The notes below the pieces were generated by a model. That model saw only the letters and a list, made by a program, of their open reading frames with translations. It ran no database searches and was not told the origin of the DNA. Of a stretch of 64,000 bases of DNA, positions 1-64,000 are shown piece by piece. The stretch spans positions 1,240,001 to 1,304,000 of the forward strand of contig NC_002689.2 of assembly GCF_000011185.1 (NCBI RefSeq). The letters are read 5' to 3'. Position 1 is the first letter of the stretch, and each line of letters starts with the position of its first letter. This stretch comes from Thermoplasma volcanium GSS1 (GTDB lineage Archaea > Thermoplasmatota > Thermoplasmata > Thermoplasmatales > Thermoplasmataceae). The translations under genes were made by a program, and so were the position numbers.

Positions 1-1481
1 GTAGGGTGTAGATCACGAGCTTCGAAGTGAGGCTGTGTCCTGGTAAGCGGAGATATTATTCTGCGCAGGTGACTTATTGTACTTAGATTAGAGACTCTAT
101 CAAGTAATTGCGATACTCCAGTACGGCCACCGATCCAATTTCCTGTTGACATAGCATGCAGTATTCTTTGCGTCAGCAGATCCTGCCTTACGGCTGGCCG
201 AATCTTTATCCCTCTCTTCCTGTTGTAAGTTTTTTCTAGCTGATATTTTAGGTCCTTCATCACGGATTGGAATGCACTCCTGAACAGTTCGTCCATAAGG
301 TCCCCGGCAAGCTTTATCCTCTTATTTGCCAGGTGGTCTTTGTCGTCTTCCTTCCTTATGCCTAGGCTTAGTTCAAGTAGAGAACGGGCCATCCTTCCAA
401 GATAAATAGCCTTTCTAATCCTATCAGATGCTGAATCGCCCAGATGTGGAAGAAGTGAATGATCAAGCATCTGAGATATCTTCTTGTCCCTAAATTCCTT
501 CGCCTGGCCTGCAGCAAACCTCTTTTCTAAGTATGATATAGCGTCCTCAGTCGTATTTACCCCGTTCGGCGGCAAAATCTTTGGGTTTTTAGAATCCTCT
601 ATGTTGGCGTATATGATCGGCTCCATTTCAGGAACTGATGCTATTGCATCGTGGACGTCTACATCACGTTCAAGACCTAATGCTTTCATAAGTATAACTA
701 GTGGCACTGTTCCGGCGACGCTTGGAATCGATACATTTATAGTTCCGTCTGAGCCCTTTTCCATAGATGTTAGGGCACGGAAACCTCCACGCTGTGAGAA
801 TACCTTGGCGACCTCAACTTTACTCTCATAGCGATCCTCCCATTCAACCATTATCTTGTTGGGAGCCAGATCTTCCAGGGAAACGATCACTCTCTCAGAT
901 CCGCCTATTATAAAGTAACCTCCTGGATCGTCAGGGTCTTCACCAACATATTGGAGTTTTTCCCTGCGCGAAAGGCCAATTGGGCCATTGTTCTTCTCAA
1001 TATACTGATCTAAATTGCCTTCAGCCAACGTGCATATTTTGGATCTTACCATCACAGGTATGTCTCCAACTTTTATGGTTTCGCTTCCCTTTTCTATACC
1101 GTCCTCAACTATTCTGAGCTTTAAAGTAACCGGAGCCATATAATTTAGGTCTCTAAGACGTGCCTCATTTGGCGTTATCTGGTTCGAAGCGCCGGAAGCT
1201 TCTTTTATTTCAGGCTTACCGACAAATATTGTTTGTTCTCCGACATAATGCCCGTTTTCTCTTACACGGCCATAGTATATCCTTATGTCGTGCCCACCAG
1301 TCTTAGCTGGATCCAAAACAAAAAACCCCGGGTCTGCATCGTCCGATACCTTAGTCTCGTCTACGATCTGCTGCATAACGCTGTTGGGGTTATCAGAGCT
1401 TGCATAAAAAGAATTCATTGAATCGAGCTGATGATTTACAATTCCATATTTTTTAAAATAAGCATCAACAATCTCTCTCAC
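1..1481 (-). CDS. rpoB: RNA polymerase subunit B (5' part; runs off window)
   Basis: This encodes about 493 N-terminal residues of the second-largest RNA polymerase subunit, which forms the lobe/protrusion side of the cleft. The reverse strand reads VREIVDAYFKKYG at the start and ends in ISPLTRTQPHFEARDLHPT, the conserved fork-region motif of archaeal and eukaryotic B subunits. GGSERVIVSLEDLAPN is another family signature. The start is GTG at 1481-1479, and it shares GTGA with the rpoH stop, so the two are translationally coupled in the usual archaeal H-B order. The remainder, including the catalytic C-terminal half, lies before position 1. Identity is very secure. Confidence 0.97.
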   Translation of the reverse strand, partial: MREIVDAYFKKYGIVNHQLDSMNSFYASSDNPNSVMQQIVDETKVSDDADPGFFVLDPAKTGGHDIRIYYGRVRENGHYVGEQTIFVGKPEIKEASGASNQITPNEARLRDLNYMAPVTLKLRIVEDGIEKGSETIKVGDIPVMVRSKICTLAEGNLDQYIEKNNGPIGLSRREKLQYVGEDPDDPGGYFIIGGSERVIVSLEDLAPNKIMVEWEDRYESKVEVAKVFSQRGGFRALTSMEKGSDGTINVSIPSVAGTVPLVILMKALGLERDVDVHDAIASVPEMEPIIYANIEDSKNPKILPPNGVNTTEDAISYLEKRFAAGQAKEFRDKKISQMLDHSLLPHLGDSASDRIRKAIYLGRMARSLLELSLGIRKEDDKDHLANKRIKLAGDLMDELFRSAFQSVMKDLKYQLEKTYNRKRGIKIRPAVRQDLLTQRILHAMSTGNWIGGRTGVSQLLDRVSNLSTISHLRRIISPLTRTQPHFEARDLHP

Positions 1482-1741
1482 TTAAACACCTCAGATGCTA
1501 CAACGCGATAGTAAACAGAATGGCCCATTGTTGGGCTGTTCCTTATTATCTTAATAACCGTACCATCCTTTATCTTGCCATGAATTGCCTCCAAAGCCTT
1601 TATTACAGGATCGTTTGGACTTATTCTCGGCAAAAATTCCTTTTCAATACCAAGTTCCTTCAGTATGGTTTTCTCCTCCTCTTCACTCACAATATGATGT
1701 TCCGGAACGAGATTATGATCTAATACATTAAATTTTGCCAT
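1478..1741 (-). CDS. rpoH: RNA polymerase subunit H (Rpb5 C-terminal-like)
   Basis: An 87-residue protein homologous to the C-terminal assembly domain of eukaryotic Rpb5. It contains LVPEHHIVSEEEE, LPRISPNDPVIK and the final SVYYRVVASE, typical of archaeal subunit H. I chose the ATG at 1741 (MAKFNVLDH) because a GGTGG-type ribosome-binding site lies just upstream. The reading frame stays open further upstream, but that extension would run through the tRNA-Lys gene and is not coding. It overlaps rpoB by four bases, and transcription probably starts upstream of the tRNA or in the short gap between them. Confidence 0.96.
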   Translation of the reverse strand: MAKFNVLDHNLVPEHHIVSEEEEKTILKELGIEKEFLPRISPNDPVIKALEAIHGKIKDGTVIKIIRNSPTMGHSVYYRVVASEVFK

Positions 1742-1761
1742 CTTCTTCCACCACGCGTGAA

Positions 1762-1835
1762 CGGGCCCGAGGGGGTTCGAACCCCTGACCACCTGGTTAA
1801 AAGCCAGATGCTCTACCTGGCTGAGCTACGGGCCC
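1762..1835 (-). tRNA. tRNA-Lys (anticodon TTT)
   Basis: A 74-nt cloverleaf on the reverse strand. The acceptor stem is GGGCCCG/CGGGCCC, the anticodon loop is CTTTTAA, and the T arm carries GGTTCGAACC. CCA is not encoded. It lies 20 bp upstream of rpoH on the same strand. A TATA-like TTTATTAAT sits upstream near 1870, so it could be co-transcribed with the polymerase genes. Confidence 0.96.
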
Positions 1836-1899
1836 ATAATTAGAAGCCTACATAACGAGGCGATTAATAAACATTTTTAGGCTTGATCTCATTAATGGA

Positions 1900-2715
1900 T
1901 TATTCCGGTTCAACCGCCTTGTATCTCTTAAGCGAAATTTCGAAGATCTCTCCAGACGATCCAAGCGTGTTCAGTATTTCATCAGTAGTGCTTTGATCTA
2001 TCCCCATATTCTTAGCTGCTATAACAATGTCTTCATACTTGCAGCCTTTTCCATCCGTATCGTTTTCCTTTATGTAATTCAGTATCTTCGATCTAACTTC
2101 CGGCAATTGGGTAGGAGTCGAAACCGAATAAATTGCTGTTTCTATTGCTTCAAGTATTCTCTGATAATCGTATCCTGGAAAATTTTTGATCGATGAAATA
2201 GCAGCCTCAGCTTCAACTCTTGAATACCCTAAGCTTATCAATTCATCTGCTTTAGGATCCTGAAGCTTCTGGGCTTCTCTAATTGCATATATTCTGCGCT
2301 TGGCAAAGTAATAAGCCTTCAGAGTCCATAGCCTAAGAGCATCTTCTCCTGTTTTAGAAACAAGCTCTGGTCTGATTGAAAAAAGATATACTCCTTCAGA
2401 TGTGCGGTACGGGTTTATCTTGCCCATAACCATGGCCTTGTCATCTACTTCCAGCGAGTCAACCATTGCCTTTTCTTCTGGATTAAATCCTCCTGAAAAT
2501 GCTGTAACATAAAAGCTTCCTATGGGATCAGCTAGCGATATTCTAGCCATTCGATCATCGCTTTGCTTTGATGAGACAGTGCCAGCTATCAATATCCTTT
2601 TCGCGGATAATCCAAGCGGAGTTATAACGATCGACTTCCCATTTTCTTCGCTCACCTTTGATTCCCTTAACTCAACAGAAAATATCCAATAATCCTGCTC
2701 TCTCTTGTTCATCAT
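1900..2715 (-). CDS. RPA-associated OB-fold protein (second RPA subunit)
   Basis: A 271-residue protein of the archaeal RPA-associated family, found in an operon with RPA in many euryarchaea. The N-terminal half (about 25-130) has an OB-fold pattern, with ITPLGLSAKRILIAGTVS, a basic turn and KAMVMGKINPYRT. The C-terminal 100 residues look helical/winged-helix and resemble the RPA32 tail used for protein contacts. Its start codon overlaps the end of the RPA1 gene (ATGA at 2712-2715), so expression is coupled. The likely role is single-stranded DNA binding in replication and repair. The family is clear; subunit stoichiometry is not. Confidence 0.85.
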   Translation of the reverse strand: MMNKREQDYWIFSVELRESKVSEENGKSIVITPLGLSAKRILIAGTVSSKQSDDRMARISLADPIGSFYVTAFSGGFNPEEKAMVDSLEVDDKAMVMGKINPYRTSEGVYLFSIRPELVSKTGEDALRLWTLKAYYFAKRRIYAIREAQKLQDPKADELISLGYSRVEAEAAISSIKNFPGYDYQRILEAIETAIYSVSTPTQLPEVRSKILNYIKENDTDGKGCKYEDIVIAAKNMGIDQSTTDEILNTLGSSGEIFEISLKRYKAVEPE

Positions 2716-3803
2716 TGGAACTCCTCCTGTATTGTTTTTTCTATGTCCTTTACAGAATCTGCATCTGCTTCCTTGATTGAACTCGCGTTCATGGTGATCT
2801 TATCATCCCGCAGCCTAAGATCACCCGTTACTGATAGGCATTTCCCAAGTATGTTCTTCTTTATGAGCATGTTAGGATTCATGGAAAATGCCTGCGATTT
2901 GAATTCCTCAGTATCCATCTTTATGTATGGCAAAAAGCTGTCCTTGTTCAAATAACAGGTAAGCGAACCAGTGCCGTCTGAGAGTAAAAAATAACCAAAA
3001 ATATCTAAGTATACGGGGGCCCGTGGATGATCCTTACATTTGCCATCTTCAAGTATCTTCTTACAAATGCTGCACTTCGTGAATATTCTACTTCCCTGTC
3101 CCACGCTGACTGCAAAACCCGTTATAGTCACACCGCCTATCGGTGATTTTATCTCTGCAATAAAAATTGGCCTTGATCCTACTTCAATCTGTGCTTGAAC
3201 ATTATCGATGCTTGAGTTTTCTCCTATTGATATGCCCATGTACCCGTTGTACTGAGATACCCTCGCATTTTCCACTCTAACTATCTCACCATCTTTCAAG
3301 GGTTTTCCAAATGATGATATTCTTACCTTTGCGGTTTCGTCTTCTATGAATCCTTGATAAACTATTTTCGATCCCCTATCACTGTCATAGTTTTTTTCCT
3401 TTATTCCGGAGATTCTGCCTATCACAGATACATACGGTGTCGTAAGGGAAAGATCCCTAAGTTTAACAAGCTCCACAGTCCTCTTCACTTCTAAATATTC
3501 GTCTGGCTTTAAAACTACCTGTGATCGGCTATCTACGTATATTCTGATCTTTCCGTTGTATAGACTAGAGTAGCAATTCTTTATTTCCACTACATCACCA
3601 CTCTTTACGGCTGCCGGAAAAGACCAGGCAGTAAACGATACGGTACCGGTATCATCGCCGATTATTCCATAGAAGTATGTCGTTTCTCCCCTGTCGTTTT
3701 TTATAGTCTTTTTATTCAAAGACAAGACCTTGACCTTAAGATCTAACCCCTGCCTTGCTGCATCTATATTTGCAATTTTTGACAGCATAACAATACCAAT
3801 CAT
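2712..3803 (-). CDS. rpa: Replication protein A, large subunit (multi-OB ssDNA-binding protein)
   Basis: A 363-residue single-stranded DNA-binding protein. Two OB folds are visible (about 15-105 and 110-205: GDDTGTVSFTAWS, then GFIEDETAKVRISSFG). A third OB domain carries an inserted zinc finger, CSICKKILEDGKCKDH, as in RPA70 DNA-binding domain C. It is the first gene of a two-gene operon with the RPA-associated protein. A TATA box 20-27 nt before the ATG at 3803 suggests a leaderless mRNA and supports this start over the internal ATG six codons later. The window also encodes an unrelated short SSB near 58.1 kb, so this organism has two ssDNA-binding systems. Confidence 0.9.
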   Translation of the reverse strand: MIGIVMLSKIANIDAARQGLDLKVKVLSLNKKTIKNDRGETTYFYGIIGDDTGTVSFTAWSFPAAVKSGDVVEIKNCYSSLYNGKIRIYVDSRSQVVLKPDEYLEVKRTVELVKLRDLSLTTPYVSVIGRISGIKEKNYDSDRGSKIVYQGFIEDETAKVRISSFGKPLKDGEIVRVENARVSQYNGYMGISIGENSSIDNVQAQIEVGSRPIFIAEIKSPIGGVTITGFAVSVGQGSRIFTKCSICKKILEDGKCKDHPRAPVYLDIFGYFLLSDGTGSLTCYLNKDSFLPYIKMDTEEFKSQAFSMNPNMLIKKNILGKCLSVTGDLRLRDDKITMNASSIKEADADSVKDIEKTIQEEFQ

Positions 3804-3822
3804 CCTGCTTATTTCAAATACC

Positions 3823-3830
3823 TATTTATT
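3823..3830 (-). promoter_or_regulatory. TATA box of the RPA operon
   Basis: The reverse strand reads AATAAATA, 20-27 nt upstream of the ATG at 3803. This is the spacing expected for a leaderless archaeal transcript. The gap to the divergent winged-helix gene is only about 130 bp. Confidence 0.5.
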
Positions 3831-3934
3831 CTTTTTAATGGAGTGCCTCGGTTCCTAGGTAAAATAATCTCTAGACTTGTGATAATTAGTAGCAATACTT
3901 AAATGCGATTAAAACTATTCATTTTTGATGGAAA

Positions 3935-4633
3935 TTGAGCAAAGAAGGTGAAAAAAATTTAGAGCCTATATACAACAAGTCCATTAATTTTCAAGGTAAA
4001 TTTAGGATTGCTTCGAATGTACGTATAAAAGGGTTATCAGGAAATGAACACTTTTTTGATTTTGCTATTATAAACGAAGATGGAACGACCATACCCATCA
4101 TGATAGCTAAAGATACCCTTGATTCCGCACTTCTAAAGGAATTTGAGAAAAAGTCGCTTGATGTTCAGTCGAGAATAAAAATTGTTGTCCTTCATTATGG
4201 CCCTGCCATACTTCAAGAATTGAATGAATTGATGTGGGATGGGAACATAATCGTATTTATTCCTAACACATTGTTCAATTCATATGACGATAGTTTATTG
4301 AGCCTGGATGAAAATAGGCCTATAAAAGAAAATGATTCCACGAGATATAAGGACAATTTATCTTTGCTAAAGAAAAAGCGTACGAGATTGGCCATGGTAT
4401 TAGAAATGCTCTCTTATCTTAAAGATGCTGAAGGAGGCCTTCCCTTAACACGATTGTTTTTCAGATGTAATTTAAATTACAAAAAAGGCGAGGAAATAGT
4501 AAAGGGGCTACTTGATTCTGGTATGGTAAAGATTAAAAACGGTAGAAGACAAAAAAATGTGATGATAACGCCACTCGGGGAGAATTTCCTCCGCAATTAT
4601 TCAAAACTTCATAGTGAACTCCATAAAATCTAG
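3935..4633 (+). CDS. Winged-helix protein with unassigned N-terminal domain
   Basis: A 232-residue protein. The last 80 residues (from about 150: RLAMVLEMLSYLKDAEGG ... TRLFFRCNLNYKKGEEIVKGLLDSGMV) match the small winged-helix fold common in archaeal regulators (HTH_45-like): three helices, then a wing ending in ITPLGENFL. The N-terminal 100 residues look alpha/beta (IKIVVLHYGPAILQELNELMW) and I do not recognise them. The start is TTG at 3935; the nearby ATG at 3928 is out of frame and terminates quickly. It is convergent with the TnpB gene, whose far side carries a second gene of the same winged-helix type. Likely a DNA-binding regulator; the target is unknown. Confidence 0.65.
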   Translation: MSKEGEKNLEPIYNKSINFQGKFRIASNVRIKGLSGNEHFFDFAIINEDGTTIPIMIAKDTLDSALLKEFEKKSLDVQSRIKIVVLHYGPAILQELNELMWDGNIIVFIPNTLFNSYDDSLLSLDENRPIKENDSTRYKDNLSLLKKKRTRLAMVLEMLSYLKDAEGGLPLTRLFFRCNLNYKKGEEIVKGLLDSGMVKIKNGRRQKNVMITPLGENFLRNYSKLHSELHKI

Positions 4634-4655
4634 GGATTCCTTAAATTCGGCTTTG

Positions 4656-5837
4656 TCAAATATCCATCGATATTTGGCTTCCTGCCATCTGCTCCACATC
4701 TTTTGACTGCTTCACAGCTTCACCTGGCAGGCCTTTATGGGATCGTTTCAGACATGTCCGATACCTGAATGCAATGTTTATGCATGCATTCACATCACGG
4801 TCTATCTCAAGACCGCAGGAATCACACTTCAGGATCCTGCCATGCTCTATTCGGGTCAGTGACCCACATACCGAGCACATCCTGCTGGTGTTCCTTGTTT
4901 CCTTTCTTGTCAGCTCTATGACAGGAAGGCCTTCCCATGATGCCTTATACATTACCTGGGATGCAAGCATTCCATATGGAAACGCATTCTTAAGAAGGAA
5001 CCTGTAATCCTTCCCTTTTCCATCGCCCTTCTTTGTAATCTGATTTATTCCTATAATGTTCTCAAGGACGATCATCTCTTTTTTCGTGGATGCGTTAGAG
5101 ACAATTGCCTTGCTTGTTTCATGCATGATCTGCTTTACCCTGTTTCTTTCCCTCTTTCCATACTTTGATAAAATCTTCTCTCGAATCCTCCTGTCATTCC
5201 TGTGGAAATGGGATTCCTTCTTCCTGTAGCGTTGCTTGATCTCAACTATATTCGAGAGATCGTATATTTCATGATGGAATTCATTCCCTACTGTTATATT
5301 CCTTAAATTCCGATCAACACCGACTGTAGTGGTGCATTCAATAGCATCGACATCCCTCCCTATGGTGAGAGAGAGTGTGTACGCCGACAAAGCAAAAGAA
5401 TGCACTTTCACCATCGATGTTGCATCTCTTACATATGCATTCAGTGGTATGCTTTCGTATTCCCTATTGGCTATTGGGATCATTATGTTTCCGCCAACTA
5501 TCTTAAACCCATAATATGTGGATAGCATTGGTTTCTCGACGTGAGGCACGGTTGCCTTCTGCTTTTTCTTCAATCTTTTCCTGTATGTCTTCACAAGTGC
5601 AACTGCCTTGTTAATGGCTTCTATATAATAATACGAAGGTATCTCGTATTCCTTAAGTTTATGATAAACTTCATTCGATACAGAATTTCTTGATGTAAGA
5701 TTCTTCTCAATCATAATATTTATCGTGAAATTGACCATATCAGTAAACTTATGCATAAGCACCTTCAGGTTATCAGAAGGATAGAAATACTGTTTTACGG
5801 CCTTGAAAGCGTACACAAATACATATACCACTATCAT
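4656..5837 (-). CDS. tnpB: TnpB (IS200/IS605-type, RuvC RNA-guided nuclease), solo
   Basis: A 393-residue TnpB, the ancestor-type RNA-guided DNA nuclease of IS200/IS605 elements. All three RuvC acidic residues appear present: D175 in GVDRNLRN, E259 in MIVLENI and D348 in DRDVNACIN. The zinc knuckle before the last motif has C321, C324, C338 and C341. The reading frame is intact. No TnpA transposase lies within several kb, so this is a solo TnpB or a remnant of an IS605-like element. A perfect 8-bp hairpin spans the stop codon (see 4657-4676), where the right end and omegaRNA scaffold would be expected. The family call is secure; activity is inference. Confidence 0.9.
   Translation of the reverse strand: MIVVYVFVYAFKAVKQYFYPSDNLKVLMHKFTDMVNFTINIMIEKNLTSRNSVSNEVYHKLKEYEIPSYYYIEAINKAVALVKTYRKRLKKKQKATVPHVEKPMLSTYYGFKIVGGNIMIPIANREYESIPLNAYVRDATSMVKVHSFALSAYTLSLTIGRDVDAIECTTTVGVDRNLRNITVGNEFHHEIYDLSNIVEIKQRYRKKESHFHRNDRRIREKILSKYGKRERNRVKQIMHETSKAIVSNASTKKEMIVLENIIGINQITKKGDGKGKDYRFLLKNAFPYGMLASQVMYKASWEGLPVIELTRKETRNTSRMCSVCGSLTRIEHGRILKCDSCGLEIDRDVNACINIAFRYRTCLKRSHKGLPGEAVKQSKDVEQMAGSQISMDI
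4657..4676 (-). other. Hairpin at the 3' end of tnpB (possible omegaRNA / right-end structure)
   Basis: CAAATATC-CATC-GATATTTG is a perfect 8-bp stem with a 4-nt loop. It overlaps the last codons and the stop of tnpB. IS200/IS605 right ends carry a subterminal hairpin here, and the omegaRNA is transcribed from this part of the gene. Function is inferred from position and symmetry only. Confidence 0.45.
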
Positions 5838-5856
5838 ACATAAATTTACTTACAGG

Positions 5857-6180
5857 TCAAAGGATTAATAGATCAACTAAGATTTGCAAATGTCTTAAAT
5901 TCAAAAAGTTTATATTGTAGTACCTCTCAATTATATCTTTGCCTTTATCTGTTATGGTAAAGGTGTGCTTTGCTTTATTTTGGTACGTCTTTATCAAACC
6001 AGCATTAGATAAATCTTGTGTTAGGGATTTGATAAACTTGTAATTCGTATTGGAACTAAATATTAATTTCGTAATTCCTACTTCTCCGTTATTGGTGTAG
6101 ATTATTTTAAGTATATCTAACATAATTTCGTTCCTTTCCCTGTTTCTTTTCACAAAATGAAAATTAAGATTTCTTTGCAT
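5857..6180 (-). CDS. Small winged-helix DNA-binding protein
   Basis: A 107-residue protein that is mostly a single winged-helix domain (RNEIMLDILKIIYTNNGEVG ... LTQDLSNAGLIKTYQNKAKHTFTITDKGKDIIERY). The layout matches the C-terminal domain of the protein at 3935-4633: helix-turn-helix, an S/NxNYK stretch, recognition helix, and a wing ending in ITxxG. It starts at ATG 6180, upstream of and co-directional with tnpB, with only about 20 bp between them. It could regulate tnpB or simply be a flanking gene. No effector domain is visible. Confidence 0.65.
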   Translation of the reverse strand: MQRNLNFHFVKRNRERNEIMLDILKIIYTNNGEVGITKLIFSSNTNYKFIKSLTQDLSNAGLIKTYQNKAKHTFTITDKGKDIIERYYNINFLNLRHLQILVDLLIL

Positions 6181-6464
6181 AAAAATAAACTGATTTCAAA
6201 TTAATAAATATTTTGTAATTCAAATTCCAAAATTTTACACAAAAATTCGTAGCATTATACTATACGCACGAGAAGGGCTGGGCATCTCTAGTTAGTTGAT
6301 ATTCTTCCGGTTTTAGTTGTTAATACAATCTTATTTGAGCTAATTTGTTATAGATGTTATAGATCCTTTATCATTATACAATAAAAAATTAAAGATAAAG
6401 TATAAAAATTAAATCAACTTGGTTTTGAAGTAATCTATAGGCGATCTAAATCAAACCTTCGGAC

Positions 6465-6974
6465 CTATTGCTTGAGCCTGGCCTCTGCTAGCTGCTTTAC
6501 GGCTTCATCTCTTCCTTTAAATCCATGGAATTTCATAAATTTGCCTTTTTCGAGCTCCTTGTAGTGTTCAAAAAAGTGCTTGAGCTTGTCCTTTTGGTAT
6601 TCAGGTATATCACTTTCGTTTCTAACTATCGATGAAGCTGGATCTACCTTATCAACAGGGACTGCTAGTATCTTATTGTCTTCTCCTTCTTCATCATTCA
6701 TTTCTGCAACTCCTATGGCACGGCACCTCACTATTATTCCTGGATTTATTGAAACAGACGAAAATACAAGAACGTCTAATGGGTCTCCGTCCTTTCCTCT
6801 TGTGTCTAAAGCAAAGCCATAATTGGCAGGATAGGTCATAGCTGTGAAAAGAACCCTATCCAAAACTATATTATCCAATTCCTCTTTATATTCATACTTA
6901 CAATTGCTACCCATTGGTATTTCTATCATTACGTAGAAACTTTCTGGAAAATCCTCAGTCTGCTTGTTTTTCAT
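6465..6974 (-). CDS. ppa: Inorganic pyrophosphatase (family I)
   Basis: A 169-residue soluble family I pyrophosphatase, which hydrolyses PPi to two phosphates and pulls biosynthetic reactions forward. The signatures are IEIPMGSNCKYEYKEE, YPANYGFALDT and the metal-binding stretch GKDGDPLDVLVF, with EHYKELEKGKFMKFHGF near the end. Length is normal for the family. It is monocistronic, followed by about 280 bp of AT-rich sequence in which I see no gene. Confidence 0.96.
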   Translation of the reverse strand: MKNKQTEDFPESFYVMIEIPMGSNCKYEYKEELDNIVLDRVLFTAMTYPANYGFALDTRGKDGDPLDVLVFSSVSINPGIIVRCRAIGVAEMNDEEGEDNKILAVPVDKVDPASSIVRNESDIPEYQKDKLKHFFEHYKELEKGKFMKFHGFKGRDEAVKQLAEARLKQ

Positions 6975-7117
6975 GCATGCTTTAGCCTATCTTTATATTA
7001 AAATTTAACTTAATTGCGCTTTCGAAACATAATTAAAATTCTAAAAATTAAACCGCATTCGTAATTTCCACTGCGCTCACTGGTTGTAATCAGCAAGCTA
7101 ATGATTTTCAAGTAGAA

Positions 7118-7190
7118 TGGGCCCGACCGGATTCGAACCGGTGATCTCCGCCTTGTAAGGGCGACGTCGTAACCACTGGACTACGAGCCC
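7118..7190 (-). tRNA. tRNA-Val (anticodon TAC)
   Basis: A 73-nt cloverleaf on the reverse strand. The acceptor is GGGCTCG/CGGGCCC with one G-U pair, the anticodon loop is CTTACAA, and the T arm is CCGGTTCGAATCCGG. CCA is not encoded. A TATA-like TTTTTAAATTAAA lies about 20-30 nt upstream, overlapping the end of the adenosyltransferase gene. Confidence 0.96.
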
Positions 7191-7213
7191 TTAATAGGTG
7201 ATTTGGATTTAAT

Positions 7214-7804
7214 TTAAAAATCTATTCCTCTCCTTGCTAGTATTCCTCTCTGGTAGGGATGTTTAGGGGATGAGACCTCAGTAACGAGATCGGCTCTGTC
7301 CATAATCTCTTTAGGCATCTTCCTTCCAGTAAATACGAGTTCCGTGTGCTCCGGTTTCAATTCAAATATCCTCATAACTTCATCCATTTTTAATAAAGAG
7401 TAATATAAAGCCACATTTATTTCATCATATATAAATATGTCCCATCTTCCTGTCTTTAACTCTTCTAATGATCGATTAAAATGGTTAAGTACTGCCTCTC
7501 TGTATTCACTCGGTGGATTTCCTTTTTCACAAATTAATACGTTTTTAACCTTTTTTAAGTCTTCATCTGGGATGTCTCCCTTCCATGCTATAAAATAGGG
7601 CATGCCAACGAAGTCCACGATAAGTCCATCATCGAACTTTATAGCTGATTTATTTTCTCCATATGTACCAAGCTTCATAAACTGTAGCACATATACTCTG
7701 TACCCCCAGCCAAGGGCCCTAAATGCAAGCCCAAAAGCTGCAGTAGTTTTCCCCTTTCCGTCACCGGTAAATACATCGATAAGACCAAGTTTTCCATCTT
7801 GCAT
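7214..7804 (-). CDS. cobO: Corrinoid (cob(I)alamin) adenosyltransferase
   Basis: A 196-residue CobA/CobO/BtuR-type ATP:corrinoid adenosyltransferase, which attaches the 5'-deoxyadenosyl group to reduced corrinoids to make coenzyme B12. The P-loop is atypical, GDGKGKTTAAFGLAFRALG at about 15-33, as in the family. YDEINVALYY and the C-terminal PYQRGILARRGIDF are further signatures. It is monocistronic, with its own TATA box 25-33 nt upstream of the ATG at 7804. No other cobalamin gene lies nearby, so it probably serves salvage. Confidence 0.93.
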   Translation of the reverse strand: MQDGKLGLIDVFTGDGKGKTTAAFGLAFRALGWGYRVYVLQFMKLGTYGENKSAIKFDDGLIVDFVGMPYFIAWKGDIPDEDLKKVKNVLICEKGNPPSEYREAVLNHFNRSLEELKTGRWDIFIYDEINVALYYSLLKMDEVMRIFELKPEHTELVFTGRKMPKEIMDRADLVTEVSSPKHPYQRGILARRGIDF

Positions 7805-7828
7805 ACTGAATGTTTTATCATTATTCTG

Positions 7829-7837
7829 TATTTAAAA
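7829..7837 (-). promoter_or_regulatory. TATA box of the adenosyltransferase gene
   Basis: The reverse strand reads TTTTAAATA, centred about 29 nt before the ATG at 7804. This implies a nearly leaderless mRNA. Confidence 0.5.
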
Positions 7838-7882
7838 CATGGATAAAGCCAAATGTAATAAATCCATTAAATATGCTAGTGT

Positions 7883-8551
7883 ATGCTTCACCTTATAGTA
7901 GCAGATTCTGAACTCGAAACTATACCAGAAGAGATGTTAGATGATCCAGGAGTTAGAAGATTTGCTAAGAAAAGAAATAAAAGAGTTGACAGGATGATAC
8001 TTGACTCAAATTATATGCACGCATTTATAGATAAATATTATCCAGGTGAATCTAAAAGAAGAGGCAGGCCAGACATTATATACATCCTTCTTGAGATGGC
8101 ACAAGAATCCATACTTAATAGGAAAAACCTATTAAGAACATATATTCACACGCGGAACGATTTTGTAATAAAAATAAGTCCTATAACGAGAATGCCTAAA
8201 TCTTATAACAGATTTATCGGACTGTTTGAAGACCTCTTCGAGAAAGAGATCATAACTAACAATGGAAAGACATTGCTTTCGCTCGAAAGAATGAAACTAG
8301 ACGAACTTCTTGAATCCTTAAAAAAAGATAGAACGATACTACTTCATCCAAAAGGTGAGTTTAAAAAGCCTTCGGAATTTATAAGTACAGAAGATATCGC
8401 AGCAATTATAGGCGGGTTTTCAGAGGGAGATTTTAGGTCGGATGTTTCAAATATTCCAGAGAAATACTCTATATTCAGGGATGAGCTTACGATATGGTCT
8501 GTTGGATTAGAGATCGTTGCGAGCTATGAAAGAGCAATTGGTCTTCTATAG
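7883..8551 (+). CDS. nep1: Nep1/Emg1 rRNA pseudouridine N1-methyltransferase
   Basis: A 222-residue SPOUT-class enzyme that methylates N1 of a pseudouridine in the 16S rRNA decoding-region helix and assists small-subunit assembly. The signatures are LDSNYMHAFIDKYYPGESKRRGRPDI near the N-terminus and GGFSEGDFRSD at about 180, which forms part of the knotted AdoMet site. Length is standard for archaeal Nep1. It is divergent from the adenosyltransferase and is followed by tRNA-Cys. Confidence 0.95.
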   Translation: MLHLIVADSELETIPEEMLDDPGVRRFAKKRNKRVDRMILDSNYMHAFIDKYYPGESKRRGRPDIIYILLEMAQESILNRKNLLRTYIHTRNDFVIKISPITRMPKSYNRFIGLFEDLFEKEIITNNGKTLLSLERMKLDELLESLKKDRTILLHPKGEFKKPSEFISTEDIAAIIGGFSEGDFRSDVSNIPEKYSIFRDELTIWSVGLEIVASYERAIGLL

Positions 8552-8603
8552 TTGGTATTTATTCTTTCCTGCTCACGTCAAAATATTCTTTGGAGAGAAA
8601 GAG

Positions 8604-8613
8604 TAAAATATAG
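8604..8613 (+). promoter_or_regulatory. TATA box of tRNA-Cys
   Basis: TAAAATATAG lies 21-30 nt before the mature 5' end of tRNA-Cys, the usual archaeal spacing. Confidence 0.5.
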
Positions 8614-8633
8614 CCGCAATATAGCGATTCCAC

Positions 8634-8705
8634 GGATAGGTGGCAGAGTGGTCATGCGTGGGACTGCAGATCCCATTTACTAGGGTTCAATTCCCTACCT
8701 ATCCT
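8634..8705 (+). tRNA. tRNA-Cys (anticodon GCA)
   Basis: A 72-nt cloverleaf. The acceptor is GGATAGG/CCTATCC with discriminator U, as expected for tRNA-Cys. The anticodon loop is CTGCAGA, and the T loop is TTCAATT. CCA is not encoded. The decay island begins directly downstream. Confidence 0.95.
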
Positions 8706-8763
8706 TAATGCAATTAAGTGCAATAATATTTATTTAAAGAAAAGAGTAAGCATCTTAACATTT

Positions 8764-9057
8764 CTAATCTATATTAATTATATTATCACTTTTTTTCATT
8801 GCTACTATGTGTTCTTTTAGCATAGTTTTAGATGTCTCCCCAGCAACATTAGTAGGGCTATTCATTGGTGGCATCCTTTTGTTAGGTATATCTCTAATAT
8901 ATGTTTTTATATATTCAAAACCATAATATTCGAATATATCCTTTATAGCATAGGATGTTGGAAGTATAACAGTATTTACTATTCTATTAGCAACTACGTG
9001 AAATGCGTATCCATTGTTTTTTAATATCTTGCCAACATATTTTATTGACATTTGCAA
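8764..9057 (-). pseudogene. C-terminal remnant of a DNA-methyltransferase-like protein
   Basis: About 97 residues remain open (KYVGKILKNNGYAFHVVANR ... RDIPNKRMPPMNSPTNVAGE ... MLKEHIVAMKK). The ending, an RxIPNKRMP segment, a short SPTN stretch, then TMLKEHIV, resembles the C-terminus of site-specific DNA methylases. No ATG is available at a sensible N-terminus and the catalytic part is missing. The upstream side runs straight into the broken transposase at 9171-9822, so insertion or deletion probably removed the front of the gene. The methyltransferase assignment is tentative. Confidence 0.45.
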
Positions 9058-9170
9058 ATCATGGTAATGACACTTCTATCGCACATTTCTTGTTCTTTTT
9101 TTCTATTTCTTATATAGCTTTGTTCGATAATAGGGTGTTTCATGTTTTAGCAAGAGACGATTTTCATTAT

Positions 9171-9822
9171 CTACCTTGGCTTTTCCCCCGCTTCTCTGTT
9201 TGATATCACCACGAGATTGTACGTAATTGCTTTCAGGCCTATCGCAGTATCTTAGTGTCTGTTCACAGTGTACCTGATATTCTCGCACTTCAGTATCTCT
9301 TCAAGTATGCCGAAAGTACGCTCTATTTCCCATCTAAGAGGATACATTGAAGCATTTTCTTTTCTCAGGTCAATACCTATTTTCCTGTTTACGGGTAACC
9401 TATCAGGAATAATTCCCCCTCTTTTATTGGTATCAATTATTGGTAAAGGATGTGTGTTCTCAAACACAAAGTCATAAATATCAGATGCATCGTAAGCAGA
9501 ATCTGCAAGAATATATGAGAAATTTCTAATAGAATTTACCATATCGGTGATACAAACGAATCATGCATATTTCCCTTTGTAACAAGTCATTCCATTATAA
9601 TGGGATAATCTATATCAATTGACATATGGCATTTTCTACCATAAGACCATCCCTTTGTGGTCTTAGACCATCCGGATATAGGGTCTTTGTAATTACCCAT
9701 ACTTTTCTCCTCACTGCAGTTGAATGCTTGCATATATGGATCATAAAAGAATCTATTGTAACAATGGTTTCTATTGAATAAAGAGTGGTAATTTCGTTGT
9801 TTACTGCATGGAGGTCTATCAT
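9171..9822 (-). pseudogene. Broken DDE transposase (IS4/IS5-like, DDE_Tnp_1 fold)
   Basis: The reverse strand carries transposase pieces in different frames: SIETIVTIDSF (from 9822), then AFNCSEEKSMGNYKDPISGW and SYGRKCHMSIDIDYPIIME, then ILADSAYDASDIYDFVFENT ... YPLRWEIERTFGILEEIL, then AIGLKAITYNLVVISNREAGEKPR. ADSAYD holds the second catalytic Asp and WEIERTFG the final Glu region. There are at least two frameshifts, a TGA after PIIME and a TAA after NRH. The N-terminal third is absent, replaced by the tail of an unrelated transporter. It is therefore dead. Confidence 0.8.
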
Positions 9823-10025
9823 TCTGGCTCTTCGTCAAGGACAATATCATTATGTTGAATTTTTTTCATTTTATTATGTATAAAAATACCACCAACTATT
9901 ACCCATATGGCAAATGCAATAGGCATTATAGCAAGCAGAAATGTCATTCCGACTAAAGAGTATTCGATAAAGTTTTCAATTTACGTGAGTAGTAAAAGGA
10001 CTCCTAGTGAGGGAATCGATCCCAT
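9819..10025 (-). pseudogene. C-terminal tail of a membrane transporter, decayed
   Basis: A 69-codon frame reads MGSIPSLGVLLLLT, an in-frame TAA, then IENFIEYSLVGMTFLLAIMPIAF, a further hydrophobic stretch and a charged tail ending DEEPE. The layout of two hydrophobic helices and a charged tail looks like the end of a permease. It lies just downstream of the sugar-acid dehydratase on the same strand, so it may be the remains of a co-transcribed sugar-acid transporter. The family cannot be named from this fragment. Confidence 0.5.
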
Positions 10026-10054
10026 GGGTATAGCTTATCGCCATAATCCACCAT

Positions 10055-11221
10055 CTATGTAAAACCTCTTTTTTCCCATCCTTCACTGAAAAGATTGAAA
10101 TCCTTGTTTGTCTCATCAGCAAGATAGTCTTTCACGCGATCCTTGAGTGATATTCCTATTCCCGGTCTTTGTTCTACCTTCTCATAACCTGATATTATTT
10201 CAGGTTTGCTGTCCACAATATCCCACGTCCACTCGGGATAGGCGTACTCGTCGAACATTTCCTGGATCTTAAGGTTAGGAAGTGTCGCATCGAACTGCAT
10301 TGTAATAAAAGTATTCACCGGACCTTCAGCTTGATGGGGGGCTATTGCAATGTTATAAGCCTCTGCCATTGAGGCTATTTTCTTAGCTTCAAAGAGGCCA
10401 CCAGTATTAATAACATCTGGCTGAGCAATGTGAATTGCACCTAGTTCAAATGGTTTAATAAAATCAAACCTCGTAACATATCTTTCTCCCGCCGCTATTG
10501 GGATACTAGTGGATCTGGCTATCATCGCCATTCCTTCGATGTCTTCTGGAATTACTGGCTCTTCAAACCAACCTATATTTTCAAAACCTTCTAGATATTT
10601 GGCAATCTTTAAAGCTGTAGATCTATTGAACCTACCGTGTCCTTCTATTAAGAGTTCTACGTTCTTGCCAACTGCATCGTGGACAGATTCAATTATATCT
10701 CTTGCTCTATTCCATTCATTATCGTCAAGAAAACCAGATCCCGCTCCAAAAGGATCAAATTTAAGGGCTCTATATCCCCTTGATACAACACCTGATGCGA
10801 GTTTTTTCCAATCATCAATGGTGTCTGCTGAAGTATACCAACCATTGGCATATACTTTTATTCTATCTCTAAATTTTCCTCCAAGAAAAGTATAAACTGG
10901 GCATCCAAAGTGTTTACCCATTATGTCCCATAATGCTGTTTCTATTCCACTCATTAAACTAATACTAATAAGATCTTTGCTTCTATTAAATGTCCTCAAC
11001 ATCCAGTTAGTTACGAATTTATCTATCTCAAACGGATTAGCTCCAGTTATAAGATCCCCAAGGTCCCTTATTCTTTCCTTAAGAGAAAACTGTCCATTAT
11101 AAACTGTAGCCTCCCCTGTACCTACGGTACCATCATTAGTTATGAGTTCAAGAAAGACCCATTTCTTCCAAGGATTTCTCACTATATATGTTCTAATATC
11201 TGTAATCTTTTCCTCATACAT
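10055..11221 (-). CDS. Sugar-acid dehydratase, enolase superfamily (gluconate/galactonate type)
   Basis: A 388-residue mandelate-racemase-like member of the enolase superfamily. Capping-domain residues are at 1-130. In the barrel, KFDPFG carries the acid/base Lys region, then come the metal ligand segments EGHGRF, WFEEP and AAGERY, followed by QPDVINTGG and the catalytic His in APHQAEG. Such enzymes dehydrate D-gluconate or D-galactonate to 2-keto-3-deoxy acids, the second step of the non-phosphorylative Entner-Doudoroff pathway of Thermoplasma relatives. The KDG-aldolase-like gene at 49977 would act next. The gene is intact although remnants lie on both sides. The exact substrate is not decidable from sequence. 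Confidence 0.85.
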   Translation of the reverse strand: MYEEKITDIRTYIVRNPWKKWVFLELITNDGTVGTGEATVYNGQFSLKERIRDLGDLITGANPFEIDKFVTNWMLRTFNRSKDLISISLMSGIETALWDIMGKHFGCPVYTFLGGKFRDRIKVYANGWYTSADTIDDWKKLASGVVSRGYRALKFDPFGAGSGFLDDNEWNRARDIIESVHDAVGKNVELLIEGHGRFNRSTALKIAKYLEGFENIGWFEEPVIPEDIEGMAMIARSTSIPIAAGERYVTRFDFIKPFELGAIHIAQPDVINTGGLFEAKKIASMAEAYNIAIAPHQAEGPVNTFITMQFDATLPNLKIQEMFDEYAYPEWTWDIVDSKPEIISGYEKVEQRPGIGISLKDRVKDYLADETNKDFNLFSEGWEKRGFT

Positions 11222-11340
11222 AAATGACTATGTTTTTAAAGAATATGTTTTTTTGTCCAATTAATAATAGTATCCAAATTTTGTCTCATTCTCGTACGAT
11301 AATGATAAAAATTTCATAAAAAATACCTTTTCCAAGAGGA

Positions 11341-12300
11341 AGCAAGATCTAGTGGAAGAACTGGATAAAGAGGTATATGGGATAGTTCTATCGGCTTTAA
11401 AATAATTTACGTAATCTCTAATAAACTGTTATTTCCCTAAATTCCTTGAACAAAAAGGAGTGCAAAGAAACGGTTCTTACGAGATGGATTTTGGAGCAAG
11501 GTATGGAAATATCGATGATACATGTGCGTACAGATTGTAAAAATTAATTCCATACTGCTTTGTTAGACAAGTATTAGAGGAATATTGGTACGCACAGAAT
11601 AATATCAATGTATTCAAAGGATATATCAACAGGGAAGATTGCTGATATCCTAGAATAATCATTTCACAATAGATACAGCAGATCAATAATATCACGAATA
11701 ACAGACATAACAGTTCCGGAAATAAGAAATGTTTACAACGGAAATTGTATAAAAGATACGTTGGAATTTTCATGTATTCAATGTTCTTTTCATTGAGAAG
11801 GGATACAGTACAAACGGGCATGTAATATTTGCAATGGTTATACGATATAACGGATAATAAAAAATCCTAGGATTCTACATGAATCCCATAGGAAATAATA
11901 CAGCATATGGAAATGTATTGATCGATCTAATGAAGAGAGGCTTCAACCAACAGCTTTGTTCATAGTGGACATGCCCGAAATAGGGGAAGAGATCAAAGAA
12001 TTGTATCCTAGAGCTTATTTCTATTTACGTACAATTCATGCATAAAGGAATTTCCAATCAAATGTAAGAGATCACAATATAAATAAAATCTATTCCGGTC
12101 TTAAGTAAATATTGCTATTACGAACTAAAGAAGAAGCAATAAGCATGTTCGATGAATTCAAAAACAAATGGCCAGAGAAGTATACTAAGCCTATATACAA
12201 TATGGGGAAGAACTTAAACTCACTCCTAAAATACTATTGTCCGAATAAATAAGGAGATCGATACATTCTACTAATCCCATCGAATTAACGAACATAAGAT
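11341..12300 (+). pseudogene. Degenerate IS256-family (mutator-type) transposase
   Basis: Forward-strand fragments in shifting frames spell an IS256-type transposase: DISTGKIADILE ... SRSIISRITDITVPEIR, CMFFSL-type core remnants, ALFIVDMPEIGEEIKELYPRAYF, EEAISMFDEFKNKWPEKY, YNMGKNLNSLLKYY, and finally HSTNPIELTN, matching the family's TTNxIExxN box. Many stops and frameshifts separate the pieces, and no usable ORF remains. The boundaries are approximate and I could not identify terminal inverted repeats. It occupies nearly all of the 1.27 kb between the dehydratase and the phosphoesterase. Confidence 0.8.
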
Positions 12301-12493
12301 AAGTAGGAGAATAAATATCATCCAACAACACTAAAAGGATAATATAAATGCATGTAAGAGAAATGGACATGTTCCATGTGAGGCATCCTTTATAAAAACA
12401 CAACATTTAGAACACTAAATTTTCTGCTATTACGCTTATGTATTGACAGTATATATGACAATATCATATTATATTATCGTAACATGATGATGT

Positions 12494-13183
12494 ATGAAGG
12501 TGATAATTTATTCAGATATCCATGCAAACCTAGAAGCTATGAAGGAAGTTATCAAGAGGGAAAAATTTGACATTGCAATATTTCTTGGAGATGTTGTAGA
12601 TTATGGCCCAAAGCCAGCAGAGACCCTGGACTTGGTTATGGAAAACATGGATTATGGTGTAATGGGTAACCATGATTATGCAGCTGCGACGGGTGAAGAC
12701 TGTAATTGCGCGCCAGATATGCACGATCTGAGCGAATTTTCCAGGAAAGAAGTTACACTTCCGAGCCTGTCCAGTGAAGATCTAAAAAGACTTAGCTCAT
12801 TAAAGGAGTTCGTAGATACGGAGATAGATGGTAGAAAAATTTTAATGACGCACGCATCTCCGAATAATCATTTATTTGGCTATCTCTTTGCTACTGAGGC
12901 GGAGATGGTTTGGAAAGATAAGAGATATTCATCGTACGATCTCATAATGGTTGGCCATACACATTTCCAGATGCTGTATAGGAACAAAATCATTAATCCA
13001 GGTAGCGCTGGACAGCCACGTGATGGAGACTGGAGGCCAATGTATGCCATATGGGATACAGATGCTGACGAAGTAATCTTCAAAAGGTTCAAGTACGACA
13101 ACAACACCACATGGAAGCAGATCAAGGAAATCATCCCAGAGGGATCGCCATATCTGGATCAGCTGAGGAAGTTCTATTTTTGA
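12494..13183 (+). CDS. Metallophosphoesterase (YfcE/MJ0936-type)
   Basis: A 229-residue calcineurin-like phosphoesterase with the complete dinuclear metal site: SDIHAN at 7-12, GDVVDYGPKP, GNHDYA, the His in LMTHASPNN, and GHTHFQM, followed by NPGSAGQPRDGD. Related archaeal enzymes hydrolyse cyclic or diester phosphates in vitro; the physiological substrate is unknown. The start at 12494 follows a TATA-like CATATTATATTA by about 20-30 nt. It is intact within the decay island. Confidence 0.9.
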   Translation: MKVIIYSDIHANLEAMKEVIKREKFDIAIFLGDVVDYGPKPAETLDLVMENMDYGVMGNHDYAAATGEDCNCAPDMHDLSEFSRKEVTLPSLSSEDLKRLSSLKEFVDTEIDGRKILMTHASPNNHLFGYLFATEAEMVWKDKRYSSYDLIMVGHTHFQMLYRNKIINPGSAGQPRDGDWRPMYAIWDTDADEVIFKRFKYDNNTTWKQIKEIIPEGSPYLDQLRKFYF

Positions 13184-13696
13184 TTCTCCTTATTTTTCGT
13201 CACATGTTATTATATTGAGTTCGCCGTTTGCTCGTGGAATGTATATTTTCATATTAACATAGATACGTCATATGGTCAAACTCTAGTAGAACTACAGATT
13301 ATAAAAGTACCAACAATAACTCCAATTCATAGAAATATATAAGACTAGCCAAGTTAAATGAAAATATATTACAAGAACCAAGCATGATGTAATTAGTTTC
13401 GTACATATAGAAGCCATCATATGGTATATCTCAGCATTAACGGTACATTATTCATGTGACTATTTACAGACTTCACCTTATTATTGGTTTTTTTGATAGA
13501 AACAAAATATTTCTTTCTATTTGAAATTGATCTTATAAAATGCTGAAAGGCTTAGAACAGTAGCTAACTCGTGCGGAATTATAAAAAATAGATGACCTAA
13601 TTTTAAACCGTAAAATTTCATAGAAATCAAAGGAAATCCTAAGAAGGCCCGAGCACATTATTATGCGATTATATAGTAAGGTATGATTAAGCACCA
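13184..13696 (+). other. Gene-free AT-rich stretch (513 bp)
   Basis: I see no ORF with codon-like structure, no tRNA and no recognisable remnant. The last 30 bp contain GATTATATAG (around 13669-13678), a plausible TATA element for the Lrp-type regulator starting at 13697. The rest may be fully eroded coding DNA. Confidence 0.5.
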
Positions 13697-14131
13697 ATGA
13701 GGCCTTTTAAGATAGACAGGCTAGATTTAGATATAGTTGAGATGCTTGAGACTGACTGCTCATTGACATACGAAGAAATTGCCAAAATGACAGGAAAGAG
13801 CCTATGGACTATACGGGACAGGATTTTAGCGCTTAAGAAGAGAGGGGTGATTAAATCTTGCAGGGCAGAAATAGACTACGATAAACTCGGGCTTCCATGC
13901 AGGGCAATCATAGGCTTCAATGTACCACCAGATAAAATAGACGATTTCGTTGAACAAGCAAAGAAAGACAAAAGGATCAAAAAATTTATAATAACTACAG
14001 GTTCCAGACGTTTCCACATAAAGATTATAGGTAAGCAGTGTGGAGAGATCAGAGAATATGCCAGGACAATACTCCCTAAGTTTGGAGTATTTGATGTAGA
14101 TTTTGAGGTCGTATTAGATGAAATTATTTAG
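13697..14131 (+). CDS. Lrp/AsnC-family transcriptional regulator
   Basis: A 144-residue regulator. The N-terminal helix-turn-helix is at about 5-55 (DRLDLDIVEMLETDCSLTYEEIAKMTGKSLWTIRDRILAL). A RAM/ligand-binding domain follows at about 70-144 (AIIGFNVPPDKIDDFVEQAKKD ... FIITTGSRRFHIKIIG). Members sense amino acids and form octamers or dimers on DNA. It lies just upstream of a dead AhpD/CMD-like gene on the same strand, which may have been its target or operon partner. Confidence 0.9.
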   Translation: MRPFKIDRLDLDIVEMLETDCSLTYEEIAKMTGKSLWTIRDRILALKKRGVIKSCRAEIDYDKLGLPCRAIIGFNVPPDKIDDFVEQAKKDKRIKKFIITTGSRRFHIKIIGKQCGEIREYARTILPKFGVFDVDFEVVLDEII

Positions 14132-14327
14132 ATGATTAGTAGCTGTTCTTTAGTGAATTGCCTCATATCTTCCCTCTTTACCAGATTTTGTACGATTCGA
14201 TTATTAAGGTGTATGATTTCTTATTCCAACACGAAAATGAAATTTTGAAACTCTGAAAACATATCTAACAAAAATTGTCAAGCCATATTTGGTATGGTAG
14301 TTCTACTCATCGATCATGTAGAATGAT

Positions 14328-14846
14328 ATGGATGAAATACAACGTTTCGCTAAATCAACCCTTGGTGCAATGCCAAGGTAATAAAACTACTCGATAAACA
14401 TAACGTTGAAATAGCAAAAGATCAGTTTCCAGAAAATACTACGCTATAACTTGGAAGAACACACCTACCTAAAAAACTCTGGCACTAAAGGCCCTTTCGG
14501 TGTTGCCTGGAAATGGGCAGAGTGATTCTGCACTGATACACATCAAACTACCCCAGAAATGTGGGGCCAGTATGCCGGAAGTATTAGATGCTATCAAAGC
14601 AGCAAAAATGGCGCCCGTGTCCTCCACTATGGTGCTTATGGGCCCATCAAACCAATAGTAGAGAAATACACTGGTTCGATCAGCAACAGTACAGAAGTGC
14701 AAGACATTCTGGACGGGATCAAGACAGAACCTAGGATAGACTTAGTTCCAGAAGATCTATCCGCATTCGCGCCCATATCCGTCGACATGCTGGAAGAACA
14801 TCTTAAGGAAAAGAGTGATTTGATGTCTCCATTTGAGGTAGAATAG
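14328..14846 (+). pseudogene. AhpD / carboxymuconolactone-decarboxylase-like gene, frameshifted
   Basis: Joining three frames restores a typical protein: MDEIQRFAKSTLGAMP (from 14328), then KVIKLLDKHNVEIAKDQFPE, then LALKALSVLPGN ... SALIHIKLPQKCGASMPEVLDA, IKAAKMAPVSSTMV, then YGAYGPIKPIVEKYTGSI and a C-terminal tail to 14846. The middle part matches the family pattern (helical pair, then H-x-K, then GASxxEVLDAIKAAK). The cysteines of the CxxC site are not present in the surviving sequence. At least three frameshifts make it a pseudogene. Only the last piece survives as an open frame, and it should not be read as a gene by itself. Confidence 0.65.
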
Positions 14847-14949
14847 AAGTATCTTTTCCTTATGGCGTTTGCTGTGAGTATTACAATAAAATATGAAGGT
14901 GCTAGAAAGTTTACCTTACTGAGTTATTCCTGAGTGTAGGGAAAAAAGA

Positions 14950-15889
14950 GATGGTGTTTATCTGTATGAAAACTATACTTCAATTCCCAACATTGGTACA
15001 TAACCGGTGTATCCGTTGGCATGTCTCACTGTGAACCCGACAAAATTACATAAGCGTTAATGTCATAATTTGTAGGGGCGTCATATTGCATGTATCCGGC
15101 GGATAAGGAGAGACCAATGCCAAACTGCAAGTACCAAGGCGGAGACATACCACTGCAAGAGCCGTTCCAACTAGTGCAGCCAGCGTAAATGCCAGCATAA
15201 TATTACCCAGACCTGTTCCAAAGATAATCCAGGATGAGTCTGAATCAGTATACTGTTCTAAAAGGGTTTGTGAAGATAACTGATAAAATTGTGATCCAAT
15301 ATTTCCTATTCCCTGGGCAGCCTGGGCAGAAGTTTATCGATGCAAGCTATTAAATCATTCTATGTTGCTAATGGGTGTCGTGATACCATACTGGATCGAA
15401 CTCTGTATACTGCTGCCACCTAACTATACATTTACAACTCCAACATCGTAAAAATATTCATACACGAAGCGTGTACCTTAGCAATTCACATACCAAAGTG
15501 AATAGTTTGTGCTTCCTACATGGGCGTTAATGTAAACATAACCCGTGGAATTGGCAGTTGAAGAATAAACCGTTTCACCATAGTTGAAATTATAAACGAT
15601 GCCTGAACTGGCTGAATATCCTGATCCTCCGGCATTGTACTTACTACAAGAGGTGCTTCCGGGATTTAATGCATAACCCACGTTATTAGTTTAAGGGCAT
15701 CGCAGCGTTTGCATTTGTATATGCTTGAGAATCACCGGATATGTAGGTAAACGTCACCGGTATATGCATTATTGGTATATAGTTTGCATAATCCTGAATC
15801 CAATCAAAGCAAGGGCCACCAGGAATTATCGTTGGCAGGGTATAACCATATGGTACCACATTGGCTTGAACTAAAGCGGCAGGTTGAAC
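14950..15889 (-). pseudogene. Decayed secreted/membrane protein
   Basis: The reverse strand reads, in several frames: VQPAALVQANVVPYGYTLPT with FTYISGDSQAYTNANAAMP, GYALNPGSTSCSKYNAGGSG with VYINAHVGSTNYSLWYVNC, FVYEYFYDVGVVN, AQAAQGIGNIGSQFYQL, and a hydrophobic IMLAFTLAALVGTALAVV. The Ser/Thr/Asn/Tyr-rich segments plus one membrane span look like a Thermoplasma surface protein. Stops and frameshifts are frequent. The N-terminus is missing, since the open part begins directly at the stop of the ThDP enzyme gene. I do not recognise the family. Confidence 0.5.
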
Positions 15890-17431
15890 TTAAAGGAACA
15901 CTTTTGGTATTTCACGATCCATATTTATAATCAATACCCTTGCCTCATCACCTTCCCTTAGCCACTGCAGATCCTTTAAATTTGGATCAGCAACCTTTAC
16001 CGGTATATGAAATGCTTTGACAAGATTCTCCGCATCAATATTTGGCTTCAAGAAGTCTTTGTCCGCTACCTCGTTATAATAGCTTTTTGAAAAGCTCCTT
16101 AGTATCATATATCCGCCATTGTTCAATATTATAATCTTCAAGGGTAGATTGTACCTTTCTATGGTCCATAAGGTTTGAGGAGTGTACATGAATGAACCGT
16201 CGCCTACCACGGCAAGTACTTTTCCTTTTTTTAAAGACATACCGGCTCCTGCTGGCAATGCCCATCCCAACTGTCCAGTTTTAGCAGTAAAATACGAATT
16301 ATGCTCGTAAACCAAAAAACTTCTGAAAGTTTGTGAAGCTGAAATCGATTCATCTACTATTACATAATCTCTAAATTCCTTGGCTATCTTGCTCATTACG
16401 TATGCCGTTCCCATCTTTTTCCTAGCCAAGGTTATTGAAGTTTTTACTGTATAATTAGGTGATCTTGAGAAGTTACATTTTCTTTGTACCAATCCCATTA
16501 TCTCCCTTAGGAACATTTTTGGATTCATCTGGTAATGTGTACCGATCTTTCCCGAGTTGTCTGTACCAACAAATATAACGGTTTTTCCTTGCAATGGAGG
16601 TGGTGGAGTATAAGGATAAAGGGTTATATCCCCACCAACAACCAGGACAAGATCGTGTTGCATAAGTTTCATGTTTAACAGGGCCGATGCAGGTGGGAGA
16701 TCCCCAGCGTACTGAGGGTCATCAGATGGATAACAGCCCCTGCTCGCCAACGGCTCACAATAAACGGGACATCCAAGTGCATGAGCGAAATCCTTTGCTT
16801 CTTCAAAAGCGTCGTAAAGATCTATTTCATATCCAAAGACTATGGCCGGATACTTCGCCCCATTTATCATGTCTGCTATTTCCCTTAAAGCCTTCTTATC
16901 TATCCATTCGTAGTCTATTTTATGGAAATCATCAAATTTTTCATTGTATTCTTCATCCATCACATTCATAGGAAAGCTCAGGAATACTGGACCTTTTGGT
17001 GGAGCCTCTGCTATTTGATACGCTCTTTTTAACGATCTGTAAATGTCATCGGCCTGTTTCACTTCGTATTTATACTTAACTAGTCCAGATACAAGGCTAG
17101 TAAGGTCTCCGGATAATATTGGCTCGTAAAAGATATGCCTATAGTCCTGCTGTCCAGCAGTGACTATGACTGGGGATCGATTATAAAAGGCAGTGTGCAG
17201 AAAGGCAATTGAGTTCCCTATTCCAGGAACTGTATGTAGGTTGCACAGCGTAGGCGAACCTGTTACTTGTGCCTTTCCATCAGCCATACCCACAGAAATA
17301 GAATCATGCAGCGTTAATACATAGTCATTTACCGATCTTAGCATTGGAATCTCCGTGGTTCCCGGGTTGCCAAATACCTCTTCTATACCAAGTTTTTTGA
17401 GGCTTTCGGCGAATATCTCATATCCCTTCAT
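15890..17431 (-). CDS. ThDP-dependent 2-oxo-acid decarboxylase-like enzyme (benzoylformate decarboxylase type)
   Basis: A 513-residue ThDP enzyme closest in pattern to benzoylformate decarboxylase: FGNPGTTEIPML, NLHTVPGIGNS with the catalytic-type H66, VIVTAGQQ, and the ThDP/Mg motif GDGSFMYTPQ ... LNNGGY in the last domain. The residue expected to be the ThDP-activating glutamate (QE in the bacterial enzyme) is Asp here, in LHD at 41-43. This gene begins directly after the stop of a D-2-hydroxyacid dehydrogenase, so the two form an operon acting on 2-oxo acids: reduction by one, decarboxylation or carboligation by the other. The substrate is unknown, and an acetolactate-synthase-like role is an alternative. 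Confidence 0.8.
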   Translation of the reverse strand: MKGYEIFAESLKKLGIEEVFGNPGTTEIPMLRSVNDYVLTLHDSISVGMADGKAQVTGSPTLCNLHTVPGIGNSIAFLHTAFYNRSPVIVTAGQQDYRHIFYEPILSGDLTSLVSGLVKYKYEVKQADDIYRSLKRAYQIAEAPPKGPVFLSFPMNVMDEEYNEKFDDFHKIDYEWIDKKALREIADMINGAKYPAIVFGYEIDLYDAFEEAKDFAHALGCPVYCEPLASRGCYPSDDPQYAGDLPPASALLNMKLMQHDLVLVVGGDITLYPYTPPPPLQGKTVIFVGTDNSGKIGTHYQMNPKMFLREIMGLVQRKCNFSRSPNYTVKTSITLARKKMGTAYVMSKIAKEFRDYVIVDESISASQTFRSFLVYEHNSYFTAKTGQLGWALPAGAGMSLKKGKVLAVVGDGSFMYTPQTLWTIERYNLPLKIIILNNGGYMILRSFSKSYYNEVADKDFLKPNIDAENLVKAFHIPVKVADPNLKDLQWLREGDEARVLIINMDREIPKVFL

Positions 17432-18361
17432 CTACAACACCCTGTTTAAAGGATCTACACCCTGCATGTACCTAATCACATTGGCTACCGTTTCTTCTAT
17501 AAATCTCCTCTGGCTCTCCACAGTCACACCTGCTATATGGGGGCTGAATAGAGCGTTATCCATCTGAAAGAGTTCAGAAGAAAAATCAGGTGGTTCTCTG
17601 TCGTATACGTCTATGCCTGCCTTTATTTTTCCCTGCTTTAGAGCCCAAACTAGATCCTTAGTAACTACAACTTCCGCCCTAGAAGTGTTTATGAATATGC
17701 ATCCGTCCTTCATCTTTTCAAATTCCTTTCTCCCTATCATTCCCTTCGTAGTTTCTGTGAGCGGTACATGTATTGATATTATGTCAGCAGAGGATATCAA
17801 TTCGTCCAAAGTTACGTACGTAATACCAAGTTCGTCTTCAACCTCTTCTGGAAGCCTTTTTACATCATAATAAATTATTCCTACACCAAATTGGATAAGC
17901 CTCTCTGCAAGCTTTCTCCCTATAGCACCCATTCCAATTATTCCAAAGACTTTCCCCATAAGATCGCGAGAAAATGTCAGAATCGGCCAGTTGCCATTTC
18001 GTATTTCCCTGTCCAAGTGCCCGAAATCTTTTAGGAAATATAGAGCCATCCCAATAACATGTTCTGCGACGCTTTCTTTGTTTGAACTAGGAGAGTTGCA
18101 CATGAGTATGTTTCGGCTCTTAACTTCCGTCACATCGACGTTGTCATATCCCGTACTTGCTACCTGGATAAACTTCAGTCTTGGAAATTTGTCCAGCAAA
18201 GCTTTATCAACCTTTGTAAAAGCAGTTACAATTAAGATATCGCTTTCATCGCTTTTAAAGTCAAGATCTGTTATTATGTTAATATCAGGCAGCACTGATG
18301 CCGCAAGCTTTCTTATTTCACCAACAGGAAGAAAGTTAGGAAGCACAGCTGATACTTTCAT
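17432..18361 (-). CDS. D-2-hydroxyacid dehydrogenase (NAD(P)-dependent)
   Basis: A 309-residue dehydrogenase that interconverts 2-oxo acids and D-2-hydroxy acids. The Rossmann motif is GMGAIG at 143-148. The catalytic set is R228 (NTSRAEV), E256 (YDREPP) and H275 (SPHIAG). It is shorter than 3-phosphoglycerate dehydrogenases and lacks an ACT domain, so a glyoxylate/hydroxypyruvate or other 2-oxo-acid reductase is more likely. It is first in the operon, and its stop abuts the ATG of the ThDP enzyme with no spacer. Confidence 0.88.
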   Translation of the reverse strand: MKVSAVLPNFLPVGEIRKLAASVLPDINIITDLDFKSDESDILIVTAFTKVDKALLDKFPRLKFIQVASTGYDNVDVTEVKSRNILMCNSPSSNKESVAEHVIGMALYFLKDFGHLDREIRNGNWPILTFSRDLMGKVFGIIGMGAIGRKLAERLIQFGVGIIYYDVKRLPEEVEDELGITYVTLDELISSADIISIHVPLTETTKGMIGRKEFEKMKDGCIFINTSRAEVVVTKDLVWALKQGKIKAGIDVYDREPPDFSSELFQMDNALFSPHIAGVTVESQRRFIEETVANVIRYMQGVDPLNRVL

Positions 18362-18482
18362 ATTAAAATTAATGATAAAATCTATTTATTATTTACCATT
18401 TTATATACATAATATAACTAAGATATGAATTTTAAAACATAAATATAAAGCTATAAGTACAAAGGTATGCCTATGGGATAAT

Positions 18483-18953
18483 ATGAGATGGATAACAAGG
18501 GAAAAGGCTAAAGTGGACAGAATAGCCTGCCCGTGGCTAATATCAAGATTTATCGATCCTGAAGGTGAATTTTTTGTTCCAAAGGATCAAGTATTAGTGA
18601 AAGGGAAAGAATTTGGTGCGGTTCCATTCTACGTTCAAGGCTGTGAGCTTACATATTTTGTAGAAAACGGTACAGAATACGTAAGCTTCGATCCTATAAT
18701 TAGGAAATATGGACTAGATGATCCGGCCTTGCTAGAGCTTGCTAAGATAATGAGAAGCGCAGATCCTGCCCAACCAAACCCTGAGAAGAAGAGATTCGGA
18801 TTAAAAGTGCTAGCAGAAGGTTTTCGCATGATTTCTAAGAACTATTACGAAAACATGAAGCTCCAATTTCCCGCATACGACGCACTATATGCATATTGCA
18901 GATCAAAAATAAATAATTCCGGTAAAACACGAATGTTAATACAAATATTTTAA
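18483..18953 (+). CDS. ChrB-domain protein
   Basis: A 156-residue protein containing the ChrB C-terminal domain: MRWITREKAKVDRIACPWLI, SRFIDPEGEFFVPKDQV and the later LDDPALLELAKIMRSADP. In bacteria this domain is fused to a regulator of chromate resistance, and stand-alone versions are common in archaea with no established activity. No ChrA chromate transporter is visible in the window. TATA-like sequence (CATAAATATAAAG) lies upstream. The domain is clear; the function is not. Confidence 0.75.
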   Translation: MRWITREKAKVDRIACPWLISRFIDPEGEFFVPKDQVLVKGKEFGAVPFYVQGCELTYFVENGTEYVSFDPIIRKYGLDDPALLELAKIMRSADPAQPNPEKKRFGLKVLAEGFRMISKNYYENMKLQFPAYDALYAYCRSKINNSGKTRMLIQIF

Positions 18954-18976
18954 TAACTCAATTTTATTAAAACTTT

Positions 18977-21565
18977 ATGCGAATCAAGTTAACAAGGCTC
19001 GTTATAACGTTAGTTATACTGATAGTTTTGCTATTTTCCATGTTCACATCTATAGGCCCACTGCCACCTTTGGCGAAGATACTTAATCCGTCTACAGGTA
19101 TCTTTTCAGCTCCATCAAAGGATTCCTCATACAGTTATATCCCCGGAGCTGAGAATATCTCTATACAGTATAATGGCCAGAAATACACGGTTCTCGTGTT
19201 TAAACAGGCTGACGGGTTCATAGGAGTCGCATCCAATAATTCAAATGCAGTGTTCTATGAACAAGGATACCTAGAAGCACAATACAGGCTTGAAGAACTT
19301 GACTTTCTTAAAAGAACGGCTCTTGGTAACCTTTCTGCTGTTGTTGGTCAAACCACGCTAAGTACAGACATCCTGATGAGAGAACTGCAATTTTACAATA
19401 CAGCAGTCGAAGAATACCAGAACCTGCCGAAGACATCCTTTACGTATGAATCGCTCCATGCCTTTGTTTCCGGAATAAATGCGTACATTCAAAACCTAAC
19501 TTACTCTAAACTGCCGATATTGTTCAAAATATTGAATTATGAGCCGCACAAGTGGAACGTAACCGACGTGCTTGCAGTTCAGCAGTTATTTTTATGGGAA
19601 AACAGCGCGGGTGGATTTGATCCTGTCTATTTTAACATTGCCTTAGAAAAAATGCCTGAAAGCTTAATAAAAGCCATTTATCCAGCATATCCCGCGGGAA
19701 TACAGCATCCGATAGTTCCGTACAACCTGAATCCAAGTGTATATAACGAAACTGGAGATATTTCCAACCTATCCCTCTACACTCCAAGCTTCAATGTAAC
19801 TTATTCTTTATCTGCTTCATCCAGTGCTCTCATCTCATTCTACGATTCTGCCCAAAATGGATATTTAGAGGCTTCTAGGCTCTTTACTGGCAACGATATG
19901 AATTTGAAGATTTCCTACTCAGTTTTCCACGATTTCGGAAGCAACGACTGGGCAGTAAATGGCATCAAGACGCATAACACATCTGCTCTTTTAGCAAATG
20001 ATCCACACCTAACAACATCTTTGCCGCCTATATGGATGGGTTTCCAGCTGGTAGCGCCTGGAATGAACGTTATAGGTGTGACATTTCCAGGTTTTCCAGG
20101 CGTCATTCTTGGGCACAACCCCTACTTAGCGTGGGGTGCAACAAATGGGCAAATACAAGAAACGTACTTCTATGCTGAAGAAACATCTTCCCAGCATCCA
20201 AACAGTTATTTCTTCAATGGATCATGGATAAAATTCAAGATTGAAAATGAAACAATACAGGTAAAAGGTTCAAAACCCTACTTTATGAAAATTTATGTAG
20301 CCAAGAATGGTGTTGTAGTCGAGAACAGTTCTTCATCACCCATAGCTATAGACTGGACTGGGTTTATGCCTACTTACGAAATAACTTTCTTCCTCCATAT
20401 CGACAGAGCGCAAAGCGTATCGCAATTCAGACAGAATCTCACTCAATACTTCAAAGTAGCGATACAAAACTGGGCTGTAGCCGATTCTCGCGGGAATATA
20501 GGGATATTCCCTTACGGATTGTATCCTATAGTTGAGAGAGGAAACCCAAGGGGAATACTTCCAGGTACTGGTCAGTATGACTGGATGGGGTTCGTGCCAG
20601 TATCACAGTTGCCCTATTTATACGATCCGCAGAATGGCTTCGTATTTTCCGACAACCAGATAACCGTATCTCCAAATTATCCCTATTATATAGGCTGGGA
20701 CTATGAATCAGGATACAGAGCCGATGAAGCGTATACGCTTCTTAACTCCACATGGGATTTCAATTCAAAAGATATGGAAATGATACAGCTTAACGTACAT
20801 GATTTTACGACGGATATATTCCTGCACCCATTGCTAAAGGCAATGGACTACTACGGGCTTTCTGGAACCGAGGCATACCATTCGCTTGAAGCCTGGAATG
20901 GGGACATGTTGGTAAACTCAACAGCCGCGACCATATACTACTACTGGATTAGGGATTTCGTTAACGATACTTTCATGCCGTATATGCAGCACTATGGCAT
21001 AAATGAAAGTGACGGATTATACCAGGTATCCTTCTTCCTTGGGAGTGATGATTATTACCATGGGCCACTGATAGAAGACCTTGTAAATTGGACTTTAACA
21101 GATCCTAATATAAATTACTTCAATAATCCTGTTACAGGACAAAAAAGAAATGAATCTCAGGTAATGGCAGAAGCAATGAACCAAACGCTCGCATATATGA
21201 CTAAGAAATATGGGCCGTACTCTACAAGTTGGGAATGGGGCAACATACATAAAAGGTACTTGTCCAGCTTCTTCGGAATAAACGCCATGAACTCCGCTGA
21301 ATTGCCAGCCGCAGGCGATGGAAATACACTGAACGCCGCCTATGGAACGATCTCTGATTTTGGCCCATCTTGGAGGATGGTTGTTAATATGAGCCACCCA
21401 GTAACATCCGTTGGGATATATCCAGGCGGCATATCCGAAAACCCGCTTTCTCCATACTACGACAACACTTTTGTGGCGTGGAATAACGGGCAGTACTATA
21501 CTCTGATAAGCAGCAAAGCACCAGAGCAATTCTTTTATTTATACCGTGGGGGTGAGGTTCCTTGA
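18977..21565 (+). CDS. Penicillin-acylase-family N-terminal-nucleophile hydrolase, membrane-anchored
   Basis: An 862-residue protein of the penicillin/AHL acylase (Ntn hydrolase) family. An N-terminal hydrophobic helix (residues 8-27) exports or anchors it. A propeptide-like region with YLEAQYRLEELDFLKRTALG follows. The autoprocessing site GSNDWAVNG then gives Ser as the beta-chain nucleophile, and NDPHL, FPGFPGVILGHN and LAWGATN complete the pocket. Members cleave amides of penicillins, acyl-homoserine lactones or peptides. The substrate here is unknown; an extracellular acidic environment makes peptide or lipid amides plausible. It overlaps the next small membrane protein gene by TTGA. Confidence 0.88.
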   Translation: MRIKLTRLVITLVILIVLLFSMFTSIGPLPPLAKILNPSTGIFSAPSKDSSYSYIPGAENISIQYNGQKYTVLVFKQADGFIGVASNNSNAVFYEQGYLEAQYRLEELDFLKRTALGNLSAVVGQTTLSTDILMRELQFYNTAVEEYQNLPKTSFTYESLHAFVSGINAYIQNLTYSKLPILFKILNYEPHKWNVTDVLAVQQLFLWENSAGGFDPVYFNIALEKMPESLIKAIYPAYPAGIQHPIVPYNLNPSVYNETGDISNLSLYTPSFNVTYSLSASSSALISFYDSAQNGYLEASRLFTGNDMNLKISYSVFHDFGSNDWAVNGIKTHNTSALLANDPHLTTSLPPIWMGFQLVAPGMNVIGVTFPGFPGVILGHNPYLAWGATNGQIQETYFYAEETSSQHPNSYFFNGSWIKFKIENETIQVKGSKPYFMKIYVAKNGVVVENSSSSPIAIDWTGFMPTYEITFFLHIDRAQSVSQFRQNLTQYFKVAIQNWAVADSRGNIGIFPYGLYPIVERGNPRGILPGTGQYDWMGFVPVSQLPYLYDPQNGFVFSDNQITVSPNYPYYIGWDYESGYRADEAYTLLNSTWDFNSKDMEMIQLNVHDFTTDIFLHPLLKAMDYYGLSGTEAYHSLEAWNGDMLVNSTAATIYYYWIRDFVNDTFMPYMQHYGINESDGLYQVSFFLGSDDYYHGPLIEDLVNWTLTDPNINYFNNPVTGQKRNESQVMAEAMNQTLAYMTKKYGPYSTSWEWGNIHKRYLSSFFGINAMNSAELPAAGDGNTLNAAYGTISDFGPSWRMVVNMSHPVTSVGIYPGGISENPLSPYYDNTFVAWNNGQYYTLISSKAPEQFFYLYRGGEVP

Positions 21566-21930
21566 ATAAATGGACATGGTACACAGCAGCTATCATGGTT
21601 GCTATGTCGTTTATCCTCTCATATTATGGACTATGGTTCCTTATATTTATCCCTGGCGGTCTTTCTGGCCTTGCCTTGAACAAGAAATACGAGGCCATTA
21701 TACCTTCAATCTTTTCCGCAGCTGGCACGTCGCTTTATATGAGTACAGACATAAGTTATAGGCTTAGAGAAGCTTCGCTTTTTGATTCTATTGCTGGCCT
21801 GCCTTCAGGCTATTTACTGCCCCTCGTATTAGTGTTAACAATAACCTTTGCAATTTCACTCCTTGGCCTCCTTATAGGTAGTTCTTTCAGCGTCGTAAAA
21901 ACTACACCTCAGGGAAATTCTATAAAGTGA
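21562..21930 (+). CDS. Small membrane protein, coupled to the acylase gene
   Basis: A 122-residue hydrophobic protein with three or four likely membrane spans (about 8-28, 28-48, 85-110). It starts at TTG 21562, overlapping the acylase stop as TTGA, which indicates translational coupling. No family is recognised. The pairing suggests an accessory or anchor for the acylase, but this rests on gene order alone. Confidence 0.6.
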   Translation: MNKWTWYTAAIMVAMSFILSYYGLWFLIFIPGGLSGLALNKKYEAIIPSIFSAAGTSLYMSTDISYRLREASLFDSIAGLPSGYLLPLVLVLTITFAISLLGLLIGSSFSVVKTTPQGNSIK

Positions 21931-22322
21931 GAGATAAGTGATGATAGGGGTTCCATATTTATTTTAGCCTCTTGCTTCTGCCCTTCTAAACATTTTTAGG
22001 TATCAGTTTGGATCTGAAATCTAGCTTAGTTTTTTTCTATAAATAATTTTGAGTAAATCGTGTGTAAAGGTTAGTATTTATTGATGCATTCGAATCGACA
22101 TTGTTCTAAGGAATGTAATCAGAGCTACTTCATCTAACGGAATTCCAAAAACTCTTTTCCACAAATATAAAGATCCTAAAGGAGTCAAGTACTACCTTAT
22201 CGTTTCCTTTTCTTGATCTCAAACAAGGTTTATATGATACACCGTGTTACATTAAGTTCTCGTTTTGCTCTTATTTTAAGGATATAGACCGGGTATTTCT
22301 TTGGTGTAACTAAAAGTAAAAG
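21931..22322 (+). other. Gene-free stretch between convergent genes (392 bp)
   Basis: No gene is supported. A short open stretch near 22095-22215 (forward, reading NVIRATSSNGIPKTLFHKYK) looks codon-like but has no start and no recognised family. It may be an eroded fragment. Confidence 0.4.
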
Positions 22323-22670
22323 TTATTTCTTTAATTCGTCTAGCTTTTTTCTGTATTCCTCTTCAGATATCTCTCCCTTTGCGTACCTTTCCTTCAATAT
22401 CTCTGTTGCCCTAGAATTTTCATCTGACATAATACTTCCATCGTGAAAAGCTCCAGCTATAAGATAGATGAAAAGTATGATAACAAGTATGGAAATTGCG
22501 GCCATTATGGGCATAAAAAAGTACATTCCGTAATATGGAAGGCCCATCATCCCAAAGTATGGCCCCCTATATCCTACACCATAAATGCCAATCGGTATTA
22601 GACTCAAAACTACAACTACTGCTATCAATCCGATCAATATCCACAATATCCTATTTACAAACTTATCCAT
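22323..22670 (-). CDS. SHOCT-domain membrane protein
   Basis: A 115-residue protein with two membrane helices (about 8-30 and 52-75) joined by a Gly/Tyr/Met-rich loop (GYRGPYFGMMGLPYYGMYF). It ends in a short SHOCT module (ATEILKERYAKGEISEEEYRKKLDEL). SHOCT is a C-terminal oligomerisation-type motif of small prokaryotic membrane proteins. It follows the membrane-tethered winged-helix gene on the same strand after 47 bp and may share its transcript. Confidence 0.75.
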   Translation of the reverse strand: MDKFVNRILWILIGLIAVVVVLSLIPIGIYGVGYRGPYFGMMGLPYYGMYFFMPIMAAISILVIILFIYLIAGAFHDGSIMSDENSRATEILKERYAKGEISEEEYRKKLDELKK

Positions 22671-22717
22671 ATAAATTTATATGCTGAAATAGCTAATAAT
22701 GGTGATTGAAATGCATT

Positions 22718-23221
22718 TCAAAACTTTATGTTATCCACCTTTAACCTGATCTCGTTTGTCATCCCTTTTCTTTGCCTCTCGATTAAGCCGTAGTTCTCTA
22801 GAGAAAAGAGTATACGAGAAACAGTAGGCGCTGAAAGACCAGATTCTCGAACTAGTACGTTCTGCAAAACTATCCCGCCATGTTTCTCGAGTATAGAGAC
22901 TATCAATTTCTCATTATCTTTGAGTAATAAATTTCCTGATACGGTATTTTCTATACCTGCAGCTAATTTTGGGTAGACAACAAATCTGTACCTTTTAAAT
23001 ATCATATTTAACGACAAGCCAAGCATTAGGGCATTGACGAGTATCACGATAAAATACTCTAGATATTCTAGGGCATTAATTTTGTACCCTATCTCTATAG
23101 TCATGACCATCATTGAGGAAGTTATGGAAAGTACTATTATCGAAAATACAGCTATTACTGCAAATAGAATGAGCCTACTATTATCGTATCGTGCGTCTCC
23201 ATCATCCAGTTTGCTATTCAT
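22718..23221 (-). CDS. Membrane-tethered winged-helix regulator
   Basis: A 167-residue protein with two membrane spans (about 17-40 and 52-72) followed by a cytoplasmic MarR-like winged helix at about 95-165. That domain reads NEKLIVSILEKHGGIVLQNVLVRESGLSAPTVSRILFSLENYGLIERQRKGM, with a wing ending in NEIRLKV. The architecture (membrane sensor fused to DNA-binding domain without a phosphorelay) is a one-component transmembrane regulator, a form common in archaea. Its neighbour is the SHOCT protein. The signal and targets are unknown. Confidence 0.75.
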   Translation of the reverse strand: MNSKLDDGDARYDNSRLILFAVIAVFSIIVLSITSSMMVMTIEIGYKINALEYLEYFIVILVNALMLGLSLNMIFKRYRFVVYPKLAAGIENTVSGNLLLKDNEKLIVSILEKHGGIVLQNVLVRESGLSAPTVSRILFSLENYGLIERQRKGMTNEIRLKVDNIKF

Positions 23222-23627
23222 CCGTAAATAGATTTTATAGACTTTATTAAATTTGCCTAAAGGCTATTTTTTCAGACTAAATGCCTTATAACATACAACG
23301 GCACTAAAAAAACAAAACTTTGGAACTATCGTCGTCTAATATTAGTTTACATTAACAAACAATTCAATTTCTTCCATATCCTAGAATATTATCTGAGTTT
23401 TCATCGGAACTTGGATGAAAATACGAAAATTTTATTCTGCCTGATCCGCTGCTTCAATGTTCCTAATCTGTCTTAATTCACAAGGATCAACCAAAAAGGA
23501 AACATTACTAATTCAAACTGTAAAATACCAAGCAAAAACCCATCACAATTTACATTTTAATTTGGAAAACACTCATTTATTAATCGATTGATTACAAAAT
23601 CTCAAACATATTATACATGATATCTAT
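23222..23627 (+). other. Gene-free AT-rich stretch between divergent genes (406 bp)
   Basis: No ORF, RNA gene or recognisable remnant is seen. The right end contains CATATTATACATG (around 23607-23619), which could be the TATA element for the TPR gene. The rest is unexplained, and is long for this compact genome. Confidence 0.4.
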
Positions 23628-25169
23628 GTGTATGCAATGTTTAAAGACGAAAAAACGCCAGATGAATACGCAGAAGAAGCCAGATCCGACATAGCTGCTG
23701 GAAACTATGCAGAGGCTATAGAAAAAATAGACAAAGCTATAGATAAGGAGCCAAGGAATCCTTCTCTGCACCTGATTCGGGCAGATGCACTATACAGGCA
23801 AGGTAACTATTCTAGCGCTATAGAAGAACTCAATTTTACAGAACATATGGACAAGAACAATCCCGAGTTATTTTCCCTTAAGAGCATATGTTATGGTTCA
23901 ATGGGTGATTTTAAGAGGTCAAAAGAAGAGGCCGACAAAGCAATAAAGGCAGATCAAAGTTATCCCTTTGCTTACTATAACCGCGCAGCTGCACTCAGGG
24001 GGCTTGGAGATGTTGATGGAGCAGAAAAAGATTTTCGAAAATACATAGAAATGCAGCCAAGTGACCCAGATCCTCACTACGATCTCGCAGAAATATACTT
24101 TGAAAAAAAAGATTATAAAAAAGCTATGGAAGAGGTAAAAGCAGTCCTAAGAAATGATAAGAGCAATGAAAAAGCCTATGACCTGAAGCTCCAAATCCAT
24201 CTTGCGACAAATGACGGAGAGGGGTACTTCAAAGCACTTCTTGAAGCTTTCAAAAACACAGAGAATTTCAAATACATAGGAACGCTGACTGACGGGCTGA
24301 TAGGCATAGGGTCGTACGATACTGCAGAGGACATATTGAAGCAGTTTATAAAAGTCTATGAAAAAGAGCCGTATTTGTACGATCTGCTTGCGAGAACTTA
24401 CGATCAGGAGGGAAAAGCAAAGGAGGCAGATGAAACTTACAATACGCTTCTTCGCCTTAACAATAGCAGAGAATCCCACATCTATTGGTTCGACTACTTG
24501 CTTGATTCTGGCAGATATGACGATCTGCTGTCCGAAATTGAAAAATCAGGATTCAAAGATGAAGAGATTCTTGAAATAGAGTATATTGCCCAAGATGCTT
24601 CTGGAAAACACGAAGAAGCTCTGAAAACTGCTGGCGAACTCGTAAAAATGGATCAAACACCGTATTCACGAAGCCTATATGCAACGCAGCTAAGAAAACT
24701 TGGCAAATTAGAGGATGCGTTGACATATTTGGGATCTGGTGACCAAGATAGCGATGAAGTTCAATTCGAAAAGTTTAACATATTACTTGAAATGGGAAAT
24801 CATTCCTTAGCTATGGAATCTCTTAAGAATTCTATAACTGCATCTGATGATGATGAAGAGAGATTAGGACATTTAATAACCGGTATATCGTCCGCAATAT
24901 CCAAAGCAGATTTTAACACTGTAAACAATTTCCTTGACGGCCTCAAAATGCCGGAAGAAGAAGAGAATATAGCGGTATACGCCCTCAAAGGCATAGTTTC
25001 CGGTATATTCGAGAGCTATTCTAAAGGCAAGGATATGCTTATCGGATTGGACGAGGATAGAGATAACGTTTGTGACTTCGCTTCATACTTGGCAAATCTC
25101 ATGCAAGGAAAGGCAAGTGAATTCTTGAATAAATTTATTGAAGAAAACTGCAAAAAGCCTGAAGAATAA
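23628..25169 (+). CDS. TPR-repeat protein
   Basis: A 513-residue soluble protein built from tetratricopeptide repeats. At least four clear 34-residue units lie in the first 190 residues (for example AIEKIDKAIDKEPRNPSLHL, AIEELNFTEHMDKNNPELF, AYYNRAAALRGLGDVDGAEK), and degenerate repeats continue to about 400. There is no signal peptide and no enzymatic domain. It would act as a protein-interaction scaffold. The start is GTG 23628; ATG 23637 is an alternative three codons later. It is upstream of a GNAT-like gene on the same strand. Confidence 0.85.
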   Translation: MYAMFKDEKTPDEYAEEARSDIAAGNYAEAIEKIDKAIDKEPRNPSLHLIRADALYRQGNYSSAIEELNFTEHMDKNNPELFSLKSICYGSMGDFKRSKEEADKAIKADQSYPFAYYNRAAALRGLGDVDGAEKDFRKYIEMQPSDPDPHYDLAEIYFEKKDYKKAMEEVKAVLRNDKSNEKAYDLKLQIHLATNDGEGYFKALLEAFKNTENFKYIGTLTDGLIGIGSYDTAEDILKQFIKVYEKEPYLYDLLARTYDQEGKAKEADETYNTLLRLNNSRESHIYWFDYLLDSGRYDDLLSEIEKSGFKDEEILEIEYIAQDASGKHEEALKTAGELVKMDQTPYSRSLYATQLRKLGKLEDALTYLGSGDQDSDEVQFEKFNILLEMGNHSLAMESLKNSITASDDDEERLGHLITGISSAISKADFNTVNNFLDGLKMPEEEENIAVYALKGIVSGIFESYSKGKDMLIGLDEDRDNVCDFASYLANLMQGKASEFLNKFIEENCKKPEE

Positions 25170-25212
25170 AAATAGAATAGAAAATTATTATTTTTTCAGA
25201 TTATTACTTATT

Positions 25213-26004
25213 GTGAAAATTGTACGGATATATGATACTGCAGATCTAGATGATGTGTTAGGCGTTATAAAATCAGCATGGAACTCGCAGAATGTTAACG
25301 GCGCGTTTAAAGACACTATTGCATCGATGAGGTACCATGGCGGGATTATACTTGGTGCTTATTCGAACGACAGACTAGTAGGCATGTCGTTCTCATATCC
25401 AGGGTACAGACACGGTAGCGTATACCTTTACTCTCATATGACTGGAGTCATAGAGGAGGAAAAACACAGGAACATAGGATACGAGCTTAAGATGAAGCAG
25501 AGGGAAGTGGCAAGATCCATGGGATACGAACTCATAGCTTGGACATTTGATCCGGCTAATCCGCTAAATGCCTATTTCAATCTGTCAAAGCTTAAGTGCA
25601 TCTCACGGACGTATGTAAAGAATTTCTACGGAAGGATGGAAGATGGTATAAACAGGGGTATGCGTACAGATAGGCTAGTAGCAGAGTGGTGGCTAAACAT
25701 CGATCTTGATGTTGATTATGATAACGTTGTGTTCATAAATTCAGGAAAGGAAGGAAACTACAAACCAATAGAATACTCGAATTCGGATGTCTTAGGTTTT
25801 AAGATGCCAAATTCCATAAACTATTTCAGTGAAAATATAGAGAGAGGAAACAACCTAAAAGATATCATAGAAAAGGTTTTCAACACACTCTTTGAAAAAG
25901 GCTATTCCATAGTTGATTACAAGAGAGGTGAGGATAATTATTTCGTCTTTAAGAAAATAGAGAATATACCAAGTCGGATATTCGATAGCAATATTCCTAT
26001 ATGA
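25213..26004 (+). CDS. GNAT-superfamily acetyltransferase-like protein (COG3375 type)
   Basis: A protein of about 263 residues with a GNAT-like N-terminal half (DLDDVLGVIKSAWNSQ, GGIILGAYSNDRLVGMSFSYPG, SHMTGVIEEEKHRNIGYELKMKQREVA, AWTFDPANPLNAYFNLSKL). NIGYELK takes the place of the acetyl-CoA pyrophosphate loop. I prefer the GTG at 25213 (MKIVRIYDTADLDD), because the longer in-frame ATG at 25138 lies inside the TPR gene and would add a non-conserved tail. The substrate is unknown. Confidence 0.75.
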   Translation: MKIVRIYDTADLDDVLGVIKSAWNSQNVNGAFKDTIASMRYHGGIILGAYSNDRLVGMSFSYPGYRHGSVYLYSHMTGVIEEEKHRNIGYELKMKQREVARSMGYELIAWTFDPANPLNAYFNLSKLKCISRTYVKNFYGRMEDGINRGMRTDRLVAEWWLNIDLDVDYDNVVFINSGKEGNYKPIEYSNSDVLGFKMPNSINYFSENIERGNNLKDIIEKVFNTLFEKGYSIVDYKRGEDNYFVFKKIENIPSRIFDSNIPI

Positions 26005-26213
26005 TCTTTTCTAAACATATCAATAGTGTATATAACTGAAATCGAAAAATTTTGTCCAAAATCAGAACTGTGAATTGCGTATGCTTTATAGTGAAAGAAA
26101 TCAGGGGGCGTGAAATAACGTGCCTGGGAAAACAATAACTTATATGATTTAATTCTATATTTTATGTTTTAGACTTTAAAAATCAGGTTTAAATAATTTT
26201 TTCTGCTAATAAA

Positions 26214-27449
26214 ATGATGACAAACCCAAAGGTTATAATACTTGGCGGTAGGTTCGGAGGCCTGCAGACGGCCTATGAACTGAAACGATATCTCAAAGGC
26301 AAAATAGATATTAAGCTAATAGAAAGAAATCGGTATATATATTTTCGGCCTGCATTGCCACACGTGGCCATAGGGCTTGAAAACCCTGATGATCTAAGGA
26401 TTGATATATCTGAGGCACTCTCTGCTAAAGGCATTGAGTACATTCAGGGGACTGTTACACGTATAGATCCTGCAAAAAATACAGTAGAGTACAACAAGGA
26501 AGGTGCTGGGCCTTCCAAAGAAAAATACGACTACCTAGTAATTGCTTTAGGATCGCATTTAGCTACAGAGCTTATAACAGGTTTCGAAAAATTCGGTTCT
26601 AGCGTATGCGAAGCTGATCTAGCGCTAAGTATGTGGAATAAACTCAATGCCTTTAAGGGAGGGAATATAACGCTTGGATCTGCTAAATTCATACAGGACA
26701 ACAAGAACAGGCCAACAAACAACCCGGATGCCTATGCTCCTCTTTTAGAATCGGCTTGTGAAGGCCCTGTATACGAGATGTCGATCATGCTTTACGACTA
26801 CTTCAAGGCTAAGGGAATGCTAGACAAGGTCAAAATGACAGTTTATTCGCCTGGCAAATATTTGAGCGATCTATCGGAGACAAATAGAGCAACAGTAGCT
26901 GCAATGTATAAGGGTATGGACATAGATATCGTAGACAACTTCGTGCTCAAGGAAGTTACGGAGAAAGAGGTTATCAGCGAGGATGGGAAGAGGCTTCCAT
27001 CAGATCTCAGTTTTATATTGCCACCATACATGGGCCAACAAATGGTCAAGGATGCAGGACTTGGAGATGAGGCTGGTTTCGTATTAACAGATACAAACAT
27101 GAAATCCGTAAAGTATGACAACGTATACGCAGTAGGAGATATAAACGCATTGATCGTTCCGAAGATGGCGGCCCTTGCTGTAAAATCTGCAAGAATAGCA
27201 GCTGCAAACATAGCCAACAATCTCGGAAATAAAGTTCCAATAGAAGTCTACGATCCCAAAATTGTATGCATAGCAGATGATCCTTATGGAAAATATGCTG
27301 TGGCAATTGTAGATTCAACGGCATATGGAGGGAATATATCAGAAGCAGTCCCATCAGCTGCAAATCACCTTAAAAAGAGCTTGTTCACAAGGTACTTTTT
27401 GTGGAGCAAGGGAGACCTTGCTATGGATAAATATTTAACGAGCTGGTAA
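26214..27449 (+). CDS. sqr: Sulfide:quinone oxidoreductase (SQR)
   Basis: A 411-residue FAD flavoprotein with the N-terminal dinucleotide motif VIILGGRFGGLQ, YLVIALGSH and the second FAD site VYAVGDINAL. Three cysteines at 132, 182 and 352 fall very near the positions of the catalytic trio known from archaeal SQR. It would oxidise sulfide to sulfane/polysulfide and pass electrons to the membrane quinone pool. The partner DUF1641 gene starts two bases after its stop, an association seen in other thermoacidophiles. A plain type II NADH dehydrogenase is less likely given the cysteines. Confidence 0.85.
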   Translation: MMTNPKVIILGGRFGGLQTAYELKRYLKGKIDIKLIERNRYIYFRPALPHVAIGLENPDDLRIDISEALSAKGIEYIQGTVTRIDPAKNTVEYNKEGAGPSKEKYDYLVIALGSHLATELITGFEKFGSSVCEADLALSMWNKLNAFKGGNITLGSAKFIQDNKNRPTNNPDAYAPLLESACEGPVYEMSIMLYDYFKAKGMLDKVKMTVYSPGKYLSDLSETNRATVAAMYKGMDIDIVDNFVLKEVTEKEVISEDGKRLPSDLSFILPPYMGQQMVKDAGLGDEAGFVLTDTNMKSVKYDNVYAVGDINALIVPKMAALAVKSARIAAANIANNLGNKVPIEVYDPKIVCIADDPYGKYAVAIVDSTAYGGNISEAVPSAANHLKKSLFTRYFLWSKGDLAMDKYLTSW

Positions 27450-27451
27450 AG

Positions 27452-27742
27452 ATGTCGCTATTAAGCCAACTTAATAATCTGAGTAAAATAACACCGGAAG
27501 ATATTGAAGTAATACAGAGGCTCTCTAAAATAGCTCAAAGGATACAGGATCTTGGCCTACTTGATGTAATTGAAGGAGTACTAAACGATGAAAGGACCCT
27601 AGGACAAATAATAGCATTATTTACGAGTGACACCGTATTAGATATCTTAAACAATAGGGAAAACTTAATCAAGCTTATAGACGTATTATCTCAAGCCAAA
27701 ACATTAGAGAACCTTACAGAGATACTTAATAAGCTGAGTTAA
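27452..27742 (+). CDS. DUF1641 protein, partner of SQR
   Basis: A 96-residue, all-helical, Leu/Ile/Asn-rich protein (ITPEDIEVIQRLSKIAQRIQDLGLLDVIEGVLNDERTLGQII) matching DUF1641. It begins two nucleotides after the SQR stop, so it is in the same operon. DUF1641 proteins often accompany SQR-like flavoproteins in acidophiles and may help membrane attachment or complex formation. The role is unproven. Confidence 0.75.
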   Translation: MSLLSQLNNLSKITPEDIEVIQRLSKIAQRIQDLGLLDVIEGVLNDERTLGQIIALFTSDTVLDILNNRENLIKLIDVLSQAKTLENLTEILNKLS

Positions 27743-27863
27743 GCTCACATAAAACATTTATACACCTATATTTTTACATTTAAATATATCCTAAAAACTA
27801 TCTTCAGTTAGAATTATGACGTATATTTTATATTGTGCTGTCATGAAACAGAAATTTGACAAA

Positions 27864-27872
27864 TTTTATAAA
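27864..27872 (+). promoter_or_regulatory. TATA box of the S15-RecJ transcript
   Basis: TTTTATAAA, 35-43 nt before the ATG at 27907. An AGGTG ribosome-binding site at about 27897-27901 sits 5 nt before the ATG, so this message probably has a short leader. Confidence 0.5.
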
Positions 27873-27906
27873 CTGGATATAGATTTCGTTAAAATTAGGT
27901 GTATCC

Positions 27907-28344
27907 ATGGCAAGAATGCATACAAGAAAAAGAGGAAAATCTGGTTCCAAAAAGGTCTATGGGGTGGAGCCAAATTGGGTCCAATATAGCAAGGATGAGA
28001 TCCTGAATATTGCAGTTGACTTAAAGAAAAGTGGAATGACATCCTCTGTTGTAGGAATAAGGCTGAGGGATCAATACGGTGTCCCGACGGTTAAAGCTAT
28101 ATTTGGTAAAAAACTCAATAAATTGCTTGCAGAAAAGGGGATAAGAGACGAGATTCCTGAAGATTTAAACAGCCTTATAAAGAGGTACAACAACGTTGCA
28201 AAACATGTAGAACTAAACCCAAAGGATCATAGCAATAAGCGGGGAAGAGACTTAATAATGGCAAAAATGCTCAGGCTTGTTAGGTATTATAAAAGAACTG
28301 GAGTCCTAGACCAAAAATGGAATTTGAGTAAAGTACTAAGATGA
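27907..28344 (+). CDS. rps15: 30S ribosomal protein S15 (S13e type)
   Basis: A 145-residue archaeal/eukaryotic-type S15. The basic N-terminus [16 protein letters not shown] precedes helices with [18 protein letters not shown]. The S15 core has [33 protein letters not shown]. It binds the central domain of 16S rRNA. It overlaps the RecJ-like gene by four bases (ATGA), an arrangement common in archaea. Confidence 0.96.
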
Positions 28345-29687
28345 TAGACGACATATTGCCTGCCAGTATGGTAGACAAGTACCGCCAGGCTCTCGATCTT
28401 ATTAAAGAATCGAAATACTTGAAAATAATAACACATTATGACGGCGATGGGACTAGTTCGGCCATAATCTTAACAAGTATGGCCAAAAGAATGGGTAAGA
28501 AATTCCATTTGACATACGTTAAAGACCTAAGCCAAAATGGAATAAGACCATTATTGAGTGATGACCTAGTAATTTTTGCCGATGCTGGTTCCGACCAATT
28601 AAGATTTTTTCCTGACGCTGAGAATATAATCGTGCTTGACCACCACTTTTATCAGAAATCTAATTATAAGGCACTAAATATAAATGCGAGAGACTTCGGC
28701 TACGACGGCACAAGAGGCGCTTGTGGCTCTACAATGGCATATATCATGGCACTTATAGCGAACGAAGAAAACGCAGACCTATTTCCTTTCTTCATGTCAG
28801 GTTTAATAGCGGATAAGCAGGACCTTGGGGGTATCTCTGGGTTAAACCAGGTAATCATCGATGCCTATGGATTTAAATATAAAAAAGAAAGAACAATAAA
28901 TTTAGAAGCACAATCGATGCTGGATTCAATCACATATTCAACTGATCCCTTTTTTGAGGGTCTTACCGGCTATCCTGACAAGGTAAAAACCTTTCTGGCG
29001 GACATTGAAATTAGCCCAGACGCAACGCTCAATGAAATTAATGAAGAGCAGAAAAAGAAGCTAGCAAATGCACTCTCTACTCTTCTGCTAAAACAAAGAG
29101 TTGGACTGGAGGCATTGGCATACATCGAAAACGATATTTATTACTTCGATGAACTTGGATATAATTCTAAACAGCTTTCATCAATAGTTGATGGAAATGG
29201 CAAGATGGGCCAGAATTCAGTACCAGTAGCGTATTTCCTAGGATATCAAAGTTTCAAAGACGAAATGGAGAAGAATTGGAAAATGTTCAAGACAAAATTG
29301 ATCGATTATGTGTACAGAGCTAAATCCGAACTTTTCCCAGGCAAAAATGTTTCTTACTTTTATGCCCCAGAATCTGAAATGGCTGGTGCAATCTCTGGTA
29401 TATTAATGCTGTATTTAGCCGACCAGACTAGGCCAGTAATAGGTTTCAGCGTGGGGAAGGAGGATACAAAGGTTTCCTCTCGTGGCACTAGAAAACAAGT
29501 AAATAGAGGGTTAAACCTCTCCATCGTTATGCGGGAAGCTAGCCAGGCAGTCGGAGGGACTGGTGGCGGACATGATATTGCTGCAGGCGCAGTTATTCCT
29601 AAAGGCCGAGAAATGCAGTTTTTAGAGATTGCAGACAAAATCGTTGGTACGCAGCTTGGGCAAAAAAACGAAACAGTTCTTAATTAG
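28341..29687 (+). CDS. recJ: RecJ-like DHH-family exonuclease (GAN/RecJ)
   Basis: A 448-residue DHH/DHHA1 phosphoesterase: motif [11 protein letters not shown], motif II FADAGSD, motif III VLDHHF and a C-terminal DHHA1 domain with [14 protein letters not shown] and [18 protein letters not shown]. Archaeal relatives are GINS-associated (GAN) single-strand exonucleases of the replication fork or oligonucleotide-degrading enzymes. It is co-transcribed with S15, with the RuvC-fold gene about 75 bp downstream. Confidence 0.9.
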
Positions 29688-29763
29688 ATATTTTATTATC
29701 TTCATTCAATTATATATAAATATTATCGAAAAACATTTAAATGATGATTCAATATTAAATTGA

Positions 29764-30423
29764 ATGCCAAGGATTGGAATCATAACATATGACTTCAAGT
29801 TTTACCATGATGTGATCCAGTACCTTAGGAGGTGGAAGCTCCCTTTTGTAAGCCTTGAAAACACTTACAGTATACCGGACGATGTTGTTGTTATTATAAG
29901 TTCAAAAAACGATAATATTGAACTTCCTGATCAGATAAAGGCTGAAAATGGGCTTGATGGAATACGCAGGGCCATACCAAAGCTGCTGAATAAGTCAAGT
30001 TTTGTAGATTTGGTTATAGGCATTGACCCTGGGCCAAAGCCGGGCATAGCCGTTCTTGGTGATGGGATCCTTATAGAAGCTTTTGAATGCCCCCGTGTTA
30101 CTGAGATCAAAACATACGTAGAATCCATAGCTTCGAGCTATACATATCAAAATATTACATTGAAGATCGGTAATGGCGATAAGCCCAATAGAGACATAAT
30201 TATAACTCGTGTATCTGAGATAGATATACCGATAGAAATTGTGAATGAAAAGAATACAAGTACCCCCCATAAGATTCACGATAATGCTCTTTCTGCCGCA
30301 AGGATTGCTTTAATAAATGGCCTTTACCCGATTAAAAGAATACCAGTAAAGTTTAGCAGGAAAGACGTTTACGAAAAGGAGTTTACAACTTTAAGATCAG
30401 CAATTGGAAATGAAATAAAATAA
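29764..30423 (+). CDS. RuvC/RNase H-fold protein, uncharacterised
   Basis: A 219-residue protein. The first 80 residues are an alpha/beta domain with no recognised family. From residue 84 it reads LVIGIDPGPKPGIAVLGDG, the first strand-and-Asp motif of RuvC/YqgF-type RNase H folds. Later come EAFECPRV, TLKIGNGDKPN and a final helix EKNTSTPHKIHDNALSAARIAL, which has the Asp position of resolvases. All acidic positions expected for a two-metal nuclease appear to be present. It follows RecJ on the same strand. A nuclease or resolvase role is likely but unproven. Confidence 0.7.
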   Translation: MPRIGIITYDFKFYHDVIQYLRRWKLPFVSLENTYSIPDDVVVIISSKNDNIELPDQIKAENGLDGIRRAIPKLLNKSSFVDLVIGIDPGPKPGIAVLGDGILIEAFECPRVTEIKTYVESIASSYTYQNITLKIGNGDKPNRDIIITRVSEIDIPIEIVNEKNTSTPHKIHDNALSAARIALINGLYPIKRIPVKFSRKDVYEKEFTTLRSAIGNEIK

Positions 30424-30427
30424 AAAT

Positions 30428-31207
30428 TTACTTTTTGGTTCTCTTCCACTTAGGCTGTGAGGCTCTTCTGCCGGAGCCCATAACCATGATTATCATAACT
30501 CCCAAGACTACAGCAAATACGTAGAATATCCAGTCGTAGTTTGGAGGACTTCCATAATAGAATGATGTCGTTATGTAATTGCTGTTTCCATCTATCTTTA
30601 TATTTGGATTGTTAATCTTAACTATCAAAGTGTGGCTGCCATGTGCAAAATTGGGGTTTACATATGTTACATTGACCTCAACAGTTGAGCCAGGCATTAT
30701 TTTGGGAACAGTTTTTGCGGCTACCGGAATGCCATCAACGTAAAATGTGGCAGTTATATTATATATAGGATATGAGGTTGGGTTTTTGAGTTCTACGTGA
30801 AAGTATACTGGACTAACAACGTCGATAGAAATGGTCTGAGTGTAGTTATATTGAATGCCGTCAAATTTGGCAGAAGTAACTACATACAGATATAAAGTTT
30901 GAGGTACAGACGGGGCGACCATACTGAAGGTATACATCGGATTGTTTGCTGAATAATGATGTATAGTGCTTGTAGGACTTATCCCAGTAAGATTTGTTCC
31001 GGCGAAATAAACTGTAAAATTGTAGTTAGCGAAGTTAGCTGTGCTAACAATAGTGACGTTAAAAGATTGCCCAGCCCCCACATCTGATGGATATTTTATG
31101 CTGGAGGTATAAAATGGAGCAGTAGCAGCATTTGATCCTACACTTGACAGTACCATTAAGAGCGCAAATATAAGTGCAACTGAATAGACGATGTACTTGC
31201 TCTTCAT
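30428..31207 (-). CDS. Secreted, membrane-tethered beta-rich protein (AglB partner)
   Basis: A 259-residue protein with a signal peptide (about 5-27), two Ig-like or CARDB-like beta domains (VGAGQSFNVTIVSTANFANYNF; PSVPQTLYLYVVTSAKFDG; PIYNITATFYVDGIPVAAK) and a C-terminal membrane helix (225-242) before a basic tail (GRRASQPKWKRTKK). It has several N-x-S/T sequons. Its ATG overlaps the aglB stop (31204-31207), so the two are translationally coupled. A role beside the oligosaccharyltransferase at the cell surface is inferred from this coupling. Confidence 0.7.
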   Translation of the reverse strand: MKSKYIVYSVALIFALLMVLSSVGSNAATAPFYTSSIKYPSDVGAGQSFNVTIVSTANFANYNFTVYFAGTNLTGISPTSTIHHYSANNPMYTFSMVAPSVPQTLYLYVVTSAKFDGIQYNYTQTISIDVVSPVYFHVELKNPTSYPIYNITATFYVDGIPVAAKTVPKIMPGSTVEVNVTYVNPNFAHGSHTLIVKINNPNIKIDGNSNYITTSFYYGSPPNYDWIFYVFAVVLGVMIIMVMGSGRRASQPKWKRTKK

Positions 31208-34200
31208 TTCTTTCTCCCCCTATACGCTGATAGCGCAAGGCCTACAACAACCGTTATTGCTATAAGTATAAGTCCTATTGTAAGGGACAGATACGGATTC
31301 CCGTGGTAATTCGATATAATACCCGTGCCATTGGCAACTACACTCACCTTGGAAAGCTGCGGATAAGTGGCATTCAATTCAATGGATTTATGAATATTGT
31401 TGTAAGATACACTCATGTAAAAACTAACAAACGGAGCCGGCGTAGTAGAGGTCGGAATCAAAGTTATGTTGACTATCTTTGATCCGAATGCCGATACGCT
31501 TACATAACTTGGATATGTAATATTATAATTCAAAGACCTGAGGCTCTGTATATATGAATTAGATATGCTCAAATTCACCGTTATATTAGCATTGCCAGTG
31601 TTATTTATCACTAAAGGCACCTCAACATTCGTGCCATTCACTTCCGAAGGAAGCGAAGAAACCGTATAAGTATAAATAGTCGGGAAATAGGCCTGGATAT
31701 ACTTTGTAGTGTTGCCTAAGGTATAGTTAAGATTAACTGGGATATTTACAAGGCCAGAACTTATTATGGCCTTAGGAGTTACGTTAACAGAAACATTGGC
31801 AGACTCACCAGGAATTAACTCTAGCTTTGATACATTGAACGCCATAGCATACAAAGATGTATTCCCGTTCTGAAGTGTTATATTAACAATGGTATTCCCA
31901 GTATTAAGTATTGTAATATTGTAATTTATTGGCTTATATAATACCGTATCGTTCACTACCGTGTATCCGAATGTTTTCACCTTAGAGACAAGTGATGTTG
32001 AAAAAGAATACACTTTCTGTTCCACTAAATTAAGGTTGATGTATGTAAGCCCGTTCACATAATAAGTTCCAGAAGTTGCGTATGAAATTGTCACATTTTC
32101 AGTCGGGAAGTGCCTGGTTGTGGATATGGAAGATCCGAAGGTGTAGTTCCCTGTTGGCAAATATATGTAATTTACTGAACTGTTTACTATAAGCTCACTT
32201 GACCCAAGTGAAATACTGACATTTAGATATGTTGGCTCACCGTTTAATGCAGTGTATATGTATACTGGATATGAATTTGAAAGACTTGAATTAAACACCA
32301 CTGATGTCTCAAACGGATTTATATTTAAGTAGTTAAATGCGGCCATTTTGTGATTTGTACTAATAGAGTAAACGGTAAAGCCCCTTGTGGGCAGCATAAA
32401 GCTTGCTACACCTGTAGAATTGGCTCTTCCGGAGGCATAAGTTGATCCGTTACTTAATACGTAGACATATGAGTATGGCGAGTTAGTTAAGATTGTTGTA
32501 TTTGCGAATATTTCTTTCATACTTACATTTACAGACAAGTTAGTATTTCTATTCAAGTATAGGCTAGCATTTCCATAAACATAGAATGAACCTGTACTAT
32601 TTGAAAACCTTGAGTTGAAACTTATGTAATAATTGCCAGCTGGCAGCACAAATGACCCGTTTCCTGGTATTACAAAGTAGGATCCCTTTACAAGATAGTT
32701 GCCGGATACGTTAAGACTGTTCGTAACGTTAAGATAATAACCGTTCGCTAAACTTATATTACTATATACTGTATTATTCGTTATAGCGATTTCATTGACA
32801 GATACTTTAGAGCCTTTCGCATAGTAGACAATATAATTACCTATTGGTACAGGGCCGAAACTTAATTGACTTCCAGTCTTTGTTAACAAACGTACCCCGC
32901 TTATATCCGATGTAAAGTTGGCGTAGATTCCGACATCAATGAGATTAGAGCTACTCGGTGTAATAGCAGTGTCGTTATAAATTAGAATGTTTGTTCCATT
33001 CCATATGGATAAGTAATAAATGCCAGGCATAATGTATCCGTATGCCTTACCAGAAACCATAGTAAGGTTATAGTTATACAACCCATAAAGGTCGATGTAA
33101 CCATTAAATTCTGGCTTAAGGCTCTTATTGTAAAGCTCAAATGATGCTTCTATTGTTACAGGTTTCATTCCTAGAGTGATAGGTTTAGCATTCAAACTAA
33201 TATTCTCCTCTAGGTAGTATGGTGATATCACTGTTGCAACAGGAGAATAAGTAGATAGAGGATATACTACGTTTGAGTATCCTGAATACTCGACAGGAAA
33301 GACTTCAATCAGTACGTTACCAGAATACAACAGGACTATTCCAGAGTGTACTGCATCAGTCACGTTGAAGGAATTAGAAATTTTATTGTTGTAAAGAGCG
33401 ATCGTGCTAATCGATGCATTGCTCAGTTCAACTGTATTACTGTAATTGGATTTGAGATTGATAACCAATTTTCCCGCATAGCTTAGTCCTGCAATAGTGG
33501 CAGTCGAATATATTCTATATATTCCAACTGGCAATCGGAAATGAACCGTTGAATTTGAAGAATATGGGTAACCTAAATAACCGTTTTGACCTACTATTGA
33601 GTAGTACCCACTTGATACAGCTTTTTCACCTACGTAAGAATCAAGAGAAACGCTGTATGCAGGTGAACCAGAGACATTTAACTGCGTATTTTCTGTAATT
33701 TCTATTGTCCGCATATAGGCGGTTCCCTTACCAGATCCGTATATTGTGTATACTCCGACTGGTATAACCACACTGAACTTGCCATTGGAGACGTTTACTG
33801 TGTATGTAGCGTTGTTAACTTGACTATCCATATAGAACGTGATTCTGCTTATATTTGAGGCTGAACCGTAAACCATTACCGCAGGCTGAGCTGCCATCGT
33901 AATATTGTATACTGAACCCCATCCGGTGAAGTTGACATAGTATTGCCGTGTAGCCGTATTATAGGATCTAGCATATACCGTGTAATTGCCTTCAGGCACG
34001 TAAACAATATAAGTACCATTGACAAAGTTTGATGTATAACTGCCGCTTGCTCCTTCTGCATAAACAACCATTGACTTTACAGGCTTTCCACCCACAGTTA
34101 CATCTGCTCTTATCTGATTATATTTTACAGATATATCGTATACAACCGATGATCCAACAGTAGTATTCAGTATTTGTACATCTTTATACAGTGTCCCATT

Positions 34201-37200
34201 TGCTAATACTGACGCCGTATAGTCATATGGAGGTATAGGACCGGTTGAATATCCACCATTCAGTATGGGGAATTTAGCGGTATAGTTATAGGTGGAATTA
34301 TAGAGTATTATAGTGCCATTATTTATAGGCACACTTTTTGAGGTGGAACTATTTAGAGGATATGAAAATTCTACACTTCCGGAGATAGTAGTATTTTTAA
34401 GCTGGAAGTTGTGGAAAAAGTAGTAATCGGGAAGTCCTGTTGTTGAATTAAATGTTGTAGTTATTCTTTCCGCCTGTGCATTTGTTATATGGACGTGCCA
34501 GTAAGAAATTACGTTAGAACCAACTAGCGTTAGGTGATCAAGCGTTCCAGTACTTATTACTACCGTATCATTGCCGGGTAAACCAACCAGGCTGAAATAA
34601 CCCGAAGAGTTTGTTAGAACCATTTCATGTGGGATTCCATATTGATCATATATTGTGACGTAGATTCCCCCTACACCCCGACCATCATATGTTGTAACTT
34701 TGCCAGTTATGGTGGCACCAGGATAATACGCTACTATTGGGTCTGCTGCAGAACCTATCTCAGATATAGGCGGTAGAAGTTGTGCACGGCCCTTACCTTC
34801 TGATACGAGCGTGTAAGCCTGTTGTATTGGGACTATTTTCCATGCGTTCGGATGGGCACTAGTATTGTTGTATGGATTGTAAGGAACTCCTAGGTAAACT
34901 AGTTCGAAATTACTCATATTCCAGGCTGGCATAATCTCGTATTGACCAGCCCCATACGATATCCCAGGTATACCATTTGTCTGGCCCACAGCTGAAGGTG
35001 GGTATCCTATAAAGAACCTGTAAATAGATGTGTTATAAAATGCCGGCGTGTAGGTTATATTAAGACCAGTGATAGTAGCAGTTGATGGAGTTTGATTCAG
35101 TGGGAATGTCCCCTCATCCGTAGACGCATAAATTTGATAAAATGAATACGGAACTATTTCTCCCTGGTAGGAATAAGAAACCTGATCCGTTAAATAAGCT
35201 GGAGCATAGAAAATTCCTGGATTAACCCCACTGAACGGGAATAAACTGTGATCTATCTGTACATATTTAACGTTGTAGCCTGTGGCATCTTCCAGTGCGA
35301 GGTAAGCACTGTTTAGGATATTGAGCGAATAATGACTAGCGAGATATCCCTTCAGAAACCCATAATATAAATTATCAGATGTAGGAGACTTAATAAAATT
35401 ACCATATATGCTAGAATTTGAAATCACAGTGTTAAGGAAACTATTAGGGTCAAAATATGCTTTGTAAACTGTACTAATACCCGATTGACCGAGGTATGGA
35501 GAAAGCGTACTATTTATTAAGGAAAATGATTTATAATTTGTATAATAGCCTTTAACGAGTAGAGCTATTAATATGGATACTATTTGACTTTGATTCTGCG
35601 ATAGGAGTATTTGACCAGCGGGTACATATCCTTGCTGGAAATCATCTGCCACTGTTGGATGCTGGCCCTGAAATACTTCCTGGAAACCATAGTCCCACCA
35701 TGACACGTATGCTGGTCTTTCACCAATAGGAACATTGGTATCCTGTGTAGAAAGCCAAGAAAAAGATTGAGCCAGCGGCTGGCTGGAATTATCTATAAAG
35801 AAACCTGAAGATCCAAAGTACTGGCCTGTTGTATTGTTTGATCTCATAAATGCTGGCAGCTCACTTTGTATCTTAGAATTTATTATGTTTGCATTGTTTT
35901 CTGGTATAGCTGCATTCACTACCCCAATCCCTGATGGAATAACAAGAACCAGTACAAGTATTACTGCAAATGCAGCATGAACCCAATTTATATTACCCTT
36001 TACAGTCTTAGAAAAGCTCGTACTACCAACGTTTCTTTTCCTAACTTCTGTAAGCTTTGCCATATCAATAAAGTATACCAGCAGCCCGCCGCCAAGTATT
36101 CCATAAGCTGGTGCTGCCGTTATATTGAACCTAGCGGCTTCGAAGCTCATAAATATTGATACTACTGCAAATACAAGGATGAACATCAGTGCATCGGATT
36201 TTTCCTTTACATATTTGTATATGACGTAAACGATACCGCTCATTCCTATTATAAATTGAGCGACGCCAAAGCTGTTTATATATTCGCCCAGCGGAAGAGG
36301 AGCCGCTTCCGCTATAGTCGTATAAACCCTTGACTTTATGAAGTATCCAGCACCTGATATCAAGGTATGCATTACAGTAGGTTCTATCTTAAATAGAACG
36401 AAAAATCCAGCGAGGGAAACAACGATGGTGAGGGGTACAGTTATTATCCATGGCTTCCGTCCGATTATATTGATGAGAAGGAGAAAAGCTATACCTAAAA
36501 CTGCAAGTTGAATTTCTGGTATAAACCACCCGTAAAGCTCACCATCTCCATAATAATAGTAAAAGCCCATCAAGAAGCCAAGAGCCATAGCGATTGATGT
36601 TAGATACGTCAAATAGCCTGTCGGTCTCCTCGTGAGCAGATTAATAACAGCCTGAACTACTATATAAATCAGCAATATAACTTCAATATATGCGTATCCC
36701 TGCCAGGAGAGCATCAGCCCTCCAATGGATGCTCCAGATAATAATGCATAGATTGTTGCCTTTCTATTTCTCTTATAGAAATTGATTATAGATGGGATGT
36801 AAGATTTAAAATCCAGCATATTCTGCAGAAACAACGATTTTTTGCTGGTTATAAGAGCCTTTTCAAAGAAATAAATCGTGAGGAAGGCAAAGAAAAGTTC
36901 CGGTGTATGCATCCTGCCATCGCTCAGTATTCCGGCCGAAAGGTTACCCGGCATCAGAGCGTAAAGAAACGCAGCAATAATGCCGGCCTTTTTACCGAAT
37001 ATCTCTTTGGCCATCAAATACACTGGAATTATCAGAAGAGCCCCAAAAACAGCATCGAATTCTTCAAAAGCATAATATGCTACCTTGAAAGCACTGCCGA
37101 ATATTGGCGAAAGTATCGTAGCTACAAATACTATCATCCAGTGGAAAAATGGCGGCCTCGGATTGCCTGAACCTATTGGATAGTGCAGAAATATTTCATG

Positions 37201-37434
37201 AAGGAGTTGAGTGTGATAAGTTAATATGTATTGTATAATATAATAATTAAAATACGGATCACTGCCACCAGAGTTTGTAAGAAAAGGGTATTGCATGGCC
37301 TGTGACCAAGAAAAGTAATTGGCTACAAATAGGTAGAACACAACTAGCAGGCCAAGTGCGATCTCTGTTTCGTATCGTCTTAACACGGATACGAATTCAA
37401 ATTGGTTTCGATGCTTATCAACGTTTTCTATCAT
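31204..37434 (-). CDS. aglB: AglB/STT3 oligosaccharyltransferase with giant extracellular extension
   Basis: A 2076-residue protein. Residues 1 to about 500 hold the multi-span STT3 membrane domain, including an early GSDPYFNYY acidic motif. The catalytic signature WWDYG is at 579-583 in a soluble domain running to about 890. From about 907 a carboxypeptidase-regulatory-like domain begins (ATITGKVTTYDGRGVGGIYV), followed by roughly 1100 residues of repetitive, Tyr/Ser/Asn-rich beta modules dense in N-x-S/T sequons. A C-terminal membrane helix and a basic RGRKK tail close it. AglB transfers lipid-linked glycan to Asn of surface proteins. Typical archaeal AglB is under about 1000 residues, so the extension is exceptional. 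Confidence 0.9.
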   Translation of the reverse strand: MIENVDKHRNQFEFVSVLRRYETEIALGLLVVFYLFVANYFSWSQAMQYPFLTNSGGSDPYFNYYIIQYILTYHTQLLHEIFLHYPIGSGNPRPPFFHWMIVFVATILSPIFGSAFKVAYYAFEEFDAVFGALLIIPVYLMAKEIFGKKAGIIAAFLYALMPGNLSAGILSDGRMHTPELFFAFLTIYFFEKALITSKKSLFLQNMLDFKSYIPSIINFYKRNRKATIYALLSGASIGGLMLSWQGYAYIEVILLIYIVVQAVINLLTRRPTGYLTYLTSIAMALGFLMGFYYYYGDGELYGWFIPEIQLAVLGIAFLLLINIIGRKPWIITVPLTIVVSLAGFFVLFKIEPTVMHTLISGAGYFIKSRVYTTIAEAAPLPLGEYINSFGVAQFIIGMSGIVYVIYKYVKEKSDALMFILVFAVVSIFMSFEAARFNITAAPAYGILGGGLLVYFIDMAKLTEVRKRNVGSTSFSKTVKGNINWVHAAFAVILVLVLVIPSGIGVVNAAIPENNANIINSKIQSELPAFMRSNNTTGQYFGSSGFFIDNSSQPLAQSFSWLSTQDTNVPIGERPAYVSWWDYGFQEVFQGQHPTVADDFQQGYVPAGQILLSQNQSQIVSILIALLVKGYYTNYKSFSLINSTLSPYLGQSGISTVYKAYFDPNSFLNTVISNSSIYGNFIKSPTSDNLYYGFLKGYLASHYSLNILNSAYLALEDATGYNVKYVQIDHSLFPFSGVNPGIFYAPAYLTDQVSYSYQGEIVPYSFYQIYASTDEGTFPLNQTPSTATITGLNITYTPAFYNTSIYRFFIGYPPSAVGQTNGIPGISYGAGQYEIMPAWNMSNFELVYLGVPYNPYNNTSAHPNAWKIVPIQQAYTLVSEGKGRAQLLPPISEIGSAADPIVAYYPGATITGKVTTYDGRGVGGIYVTIYDQYGIPHEMVLTNSSGYFSLVGLPGNDTVVISTGTLDHLTLVGSNVISYWHVHITNAQAERITTTFNSTTGLPDYYFFHNFQLKNTTISGSVEFSYPLNSSTSKSVPINNGTIILYNSTYNYTAKFPILNGGYSTGPIPPYDYTASVLANGTLYKDVQILNTTVGSSVVYDISVKYNQIRADVTVGGKPVKSMVVYAEGASGSYTSNFVNGTYIVYVPEGNYTVYARSYNTATRQYYVNFTGWGSVYNITMAAQPAVMVYGSASNISRITFYMDSQVNNATYTVNVSNGKFSVVIPVGVYTIYGSGKGTAYMRTIEITENTQLNVSGSPAYSVSLDSYVGEKAVSSGYYSIVGQNGYLGYPYSSNSTVHFRLPVGIYRIYSTATIAGLSYAGKLVINLKSNYSNTVELSNASISTIALYNNKISNSFNVTDAVHSGIVLLYSGNVLIEVFPVEYSGYSNVVYPLSTYSPVATVISPYYLEENISLNAKPITLGMKPVTIEASFELYNKSLKPEFNGYIDLYGLYNYNLTMVSGKAYGYIMPGIYYLSIWNGTNILIYNDTAITPSSSNLIDVGIYANFTSDISGVRLLTKTGSQLSFGPVPIGNYIVYYAKGSKVSVNEIAITNNTVYSNISLANGYYLNVTNSLNVSGNYLVKGSYFVIPGNGSFVLPAGNYYISFNSRFSNSTGSFYVYGNASLYLNRNTNLSVNVSMKEIFANTTILTNSPYSYVYVLSNGSTYASGRANSTGVASFMLPTRGFTVYSISTNHKMAAFNYLNINPFETSVVFNSSLSNSYPVYIYTALNGEPTYLNVSISLGSSELIVNSSVNYIYLPTGNYTFGSSISTTRHFPTENVTISYATSGTYYVNGLTYINLNLVEQKVYSFSTSLVSKVKTFGYTVVNDTVLYKPINYNITILNTGNTIVNITLQNGNTSLYAMAFNVSKLELIPGESANVSVNVTPKAIISSGLVNIPVNLNYTLGNTTKYIQAYFPTIYTYTVSSLPSEVNGTNVEVPLVINNTGNANITVNLSISNSYIQSLRSLNYNITYPSYVSVSAFGSKIVNITLIPTSTTPAPFVSFYMSVSYNNIHKSIELNATYPQLSKVSVVANGTGIISNYHGNPYLSLTIGLILIAITVVVGLALSAYRGRKK

Positions 37435-37460
37435 ACCGTGAAATCACTAATTAAATCTCC

Positions 37461-37468
37461 ATATAAAA
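37461..37468 (-). promoter_or_regulatory. TATA box of aglB
   Basis: The reverse strand reads TTTTATAT, 27-34 nt before the ATG at 37434. It lies in the short gap shared with the divergent Pcc1 operon. Confidence 0.5.
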
Positions 37469-37545
37469 AACTGATCAGACAGGAGTCAAACATTAAGAAA
37501 ACTTTCTGCTTAGGACTGATGTTTAATGCTAAAATATTCAATACA

Positions 37546-37551
37546 TATAAA
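37546..37551 (+). promoter_or_regulatory. TATA box of the Pcc1-prefoldin-MptA operon
   Basis: TATAAA ends 22 nt before the ATG at 37574, giving a near-leaderless message. It rules out the longer in-frame ATG at 37526, which would lie upstream of the promoter. Confidence 0.55.
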
Positions 37552-37573
37552 TTTATCAGACAAATATAAGATC

Positions 37574-37807
37574 ATGCATTCTGCCATTATATATATAGAT
37601 CAGGTAAAAGCAGAAGTCCTAGCTCCTGATATAACTCAACCCATAGGGAGAGCAAAGTTAACCATAGCAATGAAAGGAGACTGTTTTTACATTTATATAG
37701 AAGCACCTGATACAGTATCGCTTAAGGCATCATTAACTTCTATAGCAAGACTAATTCATGTTATAGAAGAGGTGGAGGGAGTATTAGATGGTCGAGCCAA
37801 ATATTAG
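37574..37807 (+). CDS. pcc1: KEOPS complex subunit Pcc1
   Basis: A 77-residue protein. The pattern VLAPDITQPIGRAKLTI, IYIEAPDTVSLKASLTSIARLIHVIEEVE is that of Pcc1, the dimerisation subunit of KEOPS, which makes N6-threonylcarbamoyladenosine in tRNAs. The start at 37574 fits the TATA position. It overlaps the prefoldin gene by 20 bp, so they are one transcript. Confidence 0.85.
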   Translation: MHSAIIYIDQVKAEVLAPDITQPIGRAKLTIAMKGDCFYIYIEAPDTVSLKASLTSIARLIHVIEEVEGVLDGRAKY

Positions 37808-38162
37808 TTCATACTTACAAAATCAATTGAAGCAAGCTCAAGAATTAGAGGAAAATATAGAAAAAATAGCAACCCAGAGATACCAGCTGGATCTTAGTTT
37901 AAAGGAAATAGAGAAAACCCTTCAAGAACTTAATAAAATAGATGATAAAACTCCGGTTTACAGGAGCATTGGTTCAATACTTTATAAAGTTGATGACAAA
38001 AAGAAGCTCATAGATGAGTTGGAAGAGCAGCTTGAACTGACAAAGATAAGGATTAATACCCTTGACAAGCAGCAGAAATCTCTTGAGGAAAAATATAAGG
38101 AATTACAGGCCGCAATAAGAGAACGTTATAATCAGGACAATAAGAAAGGTGCCGTCAGTTGA
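37788..38162 (+). CDS. pfdB: Prefoldin beta subunit
   Basis: A 124-residue coiled-coil chaperone subunit. N- and C-terminal helices (about 8-50 and 75-115) flank the beta hairpin segment KTPVYRSIGSILYKVDD. Four beta subunits assemble with two alpha subunits on a barrel and deliver unfolded proteins to the thermosome. It sits between Pcc1 and MptA with overlaps on both sides (20 bp, then TTGA). Confidence 0.95.
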   Translation: MVEPNISSYLQNQLKQAQELEENIEKIATQRYQLDLSLKEIEKTLQELNKIDDKTPVYRSIGSILYKVDDKKKLIDELEEQLELTKIRINTLDKQQKSLEEKYKELQAAIRERYNQDNKKGAVS

Positions 38163-39013
38163 TAGATTTTCTCGATGTTCAGGCTTCAACCCCTGACATA
38201 AGGATTTCAGTAGACAAGGTCGGTATTCGAAGAATGAAATTTCCAATTAAAATTGGAGACGAAGTAGCCATTTTATCAGCTGATTTATATATTGATATAC
38301 CCCAGACTAGGAAAGGGGCCGATATGTCTAGAGCTGTCGAATCTATTCAATCGGTTCTTTCTCGGCCGTCAATTAATTTAGAATCACTAGGAATAGAAAT
38401 ATGCAAAGAAGCCTTAGGGCGTTTCAATTACGCATCTAGGGTTGAAGTCAAAATAAACGGGGAATACTATAAAAAATCAAATGGCGGATACGATGAAATT
38501 TCCCTTTACATAAGGACAAAATGTGGAATAGATGGTAATATAGAAAACTTAACTGGTTTATCTTATGAGGCAATAACTGCATGCCCATGTGCAATGGAAA
38601 CAACAAGGGCACTTATTAGCAAAGACATACCTGATTCTGAAAACGTACTCTATTATATCCCAACCGTGACGCATAATCAGAGAAACAGGACAAAGTTAAT
38701 AGTGAGCAATAACGCAGGCAAGATAAGCTTCTGGGACATATATAAAGTACTAGAATCAGTACAGGGAAAACCGCTGGAATCTCTTTTAAAAAGGATCGAC
38801 GAAGGCAAACTAGTTTACGAAGCGCATAAGAAACCTAAATTCGTGGAAGATGTTGTGAGGGAGGTAGCATTTGCGGCTGTAACTTTGCTTCCACTATCTG
38901 ATGATGATATGGTTATAGTATCCTCAGACAGTGAAGAAAGCATACACCCACATAATGCCTACGCAAGTATGAAGAAGAGAGCCTTAGACTTAAAAAAGGA
39001 ACTAAATCTTTGA
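38159..39013 (+). CDS. mptA: GTP cyclohydrolase MptA (COG1469 family)
   Basis: A 284-residue GTP cyclohydrolase of the FolE2/MptA family, first enzyme of archaeal pterin (methanopterin-type) biosynthesis. The signatures are SADLYIDIPQTRKGADMSR, YEAITACPCAMETTRALI, PTVTHNQRNRTKL and ESIHPHNAYAS. The Cys/His positions fit the single metal site of this family. The start is TTG 38159, fused with the prefoldin stop as TTGA. The final pterin in this organism is not known from the window. Confidence 0.92.
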   Translation: MIDFLDVQASTPDIRISVDKVGIRRMKFPIKIGDEVAILSADLYIDIPQTRKGADMSRAVESIQSVLSRPSINLESLGIEICKEALGRFNYASRVEVKINGEYYKKSNGGYDEISLYIRTKCGIDGNIENLTGLSYEAITACPCAMETTRALISKDIPDSENVLYYIPTVTHNQRNRTKLIVSNNAGKISFWDIYKVLESVQGKPLESLLKRIDEGKLVYEAHKKPKFVEDVVREVAFAAVTLLPLSDDDMVIVSSDSEESIHPHNAYASMKKRALDLKKELNL

Positions 39014-39045
39014 GCGTCGTGCTCTGTATTTTCACGCATCTATTT

Positions 39046-39474
39046 TTAATATCTTTCGCCGATCAACTCCATAATCTTCTTTCTTACCGAAGAGGAGCTA
39101 TTCAGTTGTCCGTCATACTTAGATATTCTCACTATTTTAACGGTAATTCCCAGCTTATTTATTTTACTTTGTAATTCTGCCTCGTCGAACTTCTGATCGT
39201 AACCCAAGGTTATAATGTCTGGTTTAACTTCAATCACCGTCTTCATCATGTCACCTTCATGGCCAAGGATAGCTCTATCGACGACCTTTAATTCTGAAAT
39301 GAGGGCTAGCCTTGAGTTCTCATCAAATATTGGAATCTTACCATTATTGCGGGCTGTAGAATCACGAGCAACGACAACTACAAGTTCATCTCCGAGTTTT
39401 TTTGATTCCTTAAGATAATGAATATGACCCAAATGTAGAATATCGAAAACACCAGTTGCCATTACTCTGATCAT
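39046..39474 (-). CDS. ribL: FAD synthase RibL (CTP/ATP nucleotidyltransferase fold)
   Basis: A 142-residue archaeal FAD synthetase that adenylates FMN. It has the nucleotidyltransferase motifs GVFDILHLGHIHYL (HxGH) near the N-terminus and SSSSVRKKI near the end, plus DIITLGYDQKFDE. It is convergent with mptA and divergent from the acetyltransferase gene. A glycerol-3-phosphate cytidylyltransferase role is the main alternative, but archaeal context favours RibL. Confidence 0.88.
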   Translation of the reverse strand: MIRVMATGVFDILHLGHIHYLKESKKLGDELVVVVARDSTARNNGKIPIFDENSRLALISELKVVDRAILGHEGDMMKTVIEVKPDIITLGYDQKFDEAELQSKINKLGITVKIVRISKYDGQLNSSSSVRKKIMELIGERY

Positions 39475-39531
39475 CTTAGCTTAATTTTTACTCCATAGAT
39501 AAATATTTGTAGAAAACCTATCAGCCTGAAT

Positions 39532-39984
39532 ATGATAGTAAGAAGATATCTTAAGCAGGATCTTTGCGCTGTGGCAAGACTTGAAGTTCGTTCTTTTGAG
39601 ATCGGTCCGTATGATAAGGAATATCTAAGGGAGGTACTTGAGAATGCTTCCTCCATTAGTTATATAGCCCAAATATCTGATAAGATTGTAGGCTATATTG
39701 TCGCAATGCCTTTGAATTCACAGGAAATAGATATAGAAAGCATAGCGACTGATCCGGATTTCAGAAAAAGATCTATCGGCACGAGACTAATAGCAAGAAT
39801 TGAGAACGAGTCTAAGTCATTAGGATACCGAAACATAATACTTGAAGTAAGGAAGGAAAACATTGAGGCTATATCATTTTACAGCAGGTTGGGTTTTAAT
39901 ATAAAAGAGTTCATTGTAAATTATTACGAAGAGTATTACAGAGGCTCAAGAGATGCCTATCGTATGGTAAAATCCCTATCTTAA
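39532..39984 (+). CDS. N-terminal acetyltransferase (RimI/Ard1-like GNAT)
   Basis: A 150-residue GNAT enzyme with the acetyl-CoA loop RKRSIGTRLIARIE, ATDPDF before it, and the C-terminal VRKENIEAISFYSRLGF of RimI/Ard1 proteins. Archaeal members acetylate protein N-termini, often with broad specificity, and may also act on chromatin proteins such as Alba. It is followed about 35 bp later by the HIT gene. Confidence 0.9.
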   Translation: MIVRRYLKQDLCAVARLEVRSFEIGPYDKEYLREVLENASSISYIAQISDKIVGYIVAMPLNSQEIDIESIATDPDFRKRSIGTRLIARIENESKSLGYRNIILEVRKENIEAISFYSRLGFNIKEFIVNYYEEYYRGSRDAYRMVKSLS

Positions 39985-40019
39985 TCTCCTGTGCTAATAC
40001 TAACATCTTTATAGATGTC

Positions 40020-40493
40020 ATGAAATTACCAGTTACAATGTATGAGCCATCTTGCGTGTTCTGCACAGAGATTATACAAAAAAGGAATGCAGCAGTTGTG
40101 GCGGAAAACGAATATACAATAGCCTTTATGGATAAGGCACCAGTTGAACCAGGCCACGTCCTGGTAATACCAAAAAGACATTTCATAAACATATTTGACA
40201 TAGACGACTTCTACTATATTGAAGTTCAGAAAATGGTAAAAAGAGTTTCAAAGGCAGTTCTTGAGGCACTTTCTGCAGACGCGCTGAATGTAGGGCAGAA
40301 CAACGGGAGATGCGCCAACCAGATAGTTATGCACTATCACGTTCACGTTATACCTAGATGGTGTGATAGGCCATTTAAGTGGGGGAGAATAGAAGCATCT
40401 TTTGAGGAGCTCCAAAACACTGCTAAATTAATATCAGAAACTTATGATAGACTGTTTTCTGTTAAGGGCAAGGCTTTATCAAATACCCGGTGA
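40020..40493 (+). CDS. HIT-family nucleotide hydrolase/transferase
   Basis: A 157-residue histidine-triad protein. The active-site triad is HYHVHVIPRW, preceded by the family helix and EPGHVLVIPKRHF. An N-terminal CVFC pair resembles the zinc-binding start of bacterial/archaeal HIT hydrolases. It acts on nucleotide phosphoramidates or dinucleotides; the specific substrate cannot be set. Confidence 0.9.
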   Translation: MKLPVTMYEPSCVFCTEIIQKRNAAVVAENEYTIAFMDKAPVEPGHVLVIPKRHFINIFDIDDFYYIEVQKMVKRVSKAVLEALSADALNVGQNNGRCANQIVMHYHVHVIPRWCDRPFKWGRIEASFEELQNTAKLISETYDRLFSVKGKALSNTR

Positions 40494-40647
40494 TATTTGG
40501 CTCCTCCTCATCTGCTTCCCGTTCGCGATTTTTTATAACTTTACTTGAAGTACCGATTCGTTAAAAAATCAACAAGAAATTGACAAAATCCTAGAATGCA
40601 AAATTATAATAAGGGATGCATTATTTCTTAATGTAGAGGGTATATGC

Positions 40648-41244
40648 ATGAAGAGCATCGAGGAGTTATACAAAAGAGCGCTCGAGCTTAAAAATAAAGG
40701 AATGAGTGATAAAGAAATATCCACAGAATTGCACCTCTCTGTAAATACTGTTACCTGGCTACTTAGCAAAGAATTCTTAAAGGAAGGGGCCGTTCAAGAC
40801 GTTAAGATTGGTTGGAGGAGCTTAGGTGTCTTTGGTTCCAGAATTATAAGCATTGCAGAGGTAATGAGCGATATAATAAGAGAGGAGATGCAAAGAAACT
40901 CATTTGAAGTTGATTCCATACTTGGAATTGCTATCAATGGTATTCCGTACGCAACGATGGTATCGTATCTTATGGACAAGGAACTTATAGTCTACAGACC
41001 ACATCCAGCACGAAAGGAAGGCTTCTTTAGTTCTAATTTTGCCGGTGTAGAAGGAAAACGTATAGTTATAATAGATGATGTGGCAAGCACAGGTGAAACA
41101 TTAAAGAGAACCATCACAGACGTAACAAAAGAAGGGGGGAAAGCTGTACTATGTGTTATCTTAGCGTCAAAGATGGGCGTAGACGATCTCAATGGCGTAC
41201 CAGTGAGGTCACTGCTTAGAACTCGCATAATAGGCGGCACATAA
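40648..41244 (+). CDS. GfcR-like regulator (HTH + phosphoribosyltransferase domain)
   Basis: A 198-residue fusion of an N-terminal helix-turn-helix ([29 protein letters not shown]) with an orotate-PRTase-like domain carrying the PRPP loop [16 protein letters not shown]. In haloarchaea such a protein (GfcR) regulates sugar catabolism, and others are annotated as PyrE-like. Sensing of a phosphorylated sugar or PRPP is plausible. Regulation of the Entner-Doudoroff genes of this window is a hypothesis. Confidence 0.85.
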
Positions 41245-41368
41245 TTTATATTTCCTAGATAACGTCAAAAAAAACCAAATATTTAATTAACCTGACTATG
41301 CACTATAGTATAAGATTGCTTCATTTAAATTGCTTGATCTTCGGTTAAGCGTTGTTACACAACAGTTA

Positions 41369-41376
41369 TTTATATA
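41369..41376 (+). promoter_or_regulatory. TATA box of the LysRS gene
   Basis: TTTATATA ends 26 nt before the TTG start at 41403. This supports a leaderless message beginning close to that codon. Confidence 0.55.
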
Positions 41377-41402
41377 TTGAATATCCCTCCATAGTGATTT
41401 AA

Positions 41403-42914
41403 TTGTTCTGGGCCGATGCAGCAGTTAAGGATTTGATAGGGGAACAGAGAATTTCGACGGGTATATCGCCGTCCGGGCCGATCCATGTAGGCAACATGAG
41501 AGAGATACTCACAGGGGATATACTCTACAAGGCCGTTATCAAGAGGGGCCTAAAATCAGATTTCATCTATTTATGTGATGACATGGATCCGCTGAGAAAG
41601 GTTTATCCGTTCTTAGATCAATCTTATAGCAAGTATGTAGGATTTCCTCTAAAAAATATACCATCACCGGATGGCGTAGGAGTTTATTCTGATCACTTCT
41701 TGAATCCCTTCATTGAAGTGATGAGAAAGACGGGCATTCCTGCCAGAGTAATAAAAACATCAGATCTGTATGGCAACGGGATACTAGCCGATGCTATAGA
41801 TACAGTTATGGAAAGAAGATCAGAAATCAAAGATATACTTGAAAAAATTACCGGCAGAATGATAGAAGGCGATTTTTATCCATACGAACCACTTTGCGAG
41901 AAATGCGGCAGAATAAATTCTACGTCTGTTATATCCTATAAATATCCCTATGCCGAATATACGTGTAAATGTGGTCACCATGGCTTTGCAGATATCAGGC
42001 GAGCTGAGGGGAAAATGCCTTGGAGAATAGAATGGCCGGCTAAATGGTACGCACTCAAAGTATCAATAGAACCATTCGGTAAGGACCATGGTGCTCCTGG
42101 TGGGTCATATGATACAGGGAAGAGAATCGCGCGTGAAATATTTGGGATTGAACCTCCTCTTCCACTCGTATACGAGAGGATAATGCTAAAAGGAAAAGGT
42201 GCCATGCACTCTTCAACCGGACTAGCTATACCTGCGTCTGAAATAATAGATGTAATGCCACCAGAGCTGTTAAGGTTCCTAATAGCAAGGGTTAATCCTT
42301 CTCGTCACATAGATTTTGATCCCGGCTTAGGTCTTCTTAATTTGTTCGATGAATTTGAAAGGTATTTGAACAAATACAGAGAAGGAGATATCGATGGAGA
42401 CAGCAAAGCAATTATAGAGTATTCGTTGATAGAAAAAGAGAAATTATCTTATCCTATAGATTTCAGGCACTTAATAACGCTAATTCAGATTTACCAGAAA
42501 AAGGAGGATATATTAAGGGCTGCCATGGCATCCACTAAAGATCAACTTGATGAAAGCGCACTATACGATGAGATAAAATACGCCAAAAACTGGCTTGAAA
42601 GATATGCTCCTGACAACGTAAAGTTTAAGCTTTTAGCAATTGACGAAAAGGCTGAGTTAAGCGATCAGGATAGAGCTATACTTTCAAAGTTTCTGGAAGT
42701 ATCGAATTCAATGGCTTGGGACTCCAACGAGATTCATTCAACGGTCCATAATGTAGCAAAGGATCTAGGCATAGGACCAGATGCTGCCTTCTCAACATTC
42801 TACAAGGTATTTATTGGCAAAGAACGTGGGCCTAGGCTTGGATATTTCCTGTTTAACCTCGGCAAAGATTTCACTATAGCAAGGATAAAGAGCGTTTTAG
42901 GTGGTAATTCCTGA
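41403..42914 (+). CDS. lysK: Lysyl-tRNA synthetase, class I
   Basis: A 503-residue class I LysRS, the archaeal type unrelated to class II enzymes. The HIGH-like signature is PSGPIHVGNMRE at about 23-34. FIYLCDDMDPLRKV and CEKCGRINSTS (zinc knuckle, with a second CKCGHHG) follow, and EPFGKDHGAPGGSYD forms the lysine pocket. The KMSKS region reads KGAMHSSTGLAI, where both usual lysines are missing. A C-terminal helical anticodon-binding domain runs to the end. The start is TTG 41403, supported by the TATA position. Confidence 0.95.
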   Translation: MFWADAAVKDLIGEQRISTGISPSGPIHVGNMREILTGDILYKAVIKRGLKSDFIYLCDDMDPLRKVYPFLDQSYSKYVGFPLKNIPSPDGVGVYSDHFLNPFIEVMRKTGIPARVIKTSDLYGNGILADAIDTVMERRSEIKDILEKITGRMIEGDFYPYEPLCEKCGRINSTSVISYKYPYAEYTCKCGHHGFADIRRAEGKMPWRIEWPAKWYALKVSIEPFGKDHGAPGGSYDTGKRIAREIFGIEPPLPLVYERIMLKGKGAMHSSTGLAIPASEIIDVMPPELLRFLIARVNPSRHIDFDPGLGLLNLFDEFERYLNKYREGDIDGDSKAIIEYSLIEKEKLSYPIDFRHLITLIQIYQKKEDILRAAMASTKDQLDESALYDEIKYAKNWLERYAPDNVKFKLLAIDEKAELSDQDRAILSKFLEVSNSMAWDSNEIHSTVHNVAKDLGIGPDAAFSTFYKVFIGKERGPRLGYFLFNLGKDFTIARIKSVLGGNS

Positions 42915-42980
42915 TGACTACCTGTAATATTTCTTTAGAAGTGAAAAAGAAAATAATAAGAACAGGTAATCAAGCTTAAG

Positions 42981-44612
42981 GTGATTGGCATAAAGATACT
43001 TGTAAACTGTGCGCTGCCTTATGCAAACGGGCCGTTACATGTTGGGCATATTGCAGGAGCATACCTCGGTGCAGACGTATTTGTAAGGTTTAATCGCTTA
43101 ATTGGAAATGAGGTTCTATATGTATCCGGAAGTGATGAATATGGAACTCCTATCACTGTGAGGGCAGAAAAAGAGGGGAAAAGCCCTCAGGAGATCGCCG
43201 ATAGATACTATGCAGAACACATAGAAACATTCAAAAAACTTGGAATAAATTTTGATATTTTTATGAGGACAACGTATCCCGAGCACAGTTCTGTTGCACA
43301 GGAGTTTTTTTTAAAATTGCTAAACGAAGGTGTAATAGAAAAAGGAACAATGATAGCTCCGTACTGCAGAAAAATAGGCAGGTTTATGCCTGATAGGTAC
43401 ATAGAAGGAGAATGCCCCTACTGCGGTTATAAAAAGGCGCGTGGAGATCAATGCGATAACTGTGGGAGAACCCTCGATCCACAAGAACTAATAAACCCTG
43501 TGTGCATACTCAGCGGGGAAACCCCAGAATTCAGGGAAACTGAACATTTTTTCCTAAGGCTGGATCTATTCGAGGAAAGGTTGGAAGAGTGGCTAAAAAC
43601 GAAAACATTCTGGAAGCCAAATGTATTGGCATACACAAGGAATTTTATTCAAGGTGGACTTAAAAAAAGAGCCATAACTAGGGATATAGATTGGGGTGTT
43701 AAAGTACCACTCGAAGGCTACGAACACAAAAGGATATATGTGTGGTTTGAGGCTTTGATTGGATATATCACAGGAGCAAAGATGTTTTCAGAGGTCATAG
43801 GAAAGCCAAATTATTGGAAAGAATTTTACTTCGATAAGGATGTAAAAAACTATTACTTTATAGGAAAGGACAATATACCTTTTCATAGCATAATATGGCC
43901 GGCTATGCTGTTGGGCTACGGAGAGCTTAACCTTCCATACGATATTCCTGCAAACGAATATTTAACTTTCAAAGGCGAGCAGTTTTCGAAGAGCAGGGGC
44001 ATCGGCTATACTGTTGATGAATTGCTCCGCGTAATACCCCCTGATTACTTGAGGTACTACGTGGCATCCATACTTCCTGAAACAGGCGATTCTGATTTCT
44101 CCTTGGAAGAACTTGTTAAAACTGTAAATTCTGATCTTATTGACAAATATGGCAACTTTGTCCACAGAACCTTATCGTTTATCAACAAATATGACTTGAA
44201 AATAACTAAGCCTAATTCTCTAAATGATGAGGCCTTCGAATATGCTCAGAACGCCTTCAAAGAATATTGTGATGAACTTTCACAGGTTCATATAAAGAGA
44301 TCTTTAGCGATCTGGCTAAACTTAGCTATATACGCAAACTCGTACTTCAACAAATCAGAGCCGTGGAACTTAATAAAAACAGACAGAGATCAGTGCAATT
44401 ATAAGCTTTATGTCTCTCTCAAACTTGCCCAATACCTTACTGCGATGATATATCCATTTACGCCAACATCAGCAAAGGCCATATGGGAACAACTTGGAGT
44501 TAACATGGACATTGATTCTTCCTTTTCTATCCTTAATTCAATAAACGATTTCTCTGTGAAACCATCCCGAATACCTTTTGAGAAATTAGACATTGATAAG
44601 TTAAAATTATAA
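42981..44612 (+). CDS. metG: Methionyl-tRNA synthetase
   Basis: A 543-residue class I MetRS. The HIGH region is ALPYANGPLHVGHIAGAYL, the zinc knuckles are ECPYCGYKKARGDQCDNCGRTLDP, and the KMSKS-like motif is EQFSKSRGIGYTVDE. A helical anticodon domain closes the protein. It lacks the C-terminal EMAPII/Trbp-like dimerisation domain found in many bacterial and some archaeal MetRS. The annotated start is GTG 42981, but that codon is part of an AGGTGAT ribosome-binding-like sequence, so initiation slightly downstream is possible. Confidence 0.95.
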   Translation: MIGIKILVNCALPYANGPLHVGHIAGAYLGADVFVRFNRLIGNEVLYVSGSDEYGTPITVRAEKEGKSPQEIADRYYAEHIETFKKLGINFDIFMRTTYPEHSSVAQEFFLKLLNEGVIEKGTMIAPYCRKIGRFMPDRYIEGECPYCGYKKARGDQCDNCGRTLDPQELINPVCILSGETPEFRETEHFFLRLDLFEERLEEWLKTKTFWKPNVLAYTRNFIQGGLKKRAITRDIDWGVKVPLEGYEHKRIYVWFEALIGYITGAKMFSEVIGKPNYWKEFYFDKDVKNYYFIGKDNIPFHSIIWPAMLLGYGELNLPYDIPANEYLTFKGEQFSKSRGIGYTVDELLRVIPPDYLRYYVASILPETGDSDFSLEELVKTVNSDLIDKYGNFVHRTLSFINKYDLKITKPNSLNDEAFEYAQNAFKEYCDELSQVHIKRSLAIWLNLAIYANSYFNKSEPWNLIKTDRDQCNYKLYVSLKLAQYLTAMIYPFTPTSAKAIWEQLGVNMDIDSSFSILNSINDFSVKPSRIPFEKLDIDKLKL

Positions 44613-45167
44613 TTATATTTATAATCAATAATAATTTGTTTTCAGTATACATTATCTTATTTAAGCTTTTTTTTAAATAGGTTAATATATGATTAATATA
44701 ATAAGCAAATAACGGGGACTTTTCATTATCGTTTCTAAATCAAGCTCCCCAAGAATTAGGTGTAGAAATGGTGCGTAAAAGAACAGGATTGAAAAAGAAT
44801 GCTATCGGGTTAATGCAGGGTGTATTCCAGTCTATGGGAAAAGTAGCACCGGCAGCAGATATTGCTATTCTGCTTGTTGCAACGTTCTCGATCGCAGACT
44901 CTAAAACTATACTTTCTGTAATATTTGGATGGCTAATATACGCTCTCTTTATGGTAACGCCCTATCAATTCTCTAAATACAAATCCAATGCAGGCAGCTA
45001 TTATGCTTACGCATCAGCTTCAACAGAAAGCGGAAAACTGGGACCGATAACTGCGTTGAGTTTTATGTACTAAGATATTACCGGAGCGGCTTTTGGTATA
45101 CTAGGTTTGTCGTCATTCATTTTTTTAATATCTCCAAAGATAAGCTCCATACCAGGTTACGATTTCT

Positions 45168-45182
45168 GTTAACAATGTTAAC
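45168..45182 (-). other. Terminal hairpin at the tnpB end of the IS607-type element
   Basis: GTTAAC-AAT-GTTAAC is a 6-bp inverted repeat with a 3-nt loop. It covers the tnpB stop region and the element's left boundary. As in the solo tnpB locus, a hairpin lies exactly where the omegaRNA scaffold would meet its guide. Confidence 0.4.
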
Positions 45183-46428
45183 AGCCACCTTTGGAAGTTA
45201 TCATCTGTCTTATGCTTAAACTTCGTGGATATAACCCTATACCCTCTATCCCGTTAGCAAAAGCTTCGGGGATTGCTTTCTTTATTATGTTGTACGAAGA
45301 CTGTAGATCAGCATGAATCAACTTTCCAGTTGCAGATCGGAATATGCCCCTATGAATCCGCTTGCCCATGTATGTGTCATGATGTTCTATGCTCTCATTG
45401 TCCAGGAATGAACATTTGCTTGTGTAATCCTCGTTCTGCATTATGACAGTGATCCCAATCTCTTCGGCTTTGTATTTTATCTGGTATATGAGCATGTTGA
45501 ATGGCAGCTGGACAAAGTTCTGGTTATTCTTCTTTCCCATGTTGGATGAATCCTTCCATCTGTTGTTATGGCCTATAACTATTGTATCGATGTTCATGAT
45601 CTTTGCATACTCCACAATGGATTTCGAAACCTTATGCATGATGTCCTTGACTTTCCTGTTTCTCTTCATGAAGAGTTTTCTTATCTTCACTGTCTGTTTT
45701 CTCTCATTTCCCTGGAGATCGTTTATGCTCCTATACCTTGCAAGCTCCTTGTTGAAGTACTGGTTGATCGATTTGAGCAATCCTGCCTTTACAGCAATCC
45801 CTATTTCATGGATGTTGTTACCTATAGTTACAAGATTCCTCACACCGATGTCGATGCCCATGGCCCTTTTCGGTTTTGTTATAGGCATGTCCGCTGTCTC
45901 CTTCTCGTACACTATTTCTATCATGTATCCTGTGCCCTGAGGCACTATCCTTACTTCTTTCAGCTTAATTTCATTTTCATTCAGCCTTGTTTTTACCTCC
46001 ATGTTCATTATCTTAGGGAATTTCAGTATACCATCCCTGATCCTGCACTGCTGATTCGTAAAGACAAGCAGGAACTCACCATCTGTTTCCTTATATCCCG
46101 GCAATCTAGGCCTTCCCTTGAATTTATCAGGATGCTTCTTCCATGCTTTCATGGACTTGAAGAATGAATACCATGCCATTACAGTCTTCTTTACTGTCCA
46201 CTGTGCTGTCTGTGCCGGCAACCTCTGGTAGTTGTTGTGATCCTCTATCTCGGATGGTTCCTGGAATAACTTCACAAGATCCCTATAGCCAGTGAGTTTC
46301 TCCCCCTTCAGGAACTGCTGCCTGAGAATGTAGTTGACCTGGTTGTAGAGATTCTTGGAGAGATGGCACATATATGAGATGGTATCATTTTCCTTCAGGT
46401 ATATCTGTTCTGTTCTCCTAACCTTCAT
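45178..46428 (-). CDS. tnpB: TnpB of the IS607-type element (RuvC nuclease, variant active site)
   Basis: A 416-residue, intact TnpB unrelated in detail to the one at 4656. RuvC motif I is GIDIGVRNLVTI with D193. The position of the usual second catalytic Glu reads IVIGHNNRW (Gly286, His287), while a Glu occurs at 333 in MQNEDYTSKCSF. The third Asp is D374 in HADLQSSYNI. The four-Cys zinc finger is absent, as in the subfamily with the EDYTSKCSF signature. The start overlaps the tnpA end by 11 bp. Probably an RNA-guided nuclease with a displaced glutamate. Confidence 0.88.
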   Translation of the reverse strand: MKVRRTEQIYLKENDTISYMCHLSKNLYNQVNYILRQQFLKGEKLTGYRDLVKLFQEPSEIEDHNNYQRLPAQTAQWTVKKTVMAWYSFFKSMKAWKKHPDKFKGRPRLPGYKETDGEFLLVFTNQQCRIRDGILKFPKIMNMEVKTRLNENEIKLKEVRIVPQGTGYMIEIVYEKETADMPITKPKRAMGIDIGVRNLVTIGNNIHEIGIAVKAGLLKSINQYFNKELARYRSINDLQGNERKQTVKIRKLFMKRNRKVKDIMHKVSKSIVEYAKIMNIDTIVIGHNNRWKDSSNMGKKNNQNFVQLPFNMLIYQIKYKAEEIGITVIMQNEDYTSKCSFLDNESIEHHDTYMGKRIHRGIFRSATGKLIHADLQSSYNIIKKAIPEAFANGIEGIGLYPRSLSIRQMITSKGGC

Positions 46429-47014
46429 ACCCGACCTCGATGTAGTGATTCTTTCGTTTGGAATACATCTTCATGGAGTAAGAGTGCAGCATTGAAACTA
46501 TTTCTTCAAAGACTTCCTCAGAATCAAGTTTTGTATTGCCTACTTCCGAGATAACAGCTATCTCTGTCCTGTACTTCCTGAACAGGTAACTAAAGAGATC
46601 GAAACCAACCCTGCTTAGCCTGTCCTTATAGGTTATTATGACTTTTTCCACCTTATTGTTTATGATCTCATCTAACATCTCAAAGAATCCTTTCCGTTTC
46701 TCCAATGATATTCCGGATGCAATATGGGCGTATATTGCACTTATTGTATATCCGTTCATGAAACACTACTGCTTCATCTGGTTCTGAAGATCGTTCTTCT
46801 GCTTTGCCGTTGATACACGTTCATACAGCACAGTTTTTCTCTTAACATCCTTGTTAAGGATTTTATAAACGTCTTCCTCATTGTAATTGTATCGTTTGTT
46901 CGGCATCACAGTGTACCTGATCCTGCCATCCTTTGAATAGACATGAAGAGTTTTTCTGGATATCTGCAATAAATTCAAAACTTCTTCAGCTTTCATGGTC
47001 AATGTATTATACAT
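46418..47014 (-). pseudogene. tnpA: IS607-type serine recombinase TnpA with in-frame TAG
   Basis: A 199-codon frame that would encode a MerR-like helix-turn-helix (LLQISRKTLHVYSKDGRI) followed by a serine-recombinase domain (VLYERVSTAKQKNDLQNQ ... YAHIASGISLEKRKGF ... VIITYKDRLSRVGFDLF). Codon 83 is TAG (46766-46768), and the frame continues unchanged after it. The nonsense codon cuts the protein just after the catalytic Ser motif. It could be a point mutation, since all other features look intact. Confidence 0.88.
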
Positions 47015-48112
47015 AATAGGTATACATCATTATCGTTTTAATTAACCATATATTTGGGTAGTCTTTGCTGCTGCATTTACAATATACATAATCGTCATAA
47101 CGTACATCGGAATAAAGCCGTCCCTTGGCTACAACGCGGTGGCATGACTAGCAGAAGTGCTATTTCTCTTGATTGGAGCAGTAATAATAATTATAAAAGT
47201 TGGGAATGGAAACAGTCTAGAACCCTTTTCCATCCCCACTAACTTGGGTGTCGGCTTCTCTGCCATAATGTTCGGATCAATATTTTCAATATTGGATTTC
47301 ACTGGAACGGGAGTAGTTACGACAGTATCCGAAGAGATGAGAGAGCCAAAGAAGAATATAGGCCGCTCAATAGTTTACGCTATGATACTCACAGCAATAT
47401 CGATAATTCCTGCGACCTATGCCTTGACAGTGGGGTGGGGCATATCAAACATATCGTCATTTGCATCAAGCCCCGATGCCGGAATTATCGTCTTCGAAAA
47501 ATACCTCGGGCCCATTGGAGCAGTACTTCTTATCATATTTACAATAAACAGCTACCTTACGAATGGAGTCTCTAAGGCCACGGCAATTGGAAGGTGGTGG
47601 TATTCCGCTGCAAGCGATGGTATAGTATTTCCAAAGAGATTTAGCAAGGTGCATTCAAAATACAAGTCGCCGTACTATGCGATACTAACCTGGAGTGTTA
47701 GTTCGTTTGCACTTGATGTGATAATGGGACTTTACTTTGGCCCAAAAATAGCTGCTTTCATACTTGAGGCAGGTACAGGAATCTCTATCATAATAGTGCA
47801 CATAATGGCAAATACATCCCTAACGTTGTATACAAGAAGGATAGATAGATTCCACTTCTTAAAACACGCGCTTGCTCCTGCATTCGCTACTGTAATTAGC
47901 CTTGTGGTTGTTTATTTTACTATATCGGATATATGGTCGAAATGGGTAACACATCCTAATCCTGTAAACGACGCTTACTTTGCTTCATTCATAATAACTC
48001 TTTTGTGGGTAATTGTAGGAGGCTTAATCGTTACCCTATACTATTCCAGAAAGAAGCCGAATGTATTAATAAACGCAGGAGAATTCGATGTTGAAAATAC
48101 CAGGGTATAAAA

Positions 48113-48298
48113 TTAGTTTAAAACTTTTGATACCCTTTTAATAGTTATGGGTATCACATTATTTTCAAACTCTATTGTTGCAATGTCAACAGGATCAATA
48201 ACATTTTTTGGTATGTCAATAATAACAGGGGCACCCATAGCAATTTGAAGGGCTCTTGCCCCAATAATCCTTGCCTTCTCAAATTTTGTATACTTCAT
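48113..48298 (-). CDS. rpoK: RNA polymerase subunit K (Rpb6 homologue)
   Basis: A 61-residue subunit with the Rpb6 core [28 protein letters not shown], which clamps the C-terminus of the largest subunit. Length is normal for archaeal K. It is convergent with the permease pseudogene, with only two bases between them. UPF0179 lies on the upstream side of the same strand. Confidence 0.95.
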
Positions 48299-48365
48299 AT
48301 AAACCTGGCATAACGTTATTAAAAACTTGTATAATATCTTTACTAAAAAGATCTAGATCAAACGT

Positions 48366-48803
48366 TTATTTATAAGTAACCTGGACCTTCTTCATCTTGA
48401 AGCCCTTAGGACAGTTAACATTCTGCCCAATAGATTTAATAGCAACCTTCAAATCGTTTTTTTGATAATATAAGTTGCATTTCTCTATATTCGGGCACGT
48501 TATGTAGTCGCAGTTCATTGATTTCATAGTTACTATGGCTCCCTCTTGAAGCTTTTTACTTTCCTGTATTATAAAGAAATCCTCTAATTCTTCTACTTCC
48601 ACAGTGTTAACTTTGTCTCCATTGAATATTATGCAGGGATTGAGCTGTTCTCTTACTTTAGTTACTCGATATTTGTGCCCTTGTTCCAAGTTGAAACAGA
48701 CATTTTTAACTCTGCAGTCTGAACACGTAGGAAGTGGGCCTGCAAAAACGAATTCAATACCTTCTTTAGCAAGATCTTTACCAATTAAACTGATCTTCGG
48801 CAA
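48366..48803 (-). CDS. UPF0179 (COG1860) cysteine-rich protein
   Basis: A 145-residue archaeal conserved protein. Cysteine clusters CSDCRVKNVC at 27-36, LNPC at about 58 and CDYITCPNIEKCNLYY at about 98-113, plus NCPKG near the end, suggest metal or Fe-S binding. No enzyme activity is established for the family. It lies between rpoK and the G1P dehydrogenase gene, all on the same strand. Confidence 0.9.
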   Translation of the reverse strand: MPKISLIGKDLAKEGIEFVFAGPLPTCSDCRVKNVCFNLEQGHKYRVTKVREQLNPCIIFNGDKVNTVEVEELEDFFIIQESKKLQEGAIVTMKSMNCDYITCPNIEKCNLYYQKNDLKVAIKSIGQNVNCPKGFKMKKVQVTYK

Positions 48804-48825
48804 TGCTTAACACCTCTAGGAGATA

Positions 48826-49884
48826 TCATATAATTCCAGTCAGTTCCAAAGCCTTAACAGCTGCATCGTAAGACATATCACTCTCTCCAAGTATAGTATA
48901 CCTCTCCGGCCTTATCGCATGTGCTCTTCGAAGGGCCTCAATAACCACTTCTTCTTTGAGGCCATAGTCTCTGGCCTTTACGGATACCCCAAGCGATTCA
49001 AAGACATCCCTTATCTTCTGCCAGTTATCATCGTGGAGATAAAGAGAGACGATGGTTCCCATCGCACACATCTCTCCGTGGAGCATGTTATTTACTCCTG
49101 CAGCTTCTAACGCGTGCGCAAAGAGATGCTCACTTCCACTCCCAGGCCTAGAATTTCCTGCAATAGCCATCGCTGTACCGGAAGCTAGTATATTCTTTGT
49201 CACAAGCCATACAGATGATTCATCATACTTTCTAATCTCGCCAACCTGAGATATTACTTCCTGTGCAGAGTATTCGGACATCGCCGCTGCACTTGAACTG
49301 AATTCTTCGCCCCTTAACCTATGCGCTAATTTCCAGTCCTTAACTGCGCTTATGTTGGATATGACATCAGCTGCTCCAGCAGCAAGGTATCTGTAAGGGG
49401 CTTTTATCATTACAGATGTATCAGCTATAACACCAATTGGCATAGCACCTTCTTCAGAATAGGATATGCCATTTCTTCTTAAGGACGCACGCGGAGAGGC
49501 AATTCCATCGTGGCTCGGAGAAGTAGGTATGCTAATGAAAGGTAGATTCTTATCGTAGGCAAGCTTTTTGGCGAGATCGATCTTAGTACCTCCGCCAACT
49601 CCAATAATTATTCCAGCATTTACATCATTCGTCTCTTCCTCAATTTTCTTGAGGTTTTCATAATTAGCCTCGCCTGCGAATGATAAGTGAACTTCATAGG
49701 GAGATGAAGCAAGTATCTCTACAATTTTCTTACCCGCAAGTTCGTATGTCGTATTTCCGGTTACGATTATCACATCGCGTGTCCTACTGTTCTGATCTAC
49801 AACATCCAACACGCGATTCAGGACATCATGCCCTATATAAACGTCCCTAGGAAAATGCATGGTCCTGTATTTTTGAAATTCCAT
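48826..49884 (-). CDS. egsA: sn-Glycerol-1-phosphate dehydrogenase
   Basis: A 352-residue enzyme that reduces dihydroxyacetone phosphate to sn-glycerol-1-phosphate, the backbone of archaeal ether lipids. The NAD(P) loop is GVGGGTKIDLAK. Zn ligands lie in AAGAADVISN (Asp), GSEHLFAHALE (His) and MLHGEMCAMG (His). I chose ATG 49884 (MEFQKYRTMHFP); the in-frame ATG 14 codons upstream adds a hydrophobic tail not expected in the family. It is a strong archaeal marker. Confidence 0.95.
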   Translation of the reverse strand: MEFQKYRTMHFPRDVYIGHDVLNRVLDVVDQNSRTRDVIIVTGNTTYELAGKKIVEILASSPYEVHLSFAGEANYENLKKIEEETNDVNAGIIIGVGGGTKIDLAKKLAYDKNLPFISIPTSPSHDGIASPRASLRRNGISYSEEGAMPIGVIADTSVMIKAPYRYLAAGAADVISNISAVKDWKLAHRLRGEEFSSSAAAMSEYSAQEVISQVGEIRKYDESSVWLVTKNILASGTAMAIAGNSRPGSGSEHLFAHALEAAGVNNMLHGEMCAMGTIVSLYLHDDNWQKIRDVFESLGVSVKARDYGLKEEVVIEALRRAHAIRPERYTILGESDMSYDAAVKALELTGII

Positions 49885-49976
49885 TGTGAACAACAAACAT
49901 ACGAAGGATATAAACCTTTCATCCATAAAGATAAAGAATATACGAATAAAAAAATTTAATTTCCGAATTTAGTACT

Positions 49977-50846
49977 TTATATTTGTTGAGATGTTGCCTC
50001 ATCTATTACCCTGGAATGCTCCTTTGATGGTTGAACCATAGGCGATCTGTATCCACCGTTTATGTTATGCTTTTTATAAAAAGCATAATAATACCCCGAA
50101 GGGAACGTAGGCGCATTAACCGCATACATAAGAGGGTTAACTTTGTTCAGTTGTATTTCTCTAGATTTCTTTAGATCCCCAGATTGGAAGGCTTTGTAAA
50201 GATCAACTATACTTCCTGAAATATTTGAGAGACCGCATACTCCGCCGTTTGCACCCAAGGCCATAGAAGTAAGCAGAAGATCATCCTGCCCTTGAAATAC
50301 GCTGAAGTCCTTTGAAACAAGAGTTACTATCCTGGAGAAGAACCTCATATCACCAGAACTATCTTTTATCCCCTTTACCTGCGAAAACTCAGATTTAAGT
50401 TTTTTTATGACATTCTCAGGTACCCATGAGCCGGCAAGCTGCGGGATATTATAAATAAATAGGTCGTTAGAGGAAGCGGATATGACCTCAGAGAAATGCT
50501 TGTACATCCACTCTTCGTCCGGCTTTATGTAGTAAGTTGGCATTAGCACCCTTACCTCAATTCCCACATCCTCTGTAAACTTAGACAGTTCTATGGACTC
50601 TTGCGTGCTTGATGAACCAACACCCGCGTATACTGTCAAATTGTTCCTATTTTCGCTCACAAACTGCAAAAACTTCTTTCTCTCTTCCAAGCTGAACATA
50701 GGGAATAGGCCAGTTGAACCCATCGGAAATAGCCCAGATACACCGTAACCTTTCAAATCCTGTATTAAGAGCCTTGTTGCATCGTAATCTATTTCTCCTG
50801 CCCTGTTAAAGGGAGTAAGCATAGGTGTAACGATCCCATTATACAT
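49977..50846 (-). CDS. kdgA: 2-Keto-3-deoxygluconate aldolase-like (DHDPS/NAL superfamily)
   Basis: A 289-residue class I aldolase of the dihydrodipicolinate-synthase superfamily: the GSTGLFP active-site loop, YNIPQ with the catalytic Tyr, and the Schiff-base Lys in VKGIKDSSGD. In Thermoplasma relatives such proteins cleave KDG to pyruvate and glyceraldehyde in the non-phosphorylative Entner-Doudoroff pathway. It would process the product of the dehydratase at 10055. Dihydrodipicolinate synthase is an alternative, but no lysine-pathway neighbours are seen. Confidence 0.8.
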   Translation of the reverse strand: MYNGIVTPMLTPFNRAGEIDYDATRLLIQDLKGYGVSGLFPMGSTGLFPMFSLEERKKFLQFVSENRNNLTVYAGVGSSSTQESIELSKFTEDVGIEVRVLMPTYYIKPDEEWMYKHFSEVISASSNDLFIYNIPQLAGSWVPENVIKKLKSEFSQVKGIKDSSGDMRFFSRIVTLVSKDFSVFQGQDDLLLTSMALGANGGVCGLSNISGSIVDLYKAFQSGDLKKSREIQLNKVNPLMYAVNAPTFPSGYYYAFYKKHNINGGYRSPMVQPSKEHSRVIDEATSQQI

Positions 50847-50875
50847 ACGTAGCTATCATAAATAAGTAATTAAGT

Positions 50876-51850
50876 CTATTGAGGCGTCGACTCCTTCGAC
50901 CCGTTTGCCGAATTTGTCATCTCCATCTTTACGGCCTTATTTAGATTGATTTTGTATCCGAGATATCCGATCACAAGGACAGATAGGACGACCAGGAAGA
51001 AAGGTAGACCAAGAGCATCAAGATTGTGAATCTTTATCCCCGTAATTATTTGATAATTCCAGAGTTGTGGGAATATTAGCGTAACTATCCCTGCAATAAC
51101 AAAGGTAATTCCACCGTATGAAAGAACAAAGTGGCTTATTCCTCTAGCAACAAAGGCTATACCGTTAACAGTTAGATCTTTCTTCTTGGAAAGCCAAAGC
51201 CCGAAAAGTGTGCCGGCCAGCACCTGCATTGTCATCGTACCAAGACCAAACATGAGGCCAGGCAAAAACCCAAGATATATCGGCATGTTGGGAGCTATAA
51301 CGAAGTAAATAATAAGTGCAAATGCACCAAATCCAAATCCAGCGATCAATCCATGAACAAATGCCAGCTTTGTTGGAACTGGGCGGTATACTCCATCTTC
51401 ATTAACCATTACAGGATTCTCCATATGTTCAAGTTCCAATTTTTCCCTCTCTTTGTTGTGCTTGTGTATGCCAAATATCCTATACAATGATTCTTCTATG
51501 ATGTGTATGTGTGGATATTTGAGCTTATTTGCTATGTAGAAACCGGATAACGCCATAACAGCTCCAACTATAACATATACTATACTATTGAAATAGGTAT
51601 AAAACATGAAGCTTGCAAGAGCTAGGGCAGCTATCTCAGACATAAGTGCCCGCTCAACTGTAAAGCCTGCTGAGAACACAAGACCGGCCTTTGCACCACC
51701 CTTCGTTGAATAGTTGCCTACTGCGTAAGAAAAAGTGATAGGCCAGGTATGTTCATCTGGGGTTATACCGTGAACTATGCCTAGGAGATAAGATATAACT
51801 ATCGCAGCGTATAATCCTTCATAACTTGGATTCCAAAGGTTAATAATCAT
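50876..51850 (-). CDS. NicO/HoxN-like metal permease or related membrane protein
   Basis: A 324-residue membrane protein with about seven spans. The first helix carries GIVHGITPDEHTWPI, which resembles the H-x-PDH motif of nickel/cobalt and related transporters. A cytoplasmic loop at about 110-150 is rich in His, Lys and Glu (KYPHIHIIEESLYRIFGIHKHNKERE), a plausible metal-handling segment. A second motif is FVHGLIAGFGFGAFAL. The substrate is unproven. It is divergent from the RNase Z gene. Confidence 0.65.
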   Translation of the reverse strand: MIINLWNPSYEGLYAAIVISYLLGIVHGITPDEHTWPITFSYAVGNYSTKGGAKAGLVFSAGFTVERALMSEIAALALASFMFYTYFNSIVYVIVGAVMALSGFYIANKLKYPHIHIIEESLYRIFGIHKHNKEREKLELEHMENPVMVNEDGVYRPVPTKLAFVHGLIAGFGFGAFALIIYFVIAPNMPIYLGFLPGLMFGLGTMTMQVLAGTLFGLWLSKKKDLTVNGIAFVARGISHFVLSYGGITFVIAGIVTLIFPQLWNYQIITGIKIHNLDALGLPFFLVVLSVLVIGYLGYKINLNKAVKMEMTNSANGSKESTPQ

Positions 51851-51977
51851 ATTCTTAGCATTATGCTAATATATTTAAATCTTTTGAATAGCATGGTGCA
51901 TGTTCATCTTTAAATTGCGAATTTCAATTCTTACTAAGTAACGAAAGGTAATAGTATTGGAAGCTAATCTATGCCAG

Positions 51978-52892
51978 ATGGCTTCCAATATTAAGATCGT
52001 ATTTTTTGGTACAGGAGGATCTTGGCCCACACCTATAAGAGCTATGCCAGGGGTGGGGATACAAATAGATGATGTATTTAACCTGTTTGACTGCGGAGAA
52101 GGCACCCAGAAACAGATAATGAAGAGCAAATGGTCGTTTATGTCAATTGATAATATCTTTATAACGCATTTTCACGGGGACCATTTTCTTGGGCTCATCG
52201 GCCTTGTACAAAGCATGTCGTTTAACAACAGGACAAAAGACCTCAATATATTTGGACCCAGAGGAGCCATCGGTATAATATCCAATGCTATAAACATCGG
52301 CTATTATACCCTACGCTTTAGGATAAATGTCTATGAGCTTGAACCTGATAAAACCTATGATCTCGGGAAGTTCCTTTTAAAGACTACCCTAAACGATCAC
52401 CCAGTGCCAGCACTCTCATATACCATAGAAGAAAAAGACATAATACGCGTGGATCCTCAAAAGGCTAAGGAACTCGGAATACCTTCAAAGATAATAGAAA
52501 AGATAAGAGACAACGGTACTTATGAATACAGAGGCCGTAAATATTCCATAGACGAGATAAGCGGTGGCATAAGGAAAGGTAGGAAAATTGTCTATACCGG
52601 GGATACAAAACCCATGCAAAAGATGGCTGACTTCGCGAAGCATGCCGATGTCTTGATACACGATACTACTACCGATTCTTCATTTGAACCGGCGGTAAAC
52701 CAGTTTGGGCATTCGTCAGCAAAGCAAGCGGCCAGAATAGCGAGGGATGCAGGCGTATCAAGACTCTTTCTTTATCATTACAGTCCCCGGATCACGGATG
52801 TGTCGCCGTTAGTAGACGATGCTAGGGCAGAATTCCAAGAGAGTTATGCAAGTGAGGACCTTATGGAATATGAGGTGAAGGTGAAGCATTAA
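51978..52892 (+). CDS. rnz: tRNase Z (3' tRNA endonuclease)
   Basis: A 304-residue metallo-beta-lactamase enzyme that removes 3' trailers from tRNA precursors. The metal motif is THFHGDHFLGL. GTGGSWPTP at the start, YTGDTKPM, HDTT, FGHSSAKQAARIA and LYHYSPR are further signatures. I prefer ATG 51978 over the TTG at 51957. CCA is not encoded in the three tRNAs of the window, so this step must be followed by CCA addition. Confidence 0.92.
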   Translation: MASNIKIVFFGTGGSWPTPIRAMPGVGIQIDDVFNLFDCGEGTQKQIMKSKWSFMSIDNIFITHFHGDHFLGLIGLVQSMSFNNRTKDLNIFGPRGAIGIISNAINIGYYTLRFRINVYELEPDKTYDLGKFLLKTTLNDHPVPALSYTIEEKDIIRVDPQKAKELGIPSKIIEKIRDNGTYEYRGRKYSIDEISGGIRKGRKIVYTGDTKPMQKMADFAKHADVLIHDTTTDSSFEPAVNQFGHSSAKQAARIARDAGVSRLFLYHYSPRITDVSPLVDDARAEFQESYASEDLMEYEVKVKH

Positions 52893-52897
52893 GTTCT

Positions 52898-53305
52898 CTA
52901 CGATTCTGATCTCTCTTTTATTCGTACAAGAGCGTGCGTCGCACCCTCTCTAAAGTGGTTGAAACTCCACTTTCCAAAAATTGAGTAAGGGAATATAAGC
53001 TTAACATCAAAATCGCAGGAGAGTAATGTTGAATCGTTTTCTTTGCAAGTTCCTATTCGAACTATGCCTCGTAATGGACCTTTGATGTATTCCTCTACAA
53101 CAATTCTTTCTCTTTCTAATAATATAAATTTCATCACGCCATTAGCAGGAAATGCAAATCTTATCTTAAATAAACCATTGCCTAAATTAAGGATTTTAGT
53201 GGTACCGTGCCAGTAATTCGGAATATCTTCCCATTTGGATACAATTTTCCACACTTTTTCGGGATCAGCTGATACTTCTATTTTTTCCTGAAACCTTATG
53301 TTCAC
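52898..53305 (-). CDS. SRPBCC (START/polyketide-cyclase-like) domain protein
   Basis: A 135-residue protein with a helix-grip fold pattern: IRFQEKIEVSADPEKVWKIVSKWEDIPNYWHG at the N-terminus, successive strands, and a final amphipathic helix (FNHFREGATHALVRIKE). Such proteins bind hydrophobic ligands or act as cyclases or co-chaperones. The ligand is unknown. It is convergent with RNase Z, five bases apart. Confidence 0.75.
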   Translation of the reverse strand: MNIRFQEKIEVSADPEKVWKIVSKWEDIPNYWHGTTKILNLGNGLFKIRFAFPANGVMKFILLERERIVVEEYIKGPLRGIVRIGTCKENDSTLLSCDFDVKLIFPYSIFGKWSFNHFREGATHALVRIKERSES

Positions 53306-53496
53306 ACAAGATTAATGTAGAAACGGTATACAATTTTTTTGATGCAGGATATATTACTATGCCGACATGCTTTAGCGGAATGCTGATCTATCTTGGGAAT
53401 CTCATGGTTTAGTATCAATTTGGGAGCACATTCTTGCGGGTATTGCGAAACATTTTTCATTCAACAATTTTATTAACTAGAGAAAAATAGTCTTTC

Positions 53497-54303
53497 ATGA
53501 AGATTGGCAGATGCCTTTACCAAGGAAAAGAAACTCTGTTTTTATTTAGCAATGGTAAATATTTCAGCATAAATGGAAAATCAGATATAAACGAGATTAT
53601 TAAAACTGGTGCTGATAAAATAGATGTGGGAAATGAAATTTCAAATTTTCAGTTCCTTCCAGCAGTAAACCCTCAGAAGATCTTTCTCCCAGCAGTAAAT
53701 TTCAGGTCACATTCCGCAGAATCAGATACAAGATTCCCTCCTAAACCTTACTTCTTCACAAAATTCAGCAACGCACTAGTTGCAAACAATTCAGAATTGC
53801 GAACGCCAGGTACAATTAAAAAATTAGATTATGAAGGGGAAACAGGCGCTGTTATAGGTAAAAAGTGCTACAATATTCCAGCAGAAGATGCCTACGACTG
53901 CATATTTGGCTTTACTATAGCGAATGATTTATCAGCGCGTGATTTTCAGTTTCCGGAAATGCACCCATACGGATACAATTGGGTTCAGGGAAAGGCGTTT
54001 GATGGAGCGTTGCCAGTCGGCCCTTACATAACGACAAAGGATGAGATACAATTCCCGCTTGAAATAGAAACGAAGGTTAACGGTGAGACAAGGCAGAAAG
54101 GAACGACAGATGACATGGTATTCTCATTCCAGGATCTAATTTCAACTCTATCGCAGAACATAACACTGGAACCTGGAGACATCATAACATCAGGCACACC
54201 CGCCGGTGTGGCTGCTTTTTCAGAAAAGTTATATCTAAAGAGCGGGGACGTTATTGAAATTTCAGTAAGCAGCCTTGGTACATTAATGAATAAAATATTA
54301 TAA
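53497..54303 (+). CDS. Fumarylacetoacetate-hydrolase-family enzyme
   Basis: A 268-residue FAH-fold protein. The metal-binding EGETGAVIG at about 110, the YDCIFGFTIANDLSARDFQ stretch, GKAFDGALPVGP and SGTPAGVAAF are the family motifs. FAH enzymes hydrolyse acylpyruvates or act as hydratases/decarboxylases on 2-oxo acids. Its convergent neighbour is an acyl-CoA synthetase, consistent with organic-acid catabolism, but the substrate is not set. Confidence 0.82.
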   Translation: MKIGRCLYQGKETLFLFSNGKYFSINGKSDINEIIKTGADKIDVGNEISNFQFLPAVNPQKIFLPAVNFRSHSAESDTRFPPKPYFFTKFSNALVANNSELRTPGTIKKLDYEGETGAVIGKKCYNIPAEDAYDCIFGFTIANDLSARDFQFPEMHPYGYNWVQGKAFDGALPVGPYITTKDEIQFPLEIETKVNGETRQKGTTDDMVFSFQDLISTLSQNITLEPGDIITSGTPAGVAAFSEKLYLKSGDVIEISVSSLGTLMNKIL

Positions 54304-54311
54304 TTTAAAAA

Positions 54312-56393
54312 TTATAGTAATATTCTAGCGTCGACTACGGTTGCACCTTTAGTCGATACGATCATCGGATTTGCATCGACGCCTTTTATCTCTGGATGAT
54401 CATACTCAAGCCAAGAAAATCTTACTATCTGATCGACAACTGCGTCTATATCCAGCGGCCCTCTCCCTCTGAATTCCTTCATAAGCTTTCCGGCAATGGT
54501 TTCGTTTATCATGTCGTATGCTTCTTTCTTGCAGACTGGTGCCATCCTGAATGATACGTCTTCAAGTACCTGCACAGCTGTACCGCCTAGCCCAAACATA
54601 ACAGTAGGCCCGAATGTAGGATCGTTTATTGTACCTATTATTGTTTCAAGATCACCTTTCAGCATCTCTTCAACGACAATACCATCGATCCTGGCATTTG
54701 GTACGTTCTTTTTAACATTGGAGATTATGTCGTCATATGCCTTTAGAAGTTCATCGCTATTGCTTATATTCAGAATAACACCGCCTACATCGGTCTTGTG
54801 TATAACATCAGGGCTCTGTATTTTAGCTACAACAGGATACTTAAACTCCTGGGCTATTTTCATCAGATCGTCCTTACTCCTGGCAAGTTCTGTCTTGTTT
54901 ACGTTTATCCCATATTCAGAGAATATTTTCTTGCTCTCTAGCTCACTTAGGGACTTTACGCCAGCCTCAATGTACTTCTTAAGCTCCGATCCAATGCCAT
55001 CCTTTTTCAAATCTGACGGTCTTTCCGGTCCAACACATATAAGATCATTCATCTGCTGGTGTTTTCTTAGTGCAGAAATGGCCTTCACTGCTTTGTCAGG
55101 AGAGTCGAAGGTTGGTATTCCATTTTTGATTAGATATAGCGATGCATTAATAGAGTTTTCGCCACCAACAAACCCAGCGACTACAGGTATCTTCCTATTT
55201 GATGACAGTACACCATTGATTATTCCCTTTGCTGCATCTGACGGGTCAAGATTTGCTACTTCGCAATAAAGTACGACAAGGCCGTCAACACTCTCATCCT
55301 CCATCACCGTTTTTATTGTATCTGCATATATCTGAGGTGTGGCCATCGCACTCATATCTATTGGGTTCTTCGTACTTCCAAACGAAGGTATTATTTGCTT
55401 TATCTTTCCCTGAAGATCGTTAGAAGGCGTCTGCAAAGGCAAACCTGATGCTTCCGCTTGGTCAGTTGCGAGAACTCCTATTCCGCCGCCGTTTGTAACA
55501 ACGATGAGATTATCGCCTTTCATTGGCTTTTGAAGAGAAAGCGTTAAGGATAGATCGAAAAGTTCTTCTATCGAATAAGCTCTTATTACTCCAGCTTGTT
55601 TTAATGCGCCATCATAAACACGGTGAGACCCAGCTAGAGATCCAGTATGGGAAGCCGCGGCAACTGATCCATGTTTTGAAACACCGGATTTAAGCATAAC
55701 TATTGGTTTGTTTATTAACCTTGCGGTGTCTACAAACTTCCTTCCTGCCTTAAGGCCTTCTGCATAGAGAGATATGCATGAGACATTTTCATCATCTGCT
55801 AGGAAAGTTACGAGATCGGAGAAGTCAAGATCGGCCATATTGCCAATACTTATAAGAAAGCTTGTTCCTGTTTTATTTGCCCATGTCATAGCATCTAAGC
55901 CGACTATCAAGGCACCGCTTTGAGATATCATGCCTATTGTTCCAGGATAAGGCAGATAAGGCGCAAATGATGCATTCAACTTTATAACATTGTTCATAAG
56001 CCCTACGACATTCGGACCTAAAAGCCTTACTCCGTATTTCTTGCAGGTATTAGCGAGTTGATCTTCAAGATCTTTATTTCCTACTTCTGAGAACCCGGAA
56101 GCTACAACAATTATTCCAAAAACCCCTTTTCTACCACATTCTTCAGCCGCCTGTGGTGTATACTTTGCAGGTATTGAAAGTATTGCAAGATCGACTTCAT
56201 CTGGTACATCCAGTATAGATGGATAGGCCTTGTAGCCAAGTATTGTGCCGTCTTTTGTGTTAATAGGGTAAATCTTCCCCTTATAACCCCCTTCTTTAAG
56301 ATTTCTTATTATCTGGTAACCTATCTTTGTGTTATCGTTGGAGGCGCCTATGACTGCAACTGAATCAGGATAAAACAATTTTTTTAAGTCCAT
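54312..56393 (-). CDS. acd: ADP-forming acyl-CoA (acetyl-CoA) synthetase, fused alpha-beta
   Basis: A 693-residue fusion. The alpha part (1 to about 460) has the CoA-binding domain (FYPDSVAVIGASND), a succinyl-CoA-synthetase-like core with AASHTGSLAGSH carrying the phospho-His, and SQSGAL. The beta part (about 470-693) is an ATP-grasp domain (KYPVVAKIQSPDVIHKTDVGGV, GPTVMFGLGGTAVQ). It converts acyl-CoA, ADP and Pi to acid, CoA and ATP, the main substrate-level ATP step of acetate-forming archaea. The upstream AT-rich region contains a TATA-like AAATATTATAA. Confidence 0.92.
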   Translation of the reverse strand: MDLKKLFYPDSVAVIGASNDNTKIGYQIIRNLKEGGYKGKIYPINTKDGTILGYKAYPSILDVPDEVDLAILSIPAKYTPQAAEECGRKGVFGIIVVASGFSEVGNKDLEDQLANTCKKYGVRLLGPNVVGLMNNVIKLNASFAPYLPYPGTIGMISQSGALIVGLDAMTWANKTGTSFLISIGNMADLDFSDLVTFLADDENVSCISLYAEGLKAGRKFVDTARLINKPIVMLKSGVSKHGSVAAASHTGSLAGSHRVYDGALKQAGVIRAYSIEELFDLSLTLSLQKPMKGDNLIVVTNGGGIGVLATDQAEASGLPLQTPSNDLQGKIKQIIPSFGSTKNPIDMSAMATPQIYADTIKTVMEDESVDGLVVLYCEVANLDPSDAAKGIINGVLSSNRKIPVVAGFVGGENSINASLYLIKNGIPTFDSPDKAVKAISALRKHQQMNDLICVGPERPSDLKKDGIGSELKKYIEAGVKSLSELESKKIFSEYGINVNKTELARSKDDLMKIAQEFKYPVVAKIQSPDVIHKTDVGGVILNISNSDELLKAYDDIISNVKKNVPNARIDGIVVEEMLKGDLETIIGTINDPTFGPTVMFGLGGTAVQVLEDVSFRMAPVCKKEAYDMINETIAGKLMKEFRGRGPLDIDAVVDQIVRFSWLEYDHPEIKGVDANPMIVSTKGATVVDARILL

Positions 56394-56715
56394 GTCTTGT
56401 AATCCTTAATGCTGTAAAAAACTTTTTTATTATAATATTTAAATGAAATATATTAAGATAGCCTTAATTATATTTATTTATTTGTAATAAATTTATTATA
56501 TTTTACTTAATCAATAAGCATATGCAAATATGCGGGAGATGTTGACTTTATCAGAATATATCGAAATATATGTAATGGTATATATTTACAATGTGTCAGT
56601 TCAACAAACAAGATAGCTTAGCGCATCTATCGCCTGTTTACGAGCAATTTAGTCAAATTATAAAATGTGATTCGTGAAATTCGGAATAGACGATCAATGC
56701 CCACTTGTGAGAATA
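56394..56715 (-). other. Gene-free, very AT-rich stretch (322 bp)
   Basis: No gene or RNA is supported. The portion next to the acyl-CoA synthetase contains TATA-like sequence on the reverse strand, serving as its promoter region. The portion near 56520-56600 is a run of ATAT-type sequence with no visible symmetry. Confidence 0.4.
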
Positions 56716-57408
56716 TTATATCTGAAAACTTCTGTTTCTAATTGCTTCAATGAATTCTTGAGAAAGCCCCGACCTTGCAAGATAGTACCAACCAGGTATA
56801 AGATTCCTATTTATAGCCTCAATGATTATCTCATAAAGGGGCATGTATCTCGACTGAACACCATATCGTGTGCCTATTATCCAAGGAGGAGTGTCAAAAT
56901 AGTTTTTAACTTTTCCTGGGACTGCGTCATAGAGTATTTCATTAAGTATGCTGGCAATCTTTTCGTTGTAGTACCATTTGTTTACTATTGGCCTTTCTAT
57001 GTACGCTGGTGGCTGATATATCTTCCACAATATACCAAAGAGCGTCTGCTCTCCAACGTATACAGCATTTCCACCAAAATCGTCGATTATTGTAAGAGGA
57101 GCAGTTTCTTCTTGTCCAGTCATAGTGTTAACTATTTTGACATCAGATTTTCTGTAAATACCCATGTATTTCATCACTATTCTATCGAGGGATTCGGCCT
57201 CTGATTCTGATATCTCTGCATCATTCTGATATTCCTCTACTATGTACGGGTAGTCCCTGACTGAACTGTTCAGTATTATCTTCAGGTAATAATCATACCT
57301 GTCTATGGACGCAAGACTCACCCCCTACTTCGAAACGCTTCTAAGTATTTCTGAAGCTAAACTGCCTCTAGCAGACGGCCCAATCTCACAAACATTCATG
57401 TGCTGCAT
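56716..57408 (-). pseudogene. Uncharacterised protein ORF with an in-frame TAG after codon 27
   Basis: From ATG 57408 a frame runs MQHMNVCEIGPSARGSLASE ... and meets TAG at 57325-57327. It then continues without change for 201 more codons (GVSLASIDRYDYYLKI to the TAA at 56716). The ATG has a good AGGTGA ribosome-binding sequence and a TATA box upstream, so translation should begin there. Restart at GTG 57321 has only a weak site. The protein has no recognised family: mixed alpha/beta, Tyr-rich, with no membrane helix. Nonsense mutation, a reading error or a coupled leader peptide are all possible. Confidence 0.6.
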
Positions 57409-57438
57409 AATCACCTTATGAAATATAACGAATATTCA

Positions 57439-57446
57439 TATATAAA
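57439..57446 (-). promoter_or_regulatory. TATA box before the TAG-split ORF
   Basis: The reverse strand reads TTTATATA, 31-38 nt upstream of ATG 57408. An AGGTGA sequence lies at 57411-57416, two bases before the ATG. Confidence 0.5.
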
Positions 57447-57666
57447 TGTTAATGATTAGCATGGAACACAAAGCCGTACGGAATTTCTTTTAGGCTAGAT
57501 TTAAAACGCTGATGCGTAAAGTGAATACTTTGGCCCTACTTATGTTGTTTCTAATTCTTTTGCTATACTCAGAAATCGATATCGATCACGTCACTTTGAA
57601 AAAATAACTTTTTATAATAACATATGATCATAATCTAGTACGGCATACAAAAGCAAGTTTCTGAAT

Positions 57667-58026
57667 GTGATGAGAAGATACAGAAGGAAAAACTCAAGTA
57701 TCCCGATAATCGTTGAAGGTAGAAATGATCTTGCATCGTTGAGAAAGTTGTCCTTTTACGGTGAGATAATAGTATTTAATCGAGGTATATCTATAACGTC
57801 ATTTTCTGATGAAATATCAAACAAATACAGAGAAGTAATAATTCTTACAGATTTCGACAATAAGGGAAGTTTTCTCAAAGATCGATTCTACGGATACCTA
57901 ACAGGGATGGGTGTATATGTGGATCTATACCTGTGGAATTTCATAAGGAAGCATGTGCCAATTAGGACAGTCGAAGAACTTCCGGCAGAATTTGAAAGAG
58001 AAGTTGAGAAGGAAATACAGATGTAA
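57667..58026 (+). CDS. Toprim-domain protein (small primase-like, UPF0292 type)
   Basis: A 119-residue protein that is essentially one Toprim domain: IPIIVEGRNDLASLRKL with the catalytic Glu, and IILTDFDNKGSFLKDRF with the D-x-D pair. Such stand-alone Toprim proteins are related to RNase M5 and primase/topoisomerase domains. Activity is unknown. The start is the GTG-ATG pair at 57667-57672. It lies directly upstream of ssb. Confidence 0.85.
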   Translation: MMRRYRRKNSSIPIIVEGRNDLASLRKLSFYGEIIVFNRGISITSFSDEISNKYREVIILTDFDNKGSFLKDRFYGYLTGMGVYVDLYLWNFIRKHVPIRTVEELPAEFEREVEKEIQM

Positions 58027-58030
58027 AAGG

Positions 58031-58037
58031 TTATATA
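58031..58037 (+). promoter_or_regulatory. TATA box of ssb
   Basis: TTATATA, about 60 nt before the ATG at 58098. Transcription would then begin near 58060-58065, so the tandem repeat at 58063-58084 would lie at or just after the start site. Confidence 0.5.
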
Positions 58038-58062
58038 CCCAACTAAGATAGAGTGTTGGTCT

Positions 58063-58084
58063 TTCTAGAGACATTCTAGAGACA
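58063..58084 (+). repeat. Exact tandem 11-bp repeat in the ssb leader
   Basis: TTCTAGAGACA occurs twice without spacer (58063-58073 and 58074-58084). The period of 11 bp is about one helical turn. It sits between the TATA box and the ssb start. It could be an operator half-site pair or an RNA element; no function is known. Confidence 0.8.
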
Positions 58085-58097
58085 GGATAGTAGTAGT

Positions 58098-58535
58098 ATG
58101 GAAGATATAACGAAAATAAAGGATCTAACACCCTCCTCACGGAGAGTGAATGTTTTAGGAAAAGTTTTGTCCGTTGGAGAACCAAAGACAATCCAGACAA
58201 AGTTTGGAGACCAAAGATCGGTTACAGAAGTGACCATTGGGGATGACACTGGCAAAGTTATTTTGTCCTTATGGGGTGACCAAGCAGCCCAGGCTAAGAC
58301 AGGAGACACCTTAATGATAGGAAACGGCTATGTTTCATTAGTCAGAGGCCATATCCGCCTTAACGTTGGCAAATATGGTTCATTAACTGTTTCTGATGAA
58401 GAAGTTGACGAAGTCAATGAAAGTTATGATGCGAGTGAAAAAGAATACGAAAACGTATATAGAAGCAACCCTCACAGGGGAAACTTCAGAAGGGGAAATT
58501 ACAGAAATAACAACAGAGATGAAGAAGAAGAGTAA
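58098..58535 (+). CDS. ssb: Single-stranded DNA-binding protein (crenarchaeal-type SSB)
   Basis: A 145-residue protein with one OB fold at about 5-105 (RRVNVLGKVLSVGEPKTIQTKFGDQRSVTEVTIGDDTGKVILSLWGDQA ... GYVSLVRGHIRLNVGKYGSL). A disordered tail follows with Arg/Gly/Asn repeats and the acidic end EEEE. This layout matches Sulfolobus-type SSB rather than RPA. It is convergent with DNA ligase, with a 1-bp gap. It coexists with the RPA pair at 1.9-3.8 kb. Confidence 0.93.
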   Translation: MEDITKIKDLTPSSRRVNVLGKVLSVGEPKTIQTKFGDQRSVTEVTIGDDTGKVILSLWGDQAAQAKTGDTLMIGNGYVSLVRGHIRLNVGKYGSLTVSDEEVDEVNESYDASEKEYENVYRSNPHRGNFRRGNYRNNNRDEEEE

Positions 58536-58536
58536 C

Positions 58537-60303
58537 TTAACTCTTCTCTTCTGTTAATGTTTTTTTCTGTTCCTTGTACATTTCTATTATTTCCTGAGTT
58601 GTTGTAGAATCTTCTGGTTTTTTGTCGTCTCTCCATTTGCCGGTGAACCTGGGGAATCTTATAGACAAGCCTGCATCTTTTTCTATTATGCCGAAGGCAC
58701 ACGTATGTACAGGGCTTATTGTTATTTCAGCGCCTATTATCTCCATGACAATTGAGGGGTATATCCAAACATCTGGTTCGATAGTGCTTACAACTCTGGC
58801 TGGTTTTTCTTTGCTGACAAACTCAGCAAACCTTTTTGGCAACGAAAATAGAACATCATCTGTAAATCCCGAACCAAGTTTACACACAGTTTCGAAAGTA
58901 TCATTCTTTTCGTTATAAGTTGCAAGAAGCAAAGCGCCGTACGTTCCACTCCTTCTTCCGTGGCCCATGAATGCACCAACTACCGTTAGATCAATAGTAT
59001 CCCAAAGCTGGGCCTGATAGTCTCTCTTTAGTTTTATCCAAAGCCATCCCCTAGCACCAGCCTTATAATAAGAATCATCGGCCATGCTCTTGGCAACAAG
59101 GCCCTCGCATCCGTCTTCTATTGCTTGATTAAAGAACTTTGTTATGGTTCCAGTATCACTTGATACAATCCTCTTAGCCAGTTTGAAATTGTCATTTTCC
59201 TTGAAAAGACCTTCAAGGATCCTGCGCCGTTCAGCATATGGAGTCTTTGACAGATCTTTTCCATTGATATATACTATATCGAAGAGAAAAACGGTTATTG
59301 GAATTTCGTTGGAAACTTTATCGAGGTCATACTTCCGGCCCCTTCTCTGAGAAATAACCTGGAAGGGATAAAGTTCCCCTGTCTCTGGGTTGTAGGGAAC
59401 AGCTTCCCCATCCAGTATAACAGAAGAGACATGGAAAGTTTCTTTAGCCGATTTCACTATATCAGGAAATTGACCTGTAGTTTCTTCGTTTCCTCTCGAA
59501 AACAACCTCACTTTTTCATCTACTATATGGATCTCTGTTCGCATACCGTCGTACTTGTATTCGAAAGCACATTTACCGTTCATTTTTTGGACTATTTCAT
59601 CTACAGAACGTAGTCGTTCAGCTAACATTACCTTAAACGGAACCATTGGGGTGGGGCCCATGTTTATTACTGATTCTAAGTTTCCTAATCTTAACTGTAC
59701 AGCTATGTATCCGAGATCGGGATGGAAATTATATGCATTCTCTATTTCCTCGCTGTACTTTTCATCTGAAAAAGCCAGGATTATTGCGTCAAGTATTGTC
59801 GCATCGGATACACCAATACGGAGTTTTCCTGTTATTATCCGAGTTATATACATGAGATCGGCAGGAGTCCCGCTAAGAGCCAAGTCTACATAGGCATCTA
59901 TTCTAGCCTTTGTACTTCCTGAACCGCTAGTTTTCGCCATTCTCATAAGTGTATCGTGTACGTACTTAACGGTTAAATCCTCATTCACGAGAGATCTCAT
60001 GTTTTTTTTCGCTGCAATTTCTCTTGCCACGGATCCGATATCTCCTAGCTTGGAGTAAGTTTCTGATACAGCTTCCTCCGGTATATTTGAAACTATGGAG
60101 AGTGCTTTTATTATGAGTTTATCAGACATCTGAGTTTCTATGCCCTGGTAATCTGGAGCAAGTTTTCCCTCAATTAGATAAACAAGGGATTGTAAGTCTT
60201 CATCTGCGGATTTAAGGAGCTCTACCAATATTTCCGTAAGTTCTGTGCGCTTAGTCGTCTTTGACATCTTCTCAAAAGCGTCCGTTACCAGTGAAAATTT
60301 CAT
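58537..60303 (-). CDS. lig: ATP-dependent DNA ligase
   Basis: A 588-residue replicative ligase. An N-terminal DNA-binding domain (1 to about 220) is followed by the adenylation motif [12 protein letters not shown] with K250 as the AMP-accepting lysine. Later nucleotidyltransferase motifs are [31 protein letters not shown] and WIKLKRDY. An OB domain ends the protein. It seals Okazaki fragments in lagging-strand synthesis. It converges on ssb. Confidence 0.97.
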
Positions 60304-60338
60304 ATAAATAGATATTATAAAATGTATTTAAAGTTAAT

Positions 60339-62039
60339 TTATTTTCCAACGGCTTCACGAGCGGATTCTTCAAAGACGTACTGAGATCCAGATTCTATCA
60401 TTTCTGTTATATCCTCGGTTCTTATGCCGCTTCTTACAGACCACATATAGAATATGAAGCTTATCACCGCCACTGTTACAAGATCGAACGGGAACTTTAT
60501 TACCCCTATGCCGCCCAGAGAGGTATCCCCAATATATGAAAGCACAGTGAGTACAATTATAAATATAGGTACCCAAAGCCCTGCTTTTATGTTTTCTTTT
60601 GTGAAGCTGTTTTCTATAGCACCTAATAACAACAAAACAAAGTATACGGCAAAACCAAGGAATATGGCTATAGCTAGGTATAGAACGAGGGGCCATCCAG
60701 ACCAATAGACCACTTCTCCTGCTCCTATGAACGCGATGGGAGAAAGCACTCTGGCATAAGGCAGCTTGAACGGCCTCTTTAGTTCAGGTGCTGTTCTTCT
60801 CAGGCTCATAAGTGCGGCGCCGCCTACTATATAGGTGAAAGCTGTTGCACTTGTTATAAAGCCCACCATTTTGTACCAGCTTGGGAACGGCAAGAAAAAT
60901 ATATATCCAATTAGCAATGTAGCAAGAAGAGGTATAAATGGTATCCTGTTTTTGTCCATTATTTCAAGTAGTTTCTTAGGCATGTGGCCGTTGGCCGCCA
61001 TACCGTATAGCGTCCTTGTTGATGTTCCTAAATACACGTTTAGCGTACCCGATGGGGATATGTAGGCATCAGCAAACAATATATATGTTAAAAACACAAG
61101 TCCAGCAGCCTGTGCTATATGGGCAAATGGAGCATCATAGAGTGCGACAGCCTCTGGATTGGAATTGGAGGTAGCCAGAGAATATATTTGAGCCCATGAT
61201 CCTGGTACAAGACCAAGCTTTCCCCAATCTATTCCACCTATAAATACGATCTGAAGAGCTGTGTATAGTAATATGCCTATAAGTACAGAAAACACTGTCG
61301 CTAGAGGTATCGATCTTTGTGGGGTCTTGGCTTCACCGCCGTAATCGATGCCCTGCCTGAAACCAAGGTAGGAGAAGACTATGCCAGAAGTAGCTACTGC
61401 AGAAAAGACAGGAGCCCATCCGTAAGGAACTATACCACCGACAATTATGTTCGAAGGCCTAAAAGAAACGACTAGCAGTAATATTACTGTAAGCGTAGGG
61501 ATTACGAATTTCCACCATGTAAGCCCTGTATTCGTTTTTCCCATTATCTTTATTCCAGCATAGTTCAGAAAGAAGAAACCAAGCATTAGCAGCATCGCAA
61601 GAAAAGTTCCTAGAACACTCATAACACCAGTGTTCGTCAGTAGAACTATTCCATACTTAGAGGAATAACTAGCTGCGTAAGTTATTACACCTTCTGCCTC
61701 GATGGCTGGCACGGATACGGCGCTGAGGAAATAGGCCCATCCCAAAACGAATCCGGCAAAGCTCCCATGGGAAAGGTGGCCATATCTTACTATTGCACCG
61801 CTCCTTGGTATCATTGCGCCAAGTTCTGCATAGACCAGTGCTATAAAAATAATTATAACTCCTCCAATAATCCACGCAAAAATTGACCCGGGACCGGCAG
61901 TAGTAGCCGCACCAAATGCAGCAAAAAGCCAGCCAGAACCTATGATCCCACCAAGGCTAAGCATTAAAAGATCCCATGTAGTCAACTCTCTTCTGAGCTT
62001 TCTATCAGAGACACGTGAGTCCATGAAACATGATCTCAT
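60339..62039 (-). CDS. APC-superfamily amino-acid permease
   Basis: A 566-residue membrane protein with 12-14 spans. The APC signature in span 1 is LLMLSLGGIIGSGWLFAAFGAA, then AELGAMIPRSGAIVRYGHLS and a central GEAKTPQRSIPLA. The C-terminal tail is charged. A second ATG five codons downstream (62024) is a possible start. It probably imports amino acids for heterotrophic growth. Unlike the permease at 44.8-48.1 kb, it is intact. Confidence 0.9.
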   Translation of the reverse strand: MRSCFMDSRVSDRKLRRELTTWDLLMLSLGGIIGSGWLFAAFGAATTAGPGSIFAWIIGGVIIIFIALVYAELGAMIPRSGAIVRYGHLSHGSFAGFVLGWAYFLSAVSVPAIEAEGVITYAASYSSKYGIVLLTNTGVMSVLGTFLAMLLMLGFFFLNYAGIKIMGKTNTGLTWWKFVIPTLTVILLLVVSFRPSNIIVGGIVPYGWAPVFSAVATSGIVFSYLGFRQGIDYGGEAKTPQRSIPLATVFSVLIGILLYTALQIVFIGGIDWGKLGLVPGSWAQIYSLATSNSNPEAVALYDAPFAHIAQAAGLVFLTYILFADAYISPSGTLNVYLGTSTRTLYGMAANGHMPKKLLEIMDKNRIPFIPLLATLLIGYIFFLPFPSWYKMVGFITSATAFTYIVGGAALMSLRRTAPELKRPFKLPYARVLSPIAFIGAGEVVYWSGWPLVLYLAIAIFLGFAVYFVLLLLGAIENSFTKENIKAGLWVPIFIIVLTVLSYIGDTSLGGIGVIKFPFDLVTVAVISFIFYMWSVRSGIRTEDITEMIESGSQYVFEESAREAVGK

Positions 62040-62261
62040 GCATTATTTAAATTTTTTCTAATTATATATGAAACGTTCGTCTGCTTAGACTTATTGATAA
62101 CCATATTAATTTAGTAGCAAACATTTTTTTAAAAATTATCAAATCCTTTAATGAAATGTCATAATCCATCACACGGAAAAAATGCTAATAGCAAGGTGAA
62201 TCATGTATTTTATCGTTCGGAGATAGACAACGTTAAAATATGATGACTAATTCTGTTTCTT

Positions 62262-64000
62262 ATGTATGGAATCAACGGCAAGATACTTTGGGTCGACCTG
62301 ACCTCTGAAAAGATATGGGAAGAATCAATTCCAGAAACTATTTACAAAAAATACCTTGGTGGTGTAGGTTTAGGTGCGTACATACTGAACAGGGAAATCA
62401 AAGGCCCGATTGATGCTCTTGGCCCGGATAATGTGCTCGGTTTCGTCACTGGTATTTTTAACAGCCATAACGTTCCATTAGGCGGAAGACTGGAAGTTGT
62501 AGCAAAGTCACCGATGACTGGTACTTGGGGCGATTCAAACTGCGGAGGCAAGTTTGCTCCAGAGCTTAAGAATACAGGATATGACGGCATATTCATCCGC
62601 GGCATAGCAAAGAAACCCGTATATTTGAAAGTGATAGATGATAAGGTTTCAATAGAAGATGCTTCTGCTCTCTGGGGAAAAGATGCTTACGAAACGGAGA
62701 CGGAATTGAAAAAGATAGATCCAAAAGGGCAGGCAATGGTCATCGGTGTTCCTGGGGAGAAGATGATGTACGCGGCCGCAATAATGAACGAATACGGAAG
62801 GGCAGCAGGCAGATCGGGCCTGGCGGCGGTTATGGGTTCCAAAAAGTTGAAGGGAATATTCGTAAGAGGAACAAAGAAAATACAGCCTTACGATGAAAAG
62901 CTGCTCATGGAGACGATAAAGAAGATACAGATTCAGTTCAGAAATTCTATGGATTTAGTTAATCCATGGCACATGTTTGGTACTACACAAATCACAGAAT
63001 CTTCCCATCTAAATGGAGATACACCTATAAAGAACTGGGCCGGAGTAGGCATAGTAGACTTTGGAGAAGATAACGCAAAGAAAATAAGCGGTGAAGAAAT
63101 AAGAAAGGACGTATTGAAATCCTATGGGTGCGCGCAATGCACCCTTGCATGTGGTGGACACGTAAGAAGGGAAACAAGATACGGTAAAGTTGAAGGGCAC
63201 AGGCTTGAGTATGAAGGTACGGGTGCTTTTGGTGGCTTAAATCTTGTTTCTGATCTGGATGCTATGTCCATGAGCTTTGAACTCTGCAACCGCTATGGGC
63301 TTGATATTATAACTACTGGCGCTGTGATAGCTTTTGCCAACGAGTGCTATGAAAAGGGGATACTTACGGAAAATGACGTTGGATTCAAGCTTGGCTTTGG
63401 AAACGCTGATGCAGAGGTAAAGCTAACCGAACTCATAGGAAAAGGAGAAGGGATAGGCCGTATACTTGGGATGGGCCAAAAATATGCTTCAAAAGTGATA
63501 GGCAAGGGAAGTGAACAGTTCGCAATGCATATTGGAGGCCAGGATCTGCCAATGCACGATCCTAGGCTAATGCCATCACTTGGAAACACGTATATCTCTG
63601 ATCCTACACCAGGCAGGCACACAGCAGGAGGCATAGGCTTTAATGAAGGCTTCGAGCTTGTTCTGCCATTTAATCATAGTACATCCAATACGAAGATAGA
63701 AAGGTACCAGTATAACGGTAAAGGGAAGCTTCAACTTTTCGCAGCTGCTGGACAGGAGATCATAAATTCCACAGGTATGTGCATGTTTTCAACGAACATT
63801 TGGCCTAACAGCTATCCGTACAGAGATTTGATAAAGGCCATAACAGGCTGGGACATAAATGAAGATGAATTAATAAAGATTGGTTGGAGGATTCAAGTTA
63901 TTAGGCACATGTTCAATGCAAAGCAAAACGTTAACCAGTATGAGATAAAGCCACCTGGCCGGGTAATGGGATATCCTCCGCTGACAGCGGGACCTACCGC
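62262..64000 (+). CDS. aor: Aldehyde ferredoxin oxidoreductase (5' part; runs off window)
   Basis: About 579 residues of a tungsten/molybdopterin aldehyde oxidoreductase. Cofactor-domain signatures are YGINGKILWVDL at the start, GGVGLGAY, GDSNCGGKFAPELK and GYDGIFIRG. The [4Fe-4S] cysteines begin with CAQCTLAC near residue 290; the fourth lies further on. DPRLMPSLGNTYISDPTPGRH is the second pterin-binding region. It oxidises aldehydes to acids with ferredoxin. A link to glyceraldehyde from the KDG aldolase is possible. A TATA-like GTTAAAATATG lies about 30 nt before ATG 62262. Confidence 0.93.
   Translation, partial: MYGINGKILWVDLTSEKIWEESIPETIYKKYLGGVGLGAYILNREIKGPIDALGPDNVLGFVTGIFNSHNVPLGGRLEVVAKSPMTGTWGDSNCGGKFAPELKNTGYDGIFIRGIAKKPVYLKVIDDKVSIEDASALWGKDAYETETELKKIDPKGQAMVIGVPGEKMMYAAAIMNEYGRAAGRSGLAAVMGSKKLKGIFVRGTKKIQPYDEKLLMETIKKIQIQFRNSMDLVNPWHMFGTTQITESSHLNGDTPIKNWAGVGIVDFGEDNAKKISGEEIRKDVLKSYGCAQCTLACGGHVRRETRYGKVEGHRLEYEGTGAFGGLNLVSDLDAMSMSFELCNRYGLDIITTGAVIAFANECYEKGILTENDVGFKLGFGNADAEVKLTELIGKGEGIGRILGMGQKYASKVIGKGSEQFAMHIGGQDLPMHDPRLMPSLGNTYISDPTPGRHTAGGIGFNEGFELVLPFNHSTSNTKIERYQYNGKGKLQLFAAAGQEIINSTGMCMFSTNIWPNSYPYRDLIKAITGWDINEDELIKIGWRIQVIRHMFNAKQNVNQYEIKPPGRVMGYPPLTAGPT

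Follow-up and report, generated by a model that had tools for sequence, protein, structure and literature searches.

A predicted ThDP-dependent decarboxylase of the benzoylformate decarboxylase type with aspartate at the cofactor-activating glutamate position, paired with a D-2-hydroxyacid dehydrogenase in Thermoplasmata

The exchange of a proton between a glutamate and N1' of the cofactor is treated as a common element of thiamin diphosphate (ThDP) catalysis, and a 2019 computational paper assigns the handling of this proton to the conserved Glu with one known exception (PMC6350894). In a survey of about 3000 members of the ThDP-dependent decarboxylase superfamily, the site, Glu51 in standard numbering, was occupied by Glu in 94% and by Val in 3%, Val being the mark of the glyoxylate carboligases (PMC3534367). 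For archaea, a 2013 review reported no homologue of pyruvate decarboxylase (PMC4030962). The closest solved relatives of the enzyme described here are benzoylformate decarboxylases (BFDs).

In this study, we analyzed a window of 64,000 nucleotides, that is, the whole stretch of DNA from position 1,240,001 to 1,304,000 of the 1,584,804-base single-contig genome of Thermoplasma volcanium GSS1. On the minus strand, it carries a gene for a D-2-hydroxyacid dehydrogenase of 309 amino acids (17432–18361) and, directly downstream, a gene for a predicted ThDP-dependent 2-oxo acid decarboxylase of BFD type with 513 amino acids (15890–17431), recognized from its open reading frame, Pfam domains, solved relatives and an AlphaFold model. 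An earlier note on this DNA had described the two as abutting genes of these enzyme types, in agreement with the reading frames and Pfam, and had pointed to an Asp in place of the activating Glu. This substitution is fixed clade-wide and in a fixed gene pair, which makes the case stronger than the note knew.

For the ThDP enzyme, the Pfam families PF02776, PF00205 and PF02775 (TPP_enzyme_N, M and C) were all found above the cut-off, and the PYR, TH3 and PP domains of the ThDP-dependent decarboxylase superfamily are present. The top solved matches in phmmer were BFDs, namely the Mycobacterium smegmatis enzyme 4q9d (4.9e-71) and variants of the Pseudomonas putida enzyme (about 1e-62). An AlphaFold2 model, computed from the window protein and 51 relatives, had a mean pLDDT of 92.8. 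In comparisons of this model by Foldseek and VIA-align, BFD structures ranked first with Z-scores of 44–46 over 491–506 residues; with 4k9q the Z-score was 46, and the fold match spanned residues 1–510. The NCBIfam BFD model NF005485 gave 326.3 bits, below its curated cut-off of 493, and therefore the substrate is not readable from the family. From the set Ser26, His70, His281 and Glu47, which we take to form the BFD active site, His70 alone is kept (H66); the others are replaced by T25, P273 and D43, respectively. At the site of Ala460 in P. putida BFD the enzyme has Ile443, a hint that its substrates may be aliphatic and not of the benzoyl type; this reading is based on A460I swaps in BFD that have reportedly been published. 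The ThDP enzyme probably represents a distinct subfamily of the BFD type.

Asp43 is encoded by the codon GAT at 17303–17305 (minus strand). In the phmmer alignment it falls on the conserved Glu of the solved BFDs in a gap-free region, just as the earlier note had proposed by eye. The note had also named structural modelling as a test that could refute this placement; the confident model fits the BFD fold over its full length, and the helix 43–57 begins at D43. Between residues 28 and 102 of the window protein no other Glu occurs. A misalignment of D43 was ruled out, as there is neither a gap nor an alternative Glu nearby, and judging from the alignment no other Glu should lie near N1' of ThDP. 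At the site of the catalytic Glu51, which serves as a criterion of the superfamily, the enzyme has Asp43; since 6% of the accepted superfamily members are without Glu (PMC3534367), this does not exclude membership.

Homologous sequences were taken from the best 80 loci of a scan of species genomes and from 389 genomes of the phylum, of which 34 matched the ThDP enzyme at 1e-60. The alignment comprised 115 distinct sequences: 44 archaeal Asp rows, 70 bacterial-type rows including one entitled 'archaeon' (L126), and one broken archaeal row (L139), which was set aside from the counts due to a broken frame, a run of X and misalignment. The N-terminal fragment of the L139 gene reads Asp. When fragments and further copies that also have Asp (G010, G203, G366, G304 and the second copy of G206) are added to the 44 rows, Asp was found at position 43 in 49/49 archaeal family members read; G209 and additional copies from G101 and G145 are outside this tally. 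Named members include Thermoplasma, Ferroplasma and other Thermoplasmata genomes. Among the matches listed, bacterial relatives have Glu in 69/70 cases. In a tree built without the trait column and without L057 and the partial L139, 43 archaeal Asp rows formed one clade with an SH-aLRT support of 100, whose sister sequences are of Glu type and come from Fimbriimonadales, Alicyclobacillus and Actinomycetota; the Asp/Glu trait changed twice on this tree, the other change being that of L107. The alignment of archaeal homologues suggested in the earlier note therefore rules out a decay mutation of one strain.

L107 (6001–7581, plus strand), from the bacterium isolate QQ.bins.54.201705, is the sole Asp-type bacterial relative among the 70 listed matches. 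In the tree it falls beside a Neobacillus sequence of Glu type; its residue 387 is Ser, and its gene lies close to a tripartite tricarboxylate transporter and a 2-hydroxyacid dehydrogenase of the Ldh_2 family.

Other motif residues of the ThDP enzyme are also conserved. As the earlier note had indicated, alignment to the solved BFDs confirmed His66 and a GDG...N motif: GDG of the ThDP/Mg motif corresponds to G410, D411 and G412 (16196–16204, minus strand), Asn438 (codon 16118–16120, minus strand) is found in 43/43 Asp rows having a letter there, and His66 (codon 17234–17236, minus strand), aligned to His70 of the P. putida enzyme, in 44/44. With H66 and N438 kept and GDG nearly so, the family does not look degenerate. 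GEG replaces GDG in four archaeal Asp-type rows (L014, L015, L020 and a fourth).

The partner dehydrogenase consists of a catalytic and an NAD-binding domain (2-Hacid_dh, PF00389, and 2-Hacid_dh_C, PF02826); no NCBIfam subfamily reached its cut-off for this protein. R228, E256 and H275, which we take to be the putative catalytic Arg/Glu/His triad of D-2-hydroxyacid dehydrogenases, and the NAD-type D166 are each kept by 36 or more of the 37 distinct orthologues aligned. Zero bases lie between its stop codon and the ATG of the ThDP gene. The dehydrogenase gene lies immediately upstream of its partner at each of the 22 orthologous loci, although L015 contains its end alone at a contig edge, and the same order was found in L140–L142, which at about 40% identity are the three most divergent archaeal relatives in the comparison. 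A ThDP orthologue with at least 48% identity is present in 22 of 41 genomes, a set made up of the window's genome and 40 relatives, and the orthologue in G010, split by a frame break, raises this to 23/41. Both genes of the pair co-occur in these 23 genomes and are both absent from the other 18, which supports the module of 2-oxo acid and 2-hydroxy acid conversion envisaged in the earlier note. Six further ThDP copies with 42–49% identity in the same genome set are unpaired; such copies in Thermoplasma and Ferroplasma carry Asp too, showing that Asp is independent of pairing with the dehydrogenase. The junctions within the pair mostly abut, overlap or are a few bases long. In the window, the last dehydrogenase codons contain GGGTG (17438–17442, minus strand), a candidate Shine-Dalgarno-like element of the ThDP gene, and in 20/22 orthologous pairs, counted by eye, GGTG occurs in the 24 bases that precede the ThDP start. 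Tight junctions and upstream GGTG suggest coupled translation.

Clustering of neighboring genes was performed for 41 pair loci including the window, some of which share a genome (e.g. L043 and L056). Near the pair, an aldehyde dehydrogenase (ALDH) was present in 12/41, an iron alcohol dehydrogenase (Fe-ADH) in 11/41 and an SCP2-domain protein in 11/41 loci. In L047, L150 and L152 the genes are arranged on a single strand in the order pair, SCP2, ADH, ALDH; at other loci the arrangement is divergent or incomplete. In the window's genome, an SCP2/Fe-ADH/ALDH operon is located at 385,512–388,538, far from the pair, with identities to the pair-linked queries of 77% (SCP2), 65% (Fe-ADH) and 59% (ALDH). 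Across the 41 genomes the trio follows the pair only loosely: ALDH occurs in 12/23 genomes with the pair versus 2/18 without it, and under the thresholds used ALDH was missing from 11/23, Fe-ADH from 13/23 and SCP2 from 12/23 pair genomes. The trio was also found in two genomes without the pair, and within the window's own family its association with the pair is weak (Fisher p 0.04–0.10, ignoring relatedness). The SCP2 protein hints at hydrophobic substrates. For the bacterial sister loci L061–L130, any homologue of the five neighbor queries was present in 5/70 only, which gave no clue to function.

Several further genes were noted near these loci. In G001 (C1:893558–895048), the Fe-ADH gene next to the SCP2 gene is broken into two open frames and is possibly a pseudogene. 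Glycerolipid-type genes, i.e. a FAD-linked oxidase (AGPS-like by reading), a YegS-type lipid kinase and a GlpD-like DAO protein, are found at 6, 5 and 3 pair loci, respectively, as in L047 (96–4187), with counterparts close to the pair in L046, L048, L050, L053, L150 and L162. Lipid alpha-oxidation as the role of the pair was rejected, as these neighbors are scattered and no hydroxylase was seen among them; it was kept as a lead. At a distance of about 4.7 kb from the pair, the window encodes a mandelate racemase-like member of the enolase superfamily (10055–11221, minus strand). At 18483–21565 (plus strand), divergent from the pair, a protein with a ChrB C-terminal domain is followed by a large protein of the penicillin-amidase family. 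An open reading frame at 4656–5837 (minus strand) has a Cas12f1-like TNB domain and by reading encodes a TnpB-type transposon protein.

On balance, we favor the view that the pair forms a decarboxylative 2-hydroxy acid module of Thermoplasmatota, with Asp43 in the role of the Glu. The dehydrogenase would interconvert D-2-hydroxy acids and 2-oxo acids with NAD, and the ThDP enzyme would convert the 2-oxo acid to an aldehyde shorter by one carbon. In several species, the aldehyde could then be turned into the acid or alcohol by ALDH or Fe-ADH together with an SCP2-type carrier, whose genes are unlinked to the pair in the window's genome. The recurrent ALDH and ADH neighbors point to aldehyde-forming decarboxylation, a more specific function than the dismutation or salvage suggested previously. 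Within the active site, Asp43 would permanently replace the Glu in its proton exchange with the aminopyrimidine N1'. Changes in the surroundings probably make up for its shorter side chain, and Gln387 is the first candidate for such a change.

The codon of Gln387 (16271–16273, minus strand) belongs to a loop whose counterpart in P. putida BFD is Gly401-Gly402-Leu403; we equate position 387 with Gly402 in that numbering and assume it to be near the aminopyrimidine. In the 44 archaeal Asp rows, this position is occupied by Q (35 rows), P (5) or M (3), with a single gap and no G, while Gly is found in 61/69 Glu-type rows among the matches listed, with L139 set aside. Also, T40 is present in 38/44 Asp rows versus 2 Glu rows and F or Y at position 77 in 44/44 versus 0, and D204 and E226 likewise separate both groups. 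The link between Gln387 and Asp43 is an association among related sequences, not proof of compensation. Tentatively, as a possibility short of our expectation, an Asp-based site with a co-evolved Gln387 might activate ThDP by a longer relay and thereby alter rate, pH range or product, within a decarboxylative 2-hydroxy acid pathway coupled to the D-2-hydroxyacid dehydrogenase and to aldehyde and alcohol dehydrogenases, which is undescribed in the literature searched.

The same column is relevant for the view that Asp43 is too short to reach N1' and that ThDP is activated otherwise, by a bridging water, by Gln387 or without any acid, so that the enzyme would react more slowly or catalyze something else, for example carboligation. 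The replacement of Gly at 387 in 43/43 Asp rows with a letter there, and by Ser in L107, would fit this idea, as would the activity of glyoxylate carboligase without the Glu (PMC3534367). Asp, however, unlike Val, leaves a carboxylate at the same place, and the recurrent ALDH and Fe-ADH neighbors suggest aldehyde release, so that we regard activation by another route as unlikely.

Alternatively, Asp could have come down from a single ancestor as a conservative exchange of no functional consequence, with the protein acting as an ordinary 2-oxo acid decarboxylase in which nothing of note is tuned. A single origin in Thermoplasmatota accounts for the archaeal pattern, and Asp and Glu are chemically alike. 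Yet not one reversion was found among the 49 members, which diverge down to about 40% identity, and in a control covering non-family ThDP enzymes (acetolactate-synthase-like and others) encoded within the same order, Glu was present in 45/45, two pieces of L216 being excluded as parts of a split family member. Considering also the frequencies of Glu and Val in the superfamily survey (PMC3534367), a neutral change appears quite improbable.

The idea that Asp helps acidophiles to cope with an acidic cytosol, where its lower pKa would hold the aminopyrimidine in its active state, might be suggested by the family members, since Thermoplasma, Ferroplasma and other Thermoplasmata members are acidophiles; with Glu kept by all 45 same-order paralogues and Asp found in the bacterial L107 outside the group, an acidophile-wide effect is largely refuted and this explanation very remote. 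The chance that another acid, most likely Glu27, serves N1' with Asp43 as a bystander is practically negligible: Glu27 is invariant in all 44 Asp rows, and equally in all Glu rows and the Pseudomonas enzyme, where its counterpart Glu28 coexists with Glu47 (residue numbers as we assume them), so that Glu27 is not a newly recruited substitute.

Asp43 in the role of the Glu, as favored here, looks like a new natural variant in view of the one exception to the Glu rule known to the 2019 paper (PMC6350894). Clade-wide Asp, a fixed partner gene and Glu-type bacterial sisters together provide a natural experiment on the necessity of the Glu and its extra methylene group. In pyruvate decarboxylase, Glu-to-Asp mutants have reportedly been described. 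No earlier description of the Asp family was recognized in the literature searched, which mostly lies outside subscription journals, and a term look-up in the main text of three Thermoplasmatales genome papers gave no hit for decarboxylase, thiamin or acetolactate. The pair supplies a likely, predicted 2-oxo acid decarboxylase in archaea. As one mutant series would test Asp43, it should be of clear interest for ThDP enzymologists.

Compared with described systems, the ThDP enzyme shares its full-length fold with the BFDs of P. putida (1bfd), M. smegmatis (4q9d) and Polynucleobacter (4k9q) at Z-scores of 44–46 and 27–31% identity, as well as the His70 equivalent, the GDG...N motif and a glycine-rich N-terminal motif; a YPY stretch is common to it and 4q9d. 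It differs from BFD at Glu47 (Asp), Ser26 (Thr), His281 (Pro), Gly402 (Gln) and Ala460 (Ile), in BFD numbering, and by its pairing with a D-2-hydroxyacid dehydrogenase. 4-Hydroxybenzoylformate decarboxylases (7orx, 6qsi) have the same fold at about 30% identity. The glyoxylate carboligase of Escherichia coli (2PAN) likewise belongs to the ThDP decarboxylase superfamily and lacks the canonical Glu, but it is a carboligase with Val at this site (PMC3534367) and not the closest relative, whereas the family described here has Asp in 49/49 members. The partner has both domains, the Arg/Glu/His residues and the NAD-type Asp166 in common with D-2-hydroxyacid dehydrogenases such as glyoxylate reductase and 3-phosphoglycerate dehydrogenase (5aov, 1wwk), and differs from these known enzymes by being constantly paired with a ThDP decarboxylase.

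Follow-up and report, generated by a model that had tools for sequence, protein, structure and literature searches.

A giant AglB-type oligosaccharyltransferase and its adjoining single-span partner in Thermoplasma volcanium and across the class Thermoplasmata

Introduction

Descriptions of AglB present it as an enzyme of one subunit that works alone. In the eukaryotic oligosaccharyltransferase (OST), STT3 is accompanied by further subunits, among them ribophorin I and OST48, that are rich in beta structure and span the membrane once. The AglB-L of A. fulgidus (PDB 5gmy, 3waj, 7e9s) comprises 868 residues (PMC8342417). Chains of CarboxypepD_reg/transthyretin-like modules occur in NOMO2 of the BOS complex (PDB 9c7v), and CARDB-type domains are found in putative S-layer proteins of the COG1361/PACE-CTERM type. 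Thermoplasmatales have been imaged without an ordered S-layer, and cryo-tomograms of two members show an unordered exterior layer of about 20 nm formed by unidentified proteins (PMC12448462).

Here we analyze an aglB locus of Thermoplasma volcanium within a window of 64 kb, the whole stretch of DNA examined, and follow its gene pair through related genomes. In the open-licence literature we found no report of a giant AglB or of an AglB partner in Thermoplasmatota.

Results

The giant AglB occupies 31204–37434 on the (-) strand, as do all features of the pair given below, and is encoded in a single ATG..TGA frame of 2076 aa. The NCBIfam model TIGR04154 (archaeo_STT3) matches residues 29–809 at 5.9e-56, which falls short of the curated cut-off of the model. 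A match at 3.6e-16 to A. fulgidus AglB (5gmy, a chain of 875 aa) covers residues 43–603. Over this aligned part both proteins share the STT3 membrane region as well as the TIXE and WWDYG motifs. Identity to the AglB of congeners is 61–62% over the full length. Judged by these matches the ORF is one AglB-type oligosaccharyltransferase with intact TIXE and WWDYG, for which transfer activity is predicted, in line with an earlier sequence-only reading that had recognized one AglB with an STT3 membrane domain and WWDYG at residues 579–583. That reading had also raised an assembly fusion of two genes as an objection. This can be dismissed, since a match is present in 111 of the 117 genomes from the order, and most of these matches cover the query from end to end in a single frame.

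The STT3 membrane region (35917–37434, residues 1–506) contains 11 candidate helices by simple hydropathy, compared with 13 helices in an STT3-type domain. The first external loop carries the first DXD-type site within SGGSD (37258–37272, residues 55–59); in the sequence SGGSDP the aspartate D59 is invariant in 29 homologues. The second DXD-type site in loop 2 reads LSDGRMH in T. volcanium, LSGGRMH in several relatives and ADHD in others. Variation at this site was seen in L063, L064, L066, L074, L092 and L216, with LSGGRMH in several and GYANY in family f15, and WWDYG and TIXE (or TVAE) are intact in these relatives. The TIXE motif, as defined in PMC8342417, is TIAE (36307–36318, residues 373–376), and WWDYG lies at 35686–35700. 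For the DK or MI motif, we could make out no more than D..[ML].P around residue 728. The C-terminal globular domain of AglB proper (34729–35916, residues 507–902) contains 12 sequons where 4.9 are expected. A second, weak STT3-like match in the T. volcanium genome falls in a frame of 672 aa (G000:C1:618483-618998). The divergent neighbors of aglB in the window encode Pcc1, prefoldin and GTP cyclohydrolase, and in the relatives L116 (4622–6220) and L063 (5165–6778) a phenylalanyl-tRNA synthetase beta chain gene is located upstream of aglB.

After about residue 903 the T. volcanium protein continues for some 1170 residues up to a last hydrophobic helix; A. fulgidus AglB-L has neither such an extension nor this helix. 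We predicted the structure of the extension (31300–34728, residues 903–2045) with AlphaFold2 using 26 homologues and obtained an all-beta chain, a string of beta-sandwich modules, with a terminal helix (mean pLDDT 84.5). The pTM was 0.48, so the arrangement of the modules relative to each other is unreliable. The final membrane helix and a short basic tail lie at 31210–31296 (residues 2047–2075, the helix itself at 2049–2067). Both the long run of beta modules and the closing helix had been proposed from the letters alone, and the model bears them out. A Foldseek search with it returned generic multi-Ig or macroglobulin module chains at low TM-scores. The first module (34549–34713, residues 908–962) is carboxypeptidase-regulatory-like; its CarboxypepD_reg match is sub-threshold (5.7e-5), and in five relatives the domain is found repeatedly above the Pfam cut-off at 1e-8 to 4e-42. 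Two Ig/ASH-like modules at 31765–31926 (residues 1837–1890) and 31438–31635 (residues 1934–1999) gave sub-threshold Pfam matches.

Conservation along the extension is uneven. Measured as maximum residue frequency it reaches 0.69 at residues 901–950, like the enzyme core and including the start of the first module, which is conserved best within the extension; it ranges between 0.34 and 0.48 in the middle and is 0.57 in the last helix. AglB of Acidiplasma is without the middle modules while both ends and the partner described below are kept, as expected if the extension acts as a spacer. This short natural form of 1425–1442 aa was seen in L093, L095 and L096, the last of these being Acidiplasma, and the partner is kept beside it in L095 and L096.

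The extension contains 62 N-x-S/T sequons compared with 25.6 in composition shuffles (observed/expected 2.42, z 8.7), confirming the many sequons noticed at first sight. The reversed control motif S/T-x-N occurs 28 times, which is close to expectation. Sequons are thus favored beyond what composition provides. In 23 relatives the ratio averages 2.23. The enrichment fits self-glycosylation of the extension, with the sequons as candidate sites.

The partner gene (30428–31207) starts in an ATGA overlap with the aglB stop (31204–31207), and a GGGGGAG stretch within the last aglB codons (31214–31220) may serve as its Shine-Dalgarno sequence. Its product of 259 aa consists of a signal peptide, two beta-sandwich domains, a membrane helix (30473–30535, residues 225–245) and a basic cytosolic tail. 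The second half includes a CARDB domain (30587–30811, residues 133–207) matched above cut-off at 2.7e-6. AlphaFold2 gave two beta-sandwich domains and the membrane helix with a pLDDT of 88. Overlap, CARDB match and predicted fold all agree with the expectation of a downstream signal-peptide, Ig-like, single-span protein. The flanks of the helix, FYYG.PPNY.W and PKWK, rank among the most conserved residues of the partner. Matches to the NCBIfam S-layer model NF033506 (9e-4, far under cut-off) and to 2l0d, the solved structure of a domain from a cell-surface protein, are weak. The CARDB-type domain is shared with the COG1361/PACE-CTERM type of putative S-layer proteins, from which the partner differs in having only 259 aa, in a PKWK tail conserved in the order and in always adjoining aglB. 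With hhalign the profiles of the partner and of the AglB C-terminus match weakly at the last ~110 columns of both (probability 80); the partner may conceivably be a duplicate of that terminus.

We determined how widely this arrangement occurs. In the order, where AglB length is nearly constant at about 2050–2130 aa, the partner was found in 109 of the 117 genomes. It lies directly downstream of aglB in all 28 sampled loci of the order and its near relatives: 20 junctions show a 4-base overlap, three a 1-base overlap, four a gap of 4–6 bases, and the remaining one a longer overlap at the start codon picked by the script. Across the class Thermoplasmata 377 of 400 genomes contain an STT3 match, and among the matches listed most frames have about 2050–2400 aa. 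By script the partner was located beside aglB in 52 of 55 class loci; the rest are two recovered by profile and one shortened copy. With the partner model, a gene beside aglB was recovered in almost every class family that we looked at. Giant AglBs are also present in some lineages of the phylum beyond the class, and there the partner adjoins aglB in at least f39 (G430, G422) and f50 (G437). Several other lineages of the phylum encode AglBs of 916–1430 aa without the last helix. Families f46 and f52, which we suspect to be Poseidoniia, have an AglB of about 3050 aa with the last helix and a different gene downstream; in L189–L192 this gene, within about 100 bases after aglB, encodes a membrane-anchored subtilisin-like protein (VDTGID..HPD) in place of the partner. 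A few frames are interrupted: in L099 (E-plasma) AglB is read in two frames of 1232 and 916 aa, either by frameshift, real split or sequencing error, the likewise split copy in G070 may come from the same genome, and the homologue in the draft record L121 (Thermogymnomonas) is scattered across three or more frames, possibly by sequencing errors.

The long AglB is therefore the norm of the class and no novelty of Thermoplasma. The view that AglB is typically shorter is correct for A. fulgidus, which together with the model length makes up the comparison outside the phylum, and for the phylum lineages with 916–1430 aa; it does not hold within the class of T. volcanium. Of 31 class genomes searched for mcrA, 14 gave a match, which exceeded the curated cut-off in 13. 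The same giant architecture is present in mcrA-positive methanogens, and their extension shows no deficit of charged residues. The architecture being class-wide and shared by these methanogens, we dropped both a trait specific to Thermoplasma or to acidophiles and the suggested adaptation of a wall-less thermoacidophile, which finds no support.

The strongest new result comes from methanogens outside the 64-kb window. In family f11, which we suspect to be Methanomethylophilaceae, the 25 sampled genomes outside genus g84 all encode an AglB without the WW pair of WWDYG, without TIXE and without the loop-2 acidic site; a few of these copies retain the loop-1 aspartate. WWDYG and TIXE are also lost in G254 of family f32, which is nested among intact relatives with a support of 1.0 and thereby indicates at least two losses of the catalytic motifs. 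All 26 motif-less copies retain a frame of 1808–2544 aa, with a gene resembling the partner no more than 35 bases away. When these genomes were searched with TIGR04154 and PF02516, no further STT3 came up that was convincing; the one additional match, in G216, is a fragment full of stops. Pairwise identity among the motif-less copies is still about 41% in the membrane region and C-terminal domain, indicating that constraint acts on these proteins.

Sequon enrichment is lower in the motif-less copies, with a mean of 1.24 (n = 26) compared with 1.91 in intact ones (n = 29; p 1.4e-5, the rows being related). The intact f11 relative G393 is at 0.60, and intact f32 methanogens are at 1.2–2.1. Since the correlation is confounded by lineage in this way, we do not claim that loss of catalysis caused a loss of sequons.

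Discussion

We propose that aglB and its partner make one membrane unit, in which the two proteins would be physically associated. The STT3 core of AglB would attach N-glycans. The extension would form a stalk of perhaps twelve or so beta-sandwich modules, with the STT3 helices at one end and the last helix at the other holding it to the membrane, and where the enzyme is active the stalk itself may be glycosylated at many sites. The co-translated, single-span Ig-like partner would be a dedicated subunit beside AglB, and stalk and partner together may constitute a structural, coat-like surface element independent of the transferase reaction. Double tethering, beta modules, sequon load and a middle part that varies in length are what one would look for in a stalk or coat element at the surface. 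We give this proposal as a whole, with AglB, self-glycosylated stalk and partner in one unit, an even chance of being right. A self-glycosylated surface scaffold had been suggested before; the sequon enrichment and the persistence of extension and partner in two methanogen lineages that have lost the catalytic motifs speak for it. Its tie to a wall-less thermoacidophilic life is not supported.

Retention without an active site argues that extension and partner do something besides aiding glycan transfer. The two might otherwise serve catalysis as accessory OST machinery, capturing or positioning acceptors near the AglB active site like the non-catalytic subunits of the eukaryotic OST. A catalytic STT3 next to a candidate single-span beta-rich subunit resembles that complex by analogy, aglB and partner are strictly paired, and it is the module adjoining the catalytic domain that is conserved best. 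However, extension and partner outlast two losses of the catalytic motifs, and no eukaryotic OST subunit appeared among the best 50 Foldseek matches or the profile matches listed for either of them. Ribophorin, OST48 and other eukaryotic OST subunits were therefore discarded as identities of extension or partner, and we regard an accessory function of this kind as unlikely.

Retention without catalysis could also be accounted for by a folding or insertion factor at the translocon, with a stalk resembling that of NOMO in the BOS complex of eukaryotes, joined to STT3 and handling proteins emerging from SecY. NOMO2 is the best sequence match of the extension profile among solved structures (4.9e-7; 2.3e-9 with the full profile), its module chain is of the same kind, and Pfam scans of relatives return NOMO and EMC7 domains, mostly weakly. 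Yet the match extends over about 100 residues, and these belong to CarboxypepD_reg, a type of domain that is widespread; homology along the full chain to NOMO/BOS was not found, and NOMO2 is absent from the best 50 Foldseek matches. NOMO2 is moreover a protein of its own with no STT3 attached, and the heavy sequon load would be left unexplained, which makes a translocon factor decidedly improbable. We give the lowest standing to passive accretion, in which surface-type beta modules were added once in an ancestor and stay as a protective shield while operon inertia keeps the partner. Generic modules and the weakly conserved middle would fit; the near-constant length across the order, the frame, last helix and partner retained after catalysis was lost, and the identity remaining in the membrane core and C-terminal domain of motif-less copies all argue against it.

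Extension and partner thus probably have a structural surface role that is separable from glycan transfer, and the two presumably interact. A stronger version would hold that the Thermoplasmata oligosaccharyltransferase is fused to the protein that it chiefly glycosylates, a coat stalk anchored at both ends and self-glycosylated, which with its dedicated subunit contributes to the exterior layer, and that in some methanogens the enzyme has become a dead membrane anchor, a pseudo-oligosaccharyltransferase; this we put forward tentatively and would sooner doubt than accept.

A class-wide giant AglB with a coupled partner would be a candidate two-protein archaeal oligosaccharyltransferase, by our searches unrelated to the eukaryotic complex. 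The motif-less copies would represent a natural separation of the stalk role from catalysis, and they suggest that some methanogens gave up AglB-type N-glycosylation. For Thermoplasmatales, the unit of AglB and partner provides a concrete candidate, not a demonstrated component, for the exterior protein layer (PMC12448462).
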